DNA of 64,000 bases from Desulfosporosinus sp. FKB (lineage in GTDB: Bacteria > Bacillota > Desulfitobacteriia > Desulfitobacteriales > Desulfitobacteriaceae), in assembly GCF_002196705.1 (NCBI RefSeq), contig NZ_NADJ01000038.1, positions 124,001-188,000 of the forward strand. The letters run 5' to 3'. Below, in pieces: positions 1 through 64,000 of the stretch (its first letter is position 1; every line of letters begins with the position of its first letter). A program made the translations under genes and the position numbers. Under the pieces are notes generated by a model. It saw only the letters and a program-made list of their open reading frames with translations, made no database searches and was not told the origin of the DNA.

Positions 1-154
1 TTTTTATGGGGGCTCGCCCCAAATTTTCTTCAAATTCTTCAACAAAAACAAAAATAATGACATCTTAATATCCAACTTTAAATATTCGACACATTGTTAA
101 GCATTTCCTTTCGAATGAACCAAAGCCCTCTTCGATCCTTATGGTAATTATACC

Positions 155-174
155 GTGAACTCGTTCAGCTAAAG
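155..174 (+). repeat. left-end fragment of a short interspersed repeat (copy A)
   Basis: The 20 bases match the left end of the repeat family whose longer copies lie at 23890-24038, 37030-37185, 52356-52417 and 61859-61943. Similarity stops after CAGCTAAAG, so only the left end survives. No gene ends recognisably just upstream, unlike the other four copies. The rest of positions 1-385 holds no convincing gene. Confidence 0.6.
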
Positions 175-237
175 AAACATAACTAAAAGATTCGGTCAAA
201 AAATTTAGAAAAATTCCAGAGTTACTTCTGTGCTATT

Positions 238-275
238 TTCAGCTAAAATTCAGTTAATTTTCAGCTAAGATTCAA
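238..275 (+). promoter_or_regulatory. four 11-bp-phased TTCAG repeats (OmpR/PhoB-type box)
   Basis: TTCAG occurs at 238, 249 and 260 and TTCAA at 271, each start exactly 11 bp after the previous one. This spacing is typical of direct-repeat operators of winged-helix response regulators such as PhoB and PhoP. A TAGTAA hexamer at 283-288 could be the -10 element. The same layout recurs upstream of three other transcription units in the window (9229-9266, 9746-9783, 27684-27721). The regulator is not identified. Confidence 0.7.
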
Positions 276-385
276 TTACCTGTAGTAACTTGTTTTTATT
301 GGCTTTGTTTTTGGAATAGATCATTATCAATTTTAAAGGTGATTTTCAGAAGTTCAACTATTTAATTTAGAAAGGAAATTTTTCT

Positions 386-700
386 ATGGACGTTTCAGCA
401 GTATCGTTTGGATCTAATAACGATTATTCTTCATCAACTAATAATAGTCAAATTAAACAAATTCAAAACCAAATACAAAAACTGCAACAAGAATTGAAAA
501 CTGAGAATCAGAGTAAAGATGACGCTCAAACGAAACAAATGAAAACACAGCAATTGCAAGCTCAAATTGAGCTGCTGCAGGCCCAGTTAACGCAGCTTGA
601 ATCAAAGAATCAAAACAAAAATTCTGCTCAACAAAGCCAGAGCAATAAAAGCACACAAAATTCCCAAAATAATTTACGTATTATTGATATTCAGGCTTAA
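386..700 (+). CDS. FlxA-like coiled-coil protein
   Basis: A 104-residue protein very rich in Gln, Asn, Ser and Lys, with no signal peptide or membrane segment. Residues 20-75 form a heptad-like coiled coil (repeated IQ/LQ/QL steps), which resembles the FlxA-like family of small flagellum-associated proteins of unknown role. The ATG follows AGAAAGGAAA at a normal distance. The gene stands alone: it is preceded by the 11-bp-phased regulator box and followed by a strong hairpin terminator. Family assignment rests on composition and coiled-coil pattern only, so the molecular role is open. Confidence 0.7.
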   Translation: MDVSAVSFGSNNDYSSSTNNSQIKQIQNQIQKLQQELKTENQSKDDAQTKQMKTQQLQAQIELLQAQLTQLESKNQNKNSAQQSQSNKSTQNSQNNLRIIDIQA

Positions 701-767
701 AAGTAATTTAGTAGGCTTAAAATTCTCTAAGATTGCGTTATAAACTACCGGGATATCTCCTAACTGC

Positions 768-815
768 AAACAGTAAAAACGCCAAATCGATCATGATTTG
801 GCGTTTTTACTGTTT
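768..815 (+). terminator. intrinsic terminator after the FlxA-like gene
   Basis: A perfect 21-bp stem (768-788 with 795-815) around a 6-base loop, with A-rich 5' and T-rich 3' flanks inside the stem. It can act in both directions and lies about 70 bp after the stop codon. Confidence 0.8.
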
Positions 816-965
816 GGTCTGGACTCTAATTATGTAAACCATACCACGAACTATATTAAAACGATTTGTATAAAAATGGTTCCTTGCCAAATATTACACA
901 TTTCATTTTAAAGGATATTGGCGAATACTGTCGAATTCTTGTTTATGAAAATATAGACAAGAAAA

Positions 966-1086
966 ATAAAGCTGAATCTGGAAATTATTCCAGAGCGGGG
1001 GATTTTATTTCTAAACGGGGTGAATCGCCGCTATGGCGTAGGGCTGTTACCTTTTGTCCGAATCCGACAACTAACCTCGTAAGCTA
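966..1086 (+). promoter_or_regulatory. c-di-AMP riboswitch (ydaO/yuaA leader)
   Basis: The conserved ydaO core blocks are present in order: CCAGAGCGGGGGA near 990-1002, GGGGTGAATC at 1017-1026, the TAGGG block at 1039-1043, and near the 3' end CCGAATCCGACAACTAAC followed by CTCGTAAGC. The element ends about 20 bp before the start codon of a secreted NlpC/P60 hydrolase, the classic target class. In known members c-di-AMP binding turns the downstream cell-wall or potassium gene off. No separate terminator is obvious between aptamer and gene, so control may act on translation or through the distal stem. Confidence 0.9.
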
Positions 1087-1103
1087 TGAAAGGTGAAAAG
1101 GTA

Positions 1104-1859
1104 ATGAAATTGTCTCCAGCCCTGTCTCAACTATCAGGTGTCATTCTATCCGGAATGCTCTTGGTAGGGAATGTTTTAGTTCCATCAACGTCACAAACCT
1201 TGGGTTTCAATTCTTTCATGAATTCTAGTGCCTCAACGTCCTCTTCAACGTCAGTCATTGTTCCACAATTTATTCACCAACAGTTATCTTCACAGAAAAC
1301 TGATCCAATCTTTACAACAATACCAACCGTGATGGCAGCAATACCAAAGGAGAATCAAGTTCAGACGAAAACTACGCAAACAGCAGAAATCTCTCCGCCT
1401 GAAAGTACGTCATCCGTACATATGATTCAAGTTGCTCAGGCCGCGTCAAATAATACTATGAATGATGAGGCCAATGTATCTCGCGGCAGCAGTAACCATT
1501 CTGACATCATCGATCATGCTGTAAGTTTAGTTGGAAAGCCCTATGTTTTTGGCGGGACATCGCTAAAGGGATTTGATTGTTCCGGATTTACTCAGTATGT
1601 TTTCGCTGGATCCGGTATTACTCTTCCGCGAACGTCTTATGCTCAATATGCTTCAGGCGGTTCTGTCAGCAAGAGTAACCTCCAACCGGGTGACTTAGTT
1701 TTCTTTTCAACGTATTCTAAGGGAGCGTCTCACGTAGGTATTTATATCGGCGGCGGAAAATTTGTTCATGCTGATAACCCTAAAAAAGGGGTAACTATTA
1801 CTAGCCTGAGTGACAGCTTTTATGTTAAAAATTATCTTGGAGCTCGAAGGTATAAATAA
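1104..1859 (+). CDS. secreted NlpC/P60 peptidoglycan endopeptidase
   Basis: 251 residues from the ATG at 1104, which has AAGGTG 8 bp upstream; an in-frame ATG at 1086 is less likely because it lies at the riboswitch edge. Residues 1-30 form a signal peptide. Residues 30-130 are a Ser/Thr/Gln-rich linker. Residues 132-251 are an NlpC/P60 domain with the catalytic Cys in DCSGF (about C159), His in SHVGIY (about H210) and a third polar His in FVHA (about H222). The enzyme should cut peptidoglycan stem peptides outside the cell. No separate wall-binding repeat is seen. Control by the c-di-AMP riboswitch links it to wall stress and turgor. Confidence 0.9.
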   Translation: MKLSPALSQLSGVILSGMLLVGNVLVPSTSQTLGFNSFMNSSASTSSSTSVIVPQFIHQQLSSQKTDPIFTTIPTVMAAIPKENQVQTKTTQTAEISPPESTSSVHMIQVAQAASNNTMNDEANVSRGSSNHSDIIDHAVSLVGKPYVFGGTSLKGFDCSGFTQYVFAGSGITLPRTSYAQYASGGSVSKSNLQPGDLVFFSTYSKGASHVGIYIGGGKFVHADNPKKGVTITSLSDSFYVKNYLGARRYK

Positions 1860-1893
1860 TTCGCCACATCAATGGTAATTGAATAACAAATCG

Positions 1894-1935
1894 AAAAAGT
1901 GCTTTTGGCATGTAACTCTGCCAAAAGCACTTTTT
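1894..1935. terminator. bidirectional terminator
   Basis: A 17-bp stem (1894-1910 with 1919-1935) containing GTGCTTTTGGCA, with A and T runs at the two outer ends. It lies between the convergent NlpC/P60 gene and the CWB2-repeat gene and can serve both. Confidence 0.85.
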
Positions 1936-1970
1936 TCTCATATATCCTTAAAGTATAAACATGACCAATG

Positions 1971-3602
1971 TCAGTTTGTCTTCATAAAAATAAAATTAAC
2001 CGGATCTGTAGTAGGAGTAAAACTCGTTGGATGATTTAGGTAACCTGTATAAGCGGAAGTTCCTGTTATTATATTATTACCTGTTATATGGGGAATACCC
2101 ATATTGTAAATTTCTAAATACTTGCCGATTAAGACAAAATTATCTTCTTCAGTCCAGCTAGAGTTTGTAATTTTTATCATTGTGGTATTGGGAAAAGAAT
2201 AACTAGCTTTATAATTAGTTATATATCCGGTATTTTCTTGAGTGACTTCTACGGTTCCATCATTATCAAAGTTCAATGTGTATTTTCCATCAGACGTTGT
2301 CCATGTACCCAAAATATTCTGCTGCACTTGGTCAATTGTTAAAGTCGGAATTGGATTCTCATGTCTAACCTCGACGGTAGCTATAGGCTTAACCGTGGTA
2401 GATTCAGCAATTGTACCTGTCACGCAAAAACTACCCGCAGAGACATACCTGCTTGATTCTATAATTGGCCAAGTGACATTAACGGTTTTAGTTGTCCCAT
2501 CCATCATAGTAGCCGTTACCGTTGAAGGCAGCACCGGGGCAATTCCGATTGAAGTTGTTACACTAACATTACTTAAATGACTTACTCCTGCCTTTTCCTG
2601 CCCTAACCCAGATATAACACTATCAGGGATAACAACTGTTCCGCCAAATATATCAACGGTAGGGGTTACATTACTATCAGCATTTAAACCATTGGCAATT
2701 CGATCTTGATAATAACTTCTTGTCACATCTGCCGGAGAATCATTGATTAAAATAATAGGAGCAGCAATCTTTGAGGCTAGAGCACTTCCGCTTAGGGCAT
2801 CCGGAAATTGTTCACCGGAAGCTACAGTTGTAATTTTAGTGCCAAAAACACTGGCAAATTGATTGTTAACAGCAATATTTGTACCGTAACTGTTATCACC
2901 TGAAATCCTTTCATTATCAGGAAACTGATTAGCAACATTATCACTAATTTCATCGGAATTACCGATTACATAAGTCTTGACAATGCCGTTGTTTGCAGAA
3001 ATATAGTTTTTAACTGAATCAGGAATACTGTCTTGAGATACAAGAATGATCGGATCTTGTTTTATCGCTGCAACAGGTGAAATCGAAAGAGCATCGGTAA
3101 AATCGTCAGAAGTACAAACGAATAGCATCGATGGGGACGAGGTCACTTGCTTAGCTACTGCAATTGCGGTTTCATATTTATCATACCCATAAATCCTGTT
3201 AGTTGTTATCCCCATTGTTTGTAGGTCAGAATCTATAGCAGCAGAAATTACTCCAGTACCACCTATAATTGTAACATTTTTGGTTTTTAAATCAGTTAAT
3301 GTTTTTTTGGTGATAGCTGGCAGTGTTGTGCTCTCAGTAAGTAATATTGGGGCATCATATTTTTTAGCCAGGGGTACGGCAGCAAGACTATCCGTGAAAT
3401 TACCTCCAAAGGCTAAGATACAATTTGTTGAACCATTGGGCCAACCTTGTTCGGCAATTGTGCTGGACGTTTCATAACGATCTTGACCTGCCATTCTATT
3501 GATGATTGGTGAAATGGTTGACGTATCCGTCGAAGCCAATACCGGGAGAACTGACGAAAATGAAAATAACACGGTTAGAAACAAAGTCGGTAATTTCCTC
3601 AT
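1971..3602 (-). CDS. secreted cell wall-binding repeat 2 (CWB2) protein
   Basis: 543 residues. Residues 1-23 are a signal peptide. Three CWB2 (PF04122) repeats follow at roughly 35-320; each carries a DRYETS-like start and ADVTDALS/PDALSGSALA-type motifs. These repeats anchor surface proteins to anionic wall polymers. Residues about 345-415 look like a bacterial Ig-like domain (Big_4 type, VTATMMDGTTKTVNVTW). The C-terminus (about 425-543) resembles a lipocalin-like beta domain starting ILGTWTTSDGKY. No catalytic motif is seen, so an adhesive or structural surface role is the simplest inference. It is monocistronic and convergent with the NlpC/P60 gene. The intergenic stretch 3603-3926 shows no gene. 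Confidence 0.88.
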   Translation of the reverse strand: MRKLPTLFLTVLFSFSSVLPVLASTDTSTISPIINRMAGQDRYETSSTIAEQGWPNGSTNCILAFGGNFTDSLAAVPLAKKYDAPILLTESTTLPAITKKTLTDLKTKNVTIIGGTGVISAAIDSDLQTMGITTNRIYGYDKYETAIAVAKQVTSSPSMLFVCTSDDFTDALSISPVAAIKQDPIILVSQDSIPDSVKNYISANNGIVKTYVIGNSDEISDNVANQFPDNERISGDNSYGTNIAVNNQFASVFGTKITTVASGEQFPDALSGSALASKIAAPIILINDSPADVTRSYYQDRIANGLNADSNVTPTVDIFGGTVVIPDSVISGLGQEKAGVSHLSNVSVTTSIGIAPVLPSTVTATMMDGTTKTVNVTWPIIESSRYVSAGSFCVTGTIAESTTVKPIATVEVRHENPIPTLTIDQVQQNILGTWTTSDGKYTLNFDNDGTVEVTQENTGYITNYKASYSFPNTTMIKITNSSWTEEDNFVLIGKYLEIYNMGIPHITGNNIITGTSAYTGYLNHPTSFTPTTDPVNFIFMKTN

Positions 3603-3926
3603 AGAATCATTTCCCTACTTTCAGGTTTCTTAAATTTACTATAGTCCTGCCTACTTTAAGTTACAACTTAAAAAAACAGAGTCGAGACACTTAGTTAATT
3701 ATTGAAGCCTTAGAAATAAAATTTGCGTATATGTATACATCAACTCCTTAGGGTAAAAACATAGTTCAGGTATTTTGTATTATAGGCGAATTTATCAGGA
3801 ATTTGGTAAAGAACTTTTTAAGGTTTTGTGAAATTTTAGAGATTTGTTAGTAAAGTAAGGAATGTCGTGATACTATAAGGTTAAAGTCACTATTCTAAAA
3901 GAACTAACGAAAGAGGTGTAACGCTG

Positions 3927-4643
3927 ATGTCGCCATTTGAAAATTCATCCCATTATTATCAAAATCCTTATGTTATTGACATTAAAAAGGTCAAGACTGT
4001 TTCATTATCCCAGATCATGGGCCTTTTATCCTTTATGTTCTTAGCGATGGCTGCCGGAGCTTTACTAGTACCTCCGCAATATTTTATGCCTGCTGCTATT
4101 TTGGAATTTTTGTTGCTCTTTTTTATTCCGATCGTTAGTCGGCGAGCTGTCGTACGAGGAGACGATCCTGCCGCCGGTTTAACTGCAGGACTGGCTCTGC
4201 TCTTTGCAGCATGTGCGGGAGCTGTTCTTAGTCCAATCGTCCAAGCTTTAACCGCAACGACCGAAGGACTTTTAGTACTTGGACAAGCTGCTTTAGTAAC
4301 CTTTATTGTCTTTGCCGCCTTTGGTGCCTATGGGCTCATGACAAGGCGTAATTTAAGCGGTATGGCAAAAGCGCTCTTTATTGGCTTGTTAGTCCTGCTG
4401 GGAGTTACAATTCTTTCAACGATTTTCAGCAGCTTTTTCAGTCCTTTCGGTTTGCTGATCGGTTTAGGAGGCGCTATTCTTTTTTCCCTGATGACGGCCT
4501 TAGATTTCCAAAGAGCAAAATATAGCCTTGCTGACAATGCTGTTTTAGTCACCCTAAGCATCTTTTTAGATTTCATCAATTTGTTTACATTTATTTTAGA
4601 TATTTTTCTGATCTTTGGCGGCGGAGGAATTCGCAAACGTTAA
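3927..4643 (+). CDS. Bax inhibitor-1-like integral membrane protein
   Basis: 238 residues, almost entirely hydrophobic, with about seven membrane segments starting near residue 30. The C-terminal stretch ALDFQRAKY followed by SIFLDFINLFTFILDIFLIF is characteristic of the BI-1/YbhL/YccA family (UPF0005), whose members can act as pH-sensitive calcium leak channels. The final segment ends in a Gly-rich basic tail. AGAGGTG stands about 10 bp ahead of the ATG. The gene is monocistronic and shares a bidirectional terminator with galU. Confidence 0.75.
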   Translation: MSPFENSSHYYQNPYVIDIKKVKTVSLSQIMGLLSFMFLAMAAGALLVPPQYFMPAAILEFLLLFFIPIVSRRAVVRGDDPAAGLTAGLALLFAACAGAVLSPIVQALTATTEGLLVLGQAALVTFIVFAAFGAYGLMTRRNLSGMAKALFIGLLVLLGVTILSTIFSSFFSPFGLLIGLGGAILFSLMTALDFQRAKYSLADNAVLVTLSIFLDFINLFTFILDIFLIFGGGGIRKR

Positions 4644-4689
4644 TAGGGACAAGCAACCGTTATCAATAATAAGTGAATCACAGAAAGAC

Positions 4690-4730
4690 AAAGCCCACGA
4701 TACTCTATCAAAGAGGATCGTGGGCTTTTT
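4690..4730. terminator. bidirectional terminator between BI-1-like gene and galU
   Basis: The stem AAGCCCACGAT / ATCGTGGGCTT has a further CTCT/AGAG inner stem and T6 on the plus side. The galU stop codon lies directly at its other edge. Confidence 0.85.
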
Positions 4731-4731
4731 T

Positions 4732-5649
4732 CTAGAAGCTGGAGCACATAGGTTTTCTCGCTGACTTCTCTCTTTCTCTCAGTTTTCTGCTAATAACCTG
4801 CTGCAAGTAATCCATAAGCAGAGGCTCTAATTCTTCCCTCTGCAGCCCCATTTCCACAATGGCCTGTAAATAGCCAAACTTATCACCGATGTCGTAGCGT
4901 TCTCCCTCTAATCTCCAGGCTAACAATCCTTCGCGAAAACAAACCTGCCTTAAAGCATCCGTCAACTGATATTCATTGCCCGCTCCTCGTTCCAAGGTAT
5001 GAAGAATCGAGAAGATTGAAGGTTTAAGAATATATCTTCCCATAATAGCCAAATTTGAGGGCGCTTGAAACGGCGTAGGTTTTTCAATTAAATCCTTAAC
5101 CTGATAAGTTTGACCTTTAGTATCTTGGGGAGCAATAATTCCATATTTTCTAACATCATCATTGGGGACCGGCTGTACACCAACCACGGTGGCATCATAT
5201 CTTTCATAAACCTCCATAAGCTGCTGCAGTCCGGGCTTGTCCGAAACCATGATGTCATCACCTAACAAGACTGCAAAGGGCTCATTCCCGATGAATTGCT
5301 CGGCACAAAGGACGGCATGGCCTAATCCCAACGGTTCTTTCTGGCGAATGTAATGAATATTAGCCAATTCATTAATACGCTGCAGTTCATTTAGTACATC
5401 TGTTTTCCCTTTATCTTTTAAAGTCTGTTCCAGTTCGACGGACTTGTCAAAATGATCTTCGATGGATTTCTTATTGCGTCCGGTAACAATAAGAATACTT
5501 TCAATGCCGGACTGTACGGCTTCTTCAACAATATATTGAATTGCCGGTTTATCAACAATCGGCAGCATTTCTTTAGGTTGTGCCTTTGTTGCCGGCAAGA
5601 ATCTTGTGCCTAAACCGGCTGCCGGAATCACGGCCTTCTTAATCTTCAT
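4732..5649 (-). CDS. galU: UTP-glucose-1-phosphate uridylyltransferase
   Basis: 305 residues, normal for GalU/GtaB. The N-terminal nucleotide-binding signature [20 protein letters not shown] (about residues 10-29) and the [10 protein letters not shown] and IEKP motifs are intact. It makes UDP-glucose from UTP and glucose-1-phosphate in the cytoplasm. Its start overlaps the gtrA stop by 4 bp (ATGA), so it is translationally coupled as the last gene of the four-gene glycosylation operon. UDP-glucose is therefore the likely donor for the upstream GT2 enzyme. The C-terminus is Ser/Lys/Arg-rich. Confidence 0.95.
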
Positions 5650-6089
5650 ATCATTTCACTCCTTAATCTAGGCTGCCGAAATACCCATAAACGGCTGCCC
5701 ATAAAATTGATGGCTAAACTTGCTCCTACAGCAATCAATCTGCTCGCCAGCATCGGCCATCCCCAGTTGTCATGAACCCATACTAAAAGGCCATAGGTCA
5801 AGGCCAAAGTAACGATATTTAAAGATACGAACTGAATCATTTGTCTCATTGAGCGGTCAGAGGTTAATTCTTCTTGATTCGCTCCACTGTCTTTGGCTTT
5901 AAAGGTCCATTTCCGATTCAGCCAAAAACTGTTTAAAACCCCGCAGCTGTAAGAAAGAGTGTGGGCGGGGAGTAAAGGAACTCCCCAGGCAAACAATAGG
6001 GCAAAAACCGCAAAATCAATCCCGGTATTTATTCCTCCCACGGCACAAAATCTCAGGAATTCGAGCTGACGTTTTGTTATCTTAGCCAA
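5646..6089 (-). CDS. GtrA family membrane protein
   Basis: 147 residues with four membrane segments typical of GtrA (PF04138): [20 protein letters not shown] at the start, then [18 protein letters not shown], and a final helix near residues 115-135. GtrA proteins are proposed flippases for polyprenyl-phosphate-linked glucose. The gene overlaps the GT2 gene upstream by 8 bp and galU downstream by 4 bp, which supports one pathway: sugar activation, transfer to lipid carrier, flipping, and external transfer. The loop around residues 60-75 is hydrophilic. Confidence 0.9.
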
Positions 6090-7056
6090 TCTTCATCACG
6101 TTCCGTTCTTTCTCTTCCTGATGGTAAGATTCTCCAACGACATAAAGAGGGCGGTTTCTTGTTTCATCATAAATACGACCGATATATTCCCCCATGATCC
6201 CCATCATTAACAGCAGAAAACCTGTCAAAACCATTTCACCAACCAACACTAGATTCCATCCGCCTATAGCTGAAGAACCTACGATTTTAAACAACAGCAA
6301 GAAAATCAAGTATACAAACCCCAGGGCTATAAGCCCTGCCCCTGAATAACTGGCCAGTTTGATCGGCTTAAAGGAAAAGGAAGTCAAACCATCAAGACAT
6401 AATTTAATCATCTTTTTTAGGGGATATTTGCTTTCACCGGCTAACCGAGGGTCTCTGTCATATTCAACGGCCGTTTGCTTAAAGCCCACCCAACTCACTA
6501 AGCCCCGAACATAACGGTTTTTTTCCGGTAATTGCTTCAGGATGTCACATACCTTTCGGTCTATAAGGCGAAAATCGCCGGTATCAACAGGTATATCAAT
6601 ATCTGTGGATGCGTTCAAAAAACGATAGAACAGATGAGCTGTTTGTTTCTTGAAAAATGTTTCGCCCTTGCGCTGTTTGCGTTGAGCATAAACAACCTCA
6701 TAACCCGCCTTCCATTTGTCAATCATTTCCAAAATAAGCTCAGGAGGGTCTTGAAGATCGGCATCAATAACCACAACTGCCGCCCCTTTTGAATAATCCA
6801 TTCCGGCAGTAATAGCCACTTGATGGCCAAAATTACGTGAGAAGGATAGAAGTTTTACAGAAGGATCACGATCACATAATCCTTTAATCAAATCAACTGA
6901 GCCGTCACAGCTTCCATCATTGACAAAAATTAATTCATAAGCTTCTCCTGATGAGGCCATCACTTGTTTTAAACGCCGATACGTCTGCTCGAGAACTGCT
7001 TCTTCATTGTAGACCGGAATCACCACGGAATAGCGAATGTTATTGTTCATAGTCAT
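6082..7056 (-). CDS. polyprenyl-phosphate glycosyltransferase (GT2, GtrB/DPM1-like)
   Basis: 324 residues. The GT2 catalytic domain spans about 8-230, with VVIPVYNEE, the nucleotide-sugar motif DADLQDPPE and the GDFRLIDR block. Two C-terminal membrane helices (about 235-260 and 270-295) are typical of GtrB and of YkcC of Bacillus subtilis. It should transfer a sugar, probably glucose given galU in the operon, from its nucleotide to undecaprenyl phosphate on the cytoplasmic face. It lies 15 bp after the GT39 gene and overlaps gtrA by 8 bp. A GTG or TTG alternative start is not needed, since ATGACTATG sits behind a GGAGG. Confidence 0.9.
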   Translation of the reverse strand: MTMNNNIRYSVVIPVYNEEAVLEQTYRRLKQVMASSGEAYELIFVNDGSCDGSVDLIKGLCDRDPSVKLLSFSRNFGHQVAITAGMDYSKGAAVVVIDADLQDPPELILEMIDKWKAGYEVVYAQRKQRKGETFFKKQTAHLFYRFLNASTDIDIPVDTGDFRLIDRKVCDILKQLPEKNRYVRGLVSWVGFKQTAVEYDRDPRLAGESKYPLKKMIKLCLDGLTSFSFKPIKLASYSGAGLIALGFVYLIFLLLFKIVGSSAIGGWNLVLVGEMVLTGFLLLMMGIMGEYIGRIYDETRNRPLYVVGESYHQEEKERNVMKIG

Positions 7057-7071
7057 ACCTGTGCCTCCTTT

Positions 7072-9162
7072 TTAAGGATTGACTTCATATAACGTTCCGG
7101 CGCCGTTCATACCCATACCTCCGCCAGTATTACTGCTCAAATTAGCTTGCCATTCAGACTGGGGGATTTCCGTACCATTCTGCTGAATCCAGGTTTGAAT
7201 ATCTGAACTGCCTCCACCAGGGCCGCCTCCGGAGAGCAGAAAATACTTTATTTCTTTATTAGCGACCATTTGTTTCAGTTTGTCGACAGTAAGAATTGGG
7301 TCTGAACCTGAAAACCCCCCCATTGCCATCACCGCTTGACCGGTTTGAATTATATAGGCTTCTGCAGTACCTGCATTGGTCGTTGCAAAGAGGTATTTTT
7401 CCCCGGTATTATGAGCTTCTAAATAAGCTAACAGCTGAGTATTAATAGTTTCCTGTCTCTGTCCAGCGCCTTGGCTTCTGTTACTGGCAGAAGACTGTCT
7501 CTGAATTGGGGACTGAGCTTGATTTCTATTTTGCCACTGCCCAAAAGTAAAGGTTTGCTGCGGTCCAGCCGCGGGCATCATGGCGTTATCTCCATAGATG
7601 AGCGGTGTTGCCGCCCAATAGAGTGGAGCCGCCAACAAAACTAAGATCCCGCCAATAGCAGCGGCCTTAGTGTAGAGCACACGCGCCCTGCTTGCTGACT
7701 GATTCGCCTCTTCGCCATTTCCTCTGGACAAAGGCAGAAGGAAGTAGATAGTTAAGAGGCTGCCCAAGATTCCTAGGGAAATCGGCAAACTCCATCCGAT
7801 TGACTCTTTATAAGGCAAGAGGATATAGAGTTGAAAGACTGTTGTCCCCAGTATTCCTATGGGCAGCAGCCATTGCTTCCAACCCTCTCGGCTGCGATTA
7901 AAACCTAATAACTCAACCCATCCTGTGCCTGTTAAAGCGGCAATAGCCGGCGCCAACATGACTAAATAATATTGATGGAAAAAGCCTGCGACACTGAAAA
8001 ATCCCATCATCGGTATTAACCAAGCCAGCCAAAAAAGACTTTCCCTTTGCTTATCCGTCAATGGCTGTTTCCTGCGTATTCCAATGAGCAAACCAAGAGC
8101 CGATAAGAGGGCAAACGGGAGCATCCAGCTGATTTGTCCTGATAATTCTGATTGAAACAAACGGAGTGGTCCTGCCGTACCGGTATTAAACATGCCTCCC
8201 CCGCCCCGATTACCTCCAGGCCCTCCATTTGCCAGGCCACCCGTCGGATTGATGCCATCTGGAATTCCTCCATGACCATCTTGTGCTGAACTATCACCTT
8301 GCTTCAAGTTTTGCGGCCATCGGCCGTGTGTTTGGCTATCAGCAAAGCTTCTTTGGTTCCCTCCGCCAGGACCGCCTTGACCGGTCAGCCGGGAAACACC
8401 GTTATACCCAAACGCCAGTTCCAGAACAGAGTTCGTCTGACTGCTGCCGATATAGGGACGATTTGCCTGAGGAATGCTGTCAACAATCAGGGCCCAAGAG
8501 AAGGATAAGGCGAGCATGACTGCCGTAGAAGCGGCCAAAACTTTTAGTTTCTTCTTCCAGTTCACCTTATAGGCCAGCCAAGAGAAGAGATAAAATGCCG
8601 GAAGAACCATATAAGCTTGAAGCATTTTAATATTAAAAGCGACACCAATAAGAGCAAAAGCTCCCAGGAAAAGTATGGTTTTGCTCTTGCGAACGGCTTT
8701 AAATAACAACGTAGTTGCCAGCAAGAGGGTAAAGACCAGCATACTATCGACATTATTTGAACGGCTAACCGCTGCAGCAATCGGCGTACAGGCCATCACT
8801 AAAGCTGAAATTCTTGCCGCAGTCCGTCCAAAACTTGGTTTAATCAAGGAATATATTAGTAATACCGAACCGACCCCTGCCAAAGCCTGAGGCAAAACTA
8901 CGCTCCAACCATGAACTCCGAGGAGGGAAGCAAAAAGGGTCTGGATCCAAAAAGCCACTGGCGGCTTATCCACCGTAACAAATCCGCCTGGATCGAAGGA
9001 AGCAAAGAAGAAATTATGAAAGCTTTGGAGCATACTTGTTACTGCGGCCGTATAGTAAGCATTGGCGTATTGGTCTTTCCAAATTCCGTATATATTGAGA
9101 AACGCCGCAAGCAAGGTGATCCCGATAAGAATCGGATCGATTCGTTTTCCCTTTAATTTCAT
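7072..9162 (-). CDS. GT39 (PMT/ArnT-type) membrane glycosyltransferase, YkcB-like
   Basis: 696 residues. A first membrane helix lies at about 10-25, followed by the large extracytoplasmic loop with DPGGFVTVDKPPVAFW (catalytic acidic residue, about 55-70) and some 11-12 further helices. Such enzymes use polyprenyl-phosphate sugars to glycosylate external acceptors. Two loops are unusual: about residues 262-330 are rich in Gly, Asn, Gln and Pro, and the external C-terminal region (about 545-696) carries Gln/Ser-rich and GGG-rich stretches. AAAGGAG precedes the ATG. It is the first gene of the operon and sits behind an 11-bp-phased regulator box at 9229-9266 with TATAGT about 10 bp further on. 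Confidence 0.9.
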   Translation of the reverse strand: MKLKGKRIDPILIGITLLAAFLNIYGIWKDQYANAYYTAAVTSMLQSFHNFFFASFDPGGFVTVDKPPVAFWIQTLFASLLGVHGWSVVLPQALAGVGSVLLIYSLIKPSFGRTAARISALVMACTPIAAAVSRSNNVDSMLVFTLLLATTLLFKAVRKSKTILFLGAFALIGVAFNIKMLQAYMVLPAFYLFSWLAYKVNWKKKLKVLAASTAVMLALSFSWALIVDSIPQANRPYIGSSQTNSVLELAFGYNGVSRLTGQGGPGGGNQRSFADSQTHGRWPQNLKQGDSSAQDGHGGIPDGINPTGGLANGGPGGNRGGGGMFNTGTAGPLRLFQSELSGQISWMLPFALLSALGLLIGIRRKQPLTDKQRESLFWLAWLIPMMGFFSVAGFFHQYYLVMLAPAIAALTGTGWVELLGFNRSREGWKQWLLPIGILGTTVFQLYILLPYKESIGWSLPISLGILGSLLTIYFLLPLSRGNGEEANQSASRARVLYTKAAAIGGILVLLAAPLYWAATPLIYGDNAMMPAAGPQQTFTFGQWQNRNQAQSPIQRQSSASNRSQGAGQRQETINTQLLAYLEAHNTGEKYLFATTNAGTAEAYIIQTGQAVMAMGGFSGSDPILTVDKLKQMVANKEIKYFLLSGGGPGGGSSDIQTWIQQNGTEIPQSEWQANLSSNTGGGMGMNGAGTLYEVNP

Positions 9163-9228
9163 GATTCTTACTCCTTTATAAATTTCTAATGCTGTTTACT
9201 TTTACTGTACCTACTATAACCTGTGTTT

Positions 9229-9266
9229 CTGAATTGCCTCTAAATGCAGGCTGAAAGTTTACTGAA
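9229..9266 (-). promoter_or_regulatory. four 11-bp-phased TTCAG repeats before the GT39 operon
   Basis: On the plus strand CTGAA lies at 9229, CTAAA at 9240, and CTGAA at 9251 and 9262, exactly 11 bp apart. Read on the minus strand this is TTCAG-N6-TTCAG-N6-TTTAG-N6-TTCAG, followed after 10 bp by TATAGT as a likely -10 hexamer. An activator bound here would replace the -35 region. Same architecture as 238-275. Confidence 0.75.
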
Positions 9267-9277
9267 ATTTGGTCTAT

Positions 9278-9691
9278 TTAAACAATCTCTTGAGTATCGC
9301 TCCCATCCAGTAAATGAGGAAATTGTTCATTAATTTTGTAATTGATTCTTGCCAATAAGCCTTCAAAACTAAATGGTTTTGCCAGATAATCATCAGCCTC
9401 CAGCAAACTATTTACCGCATCGTTGATCTCATCCTTCTCTGTCAAGAAAATAATAGCTGTTTCACCTATTCTTTTTAGGGATGAACTTAAATTTGAATCA
9501 CCAACTTTTAATCCCACGAGGTCTATAAGGACAACATGGGGCTGAAAAGGCTTGGCAATTTTCAAAGCTTTCTTCTCATTCTGAGCAATACGAACAGTAA
9601 ATCCTTCATATTTAAGACCCATCTCTAAAAACTCCAGAATATTTGGCTCGTCTGCAACTAATAAAATCTTAATATCTTCGGCTCTTTGCAT
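9278..9691 (-). CDS. response regulator receiver domain, output domain missing
   Basis: 137 residues from the ATG at 9691, which has GGAGG 9 bp upstream; the TTG at 9700 is too close. The receiver fold is complete: acidic pair position (D14, E15), phospho-acceptor D57 in VVLIDL, T84 in FLTEK and K105 in YLAKPFS. The usual extra Asp of the VDDE motif is Ala here (VADE). The protein stops 25 residues after the KPF motif, so the winged-helix DNA-binding domain expected for an OmpR/PhoB relative is absent, and no kinase gene is adjacent. It may be a truncated regulator remnant or a stand-alone receiver. Its own promoter carries the 11-bp box. Confidence 0.8.
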   Translation of the reverse strand: MQRAEDIKILLVADEPNILEFLEMGLKYEGFTVRIAQNEKKALKIAKPFQPHVVLIDLVGLKVGDSNLSSSLKRIGETAIIFLTEKDEINDAVNSLLEADDYLAKPFSFEGLLARINYKINEQFPHLLDGSDTQEIV

Positions 9692-9745
9692 TGTTATCAA
9701 CCTCCTTGAAGTTTAGAGAACTTTCTTCAATTATTAAGCGTTAAG

Positions 9746-9783
9746 CTGAATCTATAATGAACGTAAGCTGAAAGTTCAATGAA
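9746..9783 (-). promoter_or_regulatory. four 11-bp-phased TTCAG/TTCAT repeats before the receiver gene
   Basis: On the plus strand CTGAA at 9746, ATGAA at 9757, CTGAA at 9768 and ATGAA at 9779, exactly 11 bp apart. Read on the minus strand it faces the receiver gene. An AATAAT hexamer about 10 bp beyond could be the -10. The layout suggests former autoregulation of a full-length regulator. Confidence 0.7.
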
Positions 9784-9800
9784 AATTGAATAGCAAATAA

Positions 9801-9872
9801 TTCCAACAGAAAAACTAAGCAGCCTTGTTTCGTTCAATACCGAAACGAGGCTGCTTAGTTTTTCTGTTGGAA
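9801..9872. terminator. long inverted repeat, terminator-like, in a divergent intergenic region
   Basis: Arms 9801-9832 and 9841-9872 pair over 32 bp with a single G-T wobble around an 8-base loop. The inner part, a GC-rich stem followed by TTTTTCTG, looks like an intrinsic terminator usable in both directions. It lies between two divergently transcribed genes and terminates neither, so it may have belonged to a gene that is now gone. Confidence 0.7.
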
Positions 9873-10009
9873 TACTTTTCAGATTTTCTTACCTATGAGT
9901 GAATAGAACAAGAGACATCTGAAGAATTCACTCTTTTTTTAAAGTTTATGTCTTACTCCGGTTATTAATCAATATATTCAAATAAGAAACGAAACAGAGG
10001 TGTAAGGCC

Positions 10010-10828
10010 ATGAATTACCGTAACATAATCTTAATCCTTAGACGTCCTATCATATCACTTTCAATCTTAATTATTACAATCATGACAATTATAGGATTTA
10101 TACGACATGCGTCTTCTTCAAATCACCCCATATCAGTAGAGCCTGTCAGCGGTGAAATAGCTATCGTCATCGATGACTTCGGCATTGATAACCCTGGCAC
10201 AAAACAGATGTTAGAACTAAACATTCCAATTACTGCTGCAATTATGCCTAATCTGCTCTATAGCAAAAAGGAAGCAGAATTAATCCATGATCTTGGATAC
10301 GAAATTATTATTCACATGCCCATTGAAGCAAAGAACGGGCGTCGGGATTGGCTTGGACCTGGGGCTTTAACAACAAATTTGTCACCGCAAGAACTTCGAA
10401 CACGCCTAGAAGAAAGTTATAAGCAAATTTCCTATGCAGTTGGGATAAGTAATCATATGGGATCAAAGGGCACAGAAAATCTTCAAGTCGTATCGGCAAT
10501 AGTAGCGATGGCAAAAGAACATAGTTTAGTAGTCTTGGACAGCAAGACTACTGAGTCAACCATTTTAGCTCGAGAAGCAAAAAATGCTGGTTTAGCTGCA
10601 GGTACTCGGGATATTTTCTTGGATAATTCTGCAGATGTGAATTCAATTAAAAAACAAATTCAACTTCTGATTTCCAAAGCAAAGATTTCCGGTAAAGCAA
10701 TAGGTATCGGTCATGTCGGCCCTCAAGGGCCTAATACGGCACGGGCGATTAAGGAGATGCTGCCAGAAATTAAAGCTCAGGGAATAAAAATTGTCCCTTT
10801 AACTAAACTGCTAAAATCGCAGACCTGA
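10010..10828 (+). CDS. divergent polysaccharide deacetylase (YibQ/DUF610 family)
   Basis: 272 residues. A signal anchor lies at about 14-33 and the rest is outside the cell. The catalytic domain (PF04748) begins with IAIVIDDFGIDNPGT (about 48-62) and includes ITAAIMPNL, the IIHMPIEA histidine motif and NHMGSKGT. These are the metal-binding Asp and His positions of the family, which is related to carbohydrate esterases. The natural substrate is not established. AGAGGTG precedes the ATG. It stands alone, 140 bp ahead of the germination permease gene on the same strand. Confidence 0.85.
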   Translation: MNYRNIILILRRPIISLSILIITIMTIIGFIRHASSSNHPISVEPVSGEIAIVIDDFGIDNPGTKQMLELNIPITAAIMPNLLYSKKEAELIHDLGYEIIIHMPIEAKNGRRDWLGPGALTTNLSPQELRTRLEESYKQISYAVGISNHMGSKGTENLQVVSAIVAMAKEHSLVVLDSKTTESTILAREAKNAGLAAGTRDIFLDNSADVNSIKKQIQLLISKAKISGKAIGIGHVGPQGPNTARAIKEMLPEIKAQGIKIVPLTKLLKSQT

Positions 10829-10969
10829 ATCTTTACGAGAACCTGCGAAGCCCTATTAAATTAAGGATAATTGAAGGATTGACGGGTAAAACTATTGGAT
10901 ACCATGTTTGTTTTCAAAATTTGACACAACGGTAAAGCAAACGTGAGAAGGTTAAAACGGAAAGGGACT

Positions 10970-12079
10970 ATGGAAAGAATTTCAGCACACCAATTCATGA
11001 CCTTAGGATCATCTGTACTTATGGGCGGAACGTTCCTTCTCATTGCCACTTTTGTCACCGAAGCAGGAGGACGGGACGGTTGGATGTCTATTATGCCTGC
11101 CTTTGCTTTAACAATTCCTTACGGTATTATGGTACTTTCATTATCAGCCCGATACCCCGAAAAAAATTTGTTGGATATTTCAGGAATTATCTTTGGGAAA
11201 TGGACTGGAAAAATTATAGGTTCTCTCTATATTGTAATATCCGGTTACTATGGCGGGTTACTCTTAGCTTTTATCGGAATTATTTACGAACAATCCATAA
11301 TGCCCTTAGTACCTCGTTGGGTCCTTTACCTTGGTGGTCTGCTTCTAGTATTCTATTTGGCATCTACTGGAATTGAAGTCTTTGCTCGCTTTTCTGAAGT
11401 CCTCTTGCCCGTCATAGTTGTGGCCTTAGTTTTTAACATTGTCCTAACAGTTCCGCGAATTGAACAAAATGAACTTCTTCCTTTCTTTGAAAATGGAGTT
11501 AAACCTCTTTTATGGGGCGCTCTTAAAGTAATACCTTTTCCCATGGTCTATTCCATGTTCTTAGCAGGAATCATTACATTTCTGCCCCAGAACAATCAGC
11601 AAGAAATAAGCCAATTTAAGACGGGGATTTGGCGAGCAGCTTTTCTTGTAGGGATTTTGAATACCATCGTAGTTTTAAGTCAAATTCTTGTCTTTGGACC
11701 AAGAGAAACAATTCGTCTATCCTTTGGCATTCTTGAATTAGGTAAAATGGTAGAAATAAGCAGGACCGTGGCCGGTGTAGAATCCTTATTTATGGGAGTT
11801 TGGCTCGGTGCCTTAGTGATAAAATGTTGCGCCTTTTTTTATATGACGACTTGGGGATTAGAAACAGTTCTAAATTTAAAAGGAATTAAATGGCGGCTCC
11901 TATTATGTGCTGCATTTCTAGGAATCGCTTTCGGGGTTAAAAAGGGATTCTATTTAAGTACAAAACTTTCTTTTGTTGAAAGTTACCTTATTTTTCCTTT
12001 CGTCTTTGTTTGGATTCCCATCCTCTGGATAACTTCACATTGGAAGGTTAAACTCAACACGCCCAATAAAACGAGTTAA
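10970..12079 (+). CDS. GerAB-type spore germination permease
   Basis: 369 residues from the ATG at 10970. The open frame also allows a GTG at 10943, but MERISAHQF is the usual start of this family. Ten hydrophobic segments fill the protein (PF03845, amino acid/polyamine permease fold). GerAB subunits sit in the inner spore membrane and bind germinants together with GerAA and GerAC. Neither partner gene is present here, so this is an orphan B subunit. Its 3' end overlaps the convergent HD-GYP gene by 45 bp. Confidence 0.88.
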   Translation: MERISAHQFMTLGSSVLMGGTFLLIATFVTEAGGRDGWMSIMPAFALTIPYGIMVLSLSARYPEKNLLDISGIIFGKWTGKIIGSLYIVISGYYGGLLLAFIGIIYEQSIMPLVPRWVLYLGGLLLVFYLASTGIEVFARFSEVLLPVIVVALVFNIVLTVPRIEQNELLPFFENGVKPLLWGALKVIPFPMVYSMFLAGIITFLPQNNQQEISQFKTGIWRAAFLVGILNTIVVLSQILVFGPRETIRLSFGILELGKMVEISRTVAGVESLFMGVWLGALVIKCCAFFYMTTWGLETVLNLKGIKWRLLLCAAFLGIAFGVKKGFYLSTKLSFVESYLIFPFVFVWIPILWITSHWKVKLNTPNKTS

Positions 12080-13132
12080 ATCTTGCATTAAATCTACATA
12101 TTGTGCCTTGTTGATAAACCGCCCTTTATCATCTTTTAACAGACGAATCAACGGCCGTGTAGGCATTTGCACAGGAACAGCCGCAACTACTCCTATTTCA
12201 CCGGAATTGAGTGTTACAACAGCATTTTCCGGATATAAGATAAGGCTTTCCCGAAAAGATTTAACAACTGTAGGATTATAACCTTTTCCAGCCCCTGCAA
12301 TGATCATCTCCAAAGCATAGTAAGGAGGCAAACCTTTTCGATAGGGTCTGTCAGCAGTTAATGCTTCAAACACGTCGGTAACAGCCACAATTTGGGCATC
12401 GAAATGAATATCATCCTTTTTATAACCACAAGGATAGCCAGTGCCATTCCAGCGTTCATGATGTTTAATGACTGTCTCTAATACACTTGGCAATACCCGA
12501 GAGTTTTTCAACATATCCGCGCCAAACTCTGGATGCTGCTTCATAAGAAGCAGCTCTTTCGCAGTCAAAGTTCCAGGTTTATTCAAAATTTCTTGAGGAA
12601 TATTCAATTTACCCAAATCATGCAAAAGTGCTCCCAGAGTTAAATGCTTAAGTTTCTTCTCGCTATACCCCAAACGTCTGGCCGTCAACGTCGCTAAAAT
12701 AGCCACGTTCAGACAATGCGCAAAGGTCCCATAATCATGATGTTTAAATTGTTCAACATCAAGTCGAACCATATTTAAATTTAAATATACATTAATGGGT
12801 CTTAATTGTTTGATAATTGTTTCCACTAGTTCAATTGTAGTTTCTATCTGTTCTTGACTAATAAGCTTTGCCCCATGATAAATATTCCATAAAGAACCAA
12901 CTAATTTCACATAGACATCCTTAGGAAAAGGTTTAACGACATTATTTGAATGATTTTCATCTTCTTTTTTCTCCCAAATAAAAACCTCCCTATTTTCAAG
13001 AAGATCCCGGATACCTTCTGTGATTGGTTGTCCTTTATGTAATAACAATACACCCACTTTATCAAATAAATCGGCATTCGCTGTCATACTCGAAGCTAAA
13101 TTCGTATGAACTTGCTTTAACAACCAATTCAA
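12035..13132 (-). CDS. HD-GYP domain protein, probable c-di-GMP phosphodiesterase
   Basis: 365 residues with a TTG start behind GAGGAGGGAG. Residues about 1-120 are an N-terminal region without a recognised receiver domain. The HD-GYP domain spans about 130-300, with the metal-binding HD in GALLHDLGK, HPEFG, HHERWNGTGYP and the DVFEALTADRPYR block, all intact. Such proteins hydrolyse c-di-GMP to pGpG or GMP. A beta-rich tail (about 310-365) resembles that of other clostridial HD-GYP proteins. A c-di-GMP-I riboswitch and terminator lie in its leader, so the product of its own substrate pathway probably controls it. No transmembrane helix is seen. Confidence 0.9.
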   Translation of the reverse strand: MNWLLKQVHTNLASSMTANADLFDKVGVLLLHKGQPITEGIRDLLENREVFIWEKKEDENHSNNVVKPFPKDVYVKLVGSLWNIYHGAKLISQEQIETTIELVETIIKQLRPINVYLNLNMVRLDVEQFKHHDYGTFAHCLNVAILATLTARRLGYSEKKLKHLTLGALLHDLGKLNIPQEILNKPGTLTAKELLLMKQHPEFGADMLKNSRVLPSVLETVIKHHERWNGTGYPCGYKKDDIHFDAQIVAVTDVFEALTADRPYRKGLPPYYALEMIIAGAGKGYNPTVVKSFRESLILYPENAVVTLNSGEIGVVAAVPVQMPTRPLIRLLKDDKGRFINKAQYVDLMQDLTRFIGRVEFNLPM

Positions 13133-13171
13133 GAATTCTCCCTCCTCTTTATCTCCCTTAACCCGTCCTTA

Positions 13172-13206
13172 CAAAAAATAAAAAACGCCGAACTCAATGA
13201 ACGGCG
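13172..13206 (-). terminator. riboswitch expression-platform terminator
   Basis: On the minus strand CGCCG-loop-CGGCG (13206-13186) is followed by TTTTTTATTTTTT (13185-13172). It lies between the c-di-GMP aptamer and the start of the HD-GYP gene, so it is the likely switching hairpin. Confidence 0.85.
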
Positions 13207-13220
13207 ACACAGTTTCTTTG

Positions 13221-13304
13221 TTTGGTAACCCGGCTGTCTATCATCCTTTAGCTAGACCCGTGGCTTTGCGTCCTCAGCTCTCACTGAGTTTGCCTTTATC
13301 ACTG
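13221..13304 (-). promoter_or_regulatory. c-di-GMP-I riboswitch (GEMM-I)
   Basis: Read on the minus strand the GEMM-I core is clear: AAAGGCAAAC, a short hairpin arm CTCAGTGAG/CTGAG, GGACGCAAAGCCACGGGTCT, then ATAGACAGCCGGGTTACC. The A of GCAAAGCC and the GGGTTACC tetraloop-receptor side match the c-di-GMP binding pocket. It precedes the terminator at 13172-13206 and the HD-GYP gene. Whether the ligand turns expression on or off cannot be read reliably without folding. Confidence 0.92.
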
Positions 13305-13637
13305 AATGTTAAATTATCGATTATTTCCTTACATCATTAAACAGTTTTGCATCACTGAAAGGTAGTATATTATAAGATATGATAAAGTACAACATCATTT
13401 AACCATTATAACGTATTTTTATCATATTATTACATTATTTCCAAATTTATAACAAACATCAAATTTAATTTGACATAATCTGTGTTTATATGACCCATTT
13501 CACTTCGGTGGATATACTAATTACCTATAATAAACTTATGTCTAAAATAAGCATATTGCGAAGAAACCATTTGTCGAAACCGAACTCTTCCTGTAAAATT
13601 AAACTGTTCCTATTAATCTATTTAAGGAGGTTTTTTT

Positions 13638-14873
13638 ATGTCTGGGACTCCGTCCACTTCCCCATCTCACAAGGTTTCGATGGTTCCCATCAAAGGAATT
13701 TTGGTTTTGCTCATTGTAGTCTTAATTTGTGCTCTGGCCGTTGGTCGTTATAATGGTCCTCTGCCGGGCGTAGAAGCGAAACTAGCTGCAACATCCTCTT
13801 CTTTGCCCGGTCATTTTTCGGTCACATTTCCCGAACAGGGTGAATCAGCTGTGGGTACAGAAAATTTAGGGGTCATAACGTCAACGCCAAACCAAACATC
13901 CGTACCAATTGCCAGCGTAACAAAAATTATGACTGCTTATTTAGTCTTAAAAGCTCATCCTTTACAACCTGGTCAAGACGGTCCCGCTTTAACTATGAGT
14001 GCCCAAGATTTCTCTGGTTATCAAAACGCTTTAAGCAATGGCTATTCATATTTAAAGATTGAAGAAGGGGAAACCCTCACTGAAAGGCAACTCCTGGAAG
14101 GTTTATTACTCCCTTCAGGAGACAATATTGCCGATACCCTTGGCCGCTGGGTATCCGGGTCTGATGAAGCTTTTGTTGCCAAAATGAACGAAACAGCAAA
14201 ATCACTGGGCATGACTAAAACACACTATGCAGATGCCAGCGGTGTCAGCGAAACGACAGTCAGCACTGCTGTAGATCAAATAAAAATTGCCCAAGCAGCC
14301 ATGCAAGAACCTGCTTTTCGTCAAATTGTTGCTATGCCGCAAGCGACTCTTCCTGTTGCCGGAACAGTTTACAATGTCAATAGTATGGTAGGAAAACATG
14401 GCATTACAGGCATTAAAACAGGATCCACAACAGCGGCAGGCGGTTGTTTTGTATCGGCAACTCCCGTTGTTGTTGGCGATGAAACCCATTACATTATTGG
14501 TGCAGTCTTAGGTCAAATTACTCAGCAATCTCTCCAAAGTGCGCTCCAAGCAAATGTTAACATACTAGATCAAGTTCGCTCTCAATTCAAACTCTATACC
14601 CTGGACCAACCTGCCTCGGGTTACGGCGAACTTACAACAGCTTGGAACAGCAACAGTCCGTTAAAAGCGTCTAAGCCTGTACAAATCTTTGGATATCCTG
14701 GGATGAAAGTCAGCTATTCCATAGATCTCCAAACTACTAAATTACCAATCACAGCCAACAGTAATAGCGCCGCCTTGAAAATCAAATCCGGTGAAGAAGT
14801 CCAATCTATTCCGCTTCAAAATTTACAACCCATAAATTCGCCCGGATTTTTATGGCGACTTATTCGTTTCTAA
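13638..14873 (+). CDS. D-alanyl-D-alanine carboxypeptidase (S11 family)
   Basis: 411 residues behind a strong TTAAGGAGG. Residues about 17-36 form an uncleaved-looking membrane anchor or signal. The penicillin-binding fold carries the active-site S93-V-T-K96, the second motif SGDN at about 160-163 and KTGST at about 257. SGDN in place of SGN is a known sub-family variant. The C-terminal 100 residues form a beta-rich tail as in PBP5-like enzymes, without the usual amphipathic anchor. It trims the terminal D-Ala from peptidoglycan pentapeptides. It is monocistronic. The region 13305-13637 upstream shows no further gene. Confidence 0.88.
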   Translation: MSGTPSTSPSHKVSMVPIKGILVLLIVVLICALAVGRYNGPLPGVEAKLAATSSSLPGHFSVTFPEQGESAVGTENLGVITSTPNQTSVPIASVTKIMTAYLVLKAHPLQPGQDGPALTMSAQDFSGYQNALSNGYSYLKIEEGETLTERQLLEGLLLPSGDNIADTLGRWVSGSDEAFVAKMNETAKSLGMTKTHYADASGVSETTVSTAVDQIKIAQAAMQEPAFRQIVAMPQATLPVAGTVYNVNSMVGKHGITGIKTGSTTAAGGCFVSATPVVVGDETHYIIGAVLGQITQQSLQSALQANVNILDQVRSQFKLYTLDQPASGYGELTTAWNSNSPLKASKPVQIFGYPGMKVSYSIDLQTTKLPITANSNSAALKIKSGEEVQSIPLQNLQPINSPGFLWRLIRF

Positions 14874-15040
14874 TTGTTTCCCAGGAGAGGTGAAAACAAT
14901 TGCATATTTGTTAGCTTGGTCACTTCTGCTTTCTTTTTACTAATCAGGAGGGCCTAAAAATCCTGACAGACCCACCATCCTTGACTCAAAGCTAAGAAGT
15001 TGTTGTCCTGAAACTATCTTCCGTTAATGTGTAACGACAA
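14874..15040. other. intergenic region with a possible 17-codon hydrophobic peptide
   Basis: AGGAGAGGTG at 14883-14892 looks like a good ribosome site. The GTG within it opens a 17-codon hydrophobic frame ending at TAA 14941-14943, but the start would overlap the Shine-Dalgarno sequence. A small TCAGGA/TCCTGA hairpin follows at about 14944-14966. Neither is supported strongly enough to call a gene. Confidence 0.2.
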
Positions 15041-15090
15041 AAGCCCCCTACTTGGAACTGATGAGGACCAGTTTCATGCTGGGGGCTTTG
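15041..15090. terminator. hairpin between convergent genes
   Basis: AAAGCCCCC / GGGGGCTTT (15041-15049 with 15082-15090) with an inner AACTG/CAGTT helix. It lies between the carboxypeptidase gene and the convergent CBS gene. The T tracts are short on both strands. Confidence 0.6.
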
Positions 15091-15109
15091 TATGTGTTCT
15101 CTCTCTGGC

Positions 15110-15571
15110 TTATTTAATATAGTTATTTACGATATAACGCACAATATCTCCGCGACTAATAATACCTACAAGTTTCCCCTGGGAAACAACAGGGACTTTC
15201 TTAATTTTCTTATTACCTAAGACTTTGGCCACTTGATCCAGATCCTCTTCTGCTTCCACGGTCATGACCCGTTTGGTGGCGATTTCCATAACATTGCAAT
15301 TCATGAGATTTTTAATTTTATCATCAAAGGTTTCCGTATCCACCCACGAGGCTGAATTAAAGGCGTCAATAAAGAATATTTTTGGATCCTGATAGCCAAT
15401 ATTTTTCATGATATCACCATCGCTGATAAAACCGATCGGTTCATTCTTAGCATTGATGACAGGAACTCCGCTGATCCGATGTTCTACAAAAGCCTGAAGG
15501 ACCGTTTTTACTGAATCATTATTACTTACCGATACGACCTGCTTTACCATAGTTTCAAATGCTTTTGCCAT
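15110..15571 (-). CDS. CBS-domain pair protein
   Basis: 153 residues consisting of two CBS domains (about 5-60 and 90-150). Each has the typical VxxAxxxFxxxxISGVPVIN / KKVPVVSQGKLVGIISRGDI pattern. Stand-alone CBS pairs bind adenine nucleotides or related ligands and act as sensors. The spacer of about 35 residues between the repeats (FFIDAFNSASWVDTETFDDK) is typical of the family found in inosine-dehydrogenase-like and YbbA-like proteins. No output domain is present, and no target can be inferred from the neighbours. Confidence 0.88.
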   Translation of the reverse strand: MAKAFETMVKQVVSVSNNDSVKTVLQAFVEHRISGVPVINAKNEPIGFISDGDIMKNIGYQDPKIFFIDAFNSASWVDTETFDDKIKNLMNCNVMEIATKRVMTVEAEEDLDQVAKVLGNKKIKKVPVVSQGKLVGIISRGDIVRYIVNNYIK

Positions 15572-15645
15572 AATTACCCCACCCCTTTAAAGTAATTGTT
15601 AATTTTATCGTAGTATTTAGATATCATATGAAAAAATTTCATTGA

Positions 15646-17307
15646 CTATTGAAGAGGCTGAGTCGTTTTTCCTCGCATATAGGAAGCTACCGCCCCAATA
15701 ACTGACAATACAGCAGAAATGTAAAAAGCAATTCGCAAACTTGACATGACTGCAGGAGCAATTAGTTTAGGGAAGAAGACCGTACCAAGAATCAGCTGTT
15801 GACTCGCCTGAGGCAAATTATGGAGAACAGATGCAGGTAACAATTGGGCCATCGGATTATAACCTAAAAAGGCAGCAAACAAAGCTCCGGTCGGCGGTAG
15901 GTTGGCAACTGTTTGGGCGGCTGCTGCCGGAACTCCGGCACTGATAAGTCCTTGGTACATGGTGGCAGGCAAATGATGAGCTAAGCCAATGATCAAGATG
16001 CTGAAATACAATGTCATACTTAAAGCCGAGCCTGTATTTTGTAATGTAGCACGCATCCCGGAAGAAGCTCCCCGATGCTCGGGAGGAACAGTATTCATGA
16101 TAGCCGTTGTATTAGGAGCAGCAAACATCCCCATTCCTATGCCGGCAATCAGCAATATGATAACAAAGGGCAAATAACTGAAATTGGCCGGCAAAAAAGT
16201 TAATAATATAAAAGCAAGCGTTGATAATAGCATGCCAATTGTGGCAAAACCTCGAGCGCCGAAACGGTCCGAAAGAAAGCCGCTTATCGGTCCCATGACA
16301 AAAAAGCCTAACATCATAGGGAGCATATAAATTCCAGCCCACAAGGGTGTTTGTTCAAAACTATAGCCGTGGAGAGGAAGCCAAATTCCCTGGAGCCAGA
16401 TGATCAGCATGAACTGTAATCCGCCTCGAGCTACTGATGATAAAAACAAACTAAGATTACCTGCTGCAAAAGCTCTGATTTTAAATAATTCTAAGCGAAA
16501 CATAGGTGTCTCGGTAACAAGTTCAATATAAATAAAGCCTGCTAAAAGGACAACTCCAAGAATAATGCCGCCAATAACCCAAGGATTGCCCCAACCCATT
16601 TTCGATGCTCCGTAGGGCATAATACCATAAGTTAACGCTAAGAGAAGGGCCGTTAAGCCAACGGCAAAGGTACCATTTCCTAACCAGTCGATCTTCTCTT
16701 TCCTCAACAATAAACCTGTATCCTTTAATTTAAGATAGGCCCATATTGTACCCGTAAGGCCTACAGGAACACTGACTAAAAAAACTAAACGCCATTGGAT
16801 ATCAGCTAAAAGGCCACCCAGGATTAAACCTACTAAGGAACCACCGATGCCAAGGATTTGATTCAAACCCATTGCCATGCCCCTTTGATTAGGAGGAAAG
16901 GCATCTGTAAGAATCGCAGTGCTGTTGGAGAACAGGAATCCTGAACCAACCCCTTGCAAAAGGCGAAAGAGAATTAATTCGGTTGCTCCAATGCTTCCCT
17001 TTCCCGGGGTTAGAGCGAGCAAGATTGAAGCTGCAGTAAAAATAGCGAAACCTAGATTATATAAGCGGGCACGGCCATATATATCGGATATCCTGCCAAA
17101 GGAAACAAGCAATGTAGCTGTCACCACTGTATACCCCATCAACAGCCAGAGCAAATAAGCGGTGCTTGCAGGGGCCATGGGATTTATTTGGATTCCTCTA
17201 AAAATAGCCGGAAGCGAAATTAATACAATATTTCCGTTGAGCATCGCCATAAATACTCCAAGGGTTGTATTTGACAATGCAATCCATTTATAACGTGAAC
17301 TTTGCAT
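15646..17307 (-). CDS. MFS transporter, DHA2 (14-TM) drug-efflux type
   Basis: 553 residues with about 14 membrane segments. Motif A-like [17 protein letters not shown] occurs after TM2, and the motif C-like [25 protein letters not shown] and [14 protein letters not shown] blocks are characteristic of the EmrB/QacA branch. It should be a proton-coupled exporter, with unknown substrate. The extra loop between TM13 and TM14 (about 455-515) is long and rich in Ala, Leu and Pro. No regulator gene is adjacent. Expression starts within the 450-bp non-coding stretch upstream. Confidence 0.88.
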
Positions 17308-17755
17308 AAACTGTGATCCTTCCCTAATTAAATTCGCCGAGATTACCAGAAGATTTTACTGATGGTGACCATCCGTTAAAGCTTACTGATCTTCAAGATT
17401 CATAACTGTCTTATTTTGTGCCTTTTTAAGCGTTGTCATTCTGCAAATATCAATCTTTTGAGCAATAGCAATAGTTGTCGTTTTCCTTTCTCTTTTCTCT
17501 ACTAAAATAGCTTCCTCTCAACATTCTTCCGATTGAAAAGATTACGAAATTGATTGAGCTAGAGCTTTTGGCTATAAGACCACTTATTTATAGTTTACGT
17601 CAACGTTATTTATTTTACAAATTATATTTTTTCTTTGCTCTTATGCCTATGGAAACGTAATTACATTGCAAATAATTAGGGCCTAAAATCAATGCAGACT
17701 GCCAGCATTGCCACATTGCCAGCAGTCTGCAATATTTTAGATTTAATACTCCGAT
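17308..17755. other. non-coding stretch with one hairpin
   Basis: No open frame with a ribosome site was found. GCAGACTGC and its complement at about 17694-17730 form a hairpin that lies downstream of the two YjcZ-like genes on the minus strand and may end their transcript. The rest is AT-rich and probably carries the MFS gene promoter. Confidence 0.5.
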
Positions 17756-17887
17756 TTAGAAGATTACTCCAAGTGCAATCAAAATAAGAACAGCAATGGC
17801 AATAATCCCCGCTCCGATACAGCTGCCGCCATAACCATAGCCGCCGCCGTAACCGCCATAACCACCGAAGCCTCCATATCCGTACAT
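17756..17887 (-). CDS. YjcZ-family small sporulation-type protein
   Basis: 43 residues. The first half is Gly/Tyr repeats (GYGGFGGYGGYGGG) and the second half is one hydrophobic helix (IGAGIIAIAVLILIALGVIF). This matches the YjcZ/YhcZ-like family (PF09680), whose members are small membrane proteins expressed during sporulation. GAGGAG stands 8-9 bp before the ATG. It lies 31 bp after the related gene at 17919-18026. Confidence 0.75.
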   Translation of the reverse strand: MYGYGGFGGYGGYGGGYGYGGSCIGAGIIAIAVLILIALGVIF

Positions 17888-17918
17888 AATTTATTCTCCT
17901 CTTTCTTTTTTTATTTTT

Positions 17919-18026
17919 TTAGAATACGATGCCCATAGCAATTAAAAGTAAGATAATTACCACAACAATTCCAATACCTGCTCCCCAACCAATACCTGCT
18001 CCACCGCCAGCTGCTCCAAATGCCAT
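17919..18026 (-). CDS. YjcZ-like small membrane protein
   Basis: 35 residues: a Gly/Ala-rich start (MAFGAAGGGAGIGWGAG) followed by a single hydrophobic helix ending GIVF. The layout is the same as its downstream neighbour, so the pair probably arose by duplication. AAGGAGG stands just before the ATG. The function is not known. Confidence 0.65.
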   Translation of the reverse strand: MAFGAAGGGAGIGWGAGIGIVVVIILLLIAMGIVF

Positions 18027-18134
18027 TCTCTTTTCCTCCTTTCTTGCAAACCTAATACACAATATGCCAAATTACCATGTTTTTCCACTATAGTTTAAAA
18101 TTCCTTTCCTTCAAATCAGGCTATCATTACGTAC

Positions 18135-18443
18135 CTAAACTTCTTTCATTATTTGATAAGGCCGCAAGGCAAAACCTAATAGTTTCATAAGATTAATGTA
18201 CGGATTTGTGATTAAGTTATTGGCTAATTCAGTATCAATAAGTCGTACTAGTCTATCCAACTTATTATTATCTAGTTTCTCCACCGCACGGCGCAAAGCT
18301 AATGAATACTTATAGCTTTGCTTTAGGGGCTTAATTAACTCTTGGGACCTTTTCTCAAAAATTGTCGGGGTTACACCCATTTTTTCTAAAGTAATTGCGC
18401 ATGCCAATCCAGACAATCCCGCGCCCATTATTGCAACGTTCAT
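18135..18443 (-). pseudogene. remnant of a FAD/NAD(P)-dependent oxidoreductase
   Basis: About 102 residues from the ATG at 18443 (GGAG 9 bp upstream; the frame is open up to 18470). The N-terminus is an intact dinucleotide-binding motif, VAIMGAGLSGLACAITLEK followed by an acidic end of strand 2 (TIFEKRSQ). The next residues do not continue a flavoprotein: they jump to a Leu/Lys-rich helical stretch that looks like the C-terminal end of such an enzyme (typical size 330-450 residues). An internal deletion joining both ends in frame is the simplest reading. A short real protein is possible but would lack substrate and most FAD contacts. Confidence 0.65.
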
Positions 18444-18601
18444 CTGTCCCATCTCCAATTCGCAAGACAATTTTATCTATTTTGAGTATTTGCCAGAAAA
18501 CATATGCACCGCTGCCCTTCCTTGATAAATACAGTGATTCCTAAGCACTTTTCAGCTGTAAGAACGGGAGTGAATTTTTACGTCCTTGCTGCTGAGAAAA
18601 T

Positions 18602-18634
18602 AAAAAAAGCCCTAGCCTCAATGGCTAGCAGCTT
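18602..18634 (-). terminator. terminator after hyaD
   Basis: On the minus strand CTAGCC-ATTGA-GGCTAG is followed by GGGCTTTTTTT. It lies about 22 bp after the hyaD stop codon. Confidence 0.75.
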
Positions 18635-18655
18635 ATAGTTACTAACACCTAGCAC

Positions 18656-19135
18656 TTAAATCCACTCTTCCAGGCAGGCATGCACTTGATTAAGGGCTTC
18701 CGGAATACTTCTCTGCAGCGTCTCCGTTAATTCAGTACCCCAGTCCAAATTCTCAGGCTGAACGCCAATAACAACAATTTCATCCGGAGAACATCCTTGG
18801 AATCCAGCCCAGTACAAAACTTCTGCAAAATTCATTTGATGCACAGAAAGTTTATTACTTGTATACTTCGGCACGTCATCTCCACGCCACACGACTACCT
18901 CTCCAGGCTTTTTCCCTGCCTCAACAGCATCCAAAACGATCAGACGTTTAGTATTCTCAACGAATTCTAATAATCTCAAGCCATCCGTTCCTCCATCAAG
19001 AAGGACAATTTCCGGTGGCAGATCATTGCGGAGCCGTTCTAAAAGGTGAATACCGACCCCTTCGTCCTGTCGAATAGAATTTCCAAGTCCCAGTATTCCG
19101 ATTTCAATTTGGCCTTCCCTATTAACCTTCTTCAA
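18656..19135 (-). CDS. hyaD: [NiFe]-hydrogenase maturation endopeptidase
   Basis: 159 residues, normal for the HyaD/HybD (M52) family. The Ni-sensing residues are present: E25 in IRQDEGVG, D69 in VLDAVEAG and H99 in SVHQMN. It would cut the C-terminal extension of the large subunit after nickel insertion. The gene follows hyaC by 33 bp on the same strand, but the large and small subunit genes are absent from this locus. Its substrate must be encoded elsewhere or be lost. The reading frame itself looks intact. Confidence 0.9.
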   Translation of the reverse strand: MKKVNREGQIEIGILGLGNSIRQDEGVGIHLLERLRNDLPPEIVLLDGGTDGLRLLEFVENTKRLIVLDAVEAGKKPGEVVVWRGDDVPKYTSNKLSVHQMNFAEVLYWAGFQGCSPDEIVVIGVQPENLDWGTELTETLQRSIPEALNQVHACLEEWI

Positions 19136-19168
19136 GAATATGTCCTCCCGATCAATGCTCTGTATCCT

Positions 19169-19921
19169 TTATATGGAGTTATTTTGCGAGTTGGCAGCTT
19201 CCAAAGCCCCCGCTGAAATTGTCTCTGGAGAAAAGTCCAAGTCAGGCGAGACGTAACTATTGGTCTCAACAAATTTATATCCGGTTATAATGGAGGAGAC
19301 GGTTCCGTCTTTGTTCAAAATGTCCTGACGAAATAACATGTAGAGATGGCCGATTAGGAAGAGCGGATACCCCCACGCCAGAAGATGATGCCAGATCCTG
19401 ACGTTATATTCTCCACCTAAAACCGGAATTATCCAGCCAAATAGAGCAAACCATGTTCCATTCGGGTCACTGCCGCTTTTCATCGCCAACCCGGTGATGA
19501 TCATCATACAACCAGCCACCCAGATGAAACAAAGATAGAATAAACTGGCCAGGGAATTATGACCTACATGTGGCGTCGACTTTTTCGAAAGAAACAGGTA
19601 ATACTTTAGGGTTTTAAAGGTATCTTGCCAAAATGATTTTCTCCAGAAGCGGAGTTTAGCATAGTCATTGCCTGCCCAAAACCAATAGAGGCGGAACAAC
19701 ATATTAGCTGTAAAAATCAATGCCGTTACTACATGAACATAACGGAAGGTACCCATGAGAAAATGACCGGCAGCCTCACCGCTGACAATAAACGCCGGAT
19801 AACCGATATACATTCCTGTTGTGAAAAGAATCGTAATGCAAAAGGCGTTGATCCAGTGAAATAAACCTTCTTAACGTAGACTGTTACTTTCTATGTTTTC
19901 TTTCACACTATCTGGCTGCAT
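19169..19921 (-). pseudogene. hyaC: [NiFe]-hydrogenase b-type cytochrome subunit, 5' end broken
   Basis: From 19813 downward an open frame of 214 residues encodes most of a Ni_hydr_CYTB protein: helices with GTFRYVHVVTALIF (haem His), HVGHNSLASLFYL and WHHLLAWGYPLFLIGHLYM (haem His). Upstream in the same frame the family start is still readable (GLFHWINAFCITILFTTG), which is the first helix with its conserved His. It is cut off from the ATG at 19921 by an in-frame TAA at 19873-19871, 16 codons in. Reading one base over at the break gives the V-Y-V of the family N-terminus, so small indels are likely. No start codon exists between the TAA and 19813. The region 19922-20082 shows no hyaB. Confidence 0.8.
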
Positions 19922-20082
19922 GCAGAACCCTGGTTGTGATTTTAAAGTTGACATATGTTCTTACTTTTACAATGAGTAAGTAAACATTCACTTTTTTACA
20001 TTTTCTTTATTATTTCAATATTCGCCAAAGAAGTATCAATTCCTTTGTTCAATTTAAAATAATTTTTAACTAGTATATATTA

Positions 20083-20171
20083 ATGCAAAAACCTCCATTC
20101 CGCGAACTCGTGAAGGAGGTTTTTGCATAACCACAAAAAACGCCCAACCATTTCGACTGGTTGGACGTTTT
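20083..20171. terminator. two tandem hairpin terminators
   Basis: The first hairpin (20083-20096 with 20115-20128, ATGCAAAAACCTCC) and the second (about 20134-20171, AAAAACG/CGTTTTT with CCAACCA/TGGTTGG) lie right after the GNAT stop codon on the minus strand. Both have A and T flanks usable in either direction. Confidence 0.8.
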
Positions 20172-20174
20172 TAT

Positions 20175-21062
20175 CTAATCAAAGGCTAATCCCAGATATC
20201 CGGAATTCTCCTGAGAACTAGTCCCTTCAAATTCTTCAGGTGCTTTAATCATTCCAAAAGGCCGCACAATTCCTTCTAAATATTTACCAAAGCGGGGATG
20301 GGTGCGCAGAACATATTCATCTGCCGGTATTTCCCGAACCAGCTGTTTAATAGCTATGGTCATTAAATCTGCTGGAATTAAGATCTCTTTAATTATTACC
20401 TTCACAGGACTTAGTCTTTCAACCGCTAAACATCCCTCAATTTCTCCAATATCTAGAGCATAAATGTCTGCTCCCGAGAGTTGAGACAGTTTTTTTTGAT
20501 AGACAATGTCCTCATCACAGTACGAAATATAGAAACTGCCCTGAAGTTGATGGTTCCTGCGGCGATTATAATCCTCAGGGGTGATAGGGTAAATAAGACA
20601 CTCGCCCTGTTGATAAACCGGTAAGGTATCTACACTGCTGTAATTCAGTTGGGTCTCCTTAATATAGAATCCATTACGGAATCCCAGCTTACGGTAAAAA
20701 TCAAAAAGTTTTAGATTCGCCGGAACCAACACAAAAACCTCAGCCTTACAAGGTTTAAGATATTGGCAGCTATAGTCAATTAACTTCGAAGCCAGACCTT
20801 GATTCTGGTATTCCGGAGCTGTCGCGATAGCGTAGAGCATGGCGGTATTGTAGCTATGATGATCAGAAATCGCGGTTTTAACCGGCATCATCGTGAGCAT
20901 TGCCAATATTTCCCTGTCATCAAGCATAACAGCTGTTTCATCTGCCTTATACCTATTGGTAAAAAAGAAATTAATATAACGTTCAGGATCTCCAAAACAG
21001 AGTTTCCATATTTCTTTTTGTTGTTGTTCCTCACCGATCTCGGCCAACCGCATTTTATGCAT
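20175..21062 (-). CDS. GNAT family N-acetyltransferase
   Basis: 295 residues. The N-terminal half is a GNAT domain: beta strands lead to the acetyl-CoA motif AIATAPEYQNQGLASKLIDYS (about 92-112, the Q/R-x-x-G-x-G/A loop as QNQGLA), then VFVLVPANLKLFDFYRKLGF. The second half (about 150-295) is a distinct mixed domain as in Eis-like proteins (PF13527 group). The substrate is unknown. It follows the DUF2156 gene by about 40 bp on the same strand, so the two are probably co-transcribed; DUF2156 is itself a GNAT-like fold. Confidence 0.85.
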   Translation of the reverse strand: MHKMRLAEIGEEQQQKEIWKLCFGDPERYINFFFTNRYKADETAVMLDDREILAMLTMMPVKTAISDHHSYNTAMLYAIATAPEYQNQGLASKLIDYSCQYLKPCKAEVFVLVPANLKLFDFYRKLGFRNGFYIKETQLNYSSVDTLPVYQQGECLIYPITPEDYNRRRNHQLQGSFYISYCDEDIVYQKKLSQLSGADIYALDIGEIEGCLAVERLSPVKVIIKEILIPADLMTIAIKQLVREIPADEYVLRTHPRFGKYLEGIVRPFGMIKAPEEFEGTSSQENSGYLGLAFD

Positions 21063-21102
21063 CGAACTTTGATCTCCACCTGACTGTCAATAAAATTTTC
21101 CC

Positions 21103-22005
21103 TTACTCTTGAAAATAAGTACCCCGATATTTTTCTTCCATTTTGTCTGGATGATAGGACAGTTTCGCTTTTCTTAACCCTTCAACACCCATATCTTCTT
21201 CACGATTTACATATACCAAATCAGGGTATTTCTCCTTAATAGTCGCTGCAAACTCATGATTGATCATTTGATAAGCCCCAGGAATATAACCAAATGCCTT
21301 TTCAACATGAATAACATACGTATCTGAATTGAGTTTTTCCCCCATTGTATAGGCGATTACTTTGCCCTCTAACCGAATTAGTCCGCCTTCTAAACCCAGT
21401 TCGGTAAAATTTTTGAAGCAACGACGGACTGCGCAGTTTTCCTCAGCAATACTCCCTTCGTCGCAAGGATTAATTTTACACCATTCTTTATTCATTTCCC
21501 AACAATCAGAAAGGTTATCTAAGGTAATTTTTTCAAAAGCCCAGTCCTGATTTTCCTTCTTGAATCTATTAATATAATTTCGTTTTGAGTGAAGAGAATT
21601 GCCCGCAAGAGAAACAAGCTTGTCTAGAAAATAAACATAATCGAAACTATCGCGCATCTCACGATATTCAAATTGCTCAGGATACAAGGAATTTAGCTGT
21701 TTAACATTCTCAGGGGAAAGCCCGGCTAAAACAAATTCATGTCCGCAGGAAACAGCATCCTGCTTCATTGCCTGCAATACGTTCATAAGGTTTCCTGAAC
21801 CAGCAGGATAAAAATAATAAGGTAAATCATCCATAACTCCCTTGACCACCAGAAAACCATCTACCTGTGCAACACGATAGTGATAGATTTTTGACCAAGT
21901 AAATATATTGGTAAAGTTCTGATGGCATCCACTCAAGTCAGCTACAGTAAGAAGTGGTTCTATCCATTTTTTGTAATTTAAATCTGCATCTTTAAAGTCA
22001 ATCAT
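21103..22005 (-). CDS. DUF2156 (phosphatidylglycerol lysyltransferase C-terminal-like) protein
   Basis: 300 residues, a complete stand-alone DUF2156/PF09924 protein without the membrane helices of MprF. Features of the family are the LHSKRNYINRF block (about 145-155), the EGKVIAYTMGEKLNSDTYVIHVEKA stretch (about 225-250) and the closing VNREEDMGVEGLRKAKLSYHP (about 268-288). The double-GNAT fold suggests aminoacyl transfer, but the donor and acceptor are unknown. It is the first gene of a pair with the GNAT gene. Confidence 0.85.
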   Translation of the reverse strand: MIDFKDADLNYKKWIEPLLTVADLSGCHQNFTNIFTWSKIYHYRVAQVDGFLVVKGVMDDLPYYFYPAGSGNLMNVLQAMKQDAVSCGHEFVLAGLSPENVKQLNSLYPEQFEYREMRDSFDYVYFLDKLVSLAGNSLHSKRNYINRFKKENQDWAFEKITLDNLSDCWEMNKEWCKINPCDEGSIAEENCAVRRCFKNFTELGLEGGLIRLEGKVIAYTMGEKLNSDTYVIHVEKAFGYIPGAYQMINHEFAATIKEKYPDLVYVNREEDMGVEGLRKAKLSYHPDKMEEKYRGTYFQE

Positions 22006-22278
22006 ATTCTCTCCGCCAATCTGTCTTAGTTCATCTTAATCGACCAAAATATACTATACCACATCTTACAAAATTCCCTTAGCGGAATTTAAAAAAAGTC
22101 ACAGTTTCACTTTACAGTACCTAAAATATAGTTTCTTGCGAGTTCCACTGGTCTTCGGATACTACTTTAGTATTCCCCATACCTTAGTTCAAATAGACGC
22201 CCTCCCAAATGTAACATCAATATAACGTTTACCATAATATCGAATAAGTAATTAATATTTTATATTTATGCCATTTTT

Positions 22279-22307
22279 TTGCATTTCGTTTTGATTAGGT
22301 TTATAAT
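22279..22307 (+). promoter_or_regulatory. possible sigma-A promoter of the radical SAM gene
   Basis: TTGCAT and TATAAT are separated by 17 bp, about 90 bp before the start codon. The -35 match is partial and the -10 is perfect. The rest of 22006-22396 is AT-rich and shows no other gene. Confidence 0.45.
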
Positions 22308-22396
22308 CAATAAAAAAATAAACCCTAAAGCTAATAAACTTGCGTATTTCATTGTTTATATACCAAATAATTTTATTGTACAGAAGGGAGTTAGCT

Positions 22397-23887
22397 ATGA
22401 AAATACTGTTTGTTTACCCGCAATACCCTGTGACATATTGGGGATTTCAGTATGCCTTGAAATTTGTATCAAAGAAGGCTAGCTTTCCACCTCTTGGACT
22501 GGCTACTATTGCTGCCATGTTTCCGGATGATGATGAAAAGCGCCTGATTGATATGAATGTAACCACACTAAAAGATAAAGATTTATTGTGGGCAGATTAT
22601 GTAATGCTTAGTGCCATGGCCGTCCAGAGAGAATCAACGAGAGAAGTAATTGATCGCTGTAAAGCTCTCGGTATAAAAACAGTCGCTGGCGGACCTCTAT
22701 TTACCTCAGAACCTGAAGTCTTTGATGATGTTGATCATCTTTTATTAAATGAGGGTGAGCTTACCATCCCCCAATTTATCCATGACCTTAAAGAGAATAA
22801 AGCACAACATATTTATACGTCAGATCAATGGGCAGATCTGCGTGAAACTCCTGTACCTTTATGGAAACTTATCAATCAAAAAAGGTATTCAACGATGAAC
22901 ATTCAATATTCACGCGGTTGTCCTTTTAACTGCGATTTTTGTAATGTAACCAGCTTATTTGGGCATGTACCCCGAACAAAGGACGCCCCGCAATTAATTA
23001 AAGAGTTAAACGCCCTTTATGAATCCGGTTGGCGTGGCGGAGTCTTTTTTGTCGATGATAATTTTATTGGCAATAAGCGAAAGCTTATGAAGGATATTCT
23101 TCCATCCCTAATAAACTGGATGAGAGAAAAAAACTATCCATTTGCCTTTTTAACTGAAACCTCAATCAACCTTGCTGATGACGATACCTTAATGGAGATG
23201 ATGGTTAAAGCCGGTTTTAATACCGTATTTATTGGCATCGAATCTCCCAATGAAAGCAGTTTAGCCGAGTGTAACAAAGTACAAAACAAAAACAGAGACT
23301 TAATATCAAGTGTGAAAAAGATCCAACACTCTGGTCTACAAGTCCATGGCGGCTTCATTGTTGGTTTCGACAATGACAATAGTACGATCTTCGATAACGT
23401 TATTGATTTTATCCAACAAAGCGGGATCGCTGCTGCTATGGTGGGGTTGTTAAACGCGCCTAAGGGAACTAATTTGTATCAGCGTTTAGCGGGTGAAGGC
23501 AGATTATTAAAAGGTTTTACAGGAGATAATACAGATTTTAGTATGAATTTTATTCCCAAGATGGATCGGGAAACTCTGGTCAAAGGATATCATAGAATTG
23601 TAAACACTATCTATTCTCCGAGTCGTTACTATGAAAGAATCCTTGTATTTTTGCAGGAGTACAAACCTATTGCCTCCACTACAGGCCCTTTAAGTTTCAA
23701 TCATATTTTAGCCTTTTTAAAATCGATCATTCGCTTAGGGATTATTGAGAAAGAGAGGCGATATTATTGGCGCCTTATTTTCTGGTCACTAATTAAACGC
23801 CCTCAAGTCTTCCCTTTAGCGATCACTCTATCTATTTACGGTTATCATTTCCGCAAAGTGTTTGAAAATGCGGCTTTAGAGAGCTAA
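22397..23887 (+). CDS. B12-binding-domain radical SAM protein with DUF4070 tail
   Basis: 496 residues from the ATG at 22397, which has AGAAGGGAG just upstream; the frame is open further upstream but unsupported. Residues about 1-140 form a cobalamin-binding-like Rossmann domain (LFVYPQYP, then SFPPLGLATIAAM) without the classical DxHxxG. The radical SAM core carries C175-x3-C179-x2-C182 in SRGCPFNCDFCNV, then FVDDNFIGN and FIGIESPNE. The C-terminal 120 residues match DUF4070. The architecture is shared with HpnP-type hopanoid methylases and YgiQ/BchE-like enzymes, but no hopanoid gene is nearby, so the substrate is unknown. The stop codon abuts repeat copy B. Confidence 0.85.
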   Translation: MKILFVYPQYPVTYWGFQYALKFVSKKASFPPLGLATIAAMFPDDDEKRLIDMNVTTLKDKDLLWADYVMLSAMAVQRESTREVIDRCKALGIKTVAGGPLFTSEPEVFDDVDHLLLNEGELTIPQFIHDLKENKAQHIYTSDQWADLRETPVPLWKLINQKRYSTMNIQYSRGCPFNCDFCNVTSLFGHVPRTKDAPQLIKELNALYESGWRGGVFFVDDNFIGNKRKLMKDILPSLINWMREKNYPFAFLTETSINLADDDTLMEMMVKAGFNTVFIGIESPNESSLAECNKVQNKNRDLISSVKKIQHSGLQVHGGFIVGFDNDNSTIFDNVIDFIQQSGIAAAMVGLLNAPKGTNLYQRLAGEGRLLKGFTGDNTDFSMNFIPKMDRETLVKGYHRIVNTIYSPSRYYERILVFLQEYKPIASTTGPLSFNHILAFLKSIIRLGIIEKERRYYWRLIFWSLIKRPQVFPLAITLSIYGYHFRKVFENAALES

Positions 23888-23889
23888 TA

Positions 23890-24038
23890 GTGAACTCGTT
23901 CAGCTAAAGCTGAACATCGGGGCTTCGGTGACGAAAGCGCCAAGCCCATAAAAATGCTATCGCGCTGAAGGATGGACTCTACCCCCGCCGAAGCAAGGTA
24001 TGGAACCACTCCCACTTGTAGAAGTGGGAGTCCTACGA
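23890..24038 (+). mobile_element. IS200/IS605-like non-autonomous element (copy B, fullest)
   Basis: It starts GTGAACTCGTTCAGC with a small TTCAGC/GCTGAA left-end hairpin and ends with the right-end hairpin ACTCCCACTT-GTAG-AAGTGGGAGT (24008-24031) plus TCCTACGA. Terminal subterminal hairpins without terminal inverted repeats are typical of IS200/IS605 derivatives. No transposase frame is inside. It begins 3 bp after the radical SAM stop codon and lies before that gene's terminator. Confidence 0.7.
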
Positions 24039-24138
24039 TTGGATCAAAGCTTCATTTTCAAGTTAGTTCTCAAATTGACCTTAATTGTAAGCTCAAAAGG
24101 TTCTGCTGCGATACAACTTTCGAAAAAGATAGTGAATA

Positions 24139-24182
24139 AAAAATAGCCCAAGAGGCGCTATTAACGCCTTTTGGGCTATTTT
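24139..24182. terminator. bidirectional terminator
   Basis: AAAATAGCCCAA-AGGCG / CGCCTTTTGGGCTATTTT with T runs at both ends. It lies between the radical SAM gene (with repeat copy B) and the convergent gene at 24187. Confidence 0.85.
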
Positions 24183-24186
24183 CCTG

Positions 24187-24507
24187 TTAGAACATCTCCC
24201 GGTCAACTTCTTCACAGAATTGAGACAGAAGAAACCTAAAATTATTTTCAGGTTCATTATAATCAAAAAGATAGATGTCTTCACGAATTTTTACTAAATC
24301 ATTGGCTAATATTGTGCCTCTAATTAGAATCCAGGTCAGTCCATCTCGCAAAAGTAGATATTTAATTTTTTCATTTCTTGGGTCCTGAAAAACTAAGTGA
24401 TTAGTTCGAATATCCTTAGATGTATAAATGAGATTCATTAAAATTTCCCTAATATTGTTATCAATCTCTAAAGATTTAAGGCTATCTTCCCTTAGTTCTT
24501 CCAACAT
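24187..24507 (-). CDS. hypothetical protein
   Basis: 106 residues, no signal peptide or membrane helix, acidic at the C-terminus (NEPENN, EEVDREM). The middle (KYLLLRDGLTWILIRGTILANDLVKIREDIYLFDYNEP) looks like a compact beta-rich fold. AGGGAGG is found a little upstream of the ATG. It is monocistronic, followed directly by a strong terminator. I do not recognise the family; intactness and codon pattern support a real gene. Confidence 0.65.
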   Translation of the reverse strand: MLEELREDSLKSLEIDNNIREILMNLIYTSKDIRTNHLVFQDPRNEKIKYLLLRDGLTWILIRGTILANDLVKIREDIYLFDYNEPENNFRFLLSQFCEEVDREMF

Positions 24508-24647
24508 TATTTGTTTTTATCCTCCCTTATGAATAAGTCACATTCAGTATTACCCCATCTCTCAATATATTACTATTATTTTCTGTTTTAACGAAAAAAT
24601 ACAAAACTATTATAGGATTTTTAACAAAAACCTCATTGGAAGAGCAT

Positions 24648-24680
24648 GAAAAAAAGCCCGGCAATATACCGGACTTTTGA
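24648..24680 (-). terminator. terminator after the PrpR_N-MCP gene
   Basis: On the minus strand AGTCCGG-TATATTG-CCGGGCT is followed by TTTTTTT. The stem has one mismatch. Confidence 0.7.
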
Positions 24681-24715
24681 TTACAATGAATTTCGTCGTT
24701 TCACTTCCCCAATTA

Positions 24716-25780
24716 TTAAGACGCGGAGGTTAACTTTTCCCCTAACATTTTAAGACTATCTAACTTCTGAGACAAATCTTGAGTGGCCGTTGCTTGCTCT
24801 TTAGTTATCACATTACTCTGCTCGACATTTTTTTGTACGCGAATGACCGAATCGCGAAATTTTTTAAGCATCTCATCAATATCTTTAGCTGACTTATTGC
24901 TCTCCACGGCCAGTTTACGTACCTCCTCAGCCACTACCGAGAAACCCCGTCCGTGTTCCCCTACACGAGCAGCCTCAATAGCAGCGTTAAGTCCCAATAA
25001 GTTCGTTTGCTGGGCCACGCGTCGAATAACTTCTAATATCTCAGAAATACCATTAACCTCCTGAGTGGCGATTTGGGCGATGTTAAAGGATTCTTCGCTG
25101 GAAGCAGCTAGTTCCTCCGAAGAAGCCGCTAATTCCTCAACAAAAGAAGCTGATTGCTCCAGTTCTGAATAAAGTTCAGTTAACACCTGCTCGTATCGTA
25201 GTGTTTTCTCACGCTCTCGTTCCGAGACTTGAGCTATTTTTAAGGCCTCGGTTATAGCACGCTTTACTGCCAATTGATCCGATTCAAGAAGGTCCAGCAT
25301 ATATCCGCCCTGTTCCTTGGCCGCCGTATATCCGCCTTTGTCACCAGTAATAGCTTTAACACCAATTCTGCTTAGTTGTTCTAGTATTTTGGGAATTTCC
25401 TTAAGGGTAGTCCATGGCCTGACATATATTGTCGTTTCACCGACAACGAAATCCGAATCATCCATATCATCTAGAAATCCTTTATGAGCCACCACTCCCA
25501 CTTTTGCAGCTCCACCAACAATCAAACGCTGAACTGCCTCCAACATCTCACCAATAGTCATAGTCAATCCAACAACAGGCTTATCGGTATGTTTTTTTAA
25601 GAGGTCAACCATAAGGCCTCTGCTGATCATAACATCCGCTTGAGGGTTCGCCCTAACTACCTCTGGGCCTCGATCAAAGCCTACAACTTCGATAGGAAAC
25701 GATAAATTGAGCTCATGCATCACCTGTTCCGCTACTTGAGCCATATCAGGCGTCAAAGCTACAAAAAAAATGGATTTCAT
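24716..25780 (-). CDS. soluble chemotaxis-type transducer with PrpR_N sensor domain
   Basis: 354 residues with no membrane segment. Residues about 1-175 match the PrpR N-terminal sensor fold (PF06506) used by sigma-54 activators of propionate catabolism: [30 protein letters not shown] and [11 protein letters not shown] occur in the family order. Residues about 200-354 form the methyl-accepting signalling helix pair, with the hairpin tip [37 protein letters not shown] nearly invariant. The receptor is short: one signalling coil and no HAMP domain. It probably couples an intracellular metabolite to a CheA kinase encoded elsewhere. It lies downstream of the HlyD gene on the same strand but 330 bp away. 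Confidence 0.88.
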
Positions 25781-26108
25781 TATTTTGTTTTCCCCTCCTT
25801 AGAACTTGGCTTTTCCTCTTTTTCAGGATTTTTTGGGCGAACATTTATAAATTAAACCGGAGCAATAATAATAACACCGGAGCATTTCTTAATGAGTTCT
25901 TATACCTCTAGATTTCATCTGTATAATTCTACTTCTATCAACAAATATCCTGCATTCGTTACAAAATCTGCAAAATGTTTAAATGCTCGAGCCAGCCATT
26001 CACTGGACTTTGATCTTCACAATAATAGCCCCGGCAAACTGCCGGGGCTATTATTGACTGCACCAAGTGACCTCTCTGATCTAACTGTATAATAATTCAT
26101 CGATGTCC
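25781..26108. other. intergenic region with a 15-bp inverted repeat
   Basis: AATAATAGCCCCGGC and its complement (26021-26035 with 26041-26055) form a strong hairpin downstream of the HlyD gene and may end its transcript, although the T tract is poor. A 66-codon open frame on the plus strand (25892-26092) has no ribosome site and runs through the hairpin, so it is not called. Confidence 0.55.
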
Positions 26109-27590
26109 TTAGTTTGGCGGGGGACCGCCGTCACCAGGACCCCCGCCCCCGAAAAGGAGATCTGAACCAGAGCTGGATTTCGTTGTCGTTGAAGCAGAAT
26201 TAGTTCCCGTAACAACTTCTTGCCCTTCTTTTAAACCGCTCTTGATTTCAACATTCGTTCCATTATCCAGACCAATTACTACTGGAATAAAACGGCTATT
26301 CCCTATTGAAGTTCCACCCTTACCGTTACTTGTGCCGGAATCACTTTGCCCGGAGTCAACATTAAAACCTCCGGGAACCATGACGCCTGTCTGATTCCCG
26401 GAGGTTTTAAGAGCCTCGCTGGGAACAGTTAAAACATTCGTTGCTTGAGCTGCTATGATCTCCACATTGGCATTCATTCCTGCTCTCAGCAGATCACTGT
26501 TGTTATCGACTGTCGCTTTGAGCTCATAGGTTGTAACGTTCTGGGTAGTTGAGCCTTCTAAAGCAACGGAATTCACTGTTCCGCTGATATGCTGATTTGG
26601 ATAAGAATCCAGGGTAATATCCACTTTTTGCCCAACTTTACACTGGGTAATATCTGCTTGATCTATCGAAGCATCGACCTCAAGTTTGTCCCCCGTAGGT
26701 GTAAGGGTGATTATGGAATTCGAATCCGAATCTTGACCCAGCTCAAGAGGGCAGCTAATAATCACAGCATCCACCGGTGCAACAATGGAGGCATTATTTA
26801 AATCTGCCTGGGCGCTGGCTAATTGCGCCTGGGCAATCTGAATATTCGCTTGTGCCGATCTGATATCTGCTTCGTTAGGTCCTTTGGTTTGTTGGTCTAC
26901 TTGATACTGGGCAGAAGTAACGTCGGCTTCCGCGGCTGCTAACGCTTTTTCAGCCCCCCCATTCTGGAGATTCTTTGCAGAGGTCAGAGAACTCAGCGCC
27001 GAATTCAAGGAAGTCTGAGCAGATTGTATCGATGAGGAATCGCCGCTCAACTGTGCTTTCGCTAAATTGTCACTAGCAGCTTTTATATTATTCTGGGCAA
27101 GTGTGACCTGGTTTTCTAAATAACCAGGTTCGACATTTTGCTTCGCTGCAGTTAAACTTTGTTCTGCTTTGGCTAAGGCAGCCATAGCTTGAGCGCGTGT
27201 ATTTTCATTATAAGAATCTTCAAGACTCTGGAGTTTTGACTTGGCCGTAGTCACATTGGCCTGGGCTTGTAAAACAGATGTCTTCAGTTTCGTTTCATCA
27301 ATTTTAGCCAGAACTTGTCCTGCCTTAACCGTATCTCCCTCTTTAACATTCAGTTCCACGATTTTTCCCGCCGTAGAAGAATTATCTGTAGGAAATGTCA
27401 AAGTAATGGCATGCTGGTAATTAACGGTTCCGGTCGCCTTAATTGCTTTTGTAATATTTCCTATTTTAGCCTTGGTGGTCGTTACCGAAGCTGTTACCGG
27501 TTTAACTATAAAACGGTTATAGGCCCAATAACCTCCTCCTGATAAAAGGAGAAAACCCATTACCCCAACTGTCATCCATTTTTTGTTCAT
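26109..27590 (-). CDS. HlyD/MacA-type membrane fusion (efflux adaptor) protein
   Basis: 493 residues from the ATG at 27590 (GGGAAGAAAGT just upstream; the frame opens 6 codons earlier). Residues about 5-25 are a membrane anchor. A lipoyl half-domain (GTVNYQHAITLTFP / GKIVELNVKEGDTVKAGQVLAKIDE, about 53-100) is followed by a long alpha-hairpin coiled coil rich in Ala, Gln and Ser (about 105-265), the second lipoyl half (IVAPVDAVIISC), and beta-barrel domains. The C-terminal tail is Ser/Gly/Pro-rich and contains GGGGPGDGGPPPN. Such adaptors partner ABC or RND exporters, but no transporter gene is adjacent. The promoter carries an 11-bp-phased box. Confidence 0.88.
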   Translation of the reverse strand: MNKKWMTVGVMGFLLLSGGGYWAYNRFIVKPVTASVTTTKAKIGNITKAIKATGTVNYQHAITLTFPTDNSSTAGKIVELNVKEGDTVKAGQVLAKIDETKLKTSVLQAQANVTTAKSKLQSLEDSYNENTRAQAMAALAKAEQSLTAAKQNVEPGYLENQVTLAQNNIKAASDNLAKAQLSGDSSSIQSAQTSLNSALSSLTSAKNLQNGGAEKALAAAEADVTSAQYQVDQQTKGPNEADIRSAQANIQIAQAQLASAQADLNNASIVAPVDAVIISCPLELGQDSDSNSIITLTPTGDKLEVDASIDQADITQCKVGQKVDITLDSYPNQHISGTVNSVALEGSTTQNVTTYELKATVDNNSDLLRAGMNANVEIIAAQATNVLTVPSEALKTSGNQTGVMVPGGFNVDSGQSDSGTSNGKGGTSIGNSRFIPVVIGLDNGTNVEIKSGLKEGQEVVTGTNSASTTTKSSSGSDLLFGGGGPGDGGPPPN

Positions 27591-27683
27591 ACTTTCTTCC
27601 CTTTCCAAACTGATAAGACGATGAAACGCTGTTATGTAACTTTAGTAGCAATTATTCCTCTCGCCTTAAAGTACTACATTCAG

Positions 27684-27721
27684 ATGAAATTCAGCTGAAT
27701 CATTGCTGAATTCTGGCTGAA
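27684..27721 (-). promoter_or_regulatory. four 11-bp-phased TTCAG/TTCAT repeats before the HlyD gene
   Basis: On the plus strand ATGAA at 27684 and CTGAA at 27695, 27706 and 27717, exactly 11 bp apart; the minus strand reads TTCAG-N6-TTCAG-N6-TTCAG-N6-TTCAT toward the gene. Two TTCAG copies in the opposite sense at 27679 and 27690 overlap the same block, also 11 bp apart. TGTAGTA follows the last repeat at the same distance as in 238-275. Confidence 0.75.
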
Positions 27722-27837
27722 ATATCTAGTATTTCATAAAGTTTCACTTCAGAGCGATTTATGGTAATGATATTCTAAAAACTCTTGAAATAATCTGTAT
27801 GTATCGAGACTATGAACTTATCGATCTTTAGTGAATA

Positions 27838-27874
27838 AAAAAACCTGAAAGGCGTTAAAATGCGTCCTCTCAGG
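27838..27874 (-). terminator. weak terminator after the alcohol dehydrogenase remnant
   Basis: On the minus strand CCTGAGAGGACG and its imperfect complement form a stem followed by T7. Two mismatches lower confidence. Confidence 0.5.
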
Positions 27875-27902
27875 GCAATCTTGTTTATTTCAATTCTTTG
27901 AA

Positions 27903-28634
27903 TTAAGATTTCAACACAACTTTGATGCAGTTCTCAAGCTTTTGATCAAATAGTTCGTAAGCCTTTTCGCCTTCAGTTAGTGACATTCGATGAGTTATTA
28001 TATCTGTTGCATCAAACTCATTCTTGATGATCATATCTAAAATACGATCTATATACGAATGTGCGGGACATTGGCCCATTTTTAAGGTAACATTTCTGGA
28101 AAAGAAATCTCCAAAGGGGAAATTATTATATCTCGCTCCATAGACACCAACCACAGATATTGTTCCCCCCTTACGGACTGCCTGTGAGGCAATTTCAAGG
28201 GCCGATTTTGAGCCTCCTTGAATCTTTAATAGTGTTTCTAATTTTTCAACTGAAGACATTTCCCCGTCCGTCCCAACACAATCAATAACTACGTCCGCTC
28301 TGCCATGGGTTATTTCTTTAATGTATTCTCAGGTATTCTGCCTGACCGCCGTCATAGCCGCCCATTAGCTCGCTATAGCCCAAAATGCCGCCTATTTCAC
28401 CATGATCATTTGAATTATCGCATTGGCTCCACAGCCCATACATACAGTACCAACAGTACCCGCAAGCCACTGGAAAAGGCACTATTACTCGATCGCCCTT
28501 TCTAACTTTTTTGACATCGCTCCCTATTTCTTCAACAACGCCCATAGCTTCATGACCAATAATAAATCCTTTGGGCATTTTGGGGATACGTCCGCGTAAT
28601 AGATGTAAATCCGAACCACAAATGGTCGTGAAGT
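27903..28634 (-). pseudogene. broken zinc-dependent alcohol dehydrogenase (MDR family)
   Basis: Three in-order pieces of a medium-chain zinc dehydrogenase are visible. The first (about 28634-28579) reads TTICGSDLHLLRGRIPKM, the catalytic Zn region, without start codon and without the first 30 or so residues. The second (28578-28318) continues GHEAMGVVEEIGSDVKKV and the structural-zinc CGYCWYC segment and stops soon after GGQAEYLRI. The third (from about 28325 down to 27903) starts in another frame at YIKEITHGRADVVIDCVG and runs to the normal C-terminus. Roughly 90 residues, including the cofactor-binding fold, are deleted at the frame change. The gene cannot make an active enzyme. Confidence 0.85.
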
Positions 28635-28727
28635 AACTTTAATTATTATGTCATAAGATGGGCAATGAACAAATTTCAGGAACCTTGTTCACTCAAATCC
28701 ATAAATTGAAGTAAGGGGTTGATAAGA

Positions 28728-28997
28728 ATGACGGAAGAAATCCGATGTGTCCATTGCGATAAAAAAAGCAATCAGGATCAATGGTTTATTACGACTGCTT
28801 ATGCTTTAACCATGAGCATTGAAGAGGTTGCCAATCGAGATAAGCCAATCTTAGTATATTTTTGTCCCAATTGTGGTTTGCCCAATACACGAATAAAAGA
28901 GGACCAGCAAGTAATGCCAGCGGAGGAAGACATCGAAGCAATCAATGACGAAGCAATCAAATTAAGCAATAACACGTCAGATTTTGAGAGTGAGTGA
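28728..28997 (+). CDS. small zinc-ribbon protein
   Basis: 89 residues from the ATG at 28728 (AAGGGG upstream; an in-frame TTG at 28719 is less well placed). Two CxxC pairs, CVHCDKK near the start and YFCPNCGLPNT at about 45-55, frame about 35 residues that include DQWFITTAYALT. This arrangement suggests one bound zinc. The acidic C-terminal third (EEDIEAINDE) is probably disordered. It is monocistronic with its own terminator. The function is unknown. Confidence 0.7.
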   Translation: MTEEIRCVHCDKKSNQDQWFITTAYALTMSIEEVANRDKPILVYFCPNCGLPNTRIKEDQQVMPAEEDIEAINDEAIKLSNNTSDFESE

Positions 28998-29022
28998 ACC
29001 CAAGATTAATTATGTCAAGCAA

Positions 29023-29050
29023 ATGACGCTGAAAGCGTCTTTTGTGTTTT
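29023..29050 (+). terminator. terminator after the zinc-ribbon gene
   Basis: GACGC-TGAAA-GCGTC followed by TTTTGTGTTTT, 25 bp after the stop codon. Confidence 0.8.
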
Positions 29051-29127
29051 CAATCTTTATATCTGTATAATTTCATAATCTCATAATTATTAAGACAAAC
29101 TAAAACTACGAAAGGAGGTATGGTTAT

Positions 29128-30300
29128 TTGGACTCACTGCTTCTTAAAAATTGTCTGATTTTAGAACAGCATGGAAAAACCGTACATAAGGACATTTTAA
29201 TCGAGATGGGTAAGATATCATCTCTGGAAGAGGGTCTATCCTCTGCCGATTGTTCTTCAATAATTGATGTTCAAGAGCAATATGTTTTGCCTGGATTTAT
29301 TGACTGCCATACTCATTTAGGAATTATTGAAGAATGCACCGGAAAAATCGGAGTCGACAATAACGAAACCTCCAATGCGGTTACCCCCAATCTTCGAGGC
29401 ATCGATGCAGTCAACCCTCTGGATGTGTCTTTTAAAGACGCTGTTAAATCTGGGGTTACAACAGTTATGGTGGGACCAGGGAGTAATAATGTTGTAGGTG
29501 GCCTCTCTTTAGCGATAAAAACATCAGGACGCATCATTGATCAAATGGTCATAAAAAGCCCGGTTGGCTTAAAAATTGCCCTGGGCGAAAATCCAATCAG
29601 TACTTATGGCATCGAAAGTAAATGCCCAGTTACGAGAATGGGAACGGCTGCTTTAATCAGGGAACTATTTATGCGAACAGAAGATTATCGAGAGTTAAAG
29701 CAACTAGGCAAAATTAACTATCGAGATCCCCGTCTTGAGGCGGTTATTCCTGTCCTTCAAGGTGAAATTCCTTTACGGGCCCATGCTCATAGAGCTGACG
29801 ATATTGTTACCGCTATACGTATTGCTGAAGAATTCAAAATTCATAAACTCGTTATTGAACATGGAACCGAAGCTGATTTAGTCGAAGACTATCTTAAAGA
29901 ACGCAAAATACCAGTAGCTTTTGGCCCTATGTTAACACCGCGAATTAAAATGGAATTAAAAAGCCGAAATTACAAGACTGCCATTAATCTGGTTAATGCC
30001 GGCATAAAAGTTGCTCTAATTACTGATCATCCCTATAATTCCATAGACCAATTGCGCACTATTGCTTCTTTGAGTATCGCTGAAGGCTTGAATCCTTCCG
30101 AAGCACTGCGTGCTCTTACTTCGAACCCCGCAGAAATTTTAGAATGCGGTCAGCAAATCGGAGCTATTAAAATAGGCTATGATGCTGATTTGGTCGTCTT
30201 TGACGGAGATCCATTTAATCTTAACTCCAAAGTCATCTATACATTTGTTAATGGCCAACTGGCATATTCAAAAAACGGGAAACCGTCTTTCAAAGTTTAG
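29128..30300 (+). CDS. amidohydrolase-family protein
   Basis: 390 residues with a TTG start 10 bp after AAAGGAGG; an ATG three codons earlier touches the Shine-Dalgarno sequence. The barrel carries the metal ligands of the family: H61-x-H63 in DCHTHLG, His in LRAHAHRADDI (about 218-228), EHGTEADL and the catalytic Asp in ALITDHPYNS (about 298-306). It closes with the beta-sandwich typical of imidazolonepropionase- and dihydroorotase-like enzymes (IGYDADLVVFDGDPF). The substrate is unknown. A small zinc-ribbon gene follows 19 bp later and may be co-transcribed. Confidence 0.88.
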   Translation: MDSLLLKNCLILEQHGKTVHKDILIEMGKISSLEEGLSSADCSSIIDVQEQYVLPGFIDCHTHLGIIEECTGKIGVDNNETSNAVTPNLRGIDAVNPLDVSFKDAVKSGVTTVMVGPGSNNVVGGLSLAIKTSGRIIDQMVIKSPVGLKIALGENPISTYGIESKCPVTRMGTAALIRELFMRTEDYRELKQLGKINYRDPRLEAVIPVLQGEIPLRAHAHRADDIVTAIRIAEEFKIHKLVIEHGTEADLVEDYLKERKIPVAFGPMLTPRIKMELKSRNYKTAINLVNAGIKVALITDHPYNSIDQLRTIASLSIAEGLNPSEALRALTSNPAEILECGQQIGAIKIGYDADLVVFDGDPFNLNSKVIYTFVNGQLAYSKNGKPSFKV

Positions 30301-30319
30301 CTTTTAAGGAGTTTTCAAT

Positions 30320-30460
30320 ATGGTATTACGATGTCCAAAATGCAACAGTCAAAAGTATTATTATACCTATATTAACCAGCGAGAAATTGTGCTTTGTAGA
30401 TGCTGCGGATATTGGGAATCATTGTCTTTAGATGACTGGGAGAAATTAAGTGATTCTTAA
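30320..30460 (+). CDS. 46-residue zinc-ribbon protein
   Basis: MVLRCPKCNS and REIVLCRCCGYW give two CxxC pairs 21 residues apart, a minimal zinc ribbon. TAAGGAG precedes the ATG at a good distance. It follows the amidohydrolase gene by 19 bp. The protein is too small for further assignment. Confidence 0.65.
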   Translation: MVLRCPKCNSQKYYYTYINQREIVLCRCCGYWESLSLDDWEKLSDS

Positions 30461-30539
30461 TTTTCTTTACTTATAACCTAAGTACAACTCCTTTTCCGAT
30501 ACTCATATAAAGTTTCCAGCGTTTCTAAGGGTTAGGAGG

Positions 30540-30815
30540 TTACTCCTCCGGGATAATTTTAGCTCGGTCAAAAGCCAAACGTTTCTTTATATCCATGATC
30601 TCTTCCGAAATCGTTGCCAAGCTATTAGCGCAGGTTTCATTGTGGGTTTGCATCTTTTTTAAGGAAGAAGATTTTAAATCCTGTCGCTTTTGAACCTTCT
30701 TTCTGTCAAAGTGATACATCGTTTCCCGCTGTCCTTGACGAGAATCGTCAAGCCTGATCTTTCGAGCTGGGCGAATGCTGCTTATAGGCTTTATTTCCTC
30801 TACATGTTCGTCCAA
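30540..30815 (-). CDS. hypothetical charged protein
   Basis: 91 residues with a TTG start behind GAGGAAGTG. It is rich in Lys, Arg, Glu and Asp. The first 45 residues are basic (IRPARKIRLDDSRQGQRE), and the second half forms an amphipathic helix with ISEEIMDIKKRLAFDRAKIIPEE. No cysteine, signal or membrane segment. I do not recognise it. Convergent with the 46-residue zinc ribbon gene. Confidence 0.5.
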   Translation of the reverse strand: MDEHVEEIKPISSIRPARKIRLDDSRQGQRETMYHFDRKKVQKRQDLKSSSLKKMQTHNETCANSLATISEEIMDIKKRLAFDRAKIIPEE

Positions 30816-31201
30816 GTGATATCACTTCCTCTTCTTATGTATCTAGAGCCGTTAAATATATTTCTTGACAAAATTACCCACTGAAATTAATAGATAACTT
30901 TTTAACCATTTTATCATTATCCTACAGCTTTACTCTAGATAAAGATAGTCGCTGCTCATCGCTATCTTCTTTTTCAGGCTCTTAACATTAAATCTTCAGC
31001 GTCAGAAGAGTAAACGTTAATCGCTTATGTTCAGACTATTTTTTTAATACGAGTAATTCTCTGCAAAAAGGGTGTATTTAAGGGCACCCTTTTTATCTGC
31101 ATCCAATATATTAGATTATAAACCAGCTGCTGCTTGTGTCTTGTTGCTTAAATTAGTTAATTAAAAAAGTAACAATTTATTAGGTGAACGAGGAGGCTGA
31201 C
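30816..31201. other. non-coding stretch with two hairpins
   Basis: AAGATAG-CGCTGCTCATCG-CTATCTT at about 30943-30970 and AAAAGGGTG / CACCCTTTT at about 31067-31093 (with TTTTTAT after it on the plus strand) are terminator-like. No gene ends just upstream on the plus strand, so the second hairpin may be an attenuator or a relic. Confidence 0.45.
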
Positions 31202-32095
31202 ATGGATAAGTTAGAACTTATTTCAAAAATATTTCAAACAGCAGAAGAGATTCCTTTTGACAACTCCTCAAAAATTATTCTAATGAGTGACATCCATCGA
31301 GGAGACGGAAGTTGGGCTGATGATTTTTCTAAAAACCAAAATGTATATTACGCTGCTTTAAACCATTACTACCATGAAAACTATACCTACATCGAAGTTG
31401 GTGATGGTGACGAGCTCTGGAAAAATAATAAACTAACCGACATCATTAATGTACATAATGATACTTTTCTGCTCCTCTCTAAATTTTACAATGAGGGCCG
31501 TCTTTATATGATTTGGGGAAATCACGATATCGTTAAACAATCCGAGAATTATGTATTCAATAACTTATATCAATACTTCGATGAACAAGAAAAAAAGTCT
31601 ATTCCCTTATTTCAGGATCTAAAACTACATGAGGGGTTAATTTTAAGACATCAAGAAACAAATCAGAAGATCCTCTTAATTCATGGTCACCAGGTAAATA
31701 TTATGGATTATGAGCTCTGGAGATTATCCCGATTTCTCGTAAGATATTTATGGAAACACCTCGAGTTATTTGGTATGAATGACCCCACAAGTACTGCAAA
31801 AAATTATGAGAAAAAGGAAGATGTAGATAAAGCACTGATTGAATGGGTAACTTTAAATAAACATCCGCTTATTGCCGGGCATACTCATAGGCCAATGTTC
31901 CCGGAGGTAGGCGGCCCTCCCTATTTTAATGACGGAAGCTGTGTCCATCCGCGAAGTATCACGGGTATCGAAATCAATGATGGATCAATAGCGCTTATCA
32001 AATGGAGTGTCAAAACTAAGGACGACGGAACATTATTTATCGCTAAAGAGTTTCTGGAAGGGCCAAGAAAGTTATCCGACTTTCAATATTCCTAA
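31202..32095 (+). CDS. calcineurin-like metallophosphoesterase
   Basis: 297 residues from the ATG at 31202, which has GAGGAGG 5 bp upstream (GTG at 31184 is less likely). The metal ligands of the fold occur in order: DIHRGDG (about 25-31), VGDGDELWK (about 67-75), WGNHDIV (about 107-113), LIHGHQVN (about 164-171) and AGHTHRPMF (about 227-235). The family hydrolyses phosphomonoesters or diesters. The C-terminal GSCVHPRSITGIEI resembles UDP-2,3-diacylglucosamine hydrolase relatives, but a lipid A role is not expected in a Firmicute. The substrate is unknown. Monocistronic. Confidence 0.88.
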   Translation: MDKLELISKIFQTAEEIPFDNSSKIILMSDIHRGDGSWADDFSKNQNVYYAALNHYYHENYTYIEVGDGDELWKNNKLTDIINVHNDTFLLLSKFYNEGRLYMIWGNHDIVKQSENYVFNNLYQYFDEQEKKSIPLFQDLKLHEGLILRHQETNQKILLIHGHQVNIMDYELWRLSRFLVRYLWKHLELFGMNDPTSTAKNYEKKEDVDKALIEWVTLNKHPLIAGHTHRPMFPEVGGPPYFNDGSCVHPRSITGIEINDGSIALIKWSVKTKDDGTLFIAKEFLEGPRKLSDFQYS

Positions 32096-32197
32096 GGACA
32101 ATTAATCGCAAATTCCCATTATGTATAATTTACTTCCGATTTAATTGGTTTATAACGGCGTCGGATGTTATAAGGCCAGAGAAACACCGGACAGTAA

Positions 32198-32235
32198 ATA
32201 TGGTATCAATCTACTGGTGTATATTGATACCATAT
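32198..32235. repeat. 13-bp inverted repeat
   Basis: ATATGGTATCAAT (32198-32210) and its complement (32223-32235) flank a 12-base spacer. There is no T run, so it may be a regulator site or a weak hairpin. The remaining bases of 32096-32304 show nothing else. Confidence 0.5.
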
Positions 32236-32304
32236 AGATAAGATCTGCAGATTCATGATTTTAAGATCAGCAAATTTGAGATGAGAAAGGTCCATTAAAG
32301 GTGA

Positions 32305-32421
32305 TTACCACCACCGTCGCCCTAAGTCCGGATAACACCCGCACCCAAAACCGGCGCCATATGGTCCTCCCCAATAATTTAGCCAGTATGGCCACGTCCA
32401 TACAAGACCCAAAGTTGGCAT
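32305..32421 (-). CDS. 38-residue Gly/Tyr/Trp-rich peptide
   Basis: From the ATG at 32421 (GGGAGGTGG 3-6 bp upstream) it encodes MPTLGLVWTWPYWLNYWGG followed by YGAGFGCGCYPDLGRRWW. Composition resembles small spore-coat or exosporium peptides. The frame is open 23 codons further upstream without a ribosome site. The strong Shine-Dalgarno sequence is the main support. Confidence 0.5.
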   Translation of the reverse strand: MPTLGLVWTWPYWLNYWGGPYGAGFGCGCYPDLGRRWW

Positions 32422-32582
32422 TTTCCACCTCCCAATCATTACGATAGTCTCCATTGCGAAATAGGCTCGACTCAGTAATAGCATATTCACAAGGTTGGTT
32501 TTAGGTTAATAAATATCTTTTTCCATTCTAATACCGGAAGTCCGTGAGGCTAAAATGTTCGCCTCATAGTTCCCTTGAACAG

Positions 32583-33074
32583 CTATCTCTTCATATCTTT
32601 GACATCCATACTTACAACATAGGCAGTGGGATCAAACTCCTGAATAAGCTTTGTTAATTCTCTAAACTGTTTTTTCTTAACGATAAGTATCAGTTGAGAC
32701 TTTTCTGAGCCATTCATTCCATATCCTTTAGCCGTTGTTACAGCGAATCCCTGTTCTCTCAGGGTATCTGCCAAACTCCACTCATCGTGATTTGCAACAA
32801 CTAAGACATAAATACTATCCCGCGATAATTTATCATCTATTATCATGCCAATATAGTTGCCTGCTGCATATCCGCAGGCATAAAAAATCAGCACTGTCGG
32901 ATGCATAACGTATTTAAACGCCTGAGATGCTCCCAAGGTATAAACAATAATTTCCACAAAGGCAATGAGTGAAACAATATATTTTTTGCCTCTTATCATT
33001 GACTTCAGACGAAGGGTATCTAAGGAAACGTCTATAATTCGGGCAAAAAATATCAAAACTCCTAAAATTACCAA
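32583..33074 (-). CDS. UPF0316/DUF2179 membrane protein (YebE-like)
   Basis: About 163 residues. The start is probably the TTG at 33074, with GAGGTGATATCG upstream; a GTG at 33083 lies inside that site. Three membrane helices (about 1-20, 35-55, 60-85) include FFARIIDVSLDTLRLKSMIRG, the hallmark of the N-terminal DUF5698 part. They are followed by the cytoplasmic DUF2179 domain with DTLREQGFAVTTAKGYGMNG. DUF2179 domains also end YitT-type proteins. The function is unknown. Confidence 0.82.
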   Translation of the reverse strand: MVILGVLIFFARIIDVSLDTLRLKSMIRGKKYIVSLIAFVEIIVYTLGASQAFKYVMHPTVLIFYACGYAAGNYIGMIIDDKLSRDSIYVLVVANHDEWSLADTLREQGFAVTTAKGYGMNGSEKSQLILIVKKKQFRELTKLIQEFDPTAYVVSMDVKDMKR

Positions 33075-33289
33075 CGATATCACCTCTATCTATCATTTTT
33101 ATCTTAATACTATTTAACCAGTAACCACTAATAATTCTATGACCTAAACTAATTCAATCATACATACTCTTTTCACGAAAAAAATTCCTTTCACCGCCGC
33201 AATATTACTGCCGGGAACTCCCTCCGCTCGATTGCCGACTTCAAAAATAACATTGATTAGTTAAATAATATCCTATTACAAAAATTCAA

Positions 33290-33317
33290 AAGCCACAACC
33301 TTTTTAGGTGTGGCTTA
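33290..33317 (-). terminator. terminator of the gene at 33321
   Basis: AAGCCACA / TGTGGCTT stem with inner CC/GG, followed on the minus strand by TTTTGAATTTTTG, and located directly after the stop codon. Confidence 0.75.
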
Positions 33318-33320
33318 TCA

Positions 33321-33722
33321 TCACGCTGTAGTGCGTATCGCTCTTTTCTTTTCAAACTCCGCCCATCGTTCTTCCATTGACATTGCTCGAGTCTTCTTTC
33401 CTTTAGGACCATTATTATCGGTTTCTTGTTTACTGGAATCGAGTTCTGCTTCAGAGATCTCCGCTAGGCACGTTTCTTCTTTAGACCTCCCTGCAATTTC
33501 TTCTTTGGATTCTTCTATTTCTGCCACCACCCGTGCAATTCTGGCGCTTGTTTCTCTTATCCGCTCATCAATCATACTTTCCTTTCTTACATAACTAAGA
33601 ATTTTTCTCTGTAGTAAAACAATCACTGTTATTAGTACTAAAATGGACAGACCTTCAAGTAATTCAAATAAATTAACCTGAAAACTGATCCTGCGACAAG
33701 ATTCAAGTATTTGATTAACCAT
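33321..33722 (-). CDS. membrane-anchored coiled-coil protein, hypothetical
   Basis: 133 residues. One membrane helix at about 18-38 (LFELLEGLSILVLITVIVLL) is followed by a basic step (QRKILSYVRK) and a long charged helix (about 50-100) with heptad character. The C-terminus is polar and basic (GPKGKKTRAMSMEERWAEFEKKR). The topology is probably outside-in with the coil in the cytoplasm. No family recognised. Confidence 0.6.
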   Translation of the reverse strand: MVNQILESCRRISFQVNLFELLEGLSILVLITVIVLLQRKILSYVRKESMIDERIRETSARIARVVAEIEESKEEIAGRSKEETCLAEISEAELDSSKQETDNNGPKGKKTRAMSMEERWAEFEKKRAIRTTA

Positions 33723-33972
33723 ATGCTTTTAAGTCCACCTCAATCCTAATGTAAGTGTTAATATCATAGATACCAGAAGGAACATTTTAAATCTTATTTT
33801 CTATAAACAATCAAAAATCACCTTCCAATATATTGTAATATATTGTAAAATCGGTTCTTATTTTAGGGCTGATTAAAAATGCCTAACAGCTTGAGGTTTC
33901 AAACTTTCAGGCACAACAACCAGCTTTGAGCGCAACTTGTCTGGCGGGAAGAATATCCCTATGTTACGACAA

Positions 33973-34007
33973 AACCCCTATATTTGGATTATTCCAACAT
34001 AGGGGTT
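33973..34007 (-). terminator. terminator after the Cys-rich gene
   Basis: AACCCCTAT / ATAGGGGTT around a 17-base loop, followed by TTTTGTCG on the minus strand. Confidence 0.7.
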
Positions 34008-34023
34008 CGTCCTCTTATGGACA

Positions 34024-34263
34024 TTATCGGCGTTTAAGAGTATAGTTTATACCCTTTCCTCGAAGTCTGTTTCCAGAACTTTCTTCTTCTTTATTAATTA
34101 ATATATCATCAATTCCGATTTCGGCATAATCACCTTCAAGAGTATCTATACACTGACAACAATTATCACATAATTTACTTGGGTCTAGATCGCAGCGATC
34201 ACACTCACCACAATCTGTGCATAGCCGGTCTTCCAAAATACATTGTTTACTAATTGTTTTCAA
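34024..34263 (-). CDS. small cysteine-rich protein
   Basis: About 79 residues. The TTG at 34263 with GAGGG 10 bp upstream is the best start. Nine Cys lie within the first 40 residues in a CxxCGxCxxC-x6-CxxCCxC-like cluster (LCTDCGECDRCDLDPSKLCD and NCCQCI), with many Asp. This implies zinc or iron-sulfur binding. The C-terminal half is polar and basic. No family recognised. Monocistronic. Confidence 0.65.
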   Translation of the reverse strand: MKTISKQCILEDRLCTDCGECDRCDLDPSKLCDNCCQCIDTLEGDYAEIGIDDILINKEEESSGNRLRGKGINYTLKRR

Positions 34264-34372
34264 GTTTATCAATCCCTCAGAATTTAGTTATTTTTAATGA
34301 TTTCTATGAGTCATCTGCTATTTGATTTATGTTACTTTCTATAATAACATAGAATACCGATTCCAGACAAAA

Positions 34373-36055
34373 CTAATAAATTCCGGGGCTTGAAAATAAA
34401 CGTCTTTGATCCTTGGAAAGATTATGAATCGCTGCATTGATTCGTTGATCAGCCCACCCTTCATCCAGTAATTTTATGCTATCACTGTAGCGCTGCTGAC
34501 TGCCTAACAAGACGAGCAAAAGCTCCCCATCCGTGCAAGAGACATAGGATATGAGACATTGTCCCGCTTCAGTTGTTGTACCGGTCTTAAGGCCTTGATC
34601 CCCGGGATATACCCCCAGCAGGCTGTTGGTATTTTTAAGTACTATAGAATGGTCTCGTCCTCTTGAATCCGCCCAGTGTACTGCCGCAGTCTTTTCATTA
34701 ACAAATTTCATTAAATCAGGATTGTTGATAAAGGCTTTGGCGATTTTGCTTAGATCACTAGCAGTTGTATAGTGATTAGGAGCCGGAAGTCCATGAGGAT
34801 TTACAAAATTGCTTTTGGAACATCCCAAGGATGAGGCATACTTATTCATTTCTCCTGCAAAGGCTGGTATTGTACCACTTACTTTCACTGCTAGAGCGGC
34901 AGCAGCATCATTAGCACTGTGCACAAAGAGTGCTGTCAAAAGATCGCGGACTGAAATCTCATCCCCAGGCAAGAGACCCAGCCGCGAGCCTTCCACTTCT
35001 ACCTCTTTGCCCACTCGGACCTTTTCCGTTTCTTTAAGACTCTGTACTGCAAGCAAACCGGTAAGAAGTTTTGTTGTACTCGCGGGAGCACGTTGAATGT
35101 CGCCATTTCTTGCCTTTAATAAACGGTTAGTTTTTAGGTTGATCAGAATATAACTTAGATCTTGAGTCGATAGTTCCTGAGAATCAAATATATGCGAAAC
35201 TGAAGGTTTTGCCGAAATTTGAGACGTTAAAACTGAGTTGTTGTTACCCTTAACCGAGTTCTCAGCATCCCAATATTGCCAGACAACGAGAAAAGGATAA
35301 GGATTTAACCACTGACCATTTGGGAGTTCAATGCCCAAATGAAGATGATCCGGTGTCGTTAAAGCATCTCCCGTATGACCCATAGTTCCAATAGTTTCGC
35401 CTGCTTCAATTCGTTTTCCTTTAACTAATTTGAACGATATTGTTTCCAAATGAGCGTAATAATAATAATTCCCATCATCGCCGCGTACTCCAACTCGTTC
35501 TCCACCCAAGCGATTCCATCCCAGCTGTTCTATTCTTCCTCCGCAAATGTTGATTATCGGAGTACCTTCCGGGGCAAAGAGGTCCGTCCCCTCATGAGTA
35601 CGTTTACCTCCTTCACGATCTGCACCGTAACTATCTTCAAACCATGTTTTTCCAACTACCGGGAATCTGTACCTTCCTGGTGTGAGATATTTAAATTGAA
35701 CTAATATTTCCCGATGTCTTGTTACTAGTTTCTTTGCGGGCAGAGGAATATCCCCCCAGGATAAGTTATTGAAAGAAATCCTATTTTTGAGCTGTTCGGT
35801 TAATAATTGGGCCTCCTTTGGGGAAAGTGTTGAACGGACCGCCAGCAGATCCTCCCAGGAAACTGTCTTACCGGCCCTATACTCTTGGGAACATTCCTTA
35901 ACGACGTCGGGAGAAATCGAGAGCAAGTAAGGATAAACATCCTTATCCTGGCTGGGATAACGATGGATTAAGTTCCAAAAAACCAAGGCCACAGCCATCA
36001 GACAAAGGATTTGAGTCAGCGCTATCAGAAAATTCCGCCGAATCTTAGTTCGCAA
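34373..36055 (-). CDS. bifunctional cell-wall enzyme: M23 endopeptidase fused to S11 D,D-carboxypeptidase
   Basis: 560 residues. A membrane anchor lies at about 10-30, so both domains are extracellular. Residues 125-260 are an M23/LytM domain with all zinc ligands: H154-x3-D158 in THEGTDLF and H237-x-H239 in DHLHLG, plus catalytic H201 in AHLETI. Residues 295-545 are an S11 penicillin-binding domain with S326-T-T-K329, S380-A-N382 and K490-T-G492. A region of about 35 residues rich in Ser and Asn links them. One chain could therefore trim the pentapeptide tail and cut cross-bridges. It is divergent from lexA and monocistronic. Confidence 0.9.
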   Translation of the reverse strand: MRTKIRRNFLIALTQILCLMAVALVFWNLIHRYPSQDKDVYPYLLSISPDVVKECSQEYRAGKTVSWEDLLAVRSTLSPKEAQLLTEQLKNRISFNNLSWGDIPLPAKKLVTRHREILVQFKYLTPGRYRFPVVGKTWFEDSYGADREGGKRTHEGTDLFAPEGTPIINICGGRIEQLGWNRLGGERVGVRGDDGNYYYYAHLETISFKLVKGKRIEAGETIGTMGHTGDALTTPDHLHLGIELPNGQWLNPYPFLVVWQYWDAENSVKGNNNSVLTSQISAKPSVSHIFDSQELSTQDLSYILINLKTNRLLKARNGDIQRAPASTTKLLTGLLAVQSLKETEKVRVGKEVEVEGSRLGLLPGDEISVRDLLTALFVHSANDAAAALAVKVSGTIPAFAGEMNKYASSLGCSKSNFVNPHGLPAPNHYTTASDLSKIAKAFINNPDLMKFVNEKTAAVHWADSRGRDHSIVLKNTNSLLGVYPGDQGLKTGTTTEAGQCLISYVSCTDGELLLVLLGSQQRYSDSIKLLDEGWADQRINAAIHNLSKDQRRLFSSPGIY

Positions 36056-36101
36056 ATCGTCATCTCCTCTTCTCTGTCTTTGTTATATAGTTATCATTCT
36101 T

Positions 36102-36141
36102 CGAACATTTGTTTGCAATACGTTTCAAGGAATGGTAAAAT
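36102..36141 (+). promoter_or_regulatory. lexA promoter with Gram-positive SOS box
   Basis: CGAACATTTGTTTG (36102-36115) fits the Firmicute LexA operator CGAACRNRYGTTYG with one mismatch. It overlaps the -35 of TTGCAA-17 bp-TAAAAT (36113-36141), so LexA would block its own promoter. The divergent M23-S11 gene starts 47 bp away on the other side and might also be affected. Confidence 0.85.
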
Positions 36142-36170
36142 ATACATGATTATTAATAGGGAGTGAAAGT

Positions 36171-36788
36171 ATGTACCCAGATTTATCGGAACGACAAACT
36201 AGAATTTTGGATTTTATTAAACAAGAAATCCACAAAAAAGGATATCCCCCCTCCGTTAGAGAAATCGGCGAAGCAGTTGGATTATTGTCTAGTTCTACAG
36301 TTCATGGGCATCTTCAAACTCTTGAGGATAAAGGATATATTCGGAGAGATCCCACGAAACCGAGGGCCATCGAGATTTTAGACGGTACCAGTGACGCTCT
36401 CGACTCAAGGAAAGTTGTTCATATTCCAATTATCGGGCGTGTAACAGCAGGGCAGCCCATTTTGGCTGTAGAAAATATGGAAGGAACGTTTCCCTTGCCT
36501 GCTGACCTGGTCCATCAGGAAAACGTTTTTATGCTGCGAGTTCAGGGAGACAGCATGATTGAGGCTGGAATCCTGGATGGGGACTTAATTATTGTTCACC
36601 AGCAAAATGAAGCACGCAATGGAGAAATTGTCGTTGCCTTAATTGGAGACGAAGCAACTGTAAAGCGATTTTTTAAGGAAAGAACACTCATTCGTCTTCA
36701 GCCTGAAAACTCGGCAATGGAACCCATCTACTCTCAAGATGTTTCAATTTTGGGCAAGGTCATCGGTGTTTTTCGCACCCTGCATTAA
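36171..36788 (+). CDS. lexA: LexA repressor
   Basis: 205 residues, normal length. An N-terminal winged helix ([37 protein letters not shown], about 12-48) is joined to an S24 domain. Autocleavage residues are A93-G94 in RVTAGQPI, the nucleophile S128 in GDSMIEAGI and K165 in EATVKRFF. It represses DNA-damage genes and is cleaved upon RecA activation. Its own operator lies at 36102-36115. Confidence 0.96.
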
Positions 36789-36980
36789 CTCCAAACTCCC
36801 TAATTAAGATATGCATCTTCCCTCTTACTTAGGTTAACTACTCACGAACTTAACTCAAAGGCGTAAATAATCTTGACTGGGACCCAAGGGTACAGTCTTC
36901 GCACTTGTAAGCCTCTGTGAAGAAGCAGAGCCAATAGTTCCACAGCGACACAGAGCACACTGAATAGTATAGTTAAAAAT
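36789..36980. other. non-coding, structured region downstream of lexA
   Basis: Two small helices can be drawn: GACTG/CAGTC (36875-36879 with 36893-36897), enclosing CCC/GGG, and CTCTG/CAGAG (36913-36917 with 36926-36930). A TTGACT precedes the first. No open frame with a ribosome site was found. It could be part of an RNA, but no known family is recognised. Confidence 0.35.
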
Positions 36981-37023
36981 AATGGGCTGGAACAAACGTC
37001 TTTCTCGTTTGCTCCAGCCCATT
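36981..37023 (-). terminator. terminator of ddl
   Basis: AATGGGCTGG-ACAAACG / CGTTTG-CCAGCCCATT hairpin followed on the minus strand by ATTTTT. It is separated from the ddl stop codon by repeat copy C, which seems to have been inserted between gene and terminator. Confidence 0.75.
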
Positions 37024-37029
37024 GAGTTT

Positions 37030-37185
37030 AAGTGAGGGTGGTTCCCATACCATGCTTCGGTGGGGGTAGAATCCTTCCTTCAGCGCGATAGCATTTGTTA
37101 TGGGATTGGCGCTTTCGGCGAAAGTGTCCACAGGACACTTTCGTCATCGAAGCCCCGATGTTCAGCTTTAGCTGAACAAGTTCAC
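37030..37185 (-). mobile_element. IS200/IS605-like non-autonomous element (copy C)
   Basis: Read on the minus strand it starts GTGAACTTGTTCAGC and is close to copy B through GAACATCGGGGCTTCG, GCTATCGCGCTGAAGGA and GAAGCATGGTATGG. It holds one extra hairpin, CGAAAGTGTCC/GGACACTTTCG. The right-end hairpin is not preserved. Its first base is the last base of the ddl stop codon TAG (37187-37185). Confidence 0.7.
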
Positions 37186-38288
37186 TAATCTTTTGATATT
37201 TTACTCTTCTGTTTTTCCTCAAACCGTTCAAATCCCAAGGTGATTAAATGATCAATCAGTTTCGCATAAGGAATGCCTGTTGCTTCCCAAAGTTTCGGGT
37301 ACATTGAAATCTCCGTAAATCCCGGCAAGGTATTAATCTCGTTGAGAACAATTTCATTCTTATCTGTCAGGAAAAAATCCACACGGCTAAGGCCGCTTGC
37401 ATCAACCGCACGATACGCTTCAATGGCCATACTCTGTAATTGTTCAATAATGAATTGAGGAAGAGGCGCCGGTATTTTCAAACTGGAGCCGATATCCGAA
37501 TATTTCGCTTCATAGGAATAAAATTCTTCCGCCGGCAAAATTTCGCCGGGCAATGAGGCTTTGGGGTCATCATTACCTAAGACTCCAACTTCAATTTCTC
37601 TGCCCACGATATTCTCTTCGACGACAACTTTACGATCATAAGTCGTAGCCAGCTTTAAAGCTTGAATCAGTTCTGAATTGTTATGGGCCTTGGAAATTCC
37701 TACGCTGGAGCCTAAATTGGCCGGTTTCACAAAACAAGGATATCCTATTTTAGCTTCAATAGCTGCCGCCCAATCCTCCGGCTGCTTAAAGTAATCGGAA
37801 CGCAAGATTGTAAGGTAATTGGCTAAAGGAAGTTTTTTATCCTGGAATACCACTTTCATGCGGTCTTTGTCCATTCCGAGAGAAGACCCGAGGACACCTG
37901 AACCGGCATAGGGAACATTGGCCATTTCTAAAAGTCCTTGCAGCGTTCCATCTTCCCCATATGGTCCATGGAGGACTGGAAACACAACGTCAAATTTCCC
38001 CTCATTAGGCAGCGTTCGGCCATCTAAGGCAATAAAGCGTGGATTGGAAGGATCAACGACAAGGGTTACTTGAGAAGCCTGATTGCTCTCGGGAAATCCT
38101 GCCTTAATTACATCTTGTGGGAGAATACCCCAAAACCATTGACCTTGCTTATTGATTCCGATAGTTTCAACATCATAGCGATTGCGATCAATCGCTTTAT
38201 AAATCGACTGAGCCGAGTTAAGAGAAACTTCATGTTCCCCTGAACGTCCGCCAAAGATTAGAATCACACAGATTTTGTGATTTTCCAC
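37185..38288 (-). CDS. ddl: D-alanine-D-alanine ligase
   Basis: 367 residues from the GTG at 38288, which has GGTGGAG 4 bp upstream; the frame is open up to 38306. FGGRSGEHEVSLNSA starts the N-terminal domain. The ATP-grasp part has GEDGTLQGLLE, KPANLGSSVGISK and the metal/substrate loop LNEINTLPGFTEISMYPKLW. It joins two D-Ala residues for peptidoglycan precursors in the cytoplasm. The stop codon TAG coincides with the first base of repeat copy C, so the last codon or codons may have changed upon insertion. Confidence 0.94.
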   Translation of the reverse strand: MENHKICVILIFGGRSGEHEVSLNSAQSIYKAIDRNRYDVETIGINKQGQWFWGILPQDVIKAGFPESNQASQVTLVVDPSNPRFIALDGRTLPNEGKFDVVFPVLHGPYGEDGTLQGLLEMANVPYAGSGVLGSSLGMDKDRMKVVFQDKKLPLANYLTILRSDYFKQPEDWAAAIEAKIGYPCFVKPANLGSSVGISKAHNNSELIQALKLATTYDRKVVVEENIVGREIEVGVLGNDDPKASLPGEILPAEEFYSYEAKYSDIGSSLKIPAPLPQFIIEQLQSMAIEAYRAVDASGLSRVDFFLTDKNEIVLNEINTLPGFTEISMYPKLWEATGIPYAKLIDHLITLGFERFEEKQKSKISKD

Positions 38289-38403
38289 AATTCTCCACCC
38301 TCTCATAAGTATTCGTTACGAATAAAATTCCCTGATTGATTATGTTAGACCGTAACACTAGTTATGATGATTAGATTCATCATTTTAGTATATGCGCGAA
38401 TTT

Positions 38404-38436
38404 AAAAAAAGCTCCCACCTTAGCGGGCGAGAGCTC
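38404..38436 (-). terminator. terminator overlapping the lepB 3' end
   Basis: GAGCTCTCGCCCG and CGGTGGGAGCTT fold imperfectly and are followed by T7 on the minus strand. Part of the stem lies within the last codons of lepB. Confidence 0.65.
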
Positions 38437-38965
38437 CAAAATGATCAAGCGGCCAATAGCGGAACAACGTACGGCCCGTAATATTTTTTATAGGCAAAGT
38501 ACCCCAAACTCTTGAATCATCGCTGTTGTTTCTATTATCACCCATCACAAATACGGAATCCTGGGGAACAACAATGGGACCGTAATCATTTTTGGATTTT
38601 TCCAAGATATAGGGCTCATAGAGAGGTTTATCATTGACATATGTCGTGTGATTACGAATCTCTATCTTATCTCCGGGCAAACCAATAATACGTTTAATAA
38701 AATCTTCCGTTGCATGGGCACTCGCAGGCGGTTTAAAAACCACAATATCTCCCCGGGTTAAGTGACCAATCTCCTTAAAGAAGAATTTATCGACAATGAC
38801 CCGGTCTTGAAGCTGAATTGTCGGAAGCATTGAACCGGTAGGTATCTTACGTGCTTCAACAACATAAGTCCGCAACACCCAGGAAAGGGCGAAGGCAATC
38901 AGGACTATTTCAAGTAATTCTACAAAAAAGCGAGTCGTGCTTTTCTTGGATTCTAACTCTTCCAT
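38420..38965 (-). CDS. lepB: signal peptidase I
   Basis: 181 residues from the ATG at 38965 (AAGAGGTGGATC upstream); the frame stays open to 39058 but has no ribosome site and overlaps the gene upstream. One membrane anchor (about 12-32). Catalytic S45 in PTGSMLPTI and K91 in DFIKRIIGLPGD, followed by VMGDNRNNSDDSRVWG, all typical of Gram-positive-type S26A peptidases. It cleaves signal peptides at the outer face of the membrane. Confidence 0.94.
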   Translation of the reverse strand: MEELESKKSTTRFFVELLEIVLIAFALSWVLRTYVVEARKIPTGSMLPTIQLQDRVIVDKFFFKEIGHLTRGDIVVFKPPASAHATEDFIKRIIGLPGDKIEIRNHTTYVNDKPLYEPYILEKSKNDYGPIVVPQDSVFVMGDNRNNSDDSRVWGTLPIKNITGRTLFRYWPLDHFGALAR

Positions 38966-39033
38966 GATCCACCTCTTTTCTGTGTTTAATAGTATCACAG
39001 GATGGTCAAAGTTCCAAATATCATGACCAATAC

Positions 39034-40299
39034 TTAACCTAAAAGTCCTTGCTGCCATAAATTCAGGGCGGCTAAAATATTTCCCATTTGGATATACCTT
39101 TGAGAAATCCCCCCCTGTTGGTAAGCAATATAAGGTTCTCTAAGAGGGCCATCCGCTGAAAATTCGCTCGTCGAACCCTGTATAAAAGTCCCTCCTGCCA
39201 TAATAATTTCGTCTTCATACCCAGGCATGTCGGAAGGGACCGGTTTAATGTGAGAATCAAGAGGAGAACCTTTCTGAAGTCCTTGACAAAAAGCGATCAT
39301 TTTTTCTCTCGATCCTAGTTTTACAGCCTGAATAAGATCCGCTCTGGGCGATTCGGGTTCTGGATTAACTTCAAAACCTAAGGCTCGCCAAAAAGCTGCG
39401 GAAAAAACCGCTCCTTTAAGAGCTTCAGACACAGTTAAAGGACTAAAGAACAGTCCTTGATAAAATAAGCGCTCCCATTCCAGGGTTGCACCCATATGAC
39501 CGCCGACTCCAGGTGCCGTTAAACGCTGTGCGGCCAAACTGACTAAGTCAGACCGTCCGGCAACATATCCCCCGGTAGGAGCGATACTTCCTCCTAAATT
39601 TTTGATGAGCGACCCGGCCATTAAATCTGCTCCAATGTCACCAGGTTCCAGAGGTTCCACCAATTCACCGTAACAATTGTCCACAAATATAACCACATTA
39701 GGACAATGGCTTTTTACAAAATCAACAAGTTCCTTGAGTTGAGCAATCGTCAGGGAATTTCTCCAAGCATAGCCTCGCGAACGCTGGACAATCACCATTT
39801 TTGTTTTAGCCGTAAGAGCCTCTTTCAACAACCTAAATTGCATATGTCCTTGGCTGTCTAAAGGGATCTCCTGATAGCTTACCCCAAAATCCTGCAAACT
39901 TCCTTGTCCTTCTCCCCGAAGTCCAATAACTTCCTCCAGAGTATCATAGGGTGTACCACTCACAGAAATCATTTGGTCACCTGGCCGAAGGACGCCAAAC
40001 AACGCAGCAGCAATGGCATGAGTACCCGAAACGAATTGCCCCCGTACAAGAGCCGCTTCTGTCCCCAGGATACGAGCTGCCACTCGATCAAGGACGTCCC
40101 GTCCGCTGTCTCCAAGACCGTAGCCCGTTGTTCCCTGAAGATGATAGGCAGAAACACGTTCTTCTTGAAAAGCTCTTAGTACTTTTTCATGATTTAAAGC
40201 CGAAACTTCTTGCAGATAGGGCAATTGTTGGCGGAGAACTTCTTCTGCCTCTGCAACTGCTTTATGGATAAGCTCCGGCCAATTAGGATTCGAAAACAC
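39034..40299 (-). CDS. methionine gamma-lyase family PLP protein (YnbB-like)
   Basis: 421 residues. The PLP lysine lies in AGSLIKNLGGSIAPTGGYVAG (about 233-253), which is diagnostic of PF06838. The preceding VIFVDNCYGELVEP supplies the Asp that binds the pyridine nitrogen. The family is called 'aluminium resistance protein' in older annotation; its actual substrate is not settled, and a C-S lyase type reaction is likely. In B. subtilis ynbB follows hflX (ynbA), and the same order holds here (hflX ends 27 bp upstream). lepB follows downstream. Confidence 0.9.
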   Translation of the reverse strand: MFSNPNWPELIHKAVAEAEEVLRQQLPYLQEVSALNHEKVLRAFQEERVSAYHLQGTTGYGLGDSGRDVLDRVAARILGTEAALVRGQFVSGTHAIAAALFGVLRPGDQMISVSGTPYDTLEEVIGLRGEGQGSLQDFGVSYQEIPLDSQGHMQFRLLKEALTAKTKMVIVQRSRGYAWRNSLTIAQLKELVDFVKSHCPNVVIFVDNCYGELVEPLEPGDIGADLMAGSLIKNLGGSIAPTGGYVAGRSDLVSLAAQRLTAPGVGGHMGATLEWERLFYQGLFFSPLTVSEALKGAVFSAAFWRALGFEVNPEPESPRADLIQAVKLGSREKMIAFCQGLQKGSPLDSHIKPVPSDMPGYEDEIIMAGGTFIQGSTSEFSADGPLREPYIAYQQGGISQRYIQMGNILAALNLWQQGLLG

Positions 40300-40326
40300 G
40301 ATGGTCCTCCTTATAGTTTAGTAACT

Positions 40327-41937
40327 TCACTCTAACATAGATTCCAGGACAGTCCAGACAGGGCTCAAAGAATCCCCACGTTTAAGCGATAAAGGAATAG
40401 GATAAGGCAAAAGCTGGGCCAGCTTTGAGATTTTCTCATCATCCTGAACTTTGTCAACTTTGTTGAGCAGAGTGATGATCGGCTTTTCTTGACACTCCAA
40501 TTGTCCTAAAACGTCGTGGACAGTCTCAGCCTGTTGAATTGCCTGCGGATGACTTACATCTAAGACATGAATAAGAACGTCAGCCTGCTGAACTTCTTCG
40601 AGAGTTGCCAAAAAAGCTCTGAGCAGCTTAGTAGGCAGTTTGCGGATAAAACCAACTGTGTCACTCAGCAGAATTTCAAGCGCAGGTTTAATTTGAACTC
40701 TGCGGACAATAGGATCTAAGGTCGCAAATAATTTATTTTCTCCGCTAGGAATATCAGAACGAAAGCCGGCTTGCTCCATAGCATTCTTCATAAACGTCGT
40801 TTTTCCGGCATTTGTATAGCCAACCAAGGCTACTACAGTTAAACCGCTTTTAGCCCGCTGACGTCTTTGAATCTCTCGATGCTGCAGGACAGCTCTCAGC
40901 TCTTTTTCCAGAAGATTGATTCGTTCGCGCATTCTCCGACGATCAAGCTCCAATTTGGTTTCTCCAGGGCCGCGTGATCCAATTCCGCCGCCTAGCCTGG
41001 ATAAAGCTTGTCCTTGTCCTGTTAAATAAGGCAGCAAATGTTTTAGCTGTGCCAGTTCCACCTGAAGTTTACCTTCACGAGAACGGGCACGCTGGGCAAA
41101 AATATCTAAGATTAGCCCCGTGCGGTCTAAAACTTTCAATCCCGTTTCCATTTCCAGGGTCCGCAGCTGTGCCGGGGACAATTCATCATCACTTATTAGC
41201 ACCTCAGCCCTTGTTTCCTGAAGCCGATGAACTAATTCTTCCAGCTTTCCGCTGCCTATATAGCTTCGTGACTGGCCGTTACGGCGCAGTTGGACAAGCT
41301 GCCCAACGACCTCGACTCCTGCAGTAAGTGCTAACTCTGCCAGCTCTTCCAGATCCTCATTAAACTCTTGATCTGCTTCTTGCAAGGCCAGGAGAAATGC
41401 ACGCTCTTTTTCAGGTTTCGTCTCTGTCTTTTTCCGCCCATTGTGACTGTGATAAGGATCAGGTATAGATTCGTAATAATCAAACTCTTGCCAGTTATTC
41501 GGGCTAAGATCAACTACTAAAGGATTACCATCACCTGTATGGTAAGCAAGTTGAAAACCTGTCAGTTCACCTTGGCGTACTCCAATAGCTGTCATACTTT
41601 CCAGCCTTAAAGATGTCAAGGCACTATAATCAAGGGAACTAAGCGTTGGAACTCCATTGGGATGGGTATGCAGGCAGCGCAAATGTTTGCTTTGTGATCT
41701 TCCCTTAAGGGGTGGGAGAGTAACCGCCGCATGTTTTCCCACAGCTGACGCAATCAGTACTCCCCCGCGGGAAAGGTAAATACAAATCTCTCGGTTCCAA
41801 AGCTGTGTCAAACGGATTAGGCTGCTGAGAATTTGGGGATGAATCAATTGCTGCCGCTCTGTTTGATAATCGGACAGCATTTTAAGCTCCAGTATTTGAC
41901 TCGCCTTGATACCAGACAAATCGCCCGAGACTTCCAT
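40327..41937 (-). CDS. hflX: GTPase HflX with N-terminal JAMM-like extension
   Basis: 536 residues, about 110 more than typical HflX. The GTPase part is complete: the HflX N-domain with LVQLRRNGQSRSYIGSGKLEEL (about 212-233), the glycine-rich linker GGGIGSRGPGETKLE, P-loop GYTNAGKTT (about 362-370), DTVGFIRKLP and NKVD. It binds ribosomes and helps split them under stress. The first 165 residues are not HflX-like. They contain H90-T-H92-P-x6-S100-x2-D103, an exact match to the JAMM/MPN+ metalloprotease motif, and a preceding Glu (about E50). Context: spoVK upstream, ynbB-like gene downstream. Confidence 0.9.
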   Translation of the reverse strand: MEVSGDLSGIKASQILELKMLSDYQTERQQLIHPQILSSLIRLTQLWNREICIYLSRGGVLIASAVGKHAAVTLPPLKGRSQSKHLRCLHTHPNGVPTLSSLDYSALTSLRLESMTAIGVRQGELTGFQLAYHTGDGNPLVVDLSPNNWQEFDYYESIPDPYHSHNGRKKTETKPEKERAFLLALQEADQEFNEDLEELAELALTAGVEVVGQLVQLRRNGQSRSYIGSGKLEELVHRLQETRAEVLISDDELSPAQLRTLEMETGLKVLDRTGLILDIFAQRARSREGKLQVELAQLKHLLPYLTGQGQALSRLGGGIGSRGPGETKLELDRRRMRERINLLEKELRAVLQHREIQRRQRAKSGLTVVALVGYTNAGKTTFMKNAMEQAGFRSDIPSGENKLFATLDPIVRRVQIKPALEILLSDTVGFIRKLPTKLLRAFLATLEEVQQADVLIHVLDVSHPQAIQQAETVHDVLGQLECQEKPIITLLNKVDKVQDDEKISKLAQLLPYPIPLSLKRGDSLSPVWTVLESMLE

Positions 41938-41988
41938 AGTTTACAACCTCGACTTTAACCTTATTAAAAACAAACACCGTGGTGCACG

Positions 41989-42960
41989 TTAAATCGTTTC
42001 CATATTAATATCTTCCGGTAAAATTTGAATAAGTTCTTCCCTACTGGACGTCGATTTCTGAAACAAGCGAACAGCCTGCTTACGAACTGTTTTCTCCACA
42101 AGGTTACGCACTAAGCGAGCATTCCCGGCATAGGGGTGGGAATGCAGAAGCGAGTGCAGGTAGCTGCGGAGCGCCTCATTCGCTTCTTTCGTTAACTCGT
42201 ATTGCCGGGTTTTGAACATCAGATTTCCAATAGCTAACAACTCTTCCAACGTATAATCCGGAAAATCAATATGAATCGGAAAACGCGAGCGCAGTCCTGG
42301 ATTGGTCTGAAGAAACCAATCCATTTCCTGACGATAACCCGCTAAAATCAGGACAAGATTATCCTTATTATCCTCCATCGCTTTGACTAAAGCATCAATT
42401 GCTTCTTTGCCAAAGTCTTTCTCACCGCCGCGAGCTAAAGAATAAGCTTCATCGATAAATAAAACTCCGCCCAGAGCCTTCTTGATTTGTTCCCTCGTTT
42501 TCTGAGCCGTGTGTCCGATATATTCACCGACAAGATCTGCCCGCTCACATTCAATAACATGCCCTTTTTGCAGAACTCCCATTTCTTTATACAGGCGACC
42601 GACTAAGCGGGCTACCGTTGTTTTTCCCGTCCCTGGGTTTCCACGGAAAATCATATGCAAAACCAAAGGCTCTGATACAAGCTTTTCCTGAGTTCTCCGC
42701 TTTTGAATTTCCACAAAGGCTTGTAAGTCAAGAATAAAACGTTTCACCGTTTCAAGCCCAATATAGGATTGTAATTCTGCAAGAATTTCCGCGATTTTAT
42801 CTTTATCTTTATCTTTCTCTGTTGAGGAAAAATTACTTTTACGAAGGCGTATCCCTATCCCCTCCGTGGAATGAGCCGACACTTCAGGTTTGGGGGGTAT
42901 GGGTGTTTGAATCACCGGAGACTGCTGATTTTCCGGCCGAAACGTTACTCGAATTGTCAT
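41989..42960 (-). CDS. spoVK: stage V sporulation protein K (AAA ATPase)
   Basis: About 323 residues from the ATG at 42960 (the frame also allows an ATG at 42981 directly next to GGGAGG; the choice is uncertain). The CbbX/SpoVK-type AAA core has Walker A GNPGTGKTT, Walker B GVLFIDEAY, sensor 1 region LVLILAGYRQEMD and the arginine-finger SRF motif (LRSRFPIHIDFPDY). SpoVK is needed for spore maturation. An N-terminal tail of about 70 residues is rich in Pro, Ser and Lys. hflX follows 50 bp downstream, the same order as in B. subtilis. Confidence 0.92.
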   Translation of the reverse strand: MTIRVTFRPENQQSPVIQTPIPPKPEVSAHSTEGIGIRLRKSNFSSTEKDKDKDKIAEILAELQSYIGLETVKRFILDLQAFVEIQKRRTQEKLVSEPLVLHMIFRGNPGTGKTTVARLVGRLYKEMGVLQKGHVIECERADLVGEYIGHTAQKTREQIKKALGGVLFIDEAYSLARGGEKDFGKEAIDALVKAMEDNKDNLVLILAGYRQEMDWFLQTNPGLRSRFPIHIDFPDYTLEELLAIGNLMFKTRQYELTKEANEALRSYLHSLLHSHPYAGNARLVRNLVEKTVRKQAVRLFQKSTSSREELIQILPEDINMETI

Positions 42961-43034
42961 ATGTACAGGCACACCTCCCATCCTTACTACTATACGCAGG
43001 AAGGAATAAAAGGTGTCCTGATTTTTAGGTGGTA

Positions 43035-44858
43035 TTATTTTCCTGTTAAGCTCTTGGCATATTTCACACGTGAGGCATGGTCAAGGAATTTTTTCCTCAG
43101 GCGTACACTTTTGGGGGTAATTTCGACAAACTCGTCATCATTGATAAATTCCAAGGATTGCTCTAAAGACATTTCTTTGGGTCTTTCAAGACGTAAAGCT
43201 TCGTCGGCAGCGCTTGTCCGCATGTTGGTGAGGTGCTTTTTCTTACAAACATTTACTTCAATATCCTGTTCGCGGTTATTTTCCCCCACAATCATGCCTG
43301 CATAAACATGAAGTCCGGGATCAACAAACAAATTTCCTCTTTCCTGGGCTGCGTATAACCCATAGGTTGTCGTCTCACCTTCTTCAAAAGCAATCAAAGC
43401 TCCTCGAGTTCTTCCGGGAATTTCACCTTTAAAAGGTTCATACCCAAGGAAGACGTGGCTCATCATACCTTCACCCCGTGTTTCAGAGAGAAACTCACTT
43501 CGAAAACCGATAAGACCACGGGCAGGAATTTTAAACTCAACCCGCAGCTGTGTCTCTGACAGACTGGTCATATTGGCCATTTCTGCTTTTCGTTTCCCTA
43601 AGAGTTCCATGACTGCTCCTAAAGATTTCTCCTGAACGTCACAAATGAGAAATTCCATTGGCTCACATTTTACCCCATCAATCATCTTATAGATAACTTC
43701 AGGCTTGGAAACTTGCAGTTCATAGCCTTCACGGCGCATGTTTTCGATGAGTATGGAAAGATGTAATTCTCCTCTGCCGGAAACTTTAAAACAATCTGCC
43801 GAATCCGTTTCTTCGACTCTTAAACTGACATTCGTCTCAATTTCCTTCCAAAGCCGTTCACGCAGCTTCCGGGAAGTTACGAAATTCCCCTCACGTCCCG
43901 CAAAAGGACTTGTATTAACCATGAAATTCATGGACAAGGTTGGTTCGTCAACCTCAATAACTGGCAAAGCTTCGGGATTTAGAGCACAAGCTACAGTTTC
44001 CCCAATATTGGCACTGGTTAATCCCGTTAAAGCAACAATTTCTCCTGCCGAGGCTTCGGCAACATCCTGACGCTTCAAGCCCTCAAAAACCATGACCTTG
44101 CCAACCTTTGCCCGTTCAAAACTCTCATCTCGTTTAATAAGAGTAATGGTTTCGTTTTGATGAACTGTTCCTCTTACGATTCTTCCGACGACAATTTTTC
44201 CCACATAATCATCATAATCGAGAGTCGTGACCAGCATTTGAAAAGGAGCTTCAAGGTCCACAACCGGCGCAGGAATGTGATCAAGAATAACGGAAAATAA
44301 AGGCTCTAAGGTATCTTCAAGGGCATCAGAGGAAAGCCCTGCAATCCCGGCTCGCGCTGAAGCATAGACGACAGGAAAATCCAATTGATTATCCTCTGCT
44401 CCCAGTTCTATAAAGAGATCTAATACCTCATCGACAACTTCTGTGGGACGGGCATCGGGACGATCAATCTTATTAATAACAACGATAGGAATCAATTTTA
44501 ATTCTAATGCTTTACGCAAAACAAAGCGAGTTTGAGGCATCGGCCCTTCAAAGGAATCGACAATGAGAAGAACGCCGTTAACCATTTGTAAAACTCGCTC
44601 AACCTCTCCTCCGAAATCAGCATGACCAGGTGTATCAATAATGTTAATTTTTGTTCCTTGCCAATGAACGGAAGTATTTTTAGATAAAATAGTAATACCA
44701 CGCTCCCGTTCTAAATCATTGGAATCCATAACACGTTCCACAACCTGCTGATTTGAACGAAACGTGCCGCTTTGTTTTAACATCGCATCGACAAGTGTTG
44801 TTTTCCCATGATCCACGTGAGCAATAATTGCAATATTTCTTAAATTTCGAGTTTCCAT
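43035..44858 (-). CDS. typA: ribosome-associated translational GTPase TypA/BipA
   Basis: 607 residues, normal length. The G domain contains IIAHVDHGKTTL (G1), RGITI (G2), DTPGHADFGGEV (G3) and NKIDRPDARP (G4). The EF-G-like domains II, III and V follow, and the C-terminal domain has GRGELHLSIL and RSEFLSETRGEG. It assists 50S assembly at low temperature and stress. It is preceded by a short AT-rich promoter region and followed 70 bp later by spoVK on the same strand. Confidence 0.96.
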   Translation of the reverse strand: METRNLRNIAIIAHVDHGKTTLVDAMLKQSGTFRSNQQVVERVMDSNDLERERGITILSKNTSVHWQGTKINIIDTPGHADFGGEVERVLQMVNGVLLIVDSFEGPMPQTRFVLRKALELKLIPIVVINKIDRPDARPTEVVDEVLDLFIELGAEDNQLDFPVVYASARAGIAGLSSDALEDTLEPLFSVILDHIPAPVVDLEAPFQMLVTTLDYDDYVGKIVVGRIVRGTVHQNETITLIKRDESFERAKVGKVMVFEGLKRQDVAEASAGEIVALTGLTSANIGETVACALNPEALPVIEVDEPTLSMNFMVNTSPFAGREGNFVTSRKLRERLWKEIETNVSLRVEETDSADCFKVSGRGELHLSILIENMRREGYELQVSKPEVIYKMIDGVKCEPMEFLICDVQEKSLGAVMELLGKRKAEMANMTSLSETQLRVEFKIPARGLIGFRSEFLSETRGEGMMSHVFLGYEPFKGEIPGRTRGALIAFEEGETTTYGLYAAQERGNLFVDPGLHVYAGMIVGENNREQDIEVNVCKKKHLTNMRTSAADEALRLERPKEMSLEQSLEFINDDEFVEITPKSVRLRKKFLDHASRVKYAKSLTGK

Positions 44859-44937
44859 AGTTGGATTGAATTCCTTTCTTTTACCTTAATAAATGCATAC
44901 AAAGCTAAGATATCATAGTTAGGTATTGAATTCAAGT

Positions 44938-44977
44938 AAAAAGAACTAAGCCCGGCATTTCCGAACCTAGTTCTTTC
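44938..44977 (-). terminator. terminator after hfq
   Basis: AAAGAACTAGGTTCGG / CCGGGCTTAGTTCTTT imperfect hairpin with T5 on the minus strand. It ends the mutL-to-hfq gene series and insulates typA. Confidence 0.7.
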
Positions 44978-45045
44978 GTCCAAAATTAAAAATCCTTAAG
45001 ATCTTTATGTTTGGGAATAAATTTCAGCGAATTATGCTTAGCGTT

Positions 45046-45285
45046 TTATTCTACAGCAGCTGCAGTTGCTAAATTAATCGGACGTATCGGCATAACCGTA
45101 GAGATAGCATGCTTATAAACCATTTGTTGCCGACCTTCAAATTCAATCACAACCGTAAAATTATCAAACCCCTTGATAAGTCCTTTAAGCTGAAATCCGT
45201 TAACCAAATAAATGGTCACGGGTAGGTTCTCCTTGCGTACTTGATTTAAAAAGGTGTCTTGTAAATTGATGGGCGATTTATTCAT
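45046..45285 (-). CDS. hfq: RNA chaperone Hfq
   Basis: 79 residues. The Sm1 motif is [31 protein letters not shown], and the Sm2 motif is [12 protein letters not shown], with the key Lys and His. The C-terminal tail is short, as in other Firmicutes, and ends Ala-rich. It forms hexamers that bind sRNA and mRNA. The gene follows miaA by 35 bp, the widely conserved miaA-hfq pairing. Confidence 0.97.
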
Positions 45286-45320
45286 ATATTTCCCTCCATC
45301 ACCTTATATTTCTACGCCAT

Positions 45321-46262
45321 CTATTCTACACGAGTTTGCTGGGCTCTGCAAGTCAAGATTAGTTCTTCAAGGATTTGATCAATTCCCTCTTCGGTATCAT
45401 ACCAATGAATTCTGGGATCACGGCGAAACCAGGTTAATTGACGCTTGGCAAAATGACGGGTATCCCTTTGTAAAATTCTGAGCATTTCATCCTTTGTCAC
45501 AAGGCCTTGCAAACACCAGACAGCATGCCTGTAGCCAATACTTTGGAGCGGTTTCAACGTTGAAGAATATCCCGTCTTAAGCAGGTTAAGAGTTTCTTCA
45601 AGTAAACCTTCGGCAAGCATTATTTCACACCGTCGATTTATCCGCTCATAAATGATTGCACGGGGAGCAGTTAGCCCAATATAAAGCACCTGAGGATCTA
45701 ACGGCCGGTATTCATCATCCTTGAACTGACGCTGACTGGACAATGGTTTACCGGTCAATTCTTGAACTTCTAAAGCCCGAATCACGCGCAGCACATTATT
45801 AGGATGCAATTGACGGGCAGTTTCCGGGTCTCGCTGCTCCAGCACCTGATGTAAGGCTTGATTGCCATAATTATTAACAAATTCCTGCCATTTAAGACGT
45901 ATTTCTTCTGAACCACGCTCCCAGAAATCATAAGGATCCAGCAAGGAACGAATGTACAGACCTGTTCCTCCAACCACAATGGGAACATGACCTCGATCAC
46001 GTATTTCCTCTATCAGAGAACTTGCCGATTTTTTAAACTGAGCAGCCGTAAAAGGTTCCGTAGGATCTAAACAATCGATAAGATGATGAGGAACGAGTTG
46101 CAGTTCTTCCTGGGAAGGTTTGGCTGACCCTATATCGAGTTTTTGATAAACTTGGATAGAATCTCCGGAGATAATTTCTCCCCCGACTTTTTGGGCAAGA
46201 GCTAACCCCAATGAAGACTTGCCAATGCCGGTTGGGCCAATAATGATAACCAGTGGTAACAA
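45321..46262 (-). CDS. miaA: tRNA dimethylallyltransferase
   Basis: 313 residues. The P-loop GPTGIGKSSLGLALAQ, GGEIISGDSIQVYQKLDIGSAKPS and VVGGTGLYIRSLLDP are family signatures, followed by the tRNA-binding region FKDDEYRPLDPQVLYIGL and FAKRQLTWFRRDPR. It adds dimethylallyl to A37 of UNN-reading tRNAs, the substrate for MiaB encoded 9 kb away in this window. The methyltransferase gene upstream ends 13 bp before. Confidence 0.96.
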   Translation of the reverse strand: MLPLVIIIGPTGIGKSSLGLALAQKVGGEIISGDSIQVYQKLDIGSAKPSQEELQLVPHHLIDCLDPTEPFTAAQFKKSASSLIEEIRDRGHVPIVVGGTGLYIRSLLDPYDFWERGSEEIRLKWQEFVNNYGNQALHQVLEQRDPETARQLHPNNVLRVIRALEVQELTGKPLSSQRQFKDDEYRPLDPQVLYIGLTAPRAIIYERINRRCEIMLAEGLLEETLNLLKTGYSSTLKPLQSIGYRHAVWCLQGLVTKDEMLRILQRDTRHFAKRQLTWFRRDPRIHWYDTEEGIDQILEELILTCRAQQTRVE

Positions 46263-46275
46263 GACAACTCCTCCA

Positions 46276-47079
46276 TTAAATTATAATAAGACCATAATCA
46301 ACGGAACTGTATCGACCGCCAGACATTAGTTTGAAACCAAGGCGATTAAACTCCCCGCTGTCCTTCCGCTCCTTAAGCACAACTCTTTTTCGAGCAACTC
46401 GGCAGGCTTCCTTCACAGTCTGCTGATCAAGGGGACTGTGCTCAGACCATTGGTGCAAGGGCTGGATACCATCGGATTCACGAAACGTTCTGCGAAACAT
46501 CGGGTCAAAATATATCACATCAATAGACTTTGAAGGACAACAACTTAGAAACTCCTTGTGGTCTGTCCAGCGAACGTCAATCCTTGAGGCAGCTTGCACT
46601 AAGGATGTCCATGCCTTTTTCTTATGTTCAGTTCTAGCTTGAAAACTAATTTCCGTAAGATGCATTAGACCGTCTTGAATAACTGCAGTTAAAATCGGGG
46701 ATTTTTCCAATCCTAAAACATGACCACCCTCTCCTACAGCAAGCGCACCGATAAGAGCGTCGGAAGCCAGCCCTAAGGTAGCATCGAGAAAGGAATCACC
46801 AGCCTTTAATTGAGTCGCATCTAGGAAACGATCTGAACTGCCTCGTAAAATGTTAATAGCCCGAATTAAAGCCATATTAGGATGAAACGCTAAACGGTTC
46901 CCCCCCAAGATTAGTTCCACACCTCGCCTTGAAATTTTTAGTTCAGGAAGAGATCCTAAATTGTTTTGTTGATCAACCCAAGAACATCCCGGTCGTTGTC
47001 GGAACCACTGAACCCGTTCCCAGAGTTCGATGTCGGGCTGAGTAACTCTTAAGTAAATTGGAATAATAGGCTGATCCAT
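46276..47079 (-). CDS. class I SAM-dependent methyltransferase, RsmJ-like
   Basis: 267 residues from the ATG at 47079 (AAAGGGAGGAGATTC upstream). The frame is open to 47250, but that part overlaps mutL and has no ribosome site. After an N-terminal segment (QPIIPIYLRVTQPD), the SAM-binding loop DSFLDATLGLASDALIGAL (about 98-116) and the acidic strand end LGLEKSP are clear. The catalytic YFDPMFRRTF (about 215-224, DPxF instead of DPPY) resembles RsmJ/DUF548 enzymes that methylate 16S rRNA G1516. The target here is inference. Confidence 0.82.
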   Translation of the reverse strand: MDQPIIPIYLRVTQPDIELWERVQWFRQRPGCSWVDQQNNLGSLPELKISRRGVELILGGNRLAFHPNMALIRAINILRGSSDRFLDATQLKAGDSFLDATLGLASDALIGALAVGEGGHVLGLEKSPILTAVIQDGLMHLTEISFQARTEHKKKAWTSLVQAASRIDVRWTDHKEFLSCCPSKSIDVIYFDPMFRRTFRESDGIQPLHQWSEHSPLDQQTVKEACRVARKRVVLKERKDSGEFNRLGFKLMSGGRYSSVDYGLIII

Positions 47080-47182
47080 GAATCTCCTCCCTTTAAAACC
47101 TCCATTATAACAGTCTCTGCACAAATGCTCTTCCTTTGTATAACACCAGTAGTATGTCCCTGTCAATTCAATGCTCAACCTT

Positions 47183-49186
47183 CTAAAGAACTCGGTAAAA
47201 ACGCTTCTCAAGCTCTGCACGGGTGATCTTGATGGTTGTAGGGCGCCCATGCGGACAGGTATAGGGATTCTCTGTCTGACTTAAGCGGGAAATTAATTGT
47301 TCCATTTCTAATAGCGAGAGGCAATCCTTAGCCCTGATTGATTCCTTACAGGCCAAAAGATATATCCACTCTTTTAAAAGCTGATCAAAACTTGGAGAGG
47401 TGTTTTTTTGCAAAATCTCTTCCAGGAATTGCCGCAGCAGCTCATCCGCTGGAACACTCCCCGTTTGGACAGGGACGCCACGCAATAAATAGGTTTGATT
47501 TCCAAATTGCTCAAGAACGAAGCCCATTTCCCTGAGTATCCACATCTGCTCGATTAACATTTGTTCTTCCTGAAGCGTGAGCTCCAGCGGAATTGGTATT
47601 AAAAGCATTTGGCTTTCTTGCTTTCTAGCTTTCACTTCAGCCAGAATACGTTCATAATTTATCCGTTCATGGGCTGCATGTTGATCAATCAGCAAGAGAA
47701 CATCACTATCAGTTGCTAAAATATAGGTATTAAACAGCTGCCCAATTGGCCAGAAACGGCTGAGGCTATGACTGTCATTATCCGCTTTGTCCATTGTCGC
47801 TGAATCATTCGTTCCTTCTTCCCTGTTCTTTGGAATTTCTCGATCTTCCGAAAAAACTGGAGGAATTAGAGTGACATTGTCATCAGAGAATAGATTACGT
47901 TGCCGGGGGAACGTCTTTTTGGCCTCAGCCGTTGATTCAACATTCACAGGTGAACGTGAAGATCCTTGATCTTCAGAGACAATGGGCTCAGCTTCTTTTT
48001 CCGGTAATAACGCTTTGGGTATCGATGGATCTTTCCTAACCTGGTTTTCGCGAATTTCTTCTCTGGCTTGATGCGCAGAATTTTGTGGACTGTTATAAGG
48101 CGCAGTCACGATCCGAATAGGTTTTCCCTGGACAACCGTATTTGCCTGAGTTCTAAGCACCGATTCCATTGGCCTGCCAAAGGATGGCAAGGGTTGACTC
48201 TTTAGCAGGGTTTGGTAAATAGTCTTGGTTATAAATGAGGCAAGCTCCTGTTCGTTCTTGAATTTCACATCCATCTTAGCAGGGTGGACATTGACATCAT
48301 AATCTGAGGGAGAACCGTGCAGGTGAAGGGCAACTAGCGGATGAAGTTTGACCGGAATCAGCGTACGGTATCCTTCTTCTAAAGCATTGCTTAAAAAGGA
48401 AGAACGCACAACCCGCCCATTAATCATAAAGGTCTGAGCTTGTTTAGTTTTTCGAACCAGATCCGGAGGACTGATTAAGCCTTCCAACCTCCAATCCTGG
48501 CTTTGGGCATCCACGACTATCAACTGACGGGCTATTGATTGACCGAAAATAGCTCCCATCGTTTCCTTTAAATCTCCTCGCCCTGAGGTTTGCAATACCC
48601 TTTGAGTGGGATGGGCTAAAGAAAAGGCGATCGTCGGATGGGCGAGGGCAATCCGACCCACTGTATCGCTGATGAGACCAAATTCAGTCGCTTTGGACTT
48701 CAGGAATTTCAAGCGAGCCGGTGTATTAAAAAAGAGATTGCGCACTGTCACGGATGTTCCGGCAGGACAGCCCACTTCTTGGAGAATCCCCTCTCCTCCT
48801 CCGGTCAGAGTGTAGGATATACCTGAGATCTCTGTCTCTGGGCGAGAAACAATTTCCAGAGTAGACACTGAAGCGATGCTCGCTAAAGCTTCTCCTCGGA
48901 AGCCAAGAGTTTGCAAATAATCCAAATCTTGAATTCTGGTAATTTTACTGGTAGCATGACGAAGCACCGCTAAGGGTAAATCCTCCTCGCTCATTCCCTT
49001 GCCGTCATCCCTTACTCTAATCAGCGGAACGCCATTTTCTTCAATTGAGATATCGATATGTTTTGCTCCGGCATCTAAAGCGTTCTCCACAAGTTCCTTA
49101 ACCACAGAAACCGGACGCTCTACCACTTCCCCTGCCGCGATTTGATTCGCCGAATGGGAATCAAGGATATGAATTGCCGATGTCAA
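47183..49186 (-). CDS. mutL: DNA mismatch repair protein MutL
   Basis: About 667 residues from a TTG at 49186, which has GAAGGA 6 bp upstream; an in-frame ATG at 49210 overlaps the previous gene and has no ribosome site. The GHKL ATPase has IAAGEVVERPVSVVKELVENALDAG, DDGKGMSEEDL and GFRGEALASI. The middle (about 370-460) is low complexity. The C-terminal endonuclease dimer domain contains DQHAAHERINYE and the terminal ACKESIRAKDCLSLLEMEQL and CPHGRPT motifs of nicking MutL. It starts 3 bp after the deacetylase stop codon. Confidence 0.95.
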   Translation of the reverse strand: MTSAIHILDSHSANQIAAGEVVERPVSVVKELVENALDAGAKHIDISIEENGVPLIRVRDDGKGMSEEDLPLAVLRHATSKITRIQDLDYLQTLGFRGEALASIASVSTLEIVSRPETEISGISYTLTGGGEGILQEVGCPAGTSVTVRNLFFNTPARLKFLKSKATEFGLISDTVGRIALAHPTIAFSLAHPTQRVLQTSGRGDLKETMGAIFGQSIARQLIVVDAQSQDWRLEGLISPPDLVRKTKQAQTFMINGRVVRSSFLSNALEEGYRTLIPVKLHPLVALHLHGSPSDYDVNVHPAKMDVKFKNEQELASFITKTIYQTLLKSQPLPSFGRPMESVLRTQANTVVQGKPIRIVTAPYNSPQNSAHQAREEIRENQVRKDPSIPKALLPEKEAEPIVSEDQGSSRSPVNVESTAEAKKTFPRQRNLFSDDNVTLIPPVFSEDREIPKNREEGTNDSATMDKADNDSHSLSRFWPIGQLFNTYILATDSDVLLLIDQHAAHERINYERILAEVKARKQESQMLLIPIPLELTLQEEQMLIEQMWILREMGFVLEQFGNQTYLLRGVPVQTGSVPADELLRQFLEEILQKNTSPSFDQLLKEWIYLLACKESIRAKDCLSLLEMEQLISRLSQTENPYTCPHGRPTTIKITRAELEKRFYRVL

Positions 49187-49188
49187 CC

Positions 49189-50517
49189 TCAATCCTTCTT
49201 TCTCTGCCATACCTGATGTTGATTATGGAGCTGATTTTGCAGCAGGCCGCTGTGAATCTCTTGATGATGATGCTGCACATATTCCCAGAGATCATAGCCT
49301 GCCTGTTCACATTGGGGACAAGCCTCAAAAGGAATACGCACCAAAACAGACTTCGTCTTCGCATGAGTTCGCTGACTTTCAATATATACCGTACCTGCAC
49401 AATGATTACACTTACGCACAAAATCCTGTCGTGTTTCTTGAAACCCTTCCGTATCATAATAGACGGAATGAGGAATGTAAACCCATTCTCCTGCCGGGAA
49501 GAATTTTACATTGTGAATTGTAAAGTCAGGTTTAACTATTTGAGTTTGCTTTTTAAGGGTCTCTACGTAGGGTTTAAGGGTTGCTAAGGGTAAACTCGAA
49601 CGCCCTATTTTTTGAGGTTCGCGAACATAATGATAGTCTTCACCCGCCAAAGCCAATAAAATTGCCAGATTAACAAAAGGAAGCGCTCCTTCAATGGAAT
49701 AGCCGCCTTCGAGAACAGCCAGGTCGGGCTGAAGGAGTTCGGTTATCTTTCCATACCCTGAAGCCGTAAGATTCATGGAAGCTAAAGGATCCGTAAAATG
49801 ATTATCCTGTCCCGCAGAATTAATGATCAATTCCGGTTTAAAGGCTTGAAGACGGGGCAAAACCCAGGTTTCTAAAACATAGTGATACCCTTCATCCCCC
49901 GTTCCCGGAGGGAGCGGAATATTTAGAGTCTGACCCCATGCATTGGGGCCTCCTTGTTCATCAATAAAACCACTGCCCGGATAAAGCGTTCGTCCATCTT
50001 GATGTAGAGATATAAAAAGAATATTGGGATCATGATAAAAGATATCTTGAGTCCCATCTCCATGGTGAACATCGGTATCGACGATGGCAATTTTCTTGAT
50101 GCCATAACGTGCTCTCAACTGATTGATAAGAATTGCTTCATTATTTATTGTGCAAAATCCGCGGTTCCCCCAAACCGTTGCTCCTGAATGATGTCCGGGG
50201 GGACGAACAAGAACAAAACCATTGGAGATCTCACCCCGAATCCGTGCCTCTCCCAGTAAGATAGCACTTCCTGCGGCGATAAGATGAGGATCCAAGGTTT
50301 CCGGATACAATGATGGCGTAGGAAATAAGGCTTGAGCTTGAGCTACGTCTGCTAATGAGGCAACTCGAGGAGTAAATTGCTTCACTTGCGGCAAATCAAG
50401 AATTCCTTCTTCAAAGAGTTGTTCCTGAGTATACAAAAGACGTTCCTCTCGTTCAGGATGGGAGTTGCCTAAAGACCAATCAAAAGCGGGGAAAAATAAT
50501 ATTCCTGTATGCTTCAT
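49189..50517 (-). CDS. HDAC/AcuC-like deacetylase with C-terminal zinc ribbon
   Basis: 442 residues. Residues 1-315 form a class II histone-deacetylase fold: RPPGHHSG (about 103-110), IVDTDVHHGDGTQDIFYHDP (Zn-binding Asp and His), SLHQDGRTLYPGSG and LEGGYSIE. Residues about 365-425 contain CNHCAGTVYIE and FEACPQCEQAG, two CxxC pairs that should bind one zinc; the chain ends with a His/Gln-rich tail. Bacterial relatives deacetylate acetyl-polyamines or acyl-lysines; the substrate here is unknown. The gene overlaps the hydantoinase gene by 4 bp and touches mutL, so it belongs to one transcription unit with both. Confidence 0.88.
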   Translation of the reverse strand: MKHTGILFFPAFDWSLGNSHPEREERLLYTQEQLFEEGILDLPQVKQFTPRVASLADVAQAQALFPTPSLYPETLDPHLIAAGSAILLGEARIRGEISNGFVLVRPPGHHSGATVWGNRGFCTINNEAILINQLRARYGIKKIAIVDTDVHHGDGTQDIFYHDPNILFISLHQDGRTLYPGSGFIDEQGGPNAWGQTLNIPLPPGTGDEGYHYVLETWVLPRLQAFKPELIINSAGQDNHFTDPLASMNLTASGYGKITELLQPDLAVLEGGYSIEGALPFVNLAILLALAGEDYHYVREPQKIGRSSLPLATLKPYVETLKKQTQIVKPDFTIHNVKFFPAGEWVYIPHSVYYDTEGFQETRQDFVRKCNHCAGTVYIESQRTHAKTKSVLVRIPFEACPQCEQAGYDLWEYVQHHHQEIHSGLLQNQLHNQHQVWQRKKD

Positions 50518-52181
50518 TTTACAACCCTCCCTATCACTCCAGGTCGTAGATGGGCAGCTCCACGAATAATTTGGCCTACCGTTTGATAGTTTTGAACGAT
50601 AGGGAAGAAATCAAAAGGTTCTTTCTCGATATCATGAATTTGAATTCCATACTGTTCTGCTTGTTTTTGGACAAGTTGATCTAAAAAGTCTTCAACTTCA
50701 CGGTAAGGACGCTGAGATCCCGTCCATTTTCCTTGCTCACCTGTTTCCTGCACATGATAACGTTTCATGTAAGTATCCAGATGAAGGGTACAATCAAAGG
50801 TCGGCCGGGCCATGGCTGCCCCCAGAGCATTGGAGACTTCGGGATAAACTCCAAGCAGAACAGGAGTTCCCAGGCGTTTTTGCAAAGCTTTCGTCAACCC
50901 TTGGGCTCCGCCTCCGCTTACCAGCGTATTAAAGGTCTGAGCCTCATGGGGATGAAGAACTTCCCATACTTTGTAAGCAGGCTCGTCCTGCCATTCACGT
51001 TTTAAAGAATCAACAGCCTCTGCAATTCGGTTCACGACGGCCTCAATAATGTCACCGGCAAGCTGCTGATAATACTGAGGATCCCTGCGATCAGGCGGAC
51101 AAAGAGACGCCAAAGCTTCTTCTGCCAATTGGCGGTTGCCATAATCGATCAGCCCGAGATAACGCATAGCATCTGTCGGGGTCAAAGCTTTTCCGCCAAG
51201 GCAATAGGCCGGACCAAGACGATAGTTTTTTACCTCAAATCCCTGTCCAGAGGCCTCTATAACTGAATCTCCGCCAACCGGAATTGAGCGAACAGCCAGA
51301 GAATGAACGAGAGTCGAATAAGGACCAATTTCAGCCCCCCGCGAGCTGAGCAAAGGCGTTCCGGAAAGAATCAAACCCAGATCGGTGGTTGTTCCACCGA
51401 TATCGACAACGATTGTGGAAGCAGAGGTTTCATTCTGAGCCAGAGCTGCCAGAACGCTCGCTGCCGGTCCGGAATAGATCGACTCAATGGGCCTGAGTTT
51501 CCCGATTGGCAGGATGCCCCCATCTGCTTTTAAAATTGCAATTGGAGCCTGAATCTTAAGACCGGAAAGAGCCGTTTGTAATTGCTGAGCGAAGTGCTGA
51601 TAGCGTCTCGTGACTCCCAAATTCAAATAGGTTGTAAGGCTGCGGCGATAAAAATTTGCTTGGCCCCATTCATGTCCCAGGGCTATCTGACATTTGGGGT
51701 AAGACTTCCTTAAATAATCCGCCAGCTGGGTCTCATGGAGATTGTTCCTATGAGAAAATTTGCCTACAACTGCCACCAGTTCAGGGCTCTCTGAGCGTTC
51801 CTTCCAGGTCAGACGCTGCCATTCACTCGGATCAGAGGGGCTGACTTCCCGTCCCCGAAAGTCCATCTCCCCGCTGAACACATGATAGTCAACAGGCCAA
51901 GGAAGAGCACTCAGGCTCATACCATTTCCGGGAAACAAAAATAGGTTAACAGGCGGCAGCCGTTTTTGCAGGATGGCATTGGTGACGAGTGTCGTACTTA
52001 CTGTAATCTGATTTACTTGGCTGACGTCAGGCAATTTTAACGTTTCGAGGGCATTTACGATAGTTTCGACTAAATTCTCTTCCTGAGTAGGAACTTTAGC
52101 TGTCCGTTGAATTTGGCCCTGTTCAAGATATACCGCGTCGGTATAAGTACCTCCAACATCAATACCCACATGACAGGACAA
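50514..52181 (-). CDS. hydantoinase/oxoprolinase-type protein (HyuA-like)
   Basis: About 555 residues from a TTG at 52181, 6 bp after a run of seven G. The frame continues 64 codons upstream into repeat copy D, but that part is unrelated to the family. The start CHVGIDVGGTYTDAVYLEQG is the ASKHA phosphate-binding loop, followed by TVSTTLVTNAI, ADGGILPI, ESIYSGPAASVLAA and VVDIGGTTTDLGLI. HyuA proteins cleave cyclic amides such as hydantoin or 5-oxoproline with ATP, usually together with a HyuB subunit, which is absent here. It overlaps the deacetylase start by 4 bp (ATGA). Confidence 0.88.
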   Translation of the reverse strand: MSCHVGIDVGGTYTDAVYLEQGQIQRTAKVPTQEENLVETIVNALETLKLPDVSQVNQITVSTTLVTNAILQKRLPPVNLFLFPGNGMSLSALPWPVDYHVFSGEMDFRGREVSPSDPSEWQRLTWKERSESPELVAVVGKFSHRNNLHETQLADYLRKSYPKCQIALGHEWGQANFYRRSLTTYLNLGVTRRYQHFAQQLQTALSGLKIQAPIAILKADGGILPIGKLRPIESIYSGPAASVLAALAQNETSASTIVVDIGGTTTDLGLILSGTPLLSSRGAEIGPYSTLVHSLAVRSIPVGGDSVIEASGQGFEVKNYRLGPAYCLGGKALTPTDAMRYLGLIDYGNRQLAEEALASLCPPDRRDPQYYQQLAGDIIEAVVNRIAEAVDSLKREWQDEPAYKVWEVLHPHEAQTFNTLVSGGGAQGLTKALQKRLGTPVLLGVYPEVSNALGAAMARPTFDCTLHLDTYMKRYHVQETGEQGKWTGSQRPYREVEDFLDQLVQKQAEQYGIQIHDIEKEPFDFFPIVQNYQTVGQIIRGAAHLRPGVIGRVVK

Positions 52182-52355
52182 TATAATCCCCCCCAAATCC
52201 ATCTTCGATATTTTAGCCATTAAATAAAATTTATAATGATATTCTAAGCATATATGATTCTGCTCCTGCAGAACCCTTGTTTTCCTATCATAGGCCATTT
52301 TCTTGAAATAAAGCGTTCCATCAAAATTGGTGATTTCTGCCTTAAAATCATTTAT

Positions 52356-52417
52356 CCTTAAGCACGATAGCATTTGTTAATGGCTAGGATTGCACAGCTT
52401 TAACTGAACGAGTTCAC
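52356..52417 (-). mobile_element. IS200/IS605-like element, truncated (copy D)
   Basis: On the minus strand GTGAACTCGTTCAGTTAAAGC is followed after a deletion by ACAAATGCTATCG and GCTTAAGGA, which match the middle of copies B and C; the right end is missing. Its first base is the last base of the mutS stop codon TAG (52419-52417). It sits between mutS and the hydantoinase gene. Confidence 0.65.
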
Positions 52418-54960
52418 TAAGTTGATTGGATTCGTTCCCTTAGATCAAAGAGATATTGTAAGGCTTGACGTGAAGTCATATCTTCTAATGGCAGTTGAGC
52501 CAATTCCTCTAAAATAGGATGGGTCTGCGCAATATCAAAAAGTGAGAACTGGGTTACAGCTTGAGAAGAATCGATTGGACCAGGGACGGATTTAGATGCC
52601 TCTAGTTCCAAAAGTAAGGTTTTAGCTCTCTGAAGGAGCTCATGGGGAAGACCGGCTAAACGGGCTACTTGAATACCATAACTTCGGTCGGCACGGCCCG
52701 GCAATATCTTATGTAAAAAGACAATGTCGTCTCCGCGTTCTTTAACGCCGACATGAAGATTGAAAAGACCAGAAAAATCATCTTCAAGTTGGGTCAGTTC
52801 ATGATAATGTGTCGCGAAAAGGGTTTTGGGGTTAAAATCAGGATGTTGGACTAAGTATTCTGCGACAGCCCAAGCAATGCTCAGTCCATCAAAGGTAGCC
52901 GTTCCTCGCCCAATTTCGTCTAAAATGATTAAGCTCCTCCTGGTAGCATATTTCAAAATATGTGCTACCTCATGCATTTCGACCATAAAGGTGCTTTGTC
53001 CTGCCGCTAAATCATCTGACGCCCCTACCCGGGTAAAAATTCGGTCAACTAAACTAATTGTCGCTTGTTTGGCGGGCACAAAGGACCCAATGTGTGCCAT
53101 CAAGACAATAAGAGCTACTTGTCGCATATAAGTAGACTTTCCTGCCATATTGGGCCCGGTAATGATGGCTAAATGACGCTCCCTGGACAACTGCGCATCG
53201 TTCGGCACAAAGACACCCGCCTCTAACATATCCTCTACGACTGGGTGCCGCCCCTCTAAAATTGAAATTTGACCATCAATTGTTATTTGAGGACGAATGT
53301 AGCGTTTACGCACTGCGACTTCAGCCAAGCTTACGAAGACATCGATTTCTGCTAAACTATCGGCCGCCTTGAGGATAGCCTGAGTATAGGAACGAACATC
53401 TTCTCTAAGCTCCAGGAAAAGTTCAAACTCTAATTCCTTTAATCGTTCTTCAGCACCTAATATTTTTTCTTCATACTCTTTAAGTTCCGGAGTTATGAAT
53501 CGTTCCGCATTTGAAAGAGTCTGCTTCCTGATATAAGCCTCAGGTACAAGATGGGCATTGGAATGTGTGATTTCTATATAATAGCCAAAAACTTTGGTAT
53601 AGCCAATTTTTAGGGATCGTATCCCTGTCCTTTCACGTTCAGCGTTCTCAAGACCCGCGACCCACTCTTTTCCACCCGTTGCAATGGAGCGCAATTCATC
53701 CACCTCTTGGGAATATCCTGTTCTAATGATATTTCCATCCCGCAGAGATATGGGCGGAGAAGGATTGAGAGCGTTAAAAAGCGTATTGACTAAAGGATCA
53801 AGTCCCTCCAATACAGGAATTTTCCTTTTCAAAATAGTTGCAGTGTTTGAGTTAAGAATCTCACGAATTGCCGGAAGAAGGGCTAAGGTTTGAGCCAGGG
53901 ATAATAAGTCCTTTGCATTGGCTGTTCCATAAGATACTTTTCCCATTAGTCGTTCCAAATCATAGACTTTAGCCAGAATTTTCATTAAATCTTGACGCAA
54001 AAAGGAATCTAGTGCTAACTCTTCAACAGTATTTAAGCGTTGTTCAATATCAGCTTGCACGAGCAAGGGTTTATCGATCCAATGTCTCAGTAATCTTCCG
54101 CCTAAAGCTGTTTGAGTCATATCGAGGACAGATAAGAGTGTCCCTTTTTTACCCTGATTTCTTAAGGATTCAGTAAGTTCAAGGTTTCGTCGAGTCCACT
54201 GATCGAGAAACATCCATTGCTCTGAGCGATACGTTTTGATCTCGACAATATGCGAGGGATCAACACCCGGCATCGTTTCCAGCAAATAGTCCCAGAGAGC
54301 GGATGCTGCTGAAGCCGCCACAGGGAATTCTTGAAGCAAAGGAGCCTGAGCAGAGAATCGCTGTTTAAATACCGTACTCTCATAAGCCTTAAGATCCCGA
54401 ACACTGCAGTAGTATCCGGCCCATAGTTTTGCTTTCTTTACAAGTTCAGGCGGCAGCAAAATTTCAGCAGGATTAATGCGGGAAAGCTCGGCGAGCAAAG
54501 ACTCGGCTTCCGAGGTCTGGAAAATAGCAAATTCTCCCGTTGACAAATCCAAAAAGGACAAGCCCCACTGAGTATTAAAAAAAACACTCGCTAAATAACG
54601 ATTGCTGCGTTCAGAAATCGACTCAGTTAAAGTACCCGGAGAGACAATACGAATGATTTCTCGTTTAACAATACCCTTCGTGGCTTTCGGGTCTTCAACT
54701 TGCTCGCAAATGGCAACTTTATGCCCCGTGCTTACGAGTTTTACTAAATATGTCTCAACTGCATGATAAGGAACACCGCACATAGGTATCCGTTTGCCTT
54801 CCCCCGCATCTCGACTCGTTAAGGCAATTTGCAGGATCGGTGCTGCTAATTCAGCATCTTCACCAAACATTTCATAAAAATCACCAAGCCGATAAAAGAG
54901 TATCGCGTCGGGAACCGTTGCCTTTATTCCTTGATATTGTTTCATCATCGGGGTGGTCAT
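52417..54960 (-). CDS. mutS: DNA mismatch recognition protein MutS
   Basis: 847 residues, normal length. The mismatch-binding FYE motif is in RLGDFYEMFGEDAE (about 25-38), followed by the connector, core and clamp domains. The ATPase has GPNMAGKSTYMRQ (Walker A, about 615-627), DEIGRGTATFDGLSIAWAVAEYL (Walker B) and TLFATHYHELTQL. GAGGAG lies ahead of the ATG. The gene order mutS-hydantoinase-deacetylase-mutL is on one strand. The stop codon TAG is shared with the first base of repeat copy D. Confidence 0.97.
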   Translation of the reverse strand: MTTPMMKQYQGIKATVPDAILFYRLGDFYEMFGEDAELAAPILQIALTSRDAGEGKRIPMCGVPYHAVETYLVKLVSTGHKVAICEQVEDPKATKGIVKREIIRIVSPGTLTESISERSNRYLASVFFNTQWGLSFLDLSTGEFAIFQTSEAESLLAELSRINPAEILLPPELVKKAKLWAGYYCSVRDLKAYESTVFKQRFSAQAPLLQEFPVAASAASALWDYLLETMPGVDPSHIVEIKTYRSEQWMFLDQWTRRNLELTESLRNQGKKGTLLSVLDMTQTALGGRLLRHWIDKPLLVQADIEQRLNTVEELALDSFLRQDLMKILAKVYDLERLMGKVSYGTANAKDLLSLAQTLALLPAIREILNSNTATILKRKIPVLEGLDPLVNTLFNALNPSPPISLRDGNIIRTGYSQEVDELRSIATGGKEWVAGLENAERERTGIRSLKIGYTKVFGYYIEITHSNAHLVPEAYIRKQTLSNAERFITPELKEYEEKILGAEERLKELEFELFLELREDVRSYTQAILKAADSLAEIDVFVSLAEVAVRKRYIRPQITIDGQISILEGRHPVVEDMLEAGVFVPNDAQLSRERHLAIITGPNMAGKSTYMRQVALIVLMAHIGSFVPAKQATISLVDRIFTRVGASDDLAAGQSTFMVEMHEVAHILKYATRRSLIILDEIGRGTATFDGLSIAWAVAEYLVQHPDFNPKTLFATHYHELTQLEDDFSGLFNLHVGVKERGDDIVFLHKILPGRADRSYGIQVARLAGLPHELLQRAKTLLLELEASKSVPGPIDSSQAVTQFSLFDIAQTHPILEELAQLPLEDMTSRQALQYLFDLRERIQST

Positions 54961-55010
54961 CCCTTATACTCTCCTCTTGAGTTCATTTTACACCAGCAGC
55001 TAAATCTTAA

Positions 55011-55041
55011 AAGGGAAGAGCTATAGATTAGCTCTTCCCTT
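55011..55041 (-). terminator. terminator after the YlbF-like gene
   Basis: AAGGGAAGAGCT / AGCTCTTCCCTT stem with a TTTT tail on the minus strand. It separates the miaB-ylbF pair from mutS. Confidence 0.75.
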
Positions 55042-55068
55042 AGTTAATTTCAGTCTTCCTCTTGAGGA

Positions 55069-55470
55069 TTAGCCGCAGCTACAGCCTCCGCATCCAGAAC
55101 TGGAACAGCTGCTGTCTCCACAGGAACAACTATCCGAAGAGTTAGCAATAGCGCCTGCCAAGATGGCATTTACACTGTCCAACATTTGCGTAAACTCATC
55201 CTGTGCTTTCATATATTCGGAAATAGCAGGATTAGCCTCTACCTGAGATTCAATTTCATCAACCGCTTTTTTATCCTCTTCAGAAAGCTCTTGATTGTTT
55301 TGCTGCATCTCCATAAAACGTTCCTGAGCTTTCTGTAACTCAGCAATCAGTTTTTGTGCGGACTCATCAGCAGTCATAGCATCTTCTTTGCTATGCAATT
55401 CAGCAAGCTCCGGACTTCGAGCAATTGCATCTGCTAGAATCTGAGCCTTCTCAATAATTTCATTCGTCAC
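55069..55470 (-). CDS. YlbF/YmcA family protein with cysteine-rich tail
   Basis: 133 residues. Residues 1-105 are a helical YlbF/YmcA (DUF964) domain: IIEKAQILADAIARSPEL, AQKLIAELQKAQERFMEMQQ and YMKAQDEFTQMLDSVNAIL. The tail (about 112-133) contains six Cys and many Ser and Gly (SCSCGDSSCSS, GCGGCSCG). In B. subtilis ymcA (ricA) stands directly after ymcB (miaB), as here (about 90 bp gap), and the RicA-RicF-RicT complex carries [4Fe-4S] clusters. The gene is therefore most likely the RicA-like member; the cysteine tail could bind the cluster. Confidence 0.85.
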   Translation of the reverse strand: MTNEIIEKAQILADAIARSPELAELHSKEDAMTADESAQKLIAELQKAQERFMEMQQNNQELSEEDKKAVDEIESQVEANPAISEYMKAQDEFTQMLDSVNAILAGAIANSSDSCSCGDSSCSSSGCGGCSCG

Positions 55471-55558
55471 TTATACACACCTCCATAATCGTTACATTCT
55501 ACATCAAACCACTTAATTCCTGCTTAACTCCATCTAGACAGTTAAAAAGTGTTTAACA

Positions 55559-56899
55559 TCACTTTGATTCCACGAGTTCGCCTACGAGGGTCCATGACCC
55601 TGCCTCCAGAATTCGCAGAGATACTAAAGAACCGATGATTTCCTGGGGGCCATCAAAAACAACGAGAATATTTCCACGCGTCCGGCCAGTCAGGCGATTA
55701 GGATTGTTCTTACTTGGTCCTTCAACCAAAACCTCATAACATTTCCCAATCATTCTTTGTCTTAGTTGATAACTTTCTTCGTTTTGCAGGCTCATCAATT
55801 TTTGCAGGCGCTGCTTTTTGACCTGCAAAGGTATCTGATCTTCCATGCTCGCCGCCGGTGTGCCTGAACGTTTTGAATACATAAAGGTAAAAGCCTGACT
55901 GTAATGTACTGAATTAATCATTGCAAGGGTTTGTTCGAAGTCTTCCTCAGTTTCGCCAGGAAAGCCAACAATGATATCAGTTGTCAGTGTCGCCTGAGGA
56001 AGAAGCTCGCGAATTTTTTCGACGATACTCATATAGTATTCCCGGGTATATTGCCGATTCATACAAGCTAGAATAGAATTACTGCCCGATTGAAGCGGCA
56101 GATGTACGTGTTCGCATAATTTACTTCCCTTGGCGATTGCCTGAATTAATTTATCCGACAAGTCTTTGGGGTGAGAGGTAATAAAACGAATACGCAAAAG
56201 ATCGGGTATTTGATCCACTTCCTGCAGCAAATCTGCGAAATCATAGGGAGGCACGAAATCTTTTCCATAGGAATTTACGTTTTGCCCTAGTAAAGTAACT
56301 TCTTTACAGCCATTGGCCACCAGATTCTTAATTTCTTGAACAATATCATCTGGCTTGCGGCTTCTCTCTCTCCCCCGAACATGGGGAACAATACAATACG
56401 AACAAAAATTATCACAACCGTACATGATATTCACATTGGCTTGAAGCTTTCCTTTTTCTGCCAGAGGTGTTGATTCCTTCGTTTCATGAGGTTCCTGCCA
56501 AATTTCAGCGACTTTTGCTCCGGTGTCAGAACGGTGCAGCAGCTCGGAAAATTCATGCAAGTTGTGAGTACCCATCCAGATATCTACATGGGGAGCACGT
56601 TTTTGCAGGCGTTCTAAGGCACCGGGTTGTTGAACCATGCAACCGCTGATCGCGATTTTTAAGTTTGGATTATTATCTTTCAGTTTTTTGAGATCACCGA
56701 TTTTGCCTAAAATTTTATTTTCAGCGCTTTCTCTGACGCAGCATGTATTGACGATAATTAAGTCAGCATTTTCAAGGTCATTCGTTCTATTATATCCTTC
56801 TTGCCGTGTAATTTCTGTCAGAGTCTCAGCATCCCTTTCTGACATTTGACAGCCATATGTTAAAGTGACTACATTCTTTTCCTTACTCAAGTGATTCAA
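55559..56899 (-). CDS. miaB: tRNA-2-methylthio-N6-dimethylallyladenosine synthase
   Basis: 446 residues. The N-terminal MTTase domain carries the first cluster ligands in TYGCQMSERD (C), VNTCCVRESAENK and GCMVQQ. The radical SAM motif is NIMYGCDNFCSYCIVPHVRGRERSR (C-x3-C-x2-C), followed by LGQNVNSYG and HLPLQSGSN. The C-terminal TRAM domain has LVEGPSKNNPNRLTGRTRGN. It adds the methylthio group to i6A37, downstream of MiaA. First gene of the pair with the YlbF/YmcA gene. Confidence 0.96.
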   Translation of the reverse strand: MNHLSKEKNVVTLTYGCQMSERDAETLTEITRQEGYNRTNDLENADLIIVNTCCVRESAENKILGKIGDLKKLKDNNPNLKIAISGCMVQQPGALERLQKRAPHVDIWMGTHNLHEFSELLHRSDTGAKVAEIWQEPHETKESTPLAEKGKLQANVNIMYGCDNFCSYCIVPHVRGRERSRKPDDIVQEIKNLVANGCKEVTLLGQNVNSYGKDFVPPYDFADLLQEVDQIPDLLRIRFITSHPKDLSDKLIQAIAKGSKLCEHVHLPLQSGSNSILACMNRQYTREYYMSIVEKIRELLPQATLTTDIIVGFPGETEEDFEQTLAMINSVHYSQAFTFMYSKRSGTPAASMEDQIPLQVKKQRLQKLMSLQNEESYQLRQRMIGKCYEVLVEGPSKNNPNRLTGRTRGNILVVFDGPQEIIGSLVSLRILEAGSWTLVGELVESK

Positions 56900-56951
56900 C
56901 TCCTAAATGGCTAATTACTGTACCTCATTATTCTAAACCGATTCAGCGAAA

Positions 56952-57998
56952 TTAAAGATTGCGAAAAACGCCCGCCTTACTCAGTGCATGATAGGCAATG
57001 AGAATAAACGGTCCTAAAATCAAGCCGACAATTCCCGTTGAGGCTAAACCAATGTACATGCTAATAAGAACAAAAAGGGGATCGAGTCCCACATTATCTC
57101 CCAAAATTTTAGGTTCGATAACGTGTCTGACAATCGTAATAATAATCGTGAGAAGAACAAGTTCCAGAGCCAACAAGTTATGCCCGCCGAGGAAAGCAAT
57201 GAGAGCCCAAGGAGCTAAAATGATTCCCACCCCTAACACGGGAAGTATACCAAAGATCCCTGTAATAGTTCCTAAAACGATGGCAAATTTAGTATGAATA
57301 ATCAGCAAGCCAACAATGGATAAAAAGAGAGTAACCAAAAAGACAATGAATTCTGCCCGCACAAATCCCGCAAAAGCACGCGAAAAGTCATAGCCTAATT
57401 CTCGTAACTCTTCACGCCATTCGAGAGGAAATATATTCACGAAGTCACTTAGATAGCGTTTGCTCCCCTTGGACATAAAAAATGTCGCCACCAAAGCAAT
57501 GACTATGATAATAATAAATTCGGGAATTTTTGCAGCAAATGTCAAAACATTTGATAAAACGTTAGGCACTCTGCTTACAAATTCTTTAACAGTATTATTT
57601 ATACTATCCTCAGTACCCGGAATATTTAGATAATATACTTCAAATTTCGTAAGCCAATGAGTTATAAAGTGTTGTAATAACCGATTATAGAATGGCCAAT
57701 GAATATAAATTTCTTGAATTTCTCGAACCAGACGGAAAACCAAAAGGGTAATTATGACGCCTACTCCCCCAATTTCTACAATCATAGCTGTCAGTACCGC
57801 TGGAACTTGGGGAAGACGGACTTTTCTGATAAGAAAATTCTTAAGCGGGCTTATGGCTGCAGTCATGATAAATGCCAAAATAAAGGGCAAAAAAAGATAA
57901 CTAAAGCGCCCCACTAAGTAAATTAAAATACCAATGACTAACCAAAAAGCAATGAACTTCAAACTTCGAATTAAAAATGACTTGGTTACACGGTTCAC
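56952..57998 (-). CDS. ytvI: AI-2E/YtvI-type sporulation membrane protein
   Basis: 348 residues with about eight membrane helices and a GTG start that shares its G with the stop codon of the carboxypeptidase gene upstream. The PF01594 pattern is clear: LSYLFLPFILAFIMTAAISPLKNFL at the start, the long helical middle, then FGILPVLGVGIILAPWALIAFL and EPKILGDNVGLDPLFVLISMYIGL. YtvI is a sporulation-expressed member of this family; transport of autoinducer-2 is not proven for it. Translationally coupled to the DacF-type gene. Confidence 0.82.
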   Translation of the reverse strand: MNRVTKSFLIRSLKFIAFWLVIGILIYLVGRFSYLFLPFILAFIMTAAISPLKNFLIRKVRLPQVPAVLTAMIVEIGGVGVIITLLVFRLVREIQEIYIHWPFYNRLLQHFITHWLTKFEVYYLNIPGTEDSINNTVKEFVSRVPNVLSNVLTFAAKIPEFIIIIVIALVATFFMSKGSKRYLSDFVNIFPLEWREELRELGYDFSRAFAGFVRAEFIVFLVTLFLSIVGLLIIHTKFAIVLGTITGIFGILPVLGVGIILAPWALIAFLGGHNLLALELVLLTIIITIVRHVIEPKILGDNVGLDPLFVLISMYIGLASTGIVGLILGPFILIAYHALSKAGVFRNL

Positions 57999-59260
57999 TA
58001 ACTAGACTCCCTTCTTCTAGCAAGCAAAATTCGTTTGCGCGACTGGCGTTTCGCCAGGAACTTATAGCGATAGAGAAACAGCAAAAATACTCCTAAACCC
58101 ATAATACCTAAAGGCCAAGGCAGGCCATTAGGTTTTGGATCCTCTTGAGCTTTTGGAGGCAGGACAGTCTTCGAAGCATTAAGTGGAAGTGTGTCTGTGA
58201 GGGTGTCGCCATCATAAACCTGTACTTGAGTAATCTCCTGACCTTCCTCAACTGAGTTTAGGACCTTCGAAGGAGACAATATTTTCAAACTTAACACTGG
58301 AGAGGTTTGACCATTGACCCCTTGTGTTAAATAAATTGGCCGCTCCAGCTTTAAATCAACCTTTTCATTGTTAACCGTTATTGAGCCCAGCACCGAGCCC
58401 GCAGGTTTATAAACCTGATCAGAATATTGTGTAAAACCATAATCAAGCATTGCCTGCATATCTGTATAAATTTCACGGCCAGGTGATTTAAGAATCACGC
58501 CAATTAATTGACGGCCATTTCTTGTCATCGAGGCTACGAGACAGTTTTCCGCTGCCGCTGTATAACCTGTTTTTATTCCATCGACATCGGAATCTCGCCA
58601 TAACAATTTGTTTTCATTCATCATTTGGGTTGGAACATCCGATTTTGCTCTGGAAATAACATGAGTTTTAGTTCGCACATATTGAGCAAATACTGGGTTT
58701 TGATAAGCGACCCGAGCAATTAAGGCCAAATCGTGAGCTGTAGTGACATGCCCTTCTGCGGTTAAACCGCTGGGATTGACAAAATGCGTCCGGGTAGCCC
58801 CAATCTCAAGAGCTCTTTGGTTCATAAGATCGACAAAATCACTGACGTTTCCGCCTATATATTCAGCTACAGTTACTGCTGCATCATTCGCAGAGTTTAA
58901 GAACATCGCGTAAAGCAAATCCTGAAGTGACATTTTTTCGCCAGGCTGTAAGTAAATCTGGGTTCCATAAACAAGTTTACTATTGAGTAACGTTGAAGAG
59001 GCTGTCACAATATCATTTAAATTTCCCCGTTCGATTGCTAATAGTCCGGTCATGATTTTTGTAGTACTGGCAGGGGCCAGTTGCTCGTCAGGATTTTTAG
59101 AAAACAGTGTCTGCCCAGATTGAACATCGATCAAATAAGCACCCTCGCCTTGTACCTGGGGTAACGATTGATTGTTCGAAGGCTTGTCCGAAGCATAAGT
59201 AACCGTTATATTGCTTATTATCATCGATACCGCCAGTATTATAACCATTATAAATTTCAA
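57998..59260 (-). CDS. D-alanyl-D-alanine carboxypeptidase (DacF/DacB-type, S11)
   Basis: 420 residues with a TTG start 10 bp after GGAGG. Signal peptide at 1-23. Active site SxxK in APASTTKIM (about 63-71), SxN in LNSANDAAV (about 121-129) and KTGYTAAA (about 231-238). A beta-rich PBP5-type C-terminal domain is followed by one membrane helix (about 378-400) and a basic tail, so the enzyme is anchored outside. DacF and DacB trim spore cortex or forespore peptidoglycan; the coupling to ytvI supports a sporulation role, which is inference. It follows the DegV gene by 23 bp. Confidence 0.9.
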   Translation of the reverse strand: MKFIMVIILAVSMIISNITVTYASDKPSNNQSLPQVQGEGAYLIDVQSGQTLFSKNPDEQLAPASTTKIMTGLLAIERGNLNDIVTASSTLLNSKLVYGTQIYLQPGEKMSLQDLLYAMFLNSANDAAVTVAEYIGGNVSDFVDLMNQRALEIGATRTHFVNPSGLTAEGHVTTAHDLALIARVAYQNPVFAQYVRTKTHVISRAKSDVPTQMMNENKLLWRDSDVDGIKTGYTAAAENCLVASMTRNGRQLIGVILKSPGREIYTDMQAMLDYGFTQYSDQVYKPAGSVLGSITVNNEKVDLKLERPIYLTQGVNGQTSPVLSLKILSPSKVLNSVEEGQEITQVQVYDGDTLTDTLPLNASKTVLPPKAQEDPKPNGLPWPLGIMGLGVFLLFLYRYKFLAKRQSRKRILLARRRESS

Positions 59261-59283
59261 GGAAGAGAAGCCTCCTATTCTTG

Positions 59284-60135
59284 CTATACTTTACGCTGAT
59301 AAAAAAGTGCGAGAGTGCCCGGCCCTGTATGACTGCCGACAACACAGCCAATATCACTGATCCAAATATCTTTTACTGCTACGCGCTCCCGGATTTCTCG
59401 TGCAAGAATCAATGCTTCTTCATAACATGCAGAGTGAGAAATACCGATGATTTGTTCTTCCGGATGATCAATTTCCTCTTCTAACACCTCGGCCAACTTA
59501 CGGATTGCTGCTCGCCTGGAACGAACTTTAGCAAAGGGCTCAATTTTCCCTTCCGAGGTCATGTGTAAAACTGGTTTGACATCGAGTAAGCTACCCAGAA
59601 ATCCAGCAGTCTTACTCACTCTACCCCCTTTAACCAAATACTCCAGGGTATCTAATGTAAAAATATATCGCATCTTAGCTCGAATATCAAGGATCTCCGC
59701 CTCCGCATCCTTCCAGCTCGTTGCAGAGGCCAGAATTTGTTGAGCAGAAATGGCCAGTAAACCATAGCCAAAGGAAGCTCCCAGGCTATCTATTATATGA
59801 ACTCGCTCAGGAGCCGATGTTGTTTCGGCAATGATTTGAGCAGTAGCAAAGGTAGAACTTAGGCCTGATGAAAGATGAATCGCCACCACATCGCAGCCCT
59901 CAGATAACCATCGTTCATAATGCTCCAGGAGAGTATTGGGATTAGGCTGAGAAGTTTTCGGCAATTCTTTGTAGCGGCGATATTCAGAATAAAAATCCTG
60001 AGTGTTAAGATTAACTCCTTCAAGATAAGTATTGCCATCTATAGTAACCGGCATGGGAACCGTCTCGATACCGGCGGCAATTGCGCGGTCTAAAGGGATG
60101 TCTGAGGCACTATCAACAAGAATTTTGAAGGGCAT
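59284..60135 (-). CDS. DegV family fatty acid-binding protein
   Basis: 283 residues. The family start ILVDSASDIPLDRA, the TSQPNP segment (about 61-66, phosphate side of the lipid site) and IHLSSGLSSTFATAQI (about 84-99) are present. The second domain contains YLVKGGRVSKTAGFLGSLLDVKPVLH. These proteins bind a single fatty acid and act with FakA-type kinases. No fakA is adjacent. The gene heads the series degV-dacF-ytvI on the minus strand. Confidence 0.9.
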   Translation of the reverse strand: MPFKILVDSASDIPLDRAIAAGIETVPMPVTIDGNTYLEGVNLNTQDFYSEYRRYKELPKTSQPNPNTLLEHYERWLSEGCDVVAIHLSSGLSSTFATAQIIAETTSAPERVHIIDSLGASFGYGLLAISAQQILASATSWKDAEAEILDIRAKMRYIFTLDTLEYLVKGGRVSKTAGFLGSLLDVKPVLHMTSEGKIEPFAKVRSRRAAIRKLAEVLEEEIDHPEEQIIGISHSACYEEALILAREIRERVAVKDIWISDIGCVVGSHTGPGTLALFYQRKV

Positions 60136-60209
60136 AATATTACCTCCCTAACGAAGACGATACAATTATTATAATTCGATGTGGGACAATATTATCCCTG
60201 CACGCTTAA

Positions 60210-60248
60210 AAAAATAAATGTCCATGCTTATAAGCAATGGACATTTAA
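60210..60248 (-). terminator. terminator after the 40-residue gene
   Basis: AAATGTCCAT / ATGGACATTT hairpin followed on the minus strand by ATTTTTTT. Confidence 0.8.
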
Positions 60249-60296
60249 GTCTATAATAATATATCAGTGGGTTTATCTGATCCGCGGACTTACATA

Positions 60297-60419
60297 CTAC
60301 GATGCCAAATTTTGAATAATTGCGTGTTGCCCAATAATGGCCATCAATTGTGGAAGATCCTGCTTCTTAACCAACCGATAGTTTACTTCTTCGCCTTCGA
60401 TCCATGTTACAAGAAACAT
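60297..60419 (-). CDS. 40-residue hypothetical protein
   Basis: GAAGGGGATTCT precedes the ATG. The peptide starts MFLVTWIEGEEVNYRLVKKQ and ends with IIQNLAS; it is mixed hydrophobic and charged with no Cys. A strong terminator follows. Its place between the DegV and thioesterase genes as a separate unit suggests a real small gene; function unknown. Confidence 0.55.
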   Translation of the reverse strand: MFLVTWIEGEEVNYRLVKKQDLPQLMAIIGQHAIIQNLAS

Positions 60420-60533
60420 AGAATCCCCTTCTCTCAATTGTATTATGAATTATGTATACATAATACCATAATACAAAACAGAAAACAAGTTTCGCCTGAG
60501 ATCTGAATCCTTAAAAAATGTCATAATGTCAAG

Positions 60534-60947
60534 TCAGTTTTTCTTAACAAGCAATTGAATCTGAGTCCATAAATCGGTATTTCGAATATCTGTATGCCGG
60601 CCCTCTTTATTAATAAAAAGATGGGCTGTTTTTCCTTGGGCTAGAAGCGTATTATCCCGATATATCTCATATAAAAACGTTACAGAACGCGATGTAATTT
60701 TCTCAATGGTCGTAATTATTTCCAGTTCATCATCATAATGAGCAGGTTTTCGGTATCGACAATTGGCCTCTATTACTGCTAACGAAAATCCTTGCTCCTC
60801 AAACTTTGTATAAGGGAGATTTAAATCCCGAAAAAATTCGGAACGTCCAACCTCAAACCAAATAAGATAGTTTGCATGATAGACAATTCCCATTTGGTCC
60901 GTTTCAGCGTAACGAACTCGCAGTCGACTTTTGCCTGATAATCCCAT
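60534..60947 (-). CDS. acyl-CoA thioesterase, YbgC-type hotdog fold
   Basis: 137 residues. The catalytic Asp lies in RYAETDQMGIVYHANYLIWFEVGR (about 13-36), as in 4-hydroxybenzoyl-CoA thioesterase and YbgC relatives, followed by FEEQGFSLAVIEANCRYRKPAHYDDELEI. It should hydrolyse small or medium acyl-CoA esters. A GGAGG lies ahead of the ATG. Monocistronic. Confidence 0.9.
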   Translation of the reverse strand: MGLSGKSRLRVRYAETDQMGIVYHANYLIWFEVGRSEFFRDLNLPYTKFEEQGFSLAVIEANCRYRKPAHYDDELEIITTIEKITSRSVTFLYEIYRDNTLLAQGKTAHLFINKEGRHTDIRNTDLWTQIQLLVKKN

Positions 60948-61149
60948 TTGTACGCCTCCTTAAACATGTTCAAGCAATTAAATTTCTTCTACATTTTTCA
61001 CCTTCCTAGTTCTTGATAAACATAGTTTGGTGAACAACTGAAATTTTTGGTTTAATCGTTAACTCAGTTATGAATCTGTCATTATTGTATTCAACATGTT
61101 ATAATAAACTATCATGATGTCAGTATTCCTAATGGAAGGGGAACTTTTT

Positions 61150-61341
61150 TTGAGCACACCAATTAACATCTTGATTCAACGAATTAATGAACTCTCCAAA
61201 AAGCAAAGGTCTGAAGGCCTGGAAGATTGGGAAAAGGCGGAACAAGAAGTCCTTCGGCAAGAATATTTGTCGTTTATCCGGGGCCAAGTTAAAGAGACTT
61301 TAAGCAAAGTCAAGTTTGTCGATAATGAAACCCTCCAATAA
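61150..61341 (+). CDS. DUF896 protein (YnzC-like)
   Basis: 63 residues from the TTG at 61150, with GGAAGGGGA 8 bp upstream; ATGs further upstream in frame lack a ribosome site. INILIQRINELSKKQRSEGL and KAEQEVLRQEYLSFIRGQVK match the two-helix DUF896 family of small Firmicute proteins. A hairpin terminator starts at the stop codon. Function unknown. Confidence 0.82.
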   Translation: MSTPINILIQRINELSKKQRSEGLEDWEKAEQEVLRQEYLSFIRGQVKETLSKVKFVDNETLQ

Positions 61342-61370
61342 TAATAACCGAATAACAAATTCGGTTAATT
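61341..61370 (+). terminator. terminator after the DUF896 gene
   Basis: ATAACCGAAT-AACAA-ATTCGGTTAAT followed by TATTTT; the stem begins at the stop codon. Confidence 0.65.
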
Positions 61371-61568
61371 ATTTTAATGCTCTTTTGAAGGCTAGTCAAC
61401 GTGCTGTTTGTTCATTATAGGAACGCAGCATGTTTTTTAATTTCTCCAAATTAGTTTGTTAGATTAGTTTGTTCGACAAAAAACTCAAAATACCTTTTCA
61501 GCGTATTTTTTAAATCGTTTGGCAAATACTAATTGTGTTCAAACGTTTTAAAAAGGAGGAGGATCCTT

Positions 61569-61862
61569 TTGCCGGAACGAATTCTGAAATTTGGGGGCGT
61601 TAAAATCCGCAATCTCGTCCCACCTGTAAAAATAAATCGTTTTGTCAATCAATTACCCTTAGACAAACGAGATTCTCTCTTCGAGATTGCCACTGAATTA
61701 CAAAACGCGGGAATGATTGATGTCTTAAATTCTCGTTCACAAAGTACGATGGATAAAGATACTATTGATGACCAAATGACCAATACCGGTAATTTTGCTC
61801 ACGACTTATCAAGTTTTAAGCGGCACATTAATGAAAAAGACTCTTTGAATCTTCCGAAGTGA
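61569..61862 (+). CDS. hypothetical protein ending inside repeat copy E
   Basis: 97 residues from the TTG at 61569, with AAAAGGAGGAGG upstream. The frame is open 12 codons further upstream. The first 45 residues are basic and hydrophobic (RILKFGGVKIRNLVPPVKIN), and the rest is polar with many Asp, Asn and Ser. The stop codon TGA (61860-61862) lies inside the first bases of repeat copy E, so the original C-terminus may have been longer. No family recognised. Confidence 0.6.
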   Translation: MPERILKFGGVKIRNLVPPVKINRFVNQLPLDKRDSLFEIATELQNAGMIDVLNSRSQSTMDKDTIDDQMTNTGNFAHDLSSFKRHINEKDSLNLPK

Positions 61863-61943
61863 ACTCCTTCAGCTAAAGCCGTGGCTTCGGTGGGGGGACT
61901 TTACCCCACTGAAGGTATGGGGACCCATTCCCGCCTTGTTCCC
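61859..61943 (+). mobile_element. IS200/IS605-like element, shortened (copy E)
   Basis: It starts GTGAACTCCTTCAGC and retains GTGGCTTCGG, GAAGGTATGG and a variant of the right end (GGGACCCATTCCCG). It lacks about 60 bp of the middle. It lies between the gene at 61569 and the terminator at 61947. No frame inside. Confidence 0.65.
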
Positions 61944-61946
61944 TTA

Positions 61947-61990
61947 AAAAATTCCGCACAAACTTAATGTTAGTGCGGAATTTTTTGTGT
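61947..61990. terminator. bidirectional terminator
   Basis: AAAAATTCCGCAC / GTGCGGAATTTTTT hairpin with A and T runs on both sides. It serves the gene at 61569 and the convergent DeoR-family gene. Confidence 0.82.
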
Positions 61991-62047
61991 TTACTAAAGA
62001 TTTTGCCACTGTCTATAATTAAAGAACTGCAAATATTATGAGGAAAA

Positions 62048-62797
62048 TTAGGCAAGAAGGACCTTAACTCCCATAGAAATTAATTTATCCCTAGTTGCTT
62101 CCTCCAGACCGGAATCAGTTACTAACGTATGAATACTGTCCCAGCGCGCAAAAGTATGAAAATAGATCTGGCCAATCTTTGCACTGTGCGCGACAAGGAT
62201 GACCTCTTTAGCCACTTTAAGCATTTCTTGTTTAACTTCTGATTCAAGCATATTAGCAGTTGATAAACCTCGTTCAATGGCAACACCCGTTGCTCCCAAA
62301 AATAATTTATCGGCATTAAAACCTTTCAGGACAGATCGTGTCATTGGTCCAACAAGAGCAAAGTTTTTACCCTGAACTTCCCCTCCAGTTAGTAAAACGG
62401 TAATCTCATTTCGATTTCCTAAAACACCTGCAATGGATATTGAATTAGTTATCACGGTGCATCTAGTCGTTAAAGCTTGAGCTACACCCAGCGTTGTAGT
62501 TCCAGCATCTAATATAACCGAATCCCCTTCGGCAATTAGAGTTGCGGCTAAATGTCCGATCCTAGCCTTCTCACGCTCCGATTCTCCCATACTCATCATC
62601 AAAATTTCCGTTGGTAGAACTGGAGGATAGATCGCTCGTCCATGTTCGCGCTGAATCAGACCCAGAGCGGCCAGGTTTTTAAGGTCTCGTCGAATTGTCA
62701 TTTCCGAAACATTAAACCGCTTCGCCAATTCGGTGACAGTTAAATTGCCATGCTCTTGGAGTAACCACTGAATTTCATCCTGCCTTTCAGAACTCAC
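62048..62797 (-). CDS. DeoR/GlpR-family transcriptional regulator
   Basis: 249 residues. The helix-turn-helix VTELAKRFNVSEMTIRRDLKNLAALGLIQREHG (about 19-51) is the family signature. The C-terminal DeoRC sugar-phosphate-binding domain has DAGTTTLGVAQAL (about 97-109) and FLGATGVAIERGLST. It usually represses a sugar or polyol operon. The next gene in transcription order upstream is pyruvate kinase, 30 bp away on the same strand, so the two are probably co-transcribed and the regulator may respond to a glycolytic sugar phosphate. Confidence 0.9.
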   Translation of the reverse strand: MSSERQDEIQWLLQEHGNLTVTELAKRFNVSEMTIRRDLKNLAALGLIQREHGRAIYPPVLPTEILMMSMGESEREKARIGHLAATLIAEGDSVILDAGTTTLGVAQALTTRCTVITNSISIAGVLGNRNEITVLLTGGEVQGKNFALVGPMTRSVLKGFNADKLFLGATGVAIERGLSTANMLESEVKQEMLKVAKEVILVAHSAKIGQIYFHTFARWDSIHTLVTDSGLEEATRDKLISMGVKVLLA

Positions 62798-62827
62798 GAT
62801 CTCCCTCCTCTCTGTTATTGAAGTTGT

Positions 62828-64000
62828 TTAAAGAATGCTCACTGAACCTTCGTATAAGATACCTGTAAGTGCATCAACGGTCACCAGCTGCCCATTCGTT
62901 ACTTTTGAAAAGGCCTCTCCTGCGCCAACAATTGCAGGTATTCCATACTGCAAAGCTGCAATGGCCGCATGGGAAGTTAATCCGCCTTCTCGAACTACAA
63001 GTGCGCCTGCACGAGCAATCAGGGGAACGAAGCTGGCATCAGTACTTTCAGCAATCAAAATGTCTCCTTGATTGAAATTATCCTGAGCAGGATTTTTAAT
63101 TTTTTGCGCCAAACCAGAATATGATTTTCGCCCAATGCCGGTTCCTTTAGAGAGAATGTTCCCTATAATCTGGACCTTAATCATATTGGTAGAACCAACT
63201 TTGCCGATTGGTACACCCGCTGTAATAACCACGACGTCTCCCGAGGAAATATAATTCATGGCTAGGGCACTATTCACAGCTACAGACAGCATTTGGTCAG
63301 TTCCCGAACTTTCAGGGACTACAAGAGGTTGGACCCCCCATTGGAGTGACAGCTTTCTTGCGGTGGCAGCAAATGGTGCAGCCGCAACTATCAGAGCTTT
63401 AGGACGATATTTTGAAATCATTTTCGCCGTCAAGCCTGAATGCGTTGGCGTCAGAATAGCTGCGGCATCAAGATCCTTGGCAATATTATACGTTGCATAA
63501 CTTATTGCTTCAGCAACATTTAACTGTGGATGGCGCTTAGCCTGACTTTCCAAAAATGTCTTTTCTGTGCGTCGCGCAATCTTATCCATCATCTGCACAG
63601 CCTGGATCGGAAATTGCCCTGCAGCTGTTTCACCCGATAACATAATGGCATCAGTTCCGTCCCAAATAGCATTAGCAACATCACTGGCCTCTGCACGCGT
63701 TGGCCGAGGCTGCCGAATCATTGAGTCCAGCATTTGGGTAGCTACGATTACCGGTTTCCCCATGAGGTTACATTTAGAGATCATTTCTTTTTGACAAATA
63801 GGAACTTCCTCGACGGGGATTTCAACCCCTAAGTCTCCACGGGCAACCATTAATCCATCTGCAACTTCTAAGATTGAATCTAAGTTCGTGATGCCCTCTT
63901 GGCTTTCTATTTTAGCAATAATATGAACTTCCGCACCCATTTCTTCGACAATTCTGCGCACATCCAAAATATCCACAGCCTTTTGGGTGAAGGATGCCGC
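62828..64000 (-). CDS. pyk: pyruvate kinase with C-terminal PEP-utiliser domain (5' end outside the window)
   Basis: The frame is open to the window edge; 390 codons of the C-terminal part are visible. Present are IAKIESQEGITNLDSIL, the catalytic-site MVARGDLGVEIPVEEVP, MLDSMIRQPRPTRAEASDVANAIWDG and GETAAGQFP, then the regulatory domain. About 80 extra residues at the end form a PEP-utiliser swivel domain with the His in EGGLTSHAAI. This domain occurs in pyruvate kinases of many Bacilli and Clostridia. The enzyme makes pyruvate and ATP from PEP. Precedes the DeoR-family gene on the same strand. Confidence 0.95.
   Translation of the reverse strand, partial: AASFTQKAVDILDVRRIVEEMGAEVHIIAKIESQEGITNLDSILEVADGLMVARGDLGVEIPVEEVPICQKEMISKCNLMGKPVIVATQMLDSMIRQPRPTRAEASDVANAIWDGTDAIMLSGETAAGQFPIQAVQMMDKIARRTEKTFLESQAKRHPQLNVAEAISYATYNIAKDLDAAAILTPTHSGLTAKMISKYRPKALIVAAAPFAATARKLSLQWGVQPLVVPESSGTDQMLSVAVNSALAMNYISSGDVVVITAGVPIGKVGSTNMIKVQIIGNILSKGTGIGRKSYSGLAQKIKNPAQDNFNQGDILIAESTDASFVPLIARAGALVVREGGLTSHAAIAALQYGIPAIVGAGEAFSKVTNGQLVTVDALTGILYEGSVSIL

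Follow-up and report, generated by a model that had tools for sequence, protein, structure and literature searches.

HflX is a widely studied factor in ribosome rescue, heat shock and antibiotic tolerance. It covers the A site at the 50S interface and breaks the intersubunit bridge by shifting H69 (PMC9067457). In mycobacteria the protein carries an N-terminal extension of just 39–58 residues, which reaches uL16, H38 and H69–71 and is needed for the effect on rRNA (PMC12493154). The HflX proteins of E. coli and Listeria have no JAMM-like domain.

JAMM enzymes cleave peptide or isopeptide bonds by means of a single zinc, a glutamate that acts as the base, and a serine; their defining motif is EXnHS/THX7SXXD (PMC300881). 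The archaeal JAMM proteins stand alone, and one of them, PfJAMM1, acts on the ubiquitin-like SAMP2. AMSH, AMSH-LP and Sst2 are eukaryotic, specific for K63-ubiquitin, and contain extra insertions. RadC and the Prok-JAB proteins, including the anti-phage proteins Cap3 and BubCD, are not fused to HflX. In the open-access literature we found no paper linking HflX with JAMM, JAB or MPN.

The HflX described here is encoded in a stretch of 64,000 nucleotides from Desulfosporosinus sp. FKB (the window). Its core has both sequence and fold in common with HflX and HflXr of E. coli (5ady), Listeria (8a57) and mycobacteria (8vio). Its N-terminal region agrees with PfJAMM1 (5ld9/5lda) and AfJAMM (1oi0/1r5x) in predicted fold and in the E / H-x-H / S / D motif (PMC300881), but is fused to a ribosomal GTPase. 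The fold is also common to RadC, Cap3 and BubCD, and the sequence HTHP...SxxD is shared in register with AMSH, AMSH-LP and Sst2, in which the spacing from Glu to HxH is far longer. We consider it probable that residues 1–160 form a JAMM (MPN+) metalloprotease domain attached to a GTPase that splits ribosomes, and that this domain trims a protein located on the large subunit. Judged against the open-access literature and the Pfam and NCBIfam models, this is a new domain architecture made from two known families, and standard annotation misses the domain.

Organisation of the protein

The hflX gene occupies positions 40327–41937 on the reverse strand and encodes 536 residues, organised as a JAMM domain, a linker and an HflX core that lacks the usual C-terminal domain. 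The start codon is ATG, which is supported by the conservation of G5 and G9 among relatives. The JAMM/MPN domain (residues 1–160, 41458–41937, reverse strand) was delimited from an AlphaFold2 model, structural matches and weak profile matches. It is followed by a linker (residues 161–177, 41407–41457, reverse strand) that is variable among relatives and is predicted with low confidence, the pLDDT being approximately 47–52 at residues 161–175 in the model of the domain and below 50 at residues 167–172 in the full-length model.

The remainder is the HflX core (residues 178–533, 40339–41406, reverse strand), comprising the N-terminal HflX domains and the G domain and identified by Pfam, Foldseek and sequence motifs. 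It scores 416 bits against TIGR03156 over residues 180–533, above the curated cut-off of 216.75, and has Pfam matches to GTP-bdg_N, GTP-bdg_M and MMR_HSR1. The best structural match found with Foldseek is HflXr (8uu9/8a57, E 1e-32). All the GTPase motifs are intact: GYTNAGKT at 373–380, ATLDP at 405–409, DTVGF at 426–430 and NKVD at 492–495. A preliminary description of this DNA regarded the protein beyond the N-terminal region as an otherwise normal HflX. That is not quite so, because in our alignment (A4) the sequence stops approximately 58 residues short of 42 other HflX proteins, and the C-terminal domain is absent in this lineage, whose HflX stops directly behind the G domain; positions 40327–40338 are the C-terminus. 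The cores of Caldicellulosiruptor-like copies (L257–L263; family f78) are short in a similar way.

The JAMM motif and its conservation

The motif in the window protein consists of E50, H90, T91, H92, P93, S100 (seven residues past H92) and D103, exactly where the preliminary description had placed it. E50, H90-T-H92, S100 and D103 conform to the published definition (PMC300881), so that the claim of an exact JAMM consensus in the first 160 or so residues is borne out. Glu50, which presumably serves as the acid-base catalyst, is encoded at 41788–41790 (reverse strand); the assignment is based on conservation and on DSSP analysis of the model, which places it at the start of the strand that follows the first long helix pair. 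The remaining motif, H90-T-H92-P-x6-S100-x2-D103 (41629–41670, reverse strand), contains S100 and the three residues presumed to bind zinc (H90, H92 and D103), as judged by conservation and by its register with RadC and with the HTHP...S..D of AMSH-LP and Sst2.

Conservation was analysed in two sets of sequences, in addition to the unbiased sample described below. The first consists of 50 HflX proteins of relatives at the level of genus, family, order and class, collected using the whole HflX protein and no motif criterion. H90, T91, H92, P93, S100 and D103 are present in 50/50, and E50 in 49/50, the remaining row beginning too late to include it. The second comes from a scan of GTDB, in which at least 524 loci encode the domain; the best 80 were retained, which with the window gives 81, and originate from Clostridia, Peptococcaceae, Sporomusaceae and Acidaminococcaceae. 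Although identity to the window is only about 25–35%, the columns E50, R57, G59, G67, R87, C88, H90, T91, H92, S100 and D103 are invariant in all 81. P93 is found in 80 of them, with a single exception, P93L; locus L089, which reads HTHL, retains every catalytic residue. The scan made use of two peptide patterns that resemble the motif, one of them including HTHP, and for this reason favours intact copies. Judging by these alignments, the occurrence of the motif in the window protein is beyond chance.

The pair R87-C88 (41674–41679) immediately precedes H-x-H. It is nearly invariant and is outside the general JAMM consensus. Copies from family f39 that lack the histidines (see below) nevertheless keep this pair, which points to a function of the pair besides catalysis.

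Predicted structure of the N-terminal domain

A model of residues 1–175 was generated with AlphaFold2 from the 81-row alignment, with a mean pLDDT of 87 and a pTM of 0.83. In order from the N-terminus, the model has a β-strand, helices at 12–23 and 34–47, strands at 50–55 (starting with E50), 61–68 and 87–92 (ending with H90-T-H92), a helix at 101–109 that begins at S100, and strands at 114–121, 124–133 and 139–144.

The model was compared with known structures using VIA-align (1000 best chains). The 50 best rows are all JAMM/MPN-fold proteins (50/50), in agreement with the fold proposed in the preliminary description. The best match is PfJAMM1 (Z 9.0, rmsd 3.3 over 114 residues), and the list includes RadC (2qlc, Z 7.0), BubCD (9ea4, Z 7.0), AMSH and Sst2 (Z about 7), Cap3 (9ild, Z 6.6) and AfJAMM (Z 6.5). 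Most of the Z scores are below 8 and are modest when taken singly; their weight comes from the uniformity of the list. Many of these MPN matches, EMC and Prp8 among them, are subunits without catalytic activity. A Foldseek search of the PDB was likewise headed for the most part by JAMM/MPN proteins, namely CSN5, PfJAMM1, Cap3 and the Rpn11 homologue of Caldiarchaeum, with E values around 1e-3 and TM scores of only 0.3–0.45. It is thus well supported by modelling that residues 1–175 adopt the MPN (cytidine-deaminase-like α/β) fold, with the Glu at the strand following the helices and the HxH after the central strand.

Relationship to known JAMM families

With the threshold relaxed to E = 1, the window domain on its own still had no match in Pfam, and no Pfam or NCBIfam model annotates the domain. 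When all 81 members were scanned against Pfam, Prok-JAB was matched in 41/81 (best E 0.00047) and RadC in 19/81, all of them weakly. A profile of the domain searched against the PDB has AMSH-LP, Sst2 and STAMBP as its twelve best distinct sequences, with weak E values (0.0025–0.02), aligned so that their HTHP...SxxD is in register with the window motif. Run on genomes, the domain profile also picked out two true RadC proteins, again in register. When profiles were compared with each other, using alignments built locally, there were partial matches to Prok-JAB (E 9e-5) and to RadC (E 0.002), compared to E 0.26 for a reversed RadC control. On these comparisons we place the domain as a sister branch of Prok-JAB (PF14464) and RadC (PF04002), and not as a member of either.

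RadC proteins have the sequence HNHPSG, an N-terminal helix-hairpin-helix and a length of approximately 230 residues, whereas the window protein has HTHPNG and the fusion to HflX, and does not classify as RadC. The genome of the window also encodes RadC, RqcH and Prp. We rejected the idea that the domain is a mere RadC paralogue, given that a separate RadC is encoded in this genome and that the domain differs from RadC in motif and in being fused. A role as a stand-in for Prp, the protease that trims L27, is not needed, as Prp is present.

Occurrence across the phylum, and loss of the site

An unbiased sample was obtained by running the domain profile against 398 genomes that cover the phylum evenly. 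It matches 74 of them; two of the matches are true RadC and the other 72 are HflX copies. HflX scores above the curated cut-off in 304/398 of the genomes, so that 72/304 (about 24%) have the domain. Within this sample the domain is only ever fused to HflX.

All 72 domain-bearing copies were inspected. E, H, H, S and D are all retained in 59/72, and among these intact copies the neighbouring positions vary, with C88 replaced by I, L or A and R57 by N or K, while the catalytic residues are constant. In the other 13/72 both histidines are gone and the domain is retained; these belong to families f39 (five copies), f78 (seven) and f85 (one). We take f39 to include Acetohalobium and f78 to be Caldicellulosiruptor. 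These natural pseudo-enzymes (L250–L253 and L256 in f39; L257–L260, L262, L263 and L269 in f78; and L261) have RCIYLTF or IFTRLSS where others have RCIHTHP. The expectation that Glu, both His, Ser and Asp would be conserved in homologues, close and distant, therefore holds for most copies and fails in three families. From the sequences we infer that this all-or-none pattern is the expected trace of an enzyme that is active and has now and then lost its function. Retention of the domain without the site in 13/72 also implies that in some lineages it has a non-catalytic use.

Proposed function and alternatives

By analogy with the JAMM family, the domain is likely to be catalytic, and it is from the chemistry of the family that hydrolysis of a peptide or isopeptide bond is proposed. 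H90, H92 and D103 would hold a single zinc, E50 would activate water and S100 would steady the transition state, and the domain would then hydrolyse a peptide or isopeptide bond. The HflX core would bind at the subunit interface of the 50S particle, above the A site, and split the ribosome. Given this location of the core, the JAMM domain on its flexible linker would be placed at the exposed interface, and its site would be brought to the surface laid bare when ribosomes that have stalled or been damaged by stress are split. What is most likely to be trimmed there is a protein located on the large subunit, which may be a factor that is stuck, the tail of a ribosomal protein, or a stalled nascent chain once it becomes accessible. 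The last of these is weakened by the observation that HflX and peptidyl-tRNA in the P site clash in E. coli (PMC9067457). The proposal does not extend to a ubiquitin-like system. A more specific version, put forward tentatively, is that the protein is a dedicated ribosome-tethered isopeptidase of Clostridia and Fusobacteria, in which HflX would split stalled ribosomes and the JAMM domain would remove a protein modifier, a ribosomal protein tail or a nascent chain, with a logic akin to that of the eukaryotic deubiquitinases that act on ribosomes.

The main competing explanation, which we regard as rather unlikely, is that the domain serves for docking only: its metal site would be vestigial or purely structural, and the MPN fold would position HflX on the ribosome or bind a partner, like the MPN domains of eIF3 and Prp8. 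The 13/72 copies from f39, f78 and f85 that retain the domain without HxH speak for it, as do the persistence of R87-C88 in the f39 copies without histidines and the many non-catalytic proteins (EMC, Prp8) among the structural matches; in addition, the mycobacterial extension, which is unrelated and short, works by touching rRNA and uL16 (PMC12493154). However, a docking surface would not be expected to hold exactly the catalytic set of Glu, both His, Ser and Asp in 59/72 copies while the flanking residues change, and E50, whose sole role in JAMM proteins is catalysis, is as fixed as the metal ligands.

It is far less probable that the domain is a self-processing switch, cutting its own HflX or another copy of HflX at the linker. 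The two domains are indeed joined by a disordered linker, but this varies in both length and sequence and contains no conserved cut site, and the JAMM enzymes known to us act on other proteins. That the motif arose by chance in an unrelated extension is the least credible explanation. The failure of any Pfam model to match the window domain alone would fit, but the strict conservation, the predicted MPN fold and the in-register profile matches stand against it, and we regard chance resemblance as already refuted by the conservation and the fold. A fused JAMM protease thus remains our preferred explanation. Should it prove active, a GTPase that splits ribosomes would for the first time have a proteolytic step of its own, and the fate of proteins on rescued bacterial ribosomes would become directly testable, with the natural copies that lack the site as ready-made controls. 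In many clostridia and related bacteria the domain has the predicted fold and the complete metal-site residues of enzymes that remove ubiquitin-like tags in other cells, which suggests that rescue of ribosomes is linked to a proteolytic activity not described so far.

Genomic context and history

On the same strand of the window, the neighbours are TypA/BipA and a SpoVK-like AAA ATPase on one side of hflX, and a methionine gamma-lyase family protein and a signal peptidase on the other. When the open reading frames around 80 loci were clustered, no family flanked more than 13/80 (a Nudix hydrolase, a YigZ-like protein and ribonucleotide reductase, 13 each). There is therefore no consistent neighbour, and no gene for a substrate, a ubiquitin-like protein or conjugation emerges from the comparison. 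This differs from Cap3 and BubCD, which are found in defence operons with conjugation machinery; none is found beside the window hflX.

The domain is spread across Clostridia, Negativicutes-type genomes and Fusobacterium. The Fusobacterium HflX (600 residues; L291, and L292 at 4001–5800) also has the JAMM domain, and its record is labelled simply as GTPase HflX. Plasmid records gave only two matches, both from Fusobacterium; one record labelled as a plasmid, NZ_CP084075, is 2.1 Mb long and for that reason is probably a mislabelled chromosome. In IMG/VR, a complete JAMM-HflX of clostridial type is present on one contig (L270); a viral origin was considered, and the contig was taken to be bacterial and the gene not to be of phage origin.

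Some genomes of the same genus (G016, G018, G019 and G022) have a second HflX without the JAMM domain, which in G018 is interrupted by a TAA stop. In genus g68 (G118, G155, G184, G256 and G410) the HflX frames are 740–830 codons long and have no match to the JAMM profile; these possibly represent a different fusion at the N-terminus, or simply a reading frame that happens to be long.

A tree of the 81 HflX cores was calculated, as a quick tree only. The three states, namely JAMM, domain without motif and no domain, are clustered on it. The deep backbone is not resolved, and consequently the tree does not separate a single gain followed by losses from several transfers. In one clade the copies without the motif adjoin a copy without any domain, an arrangement that resembles stepwise loss.
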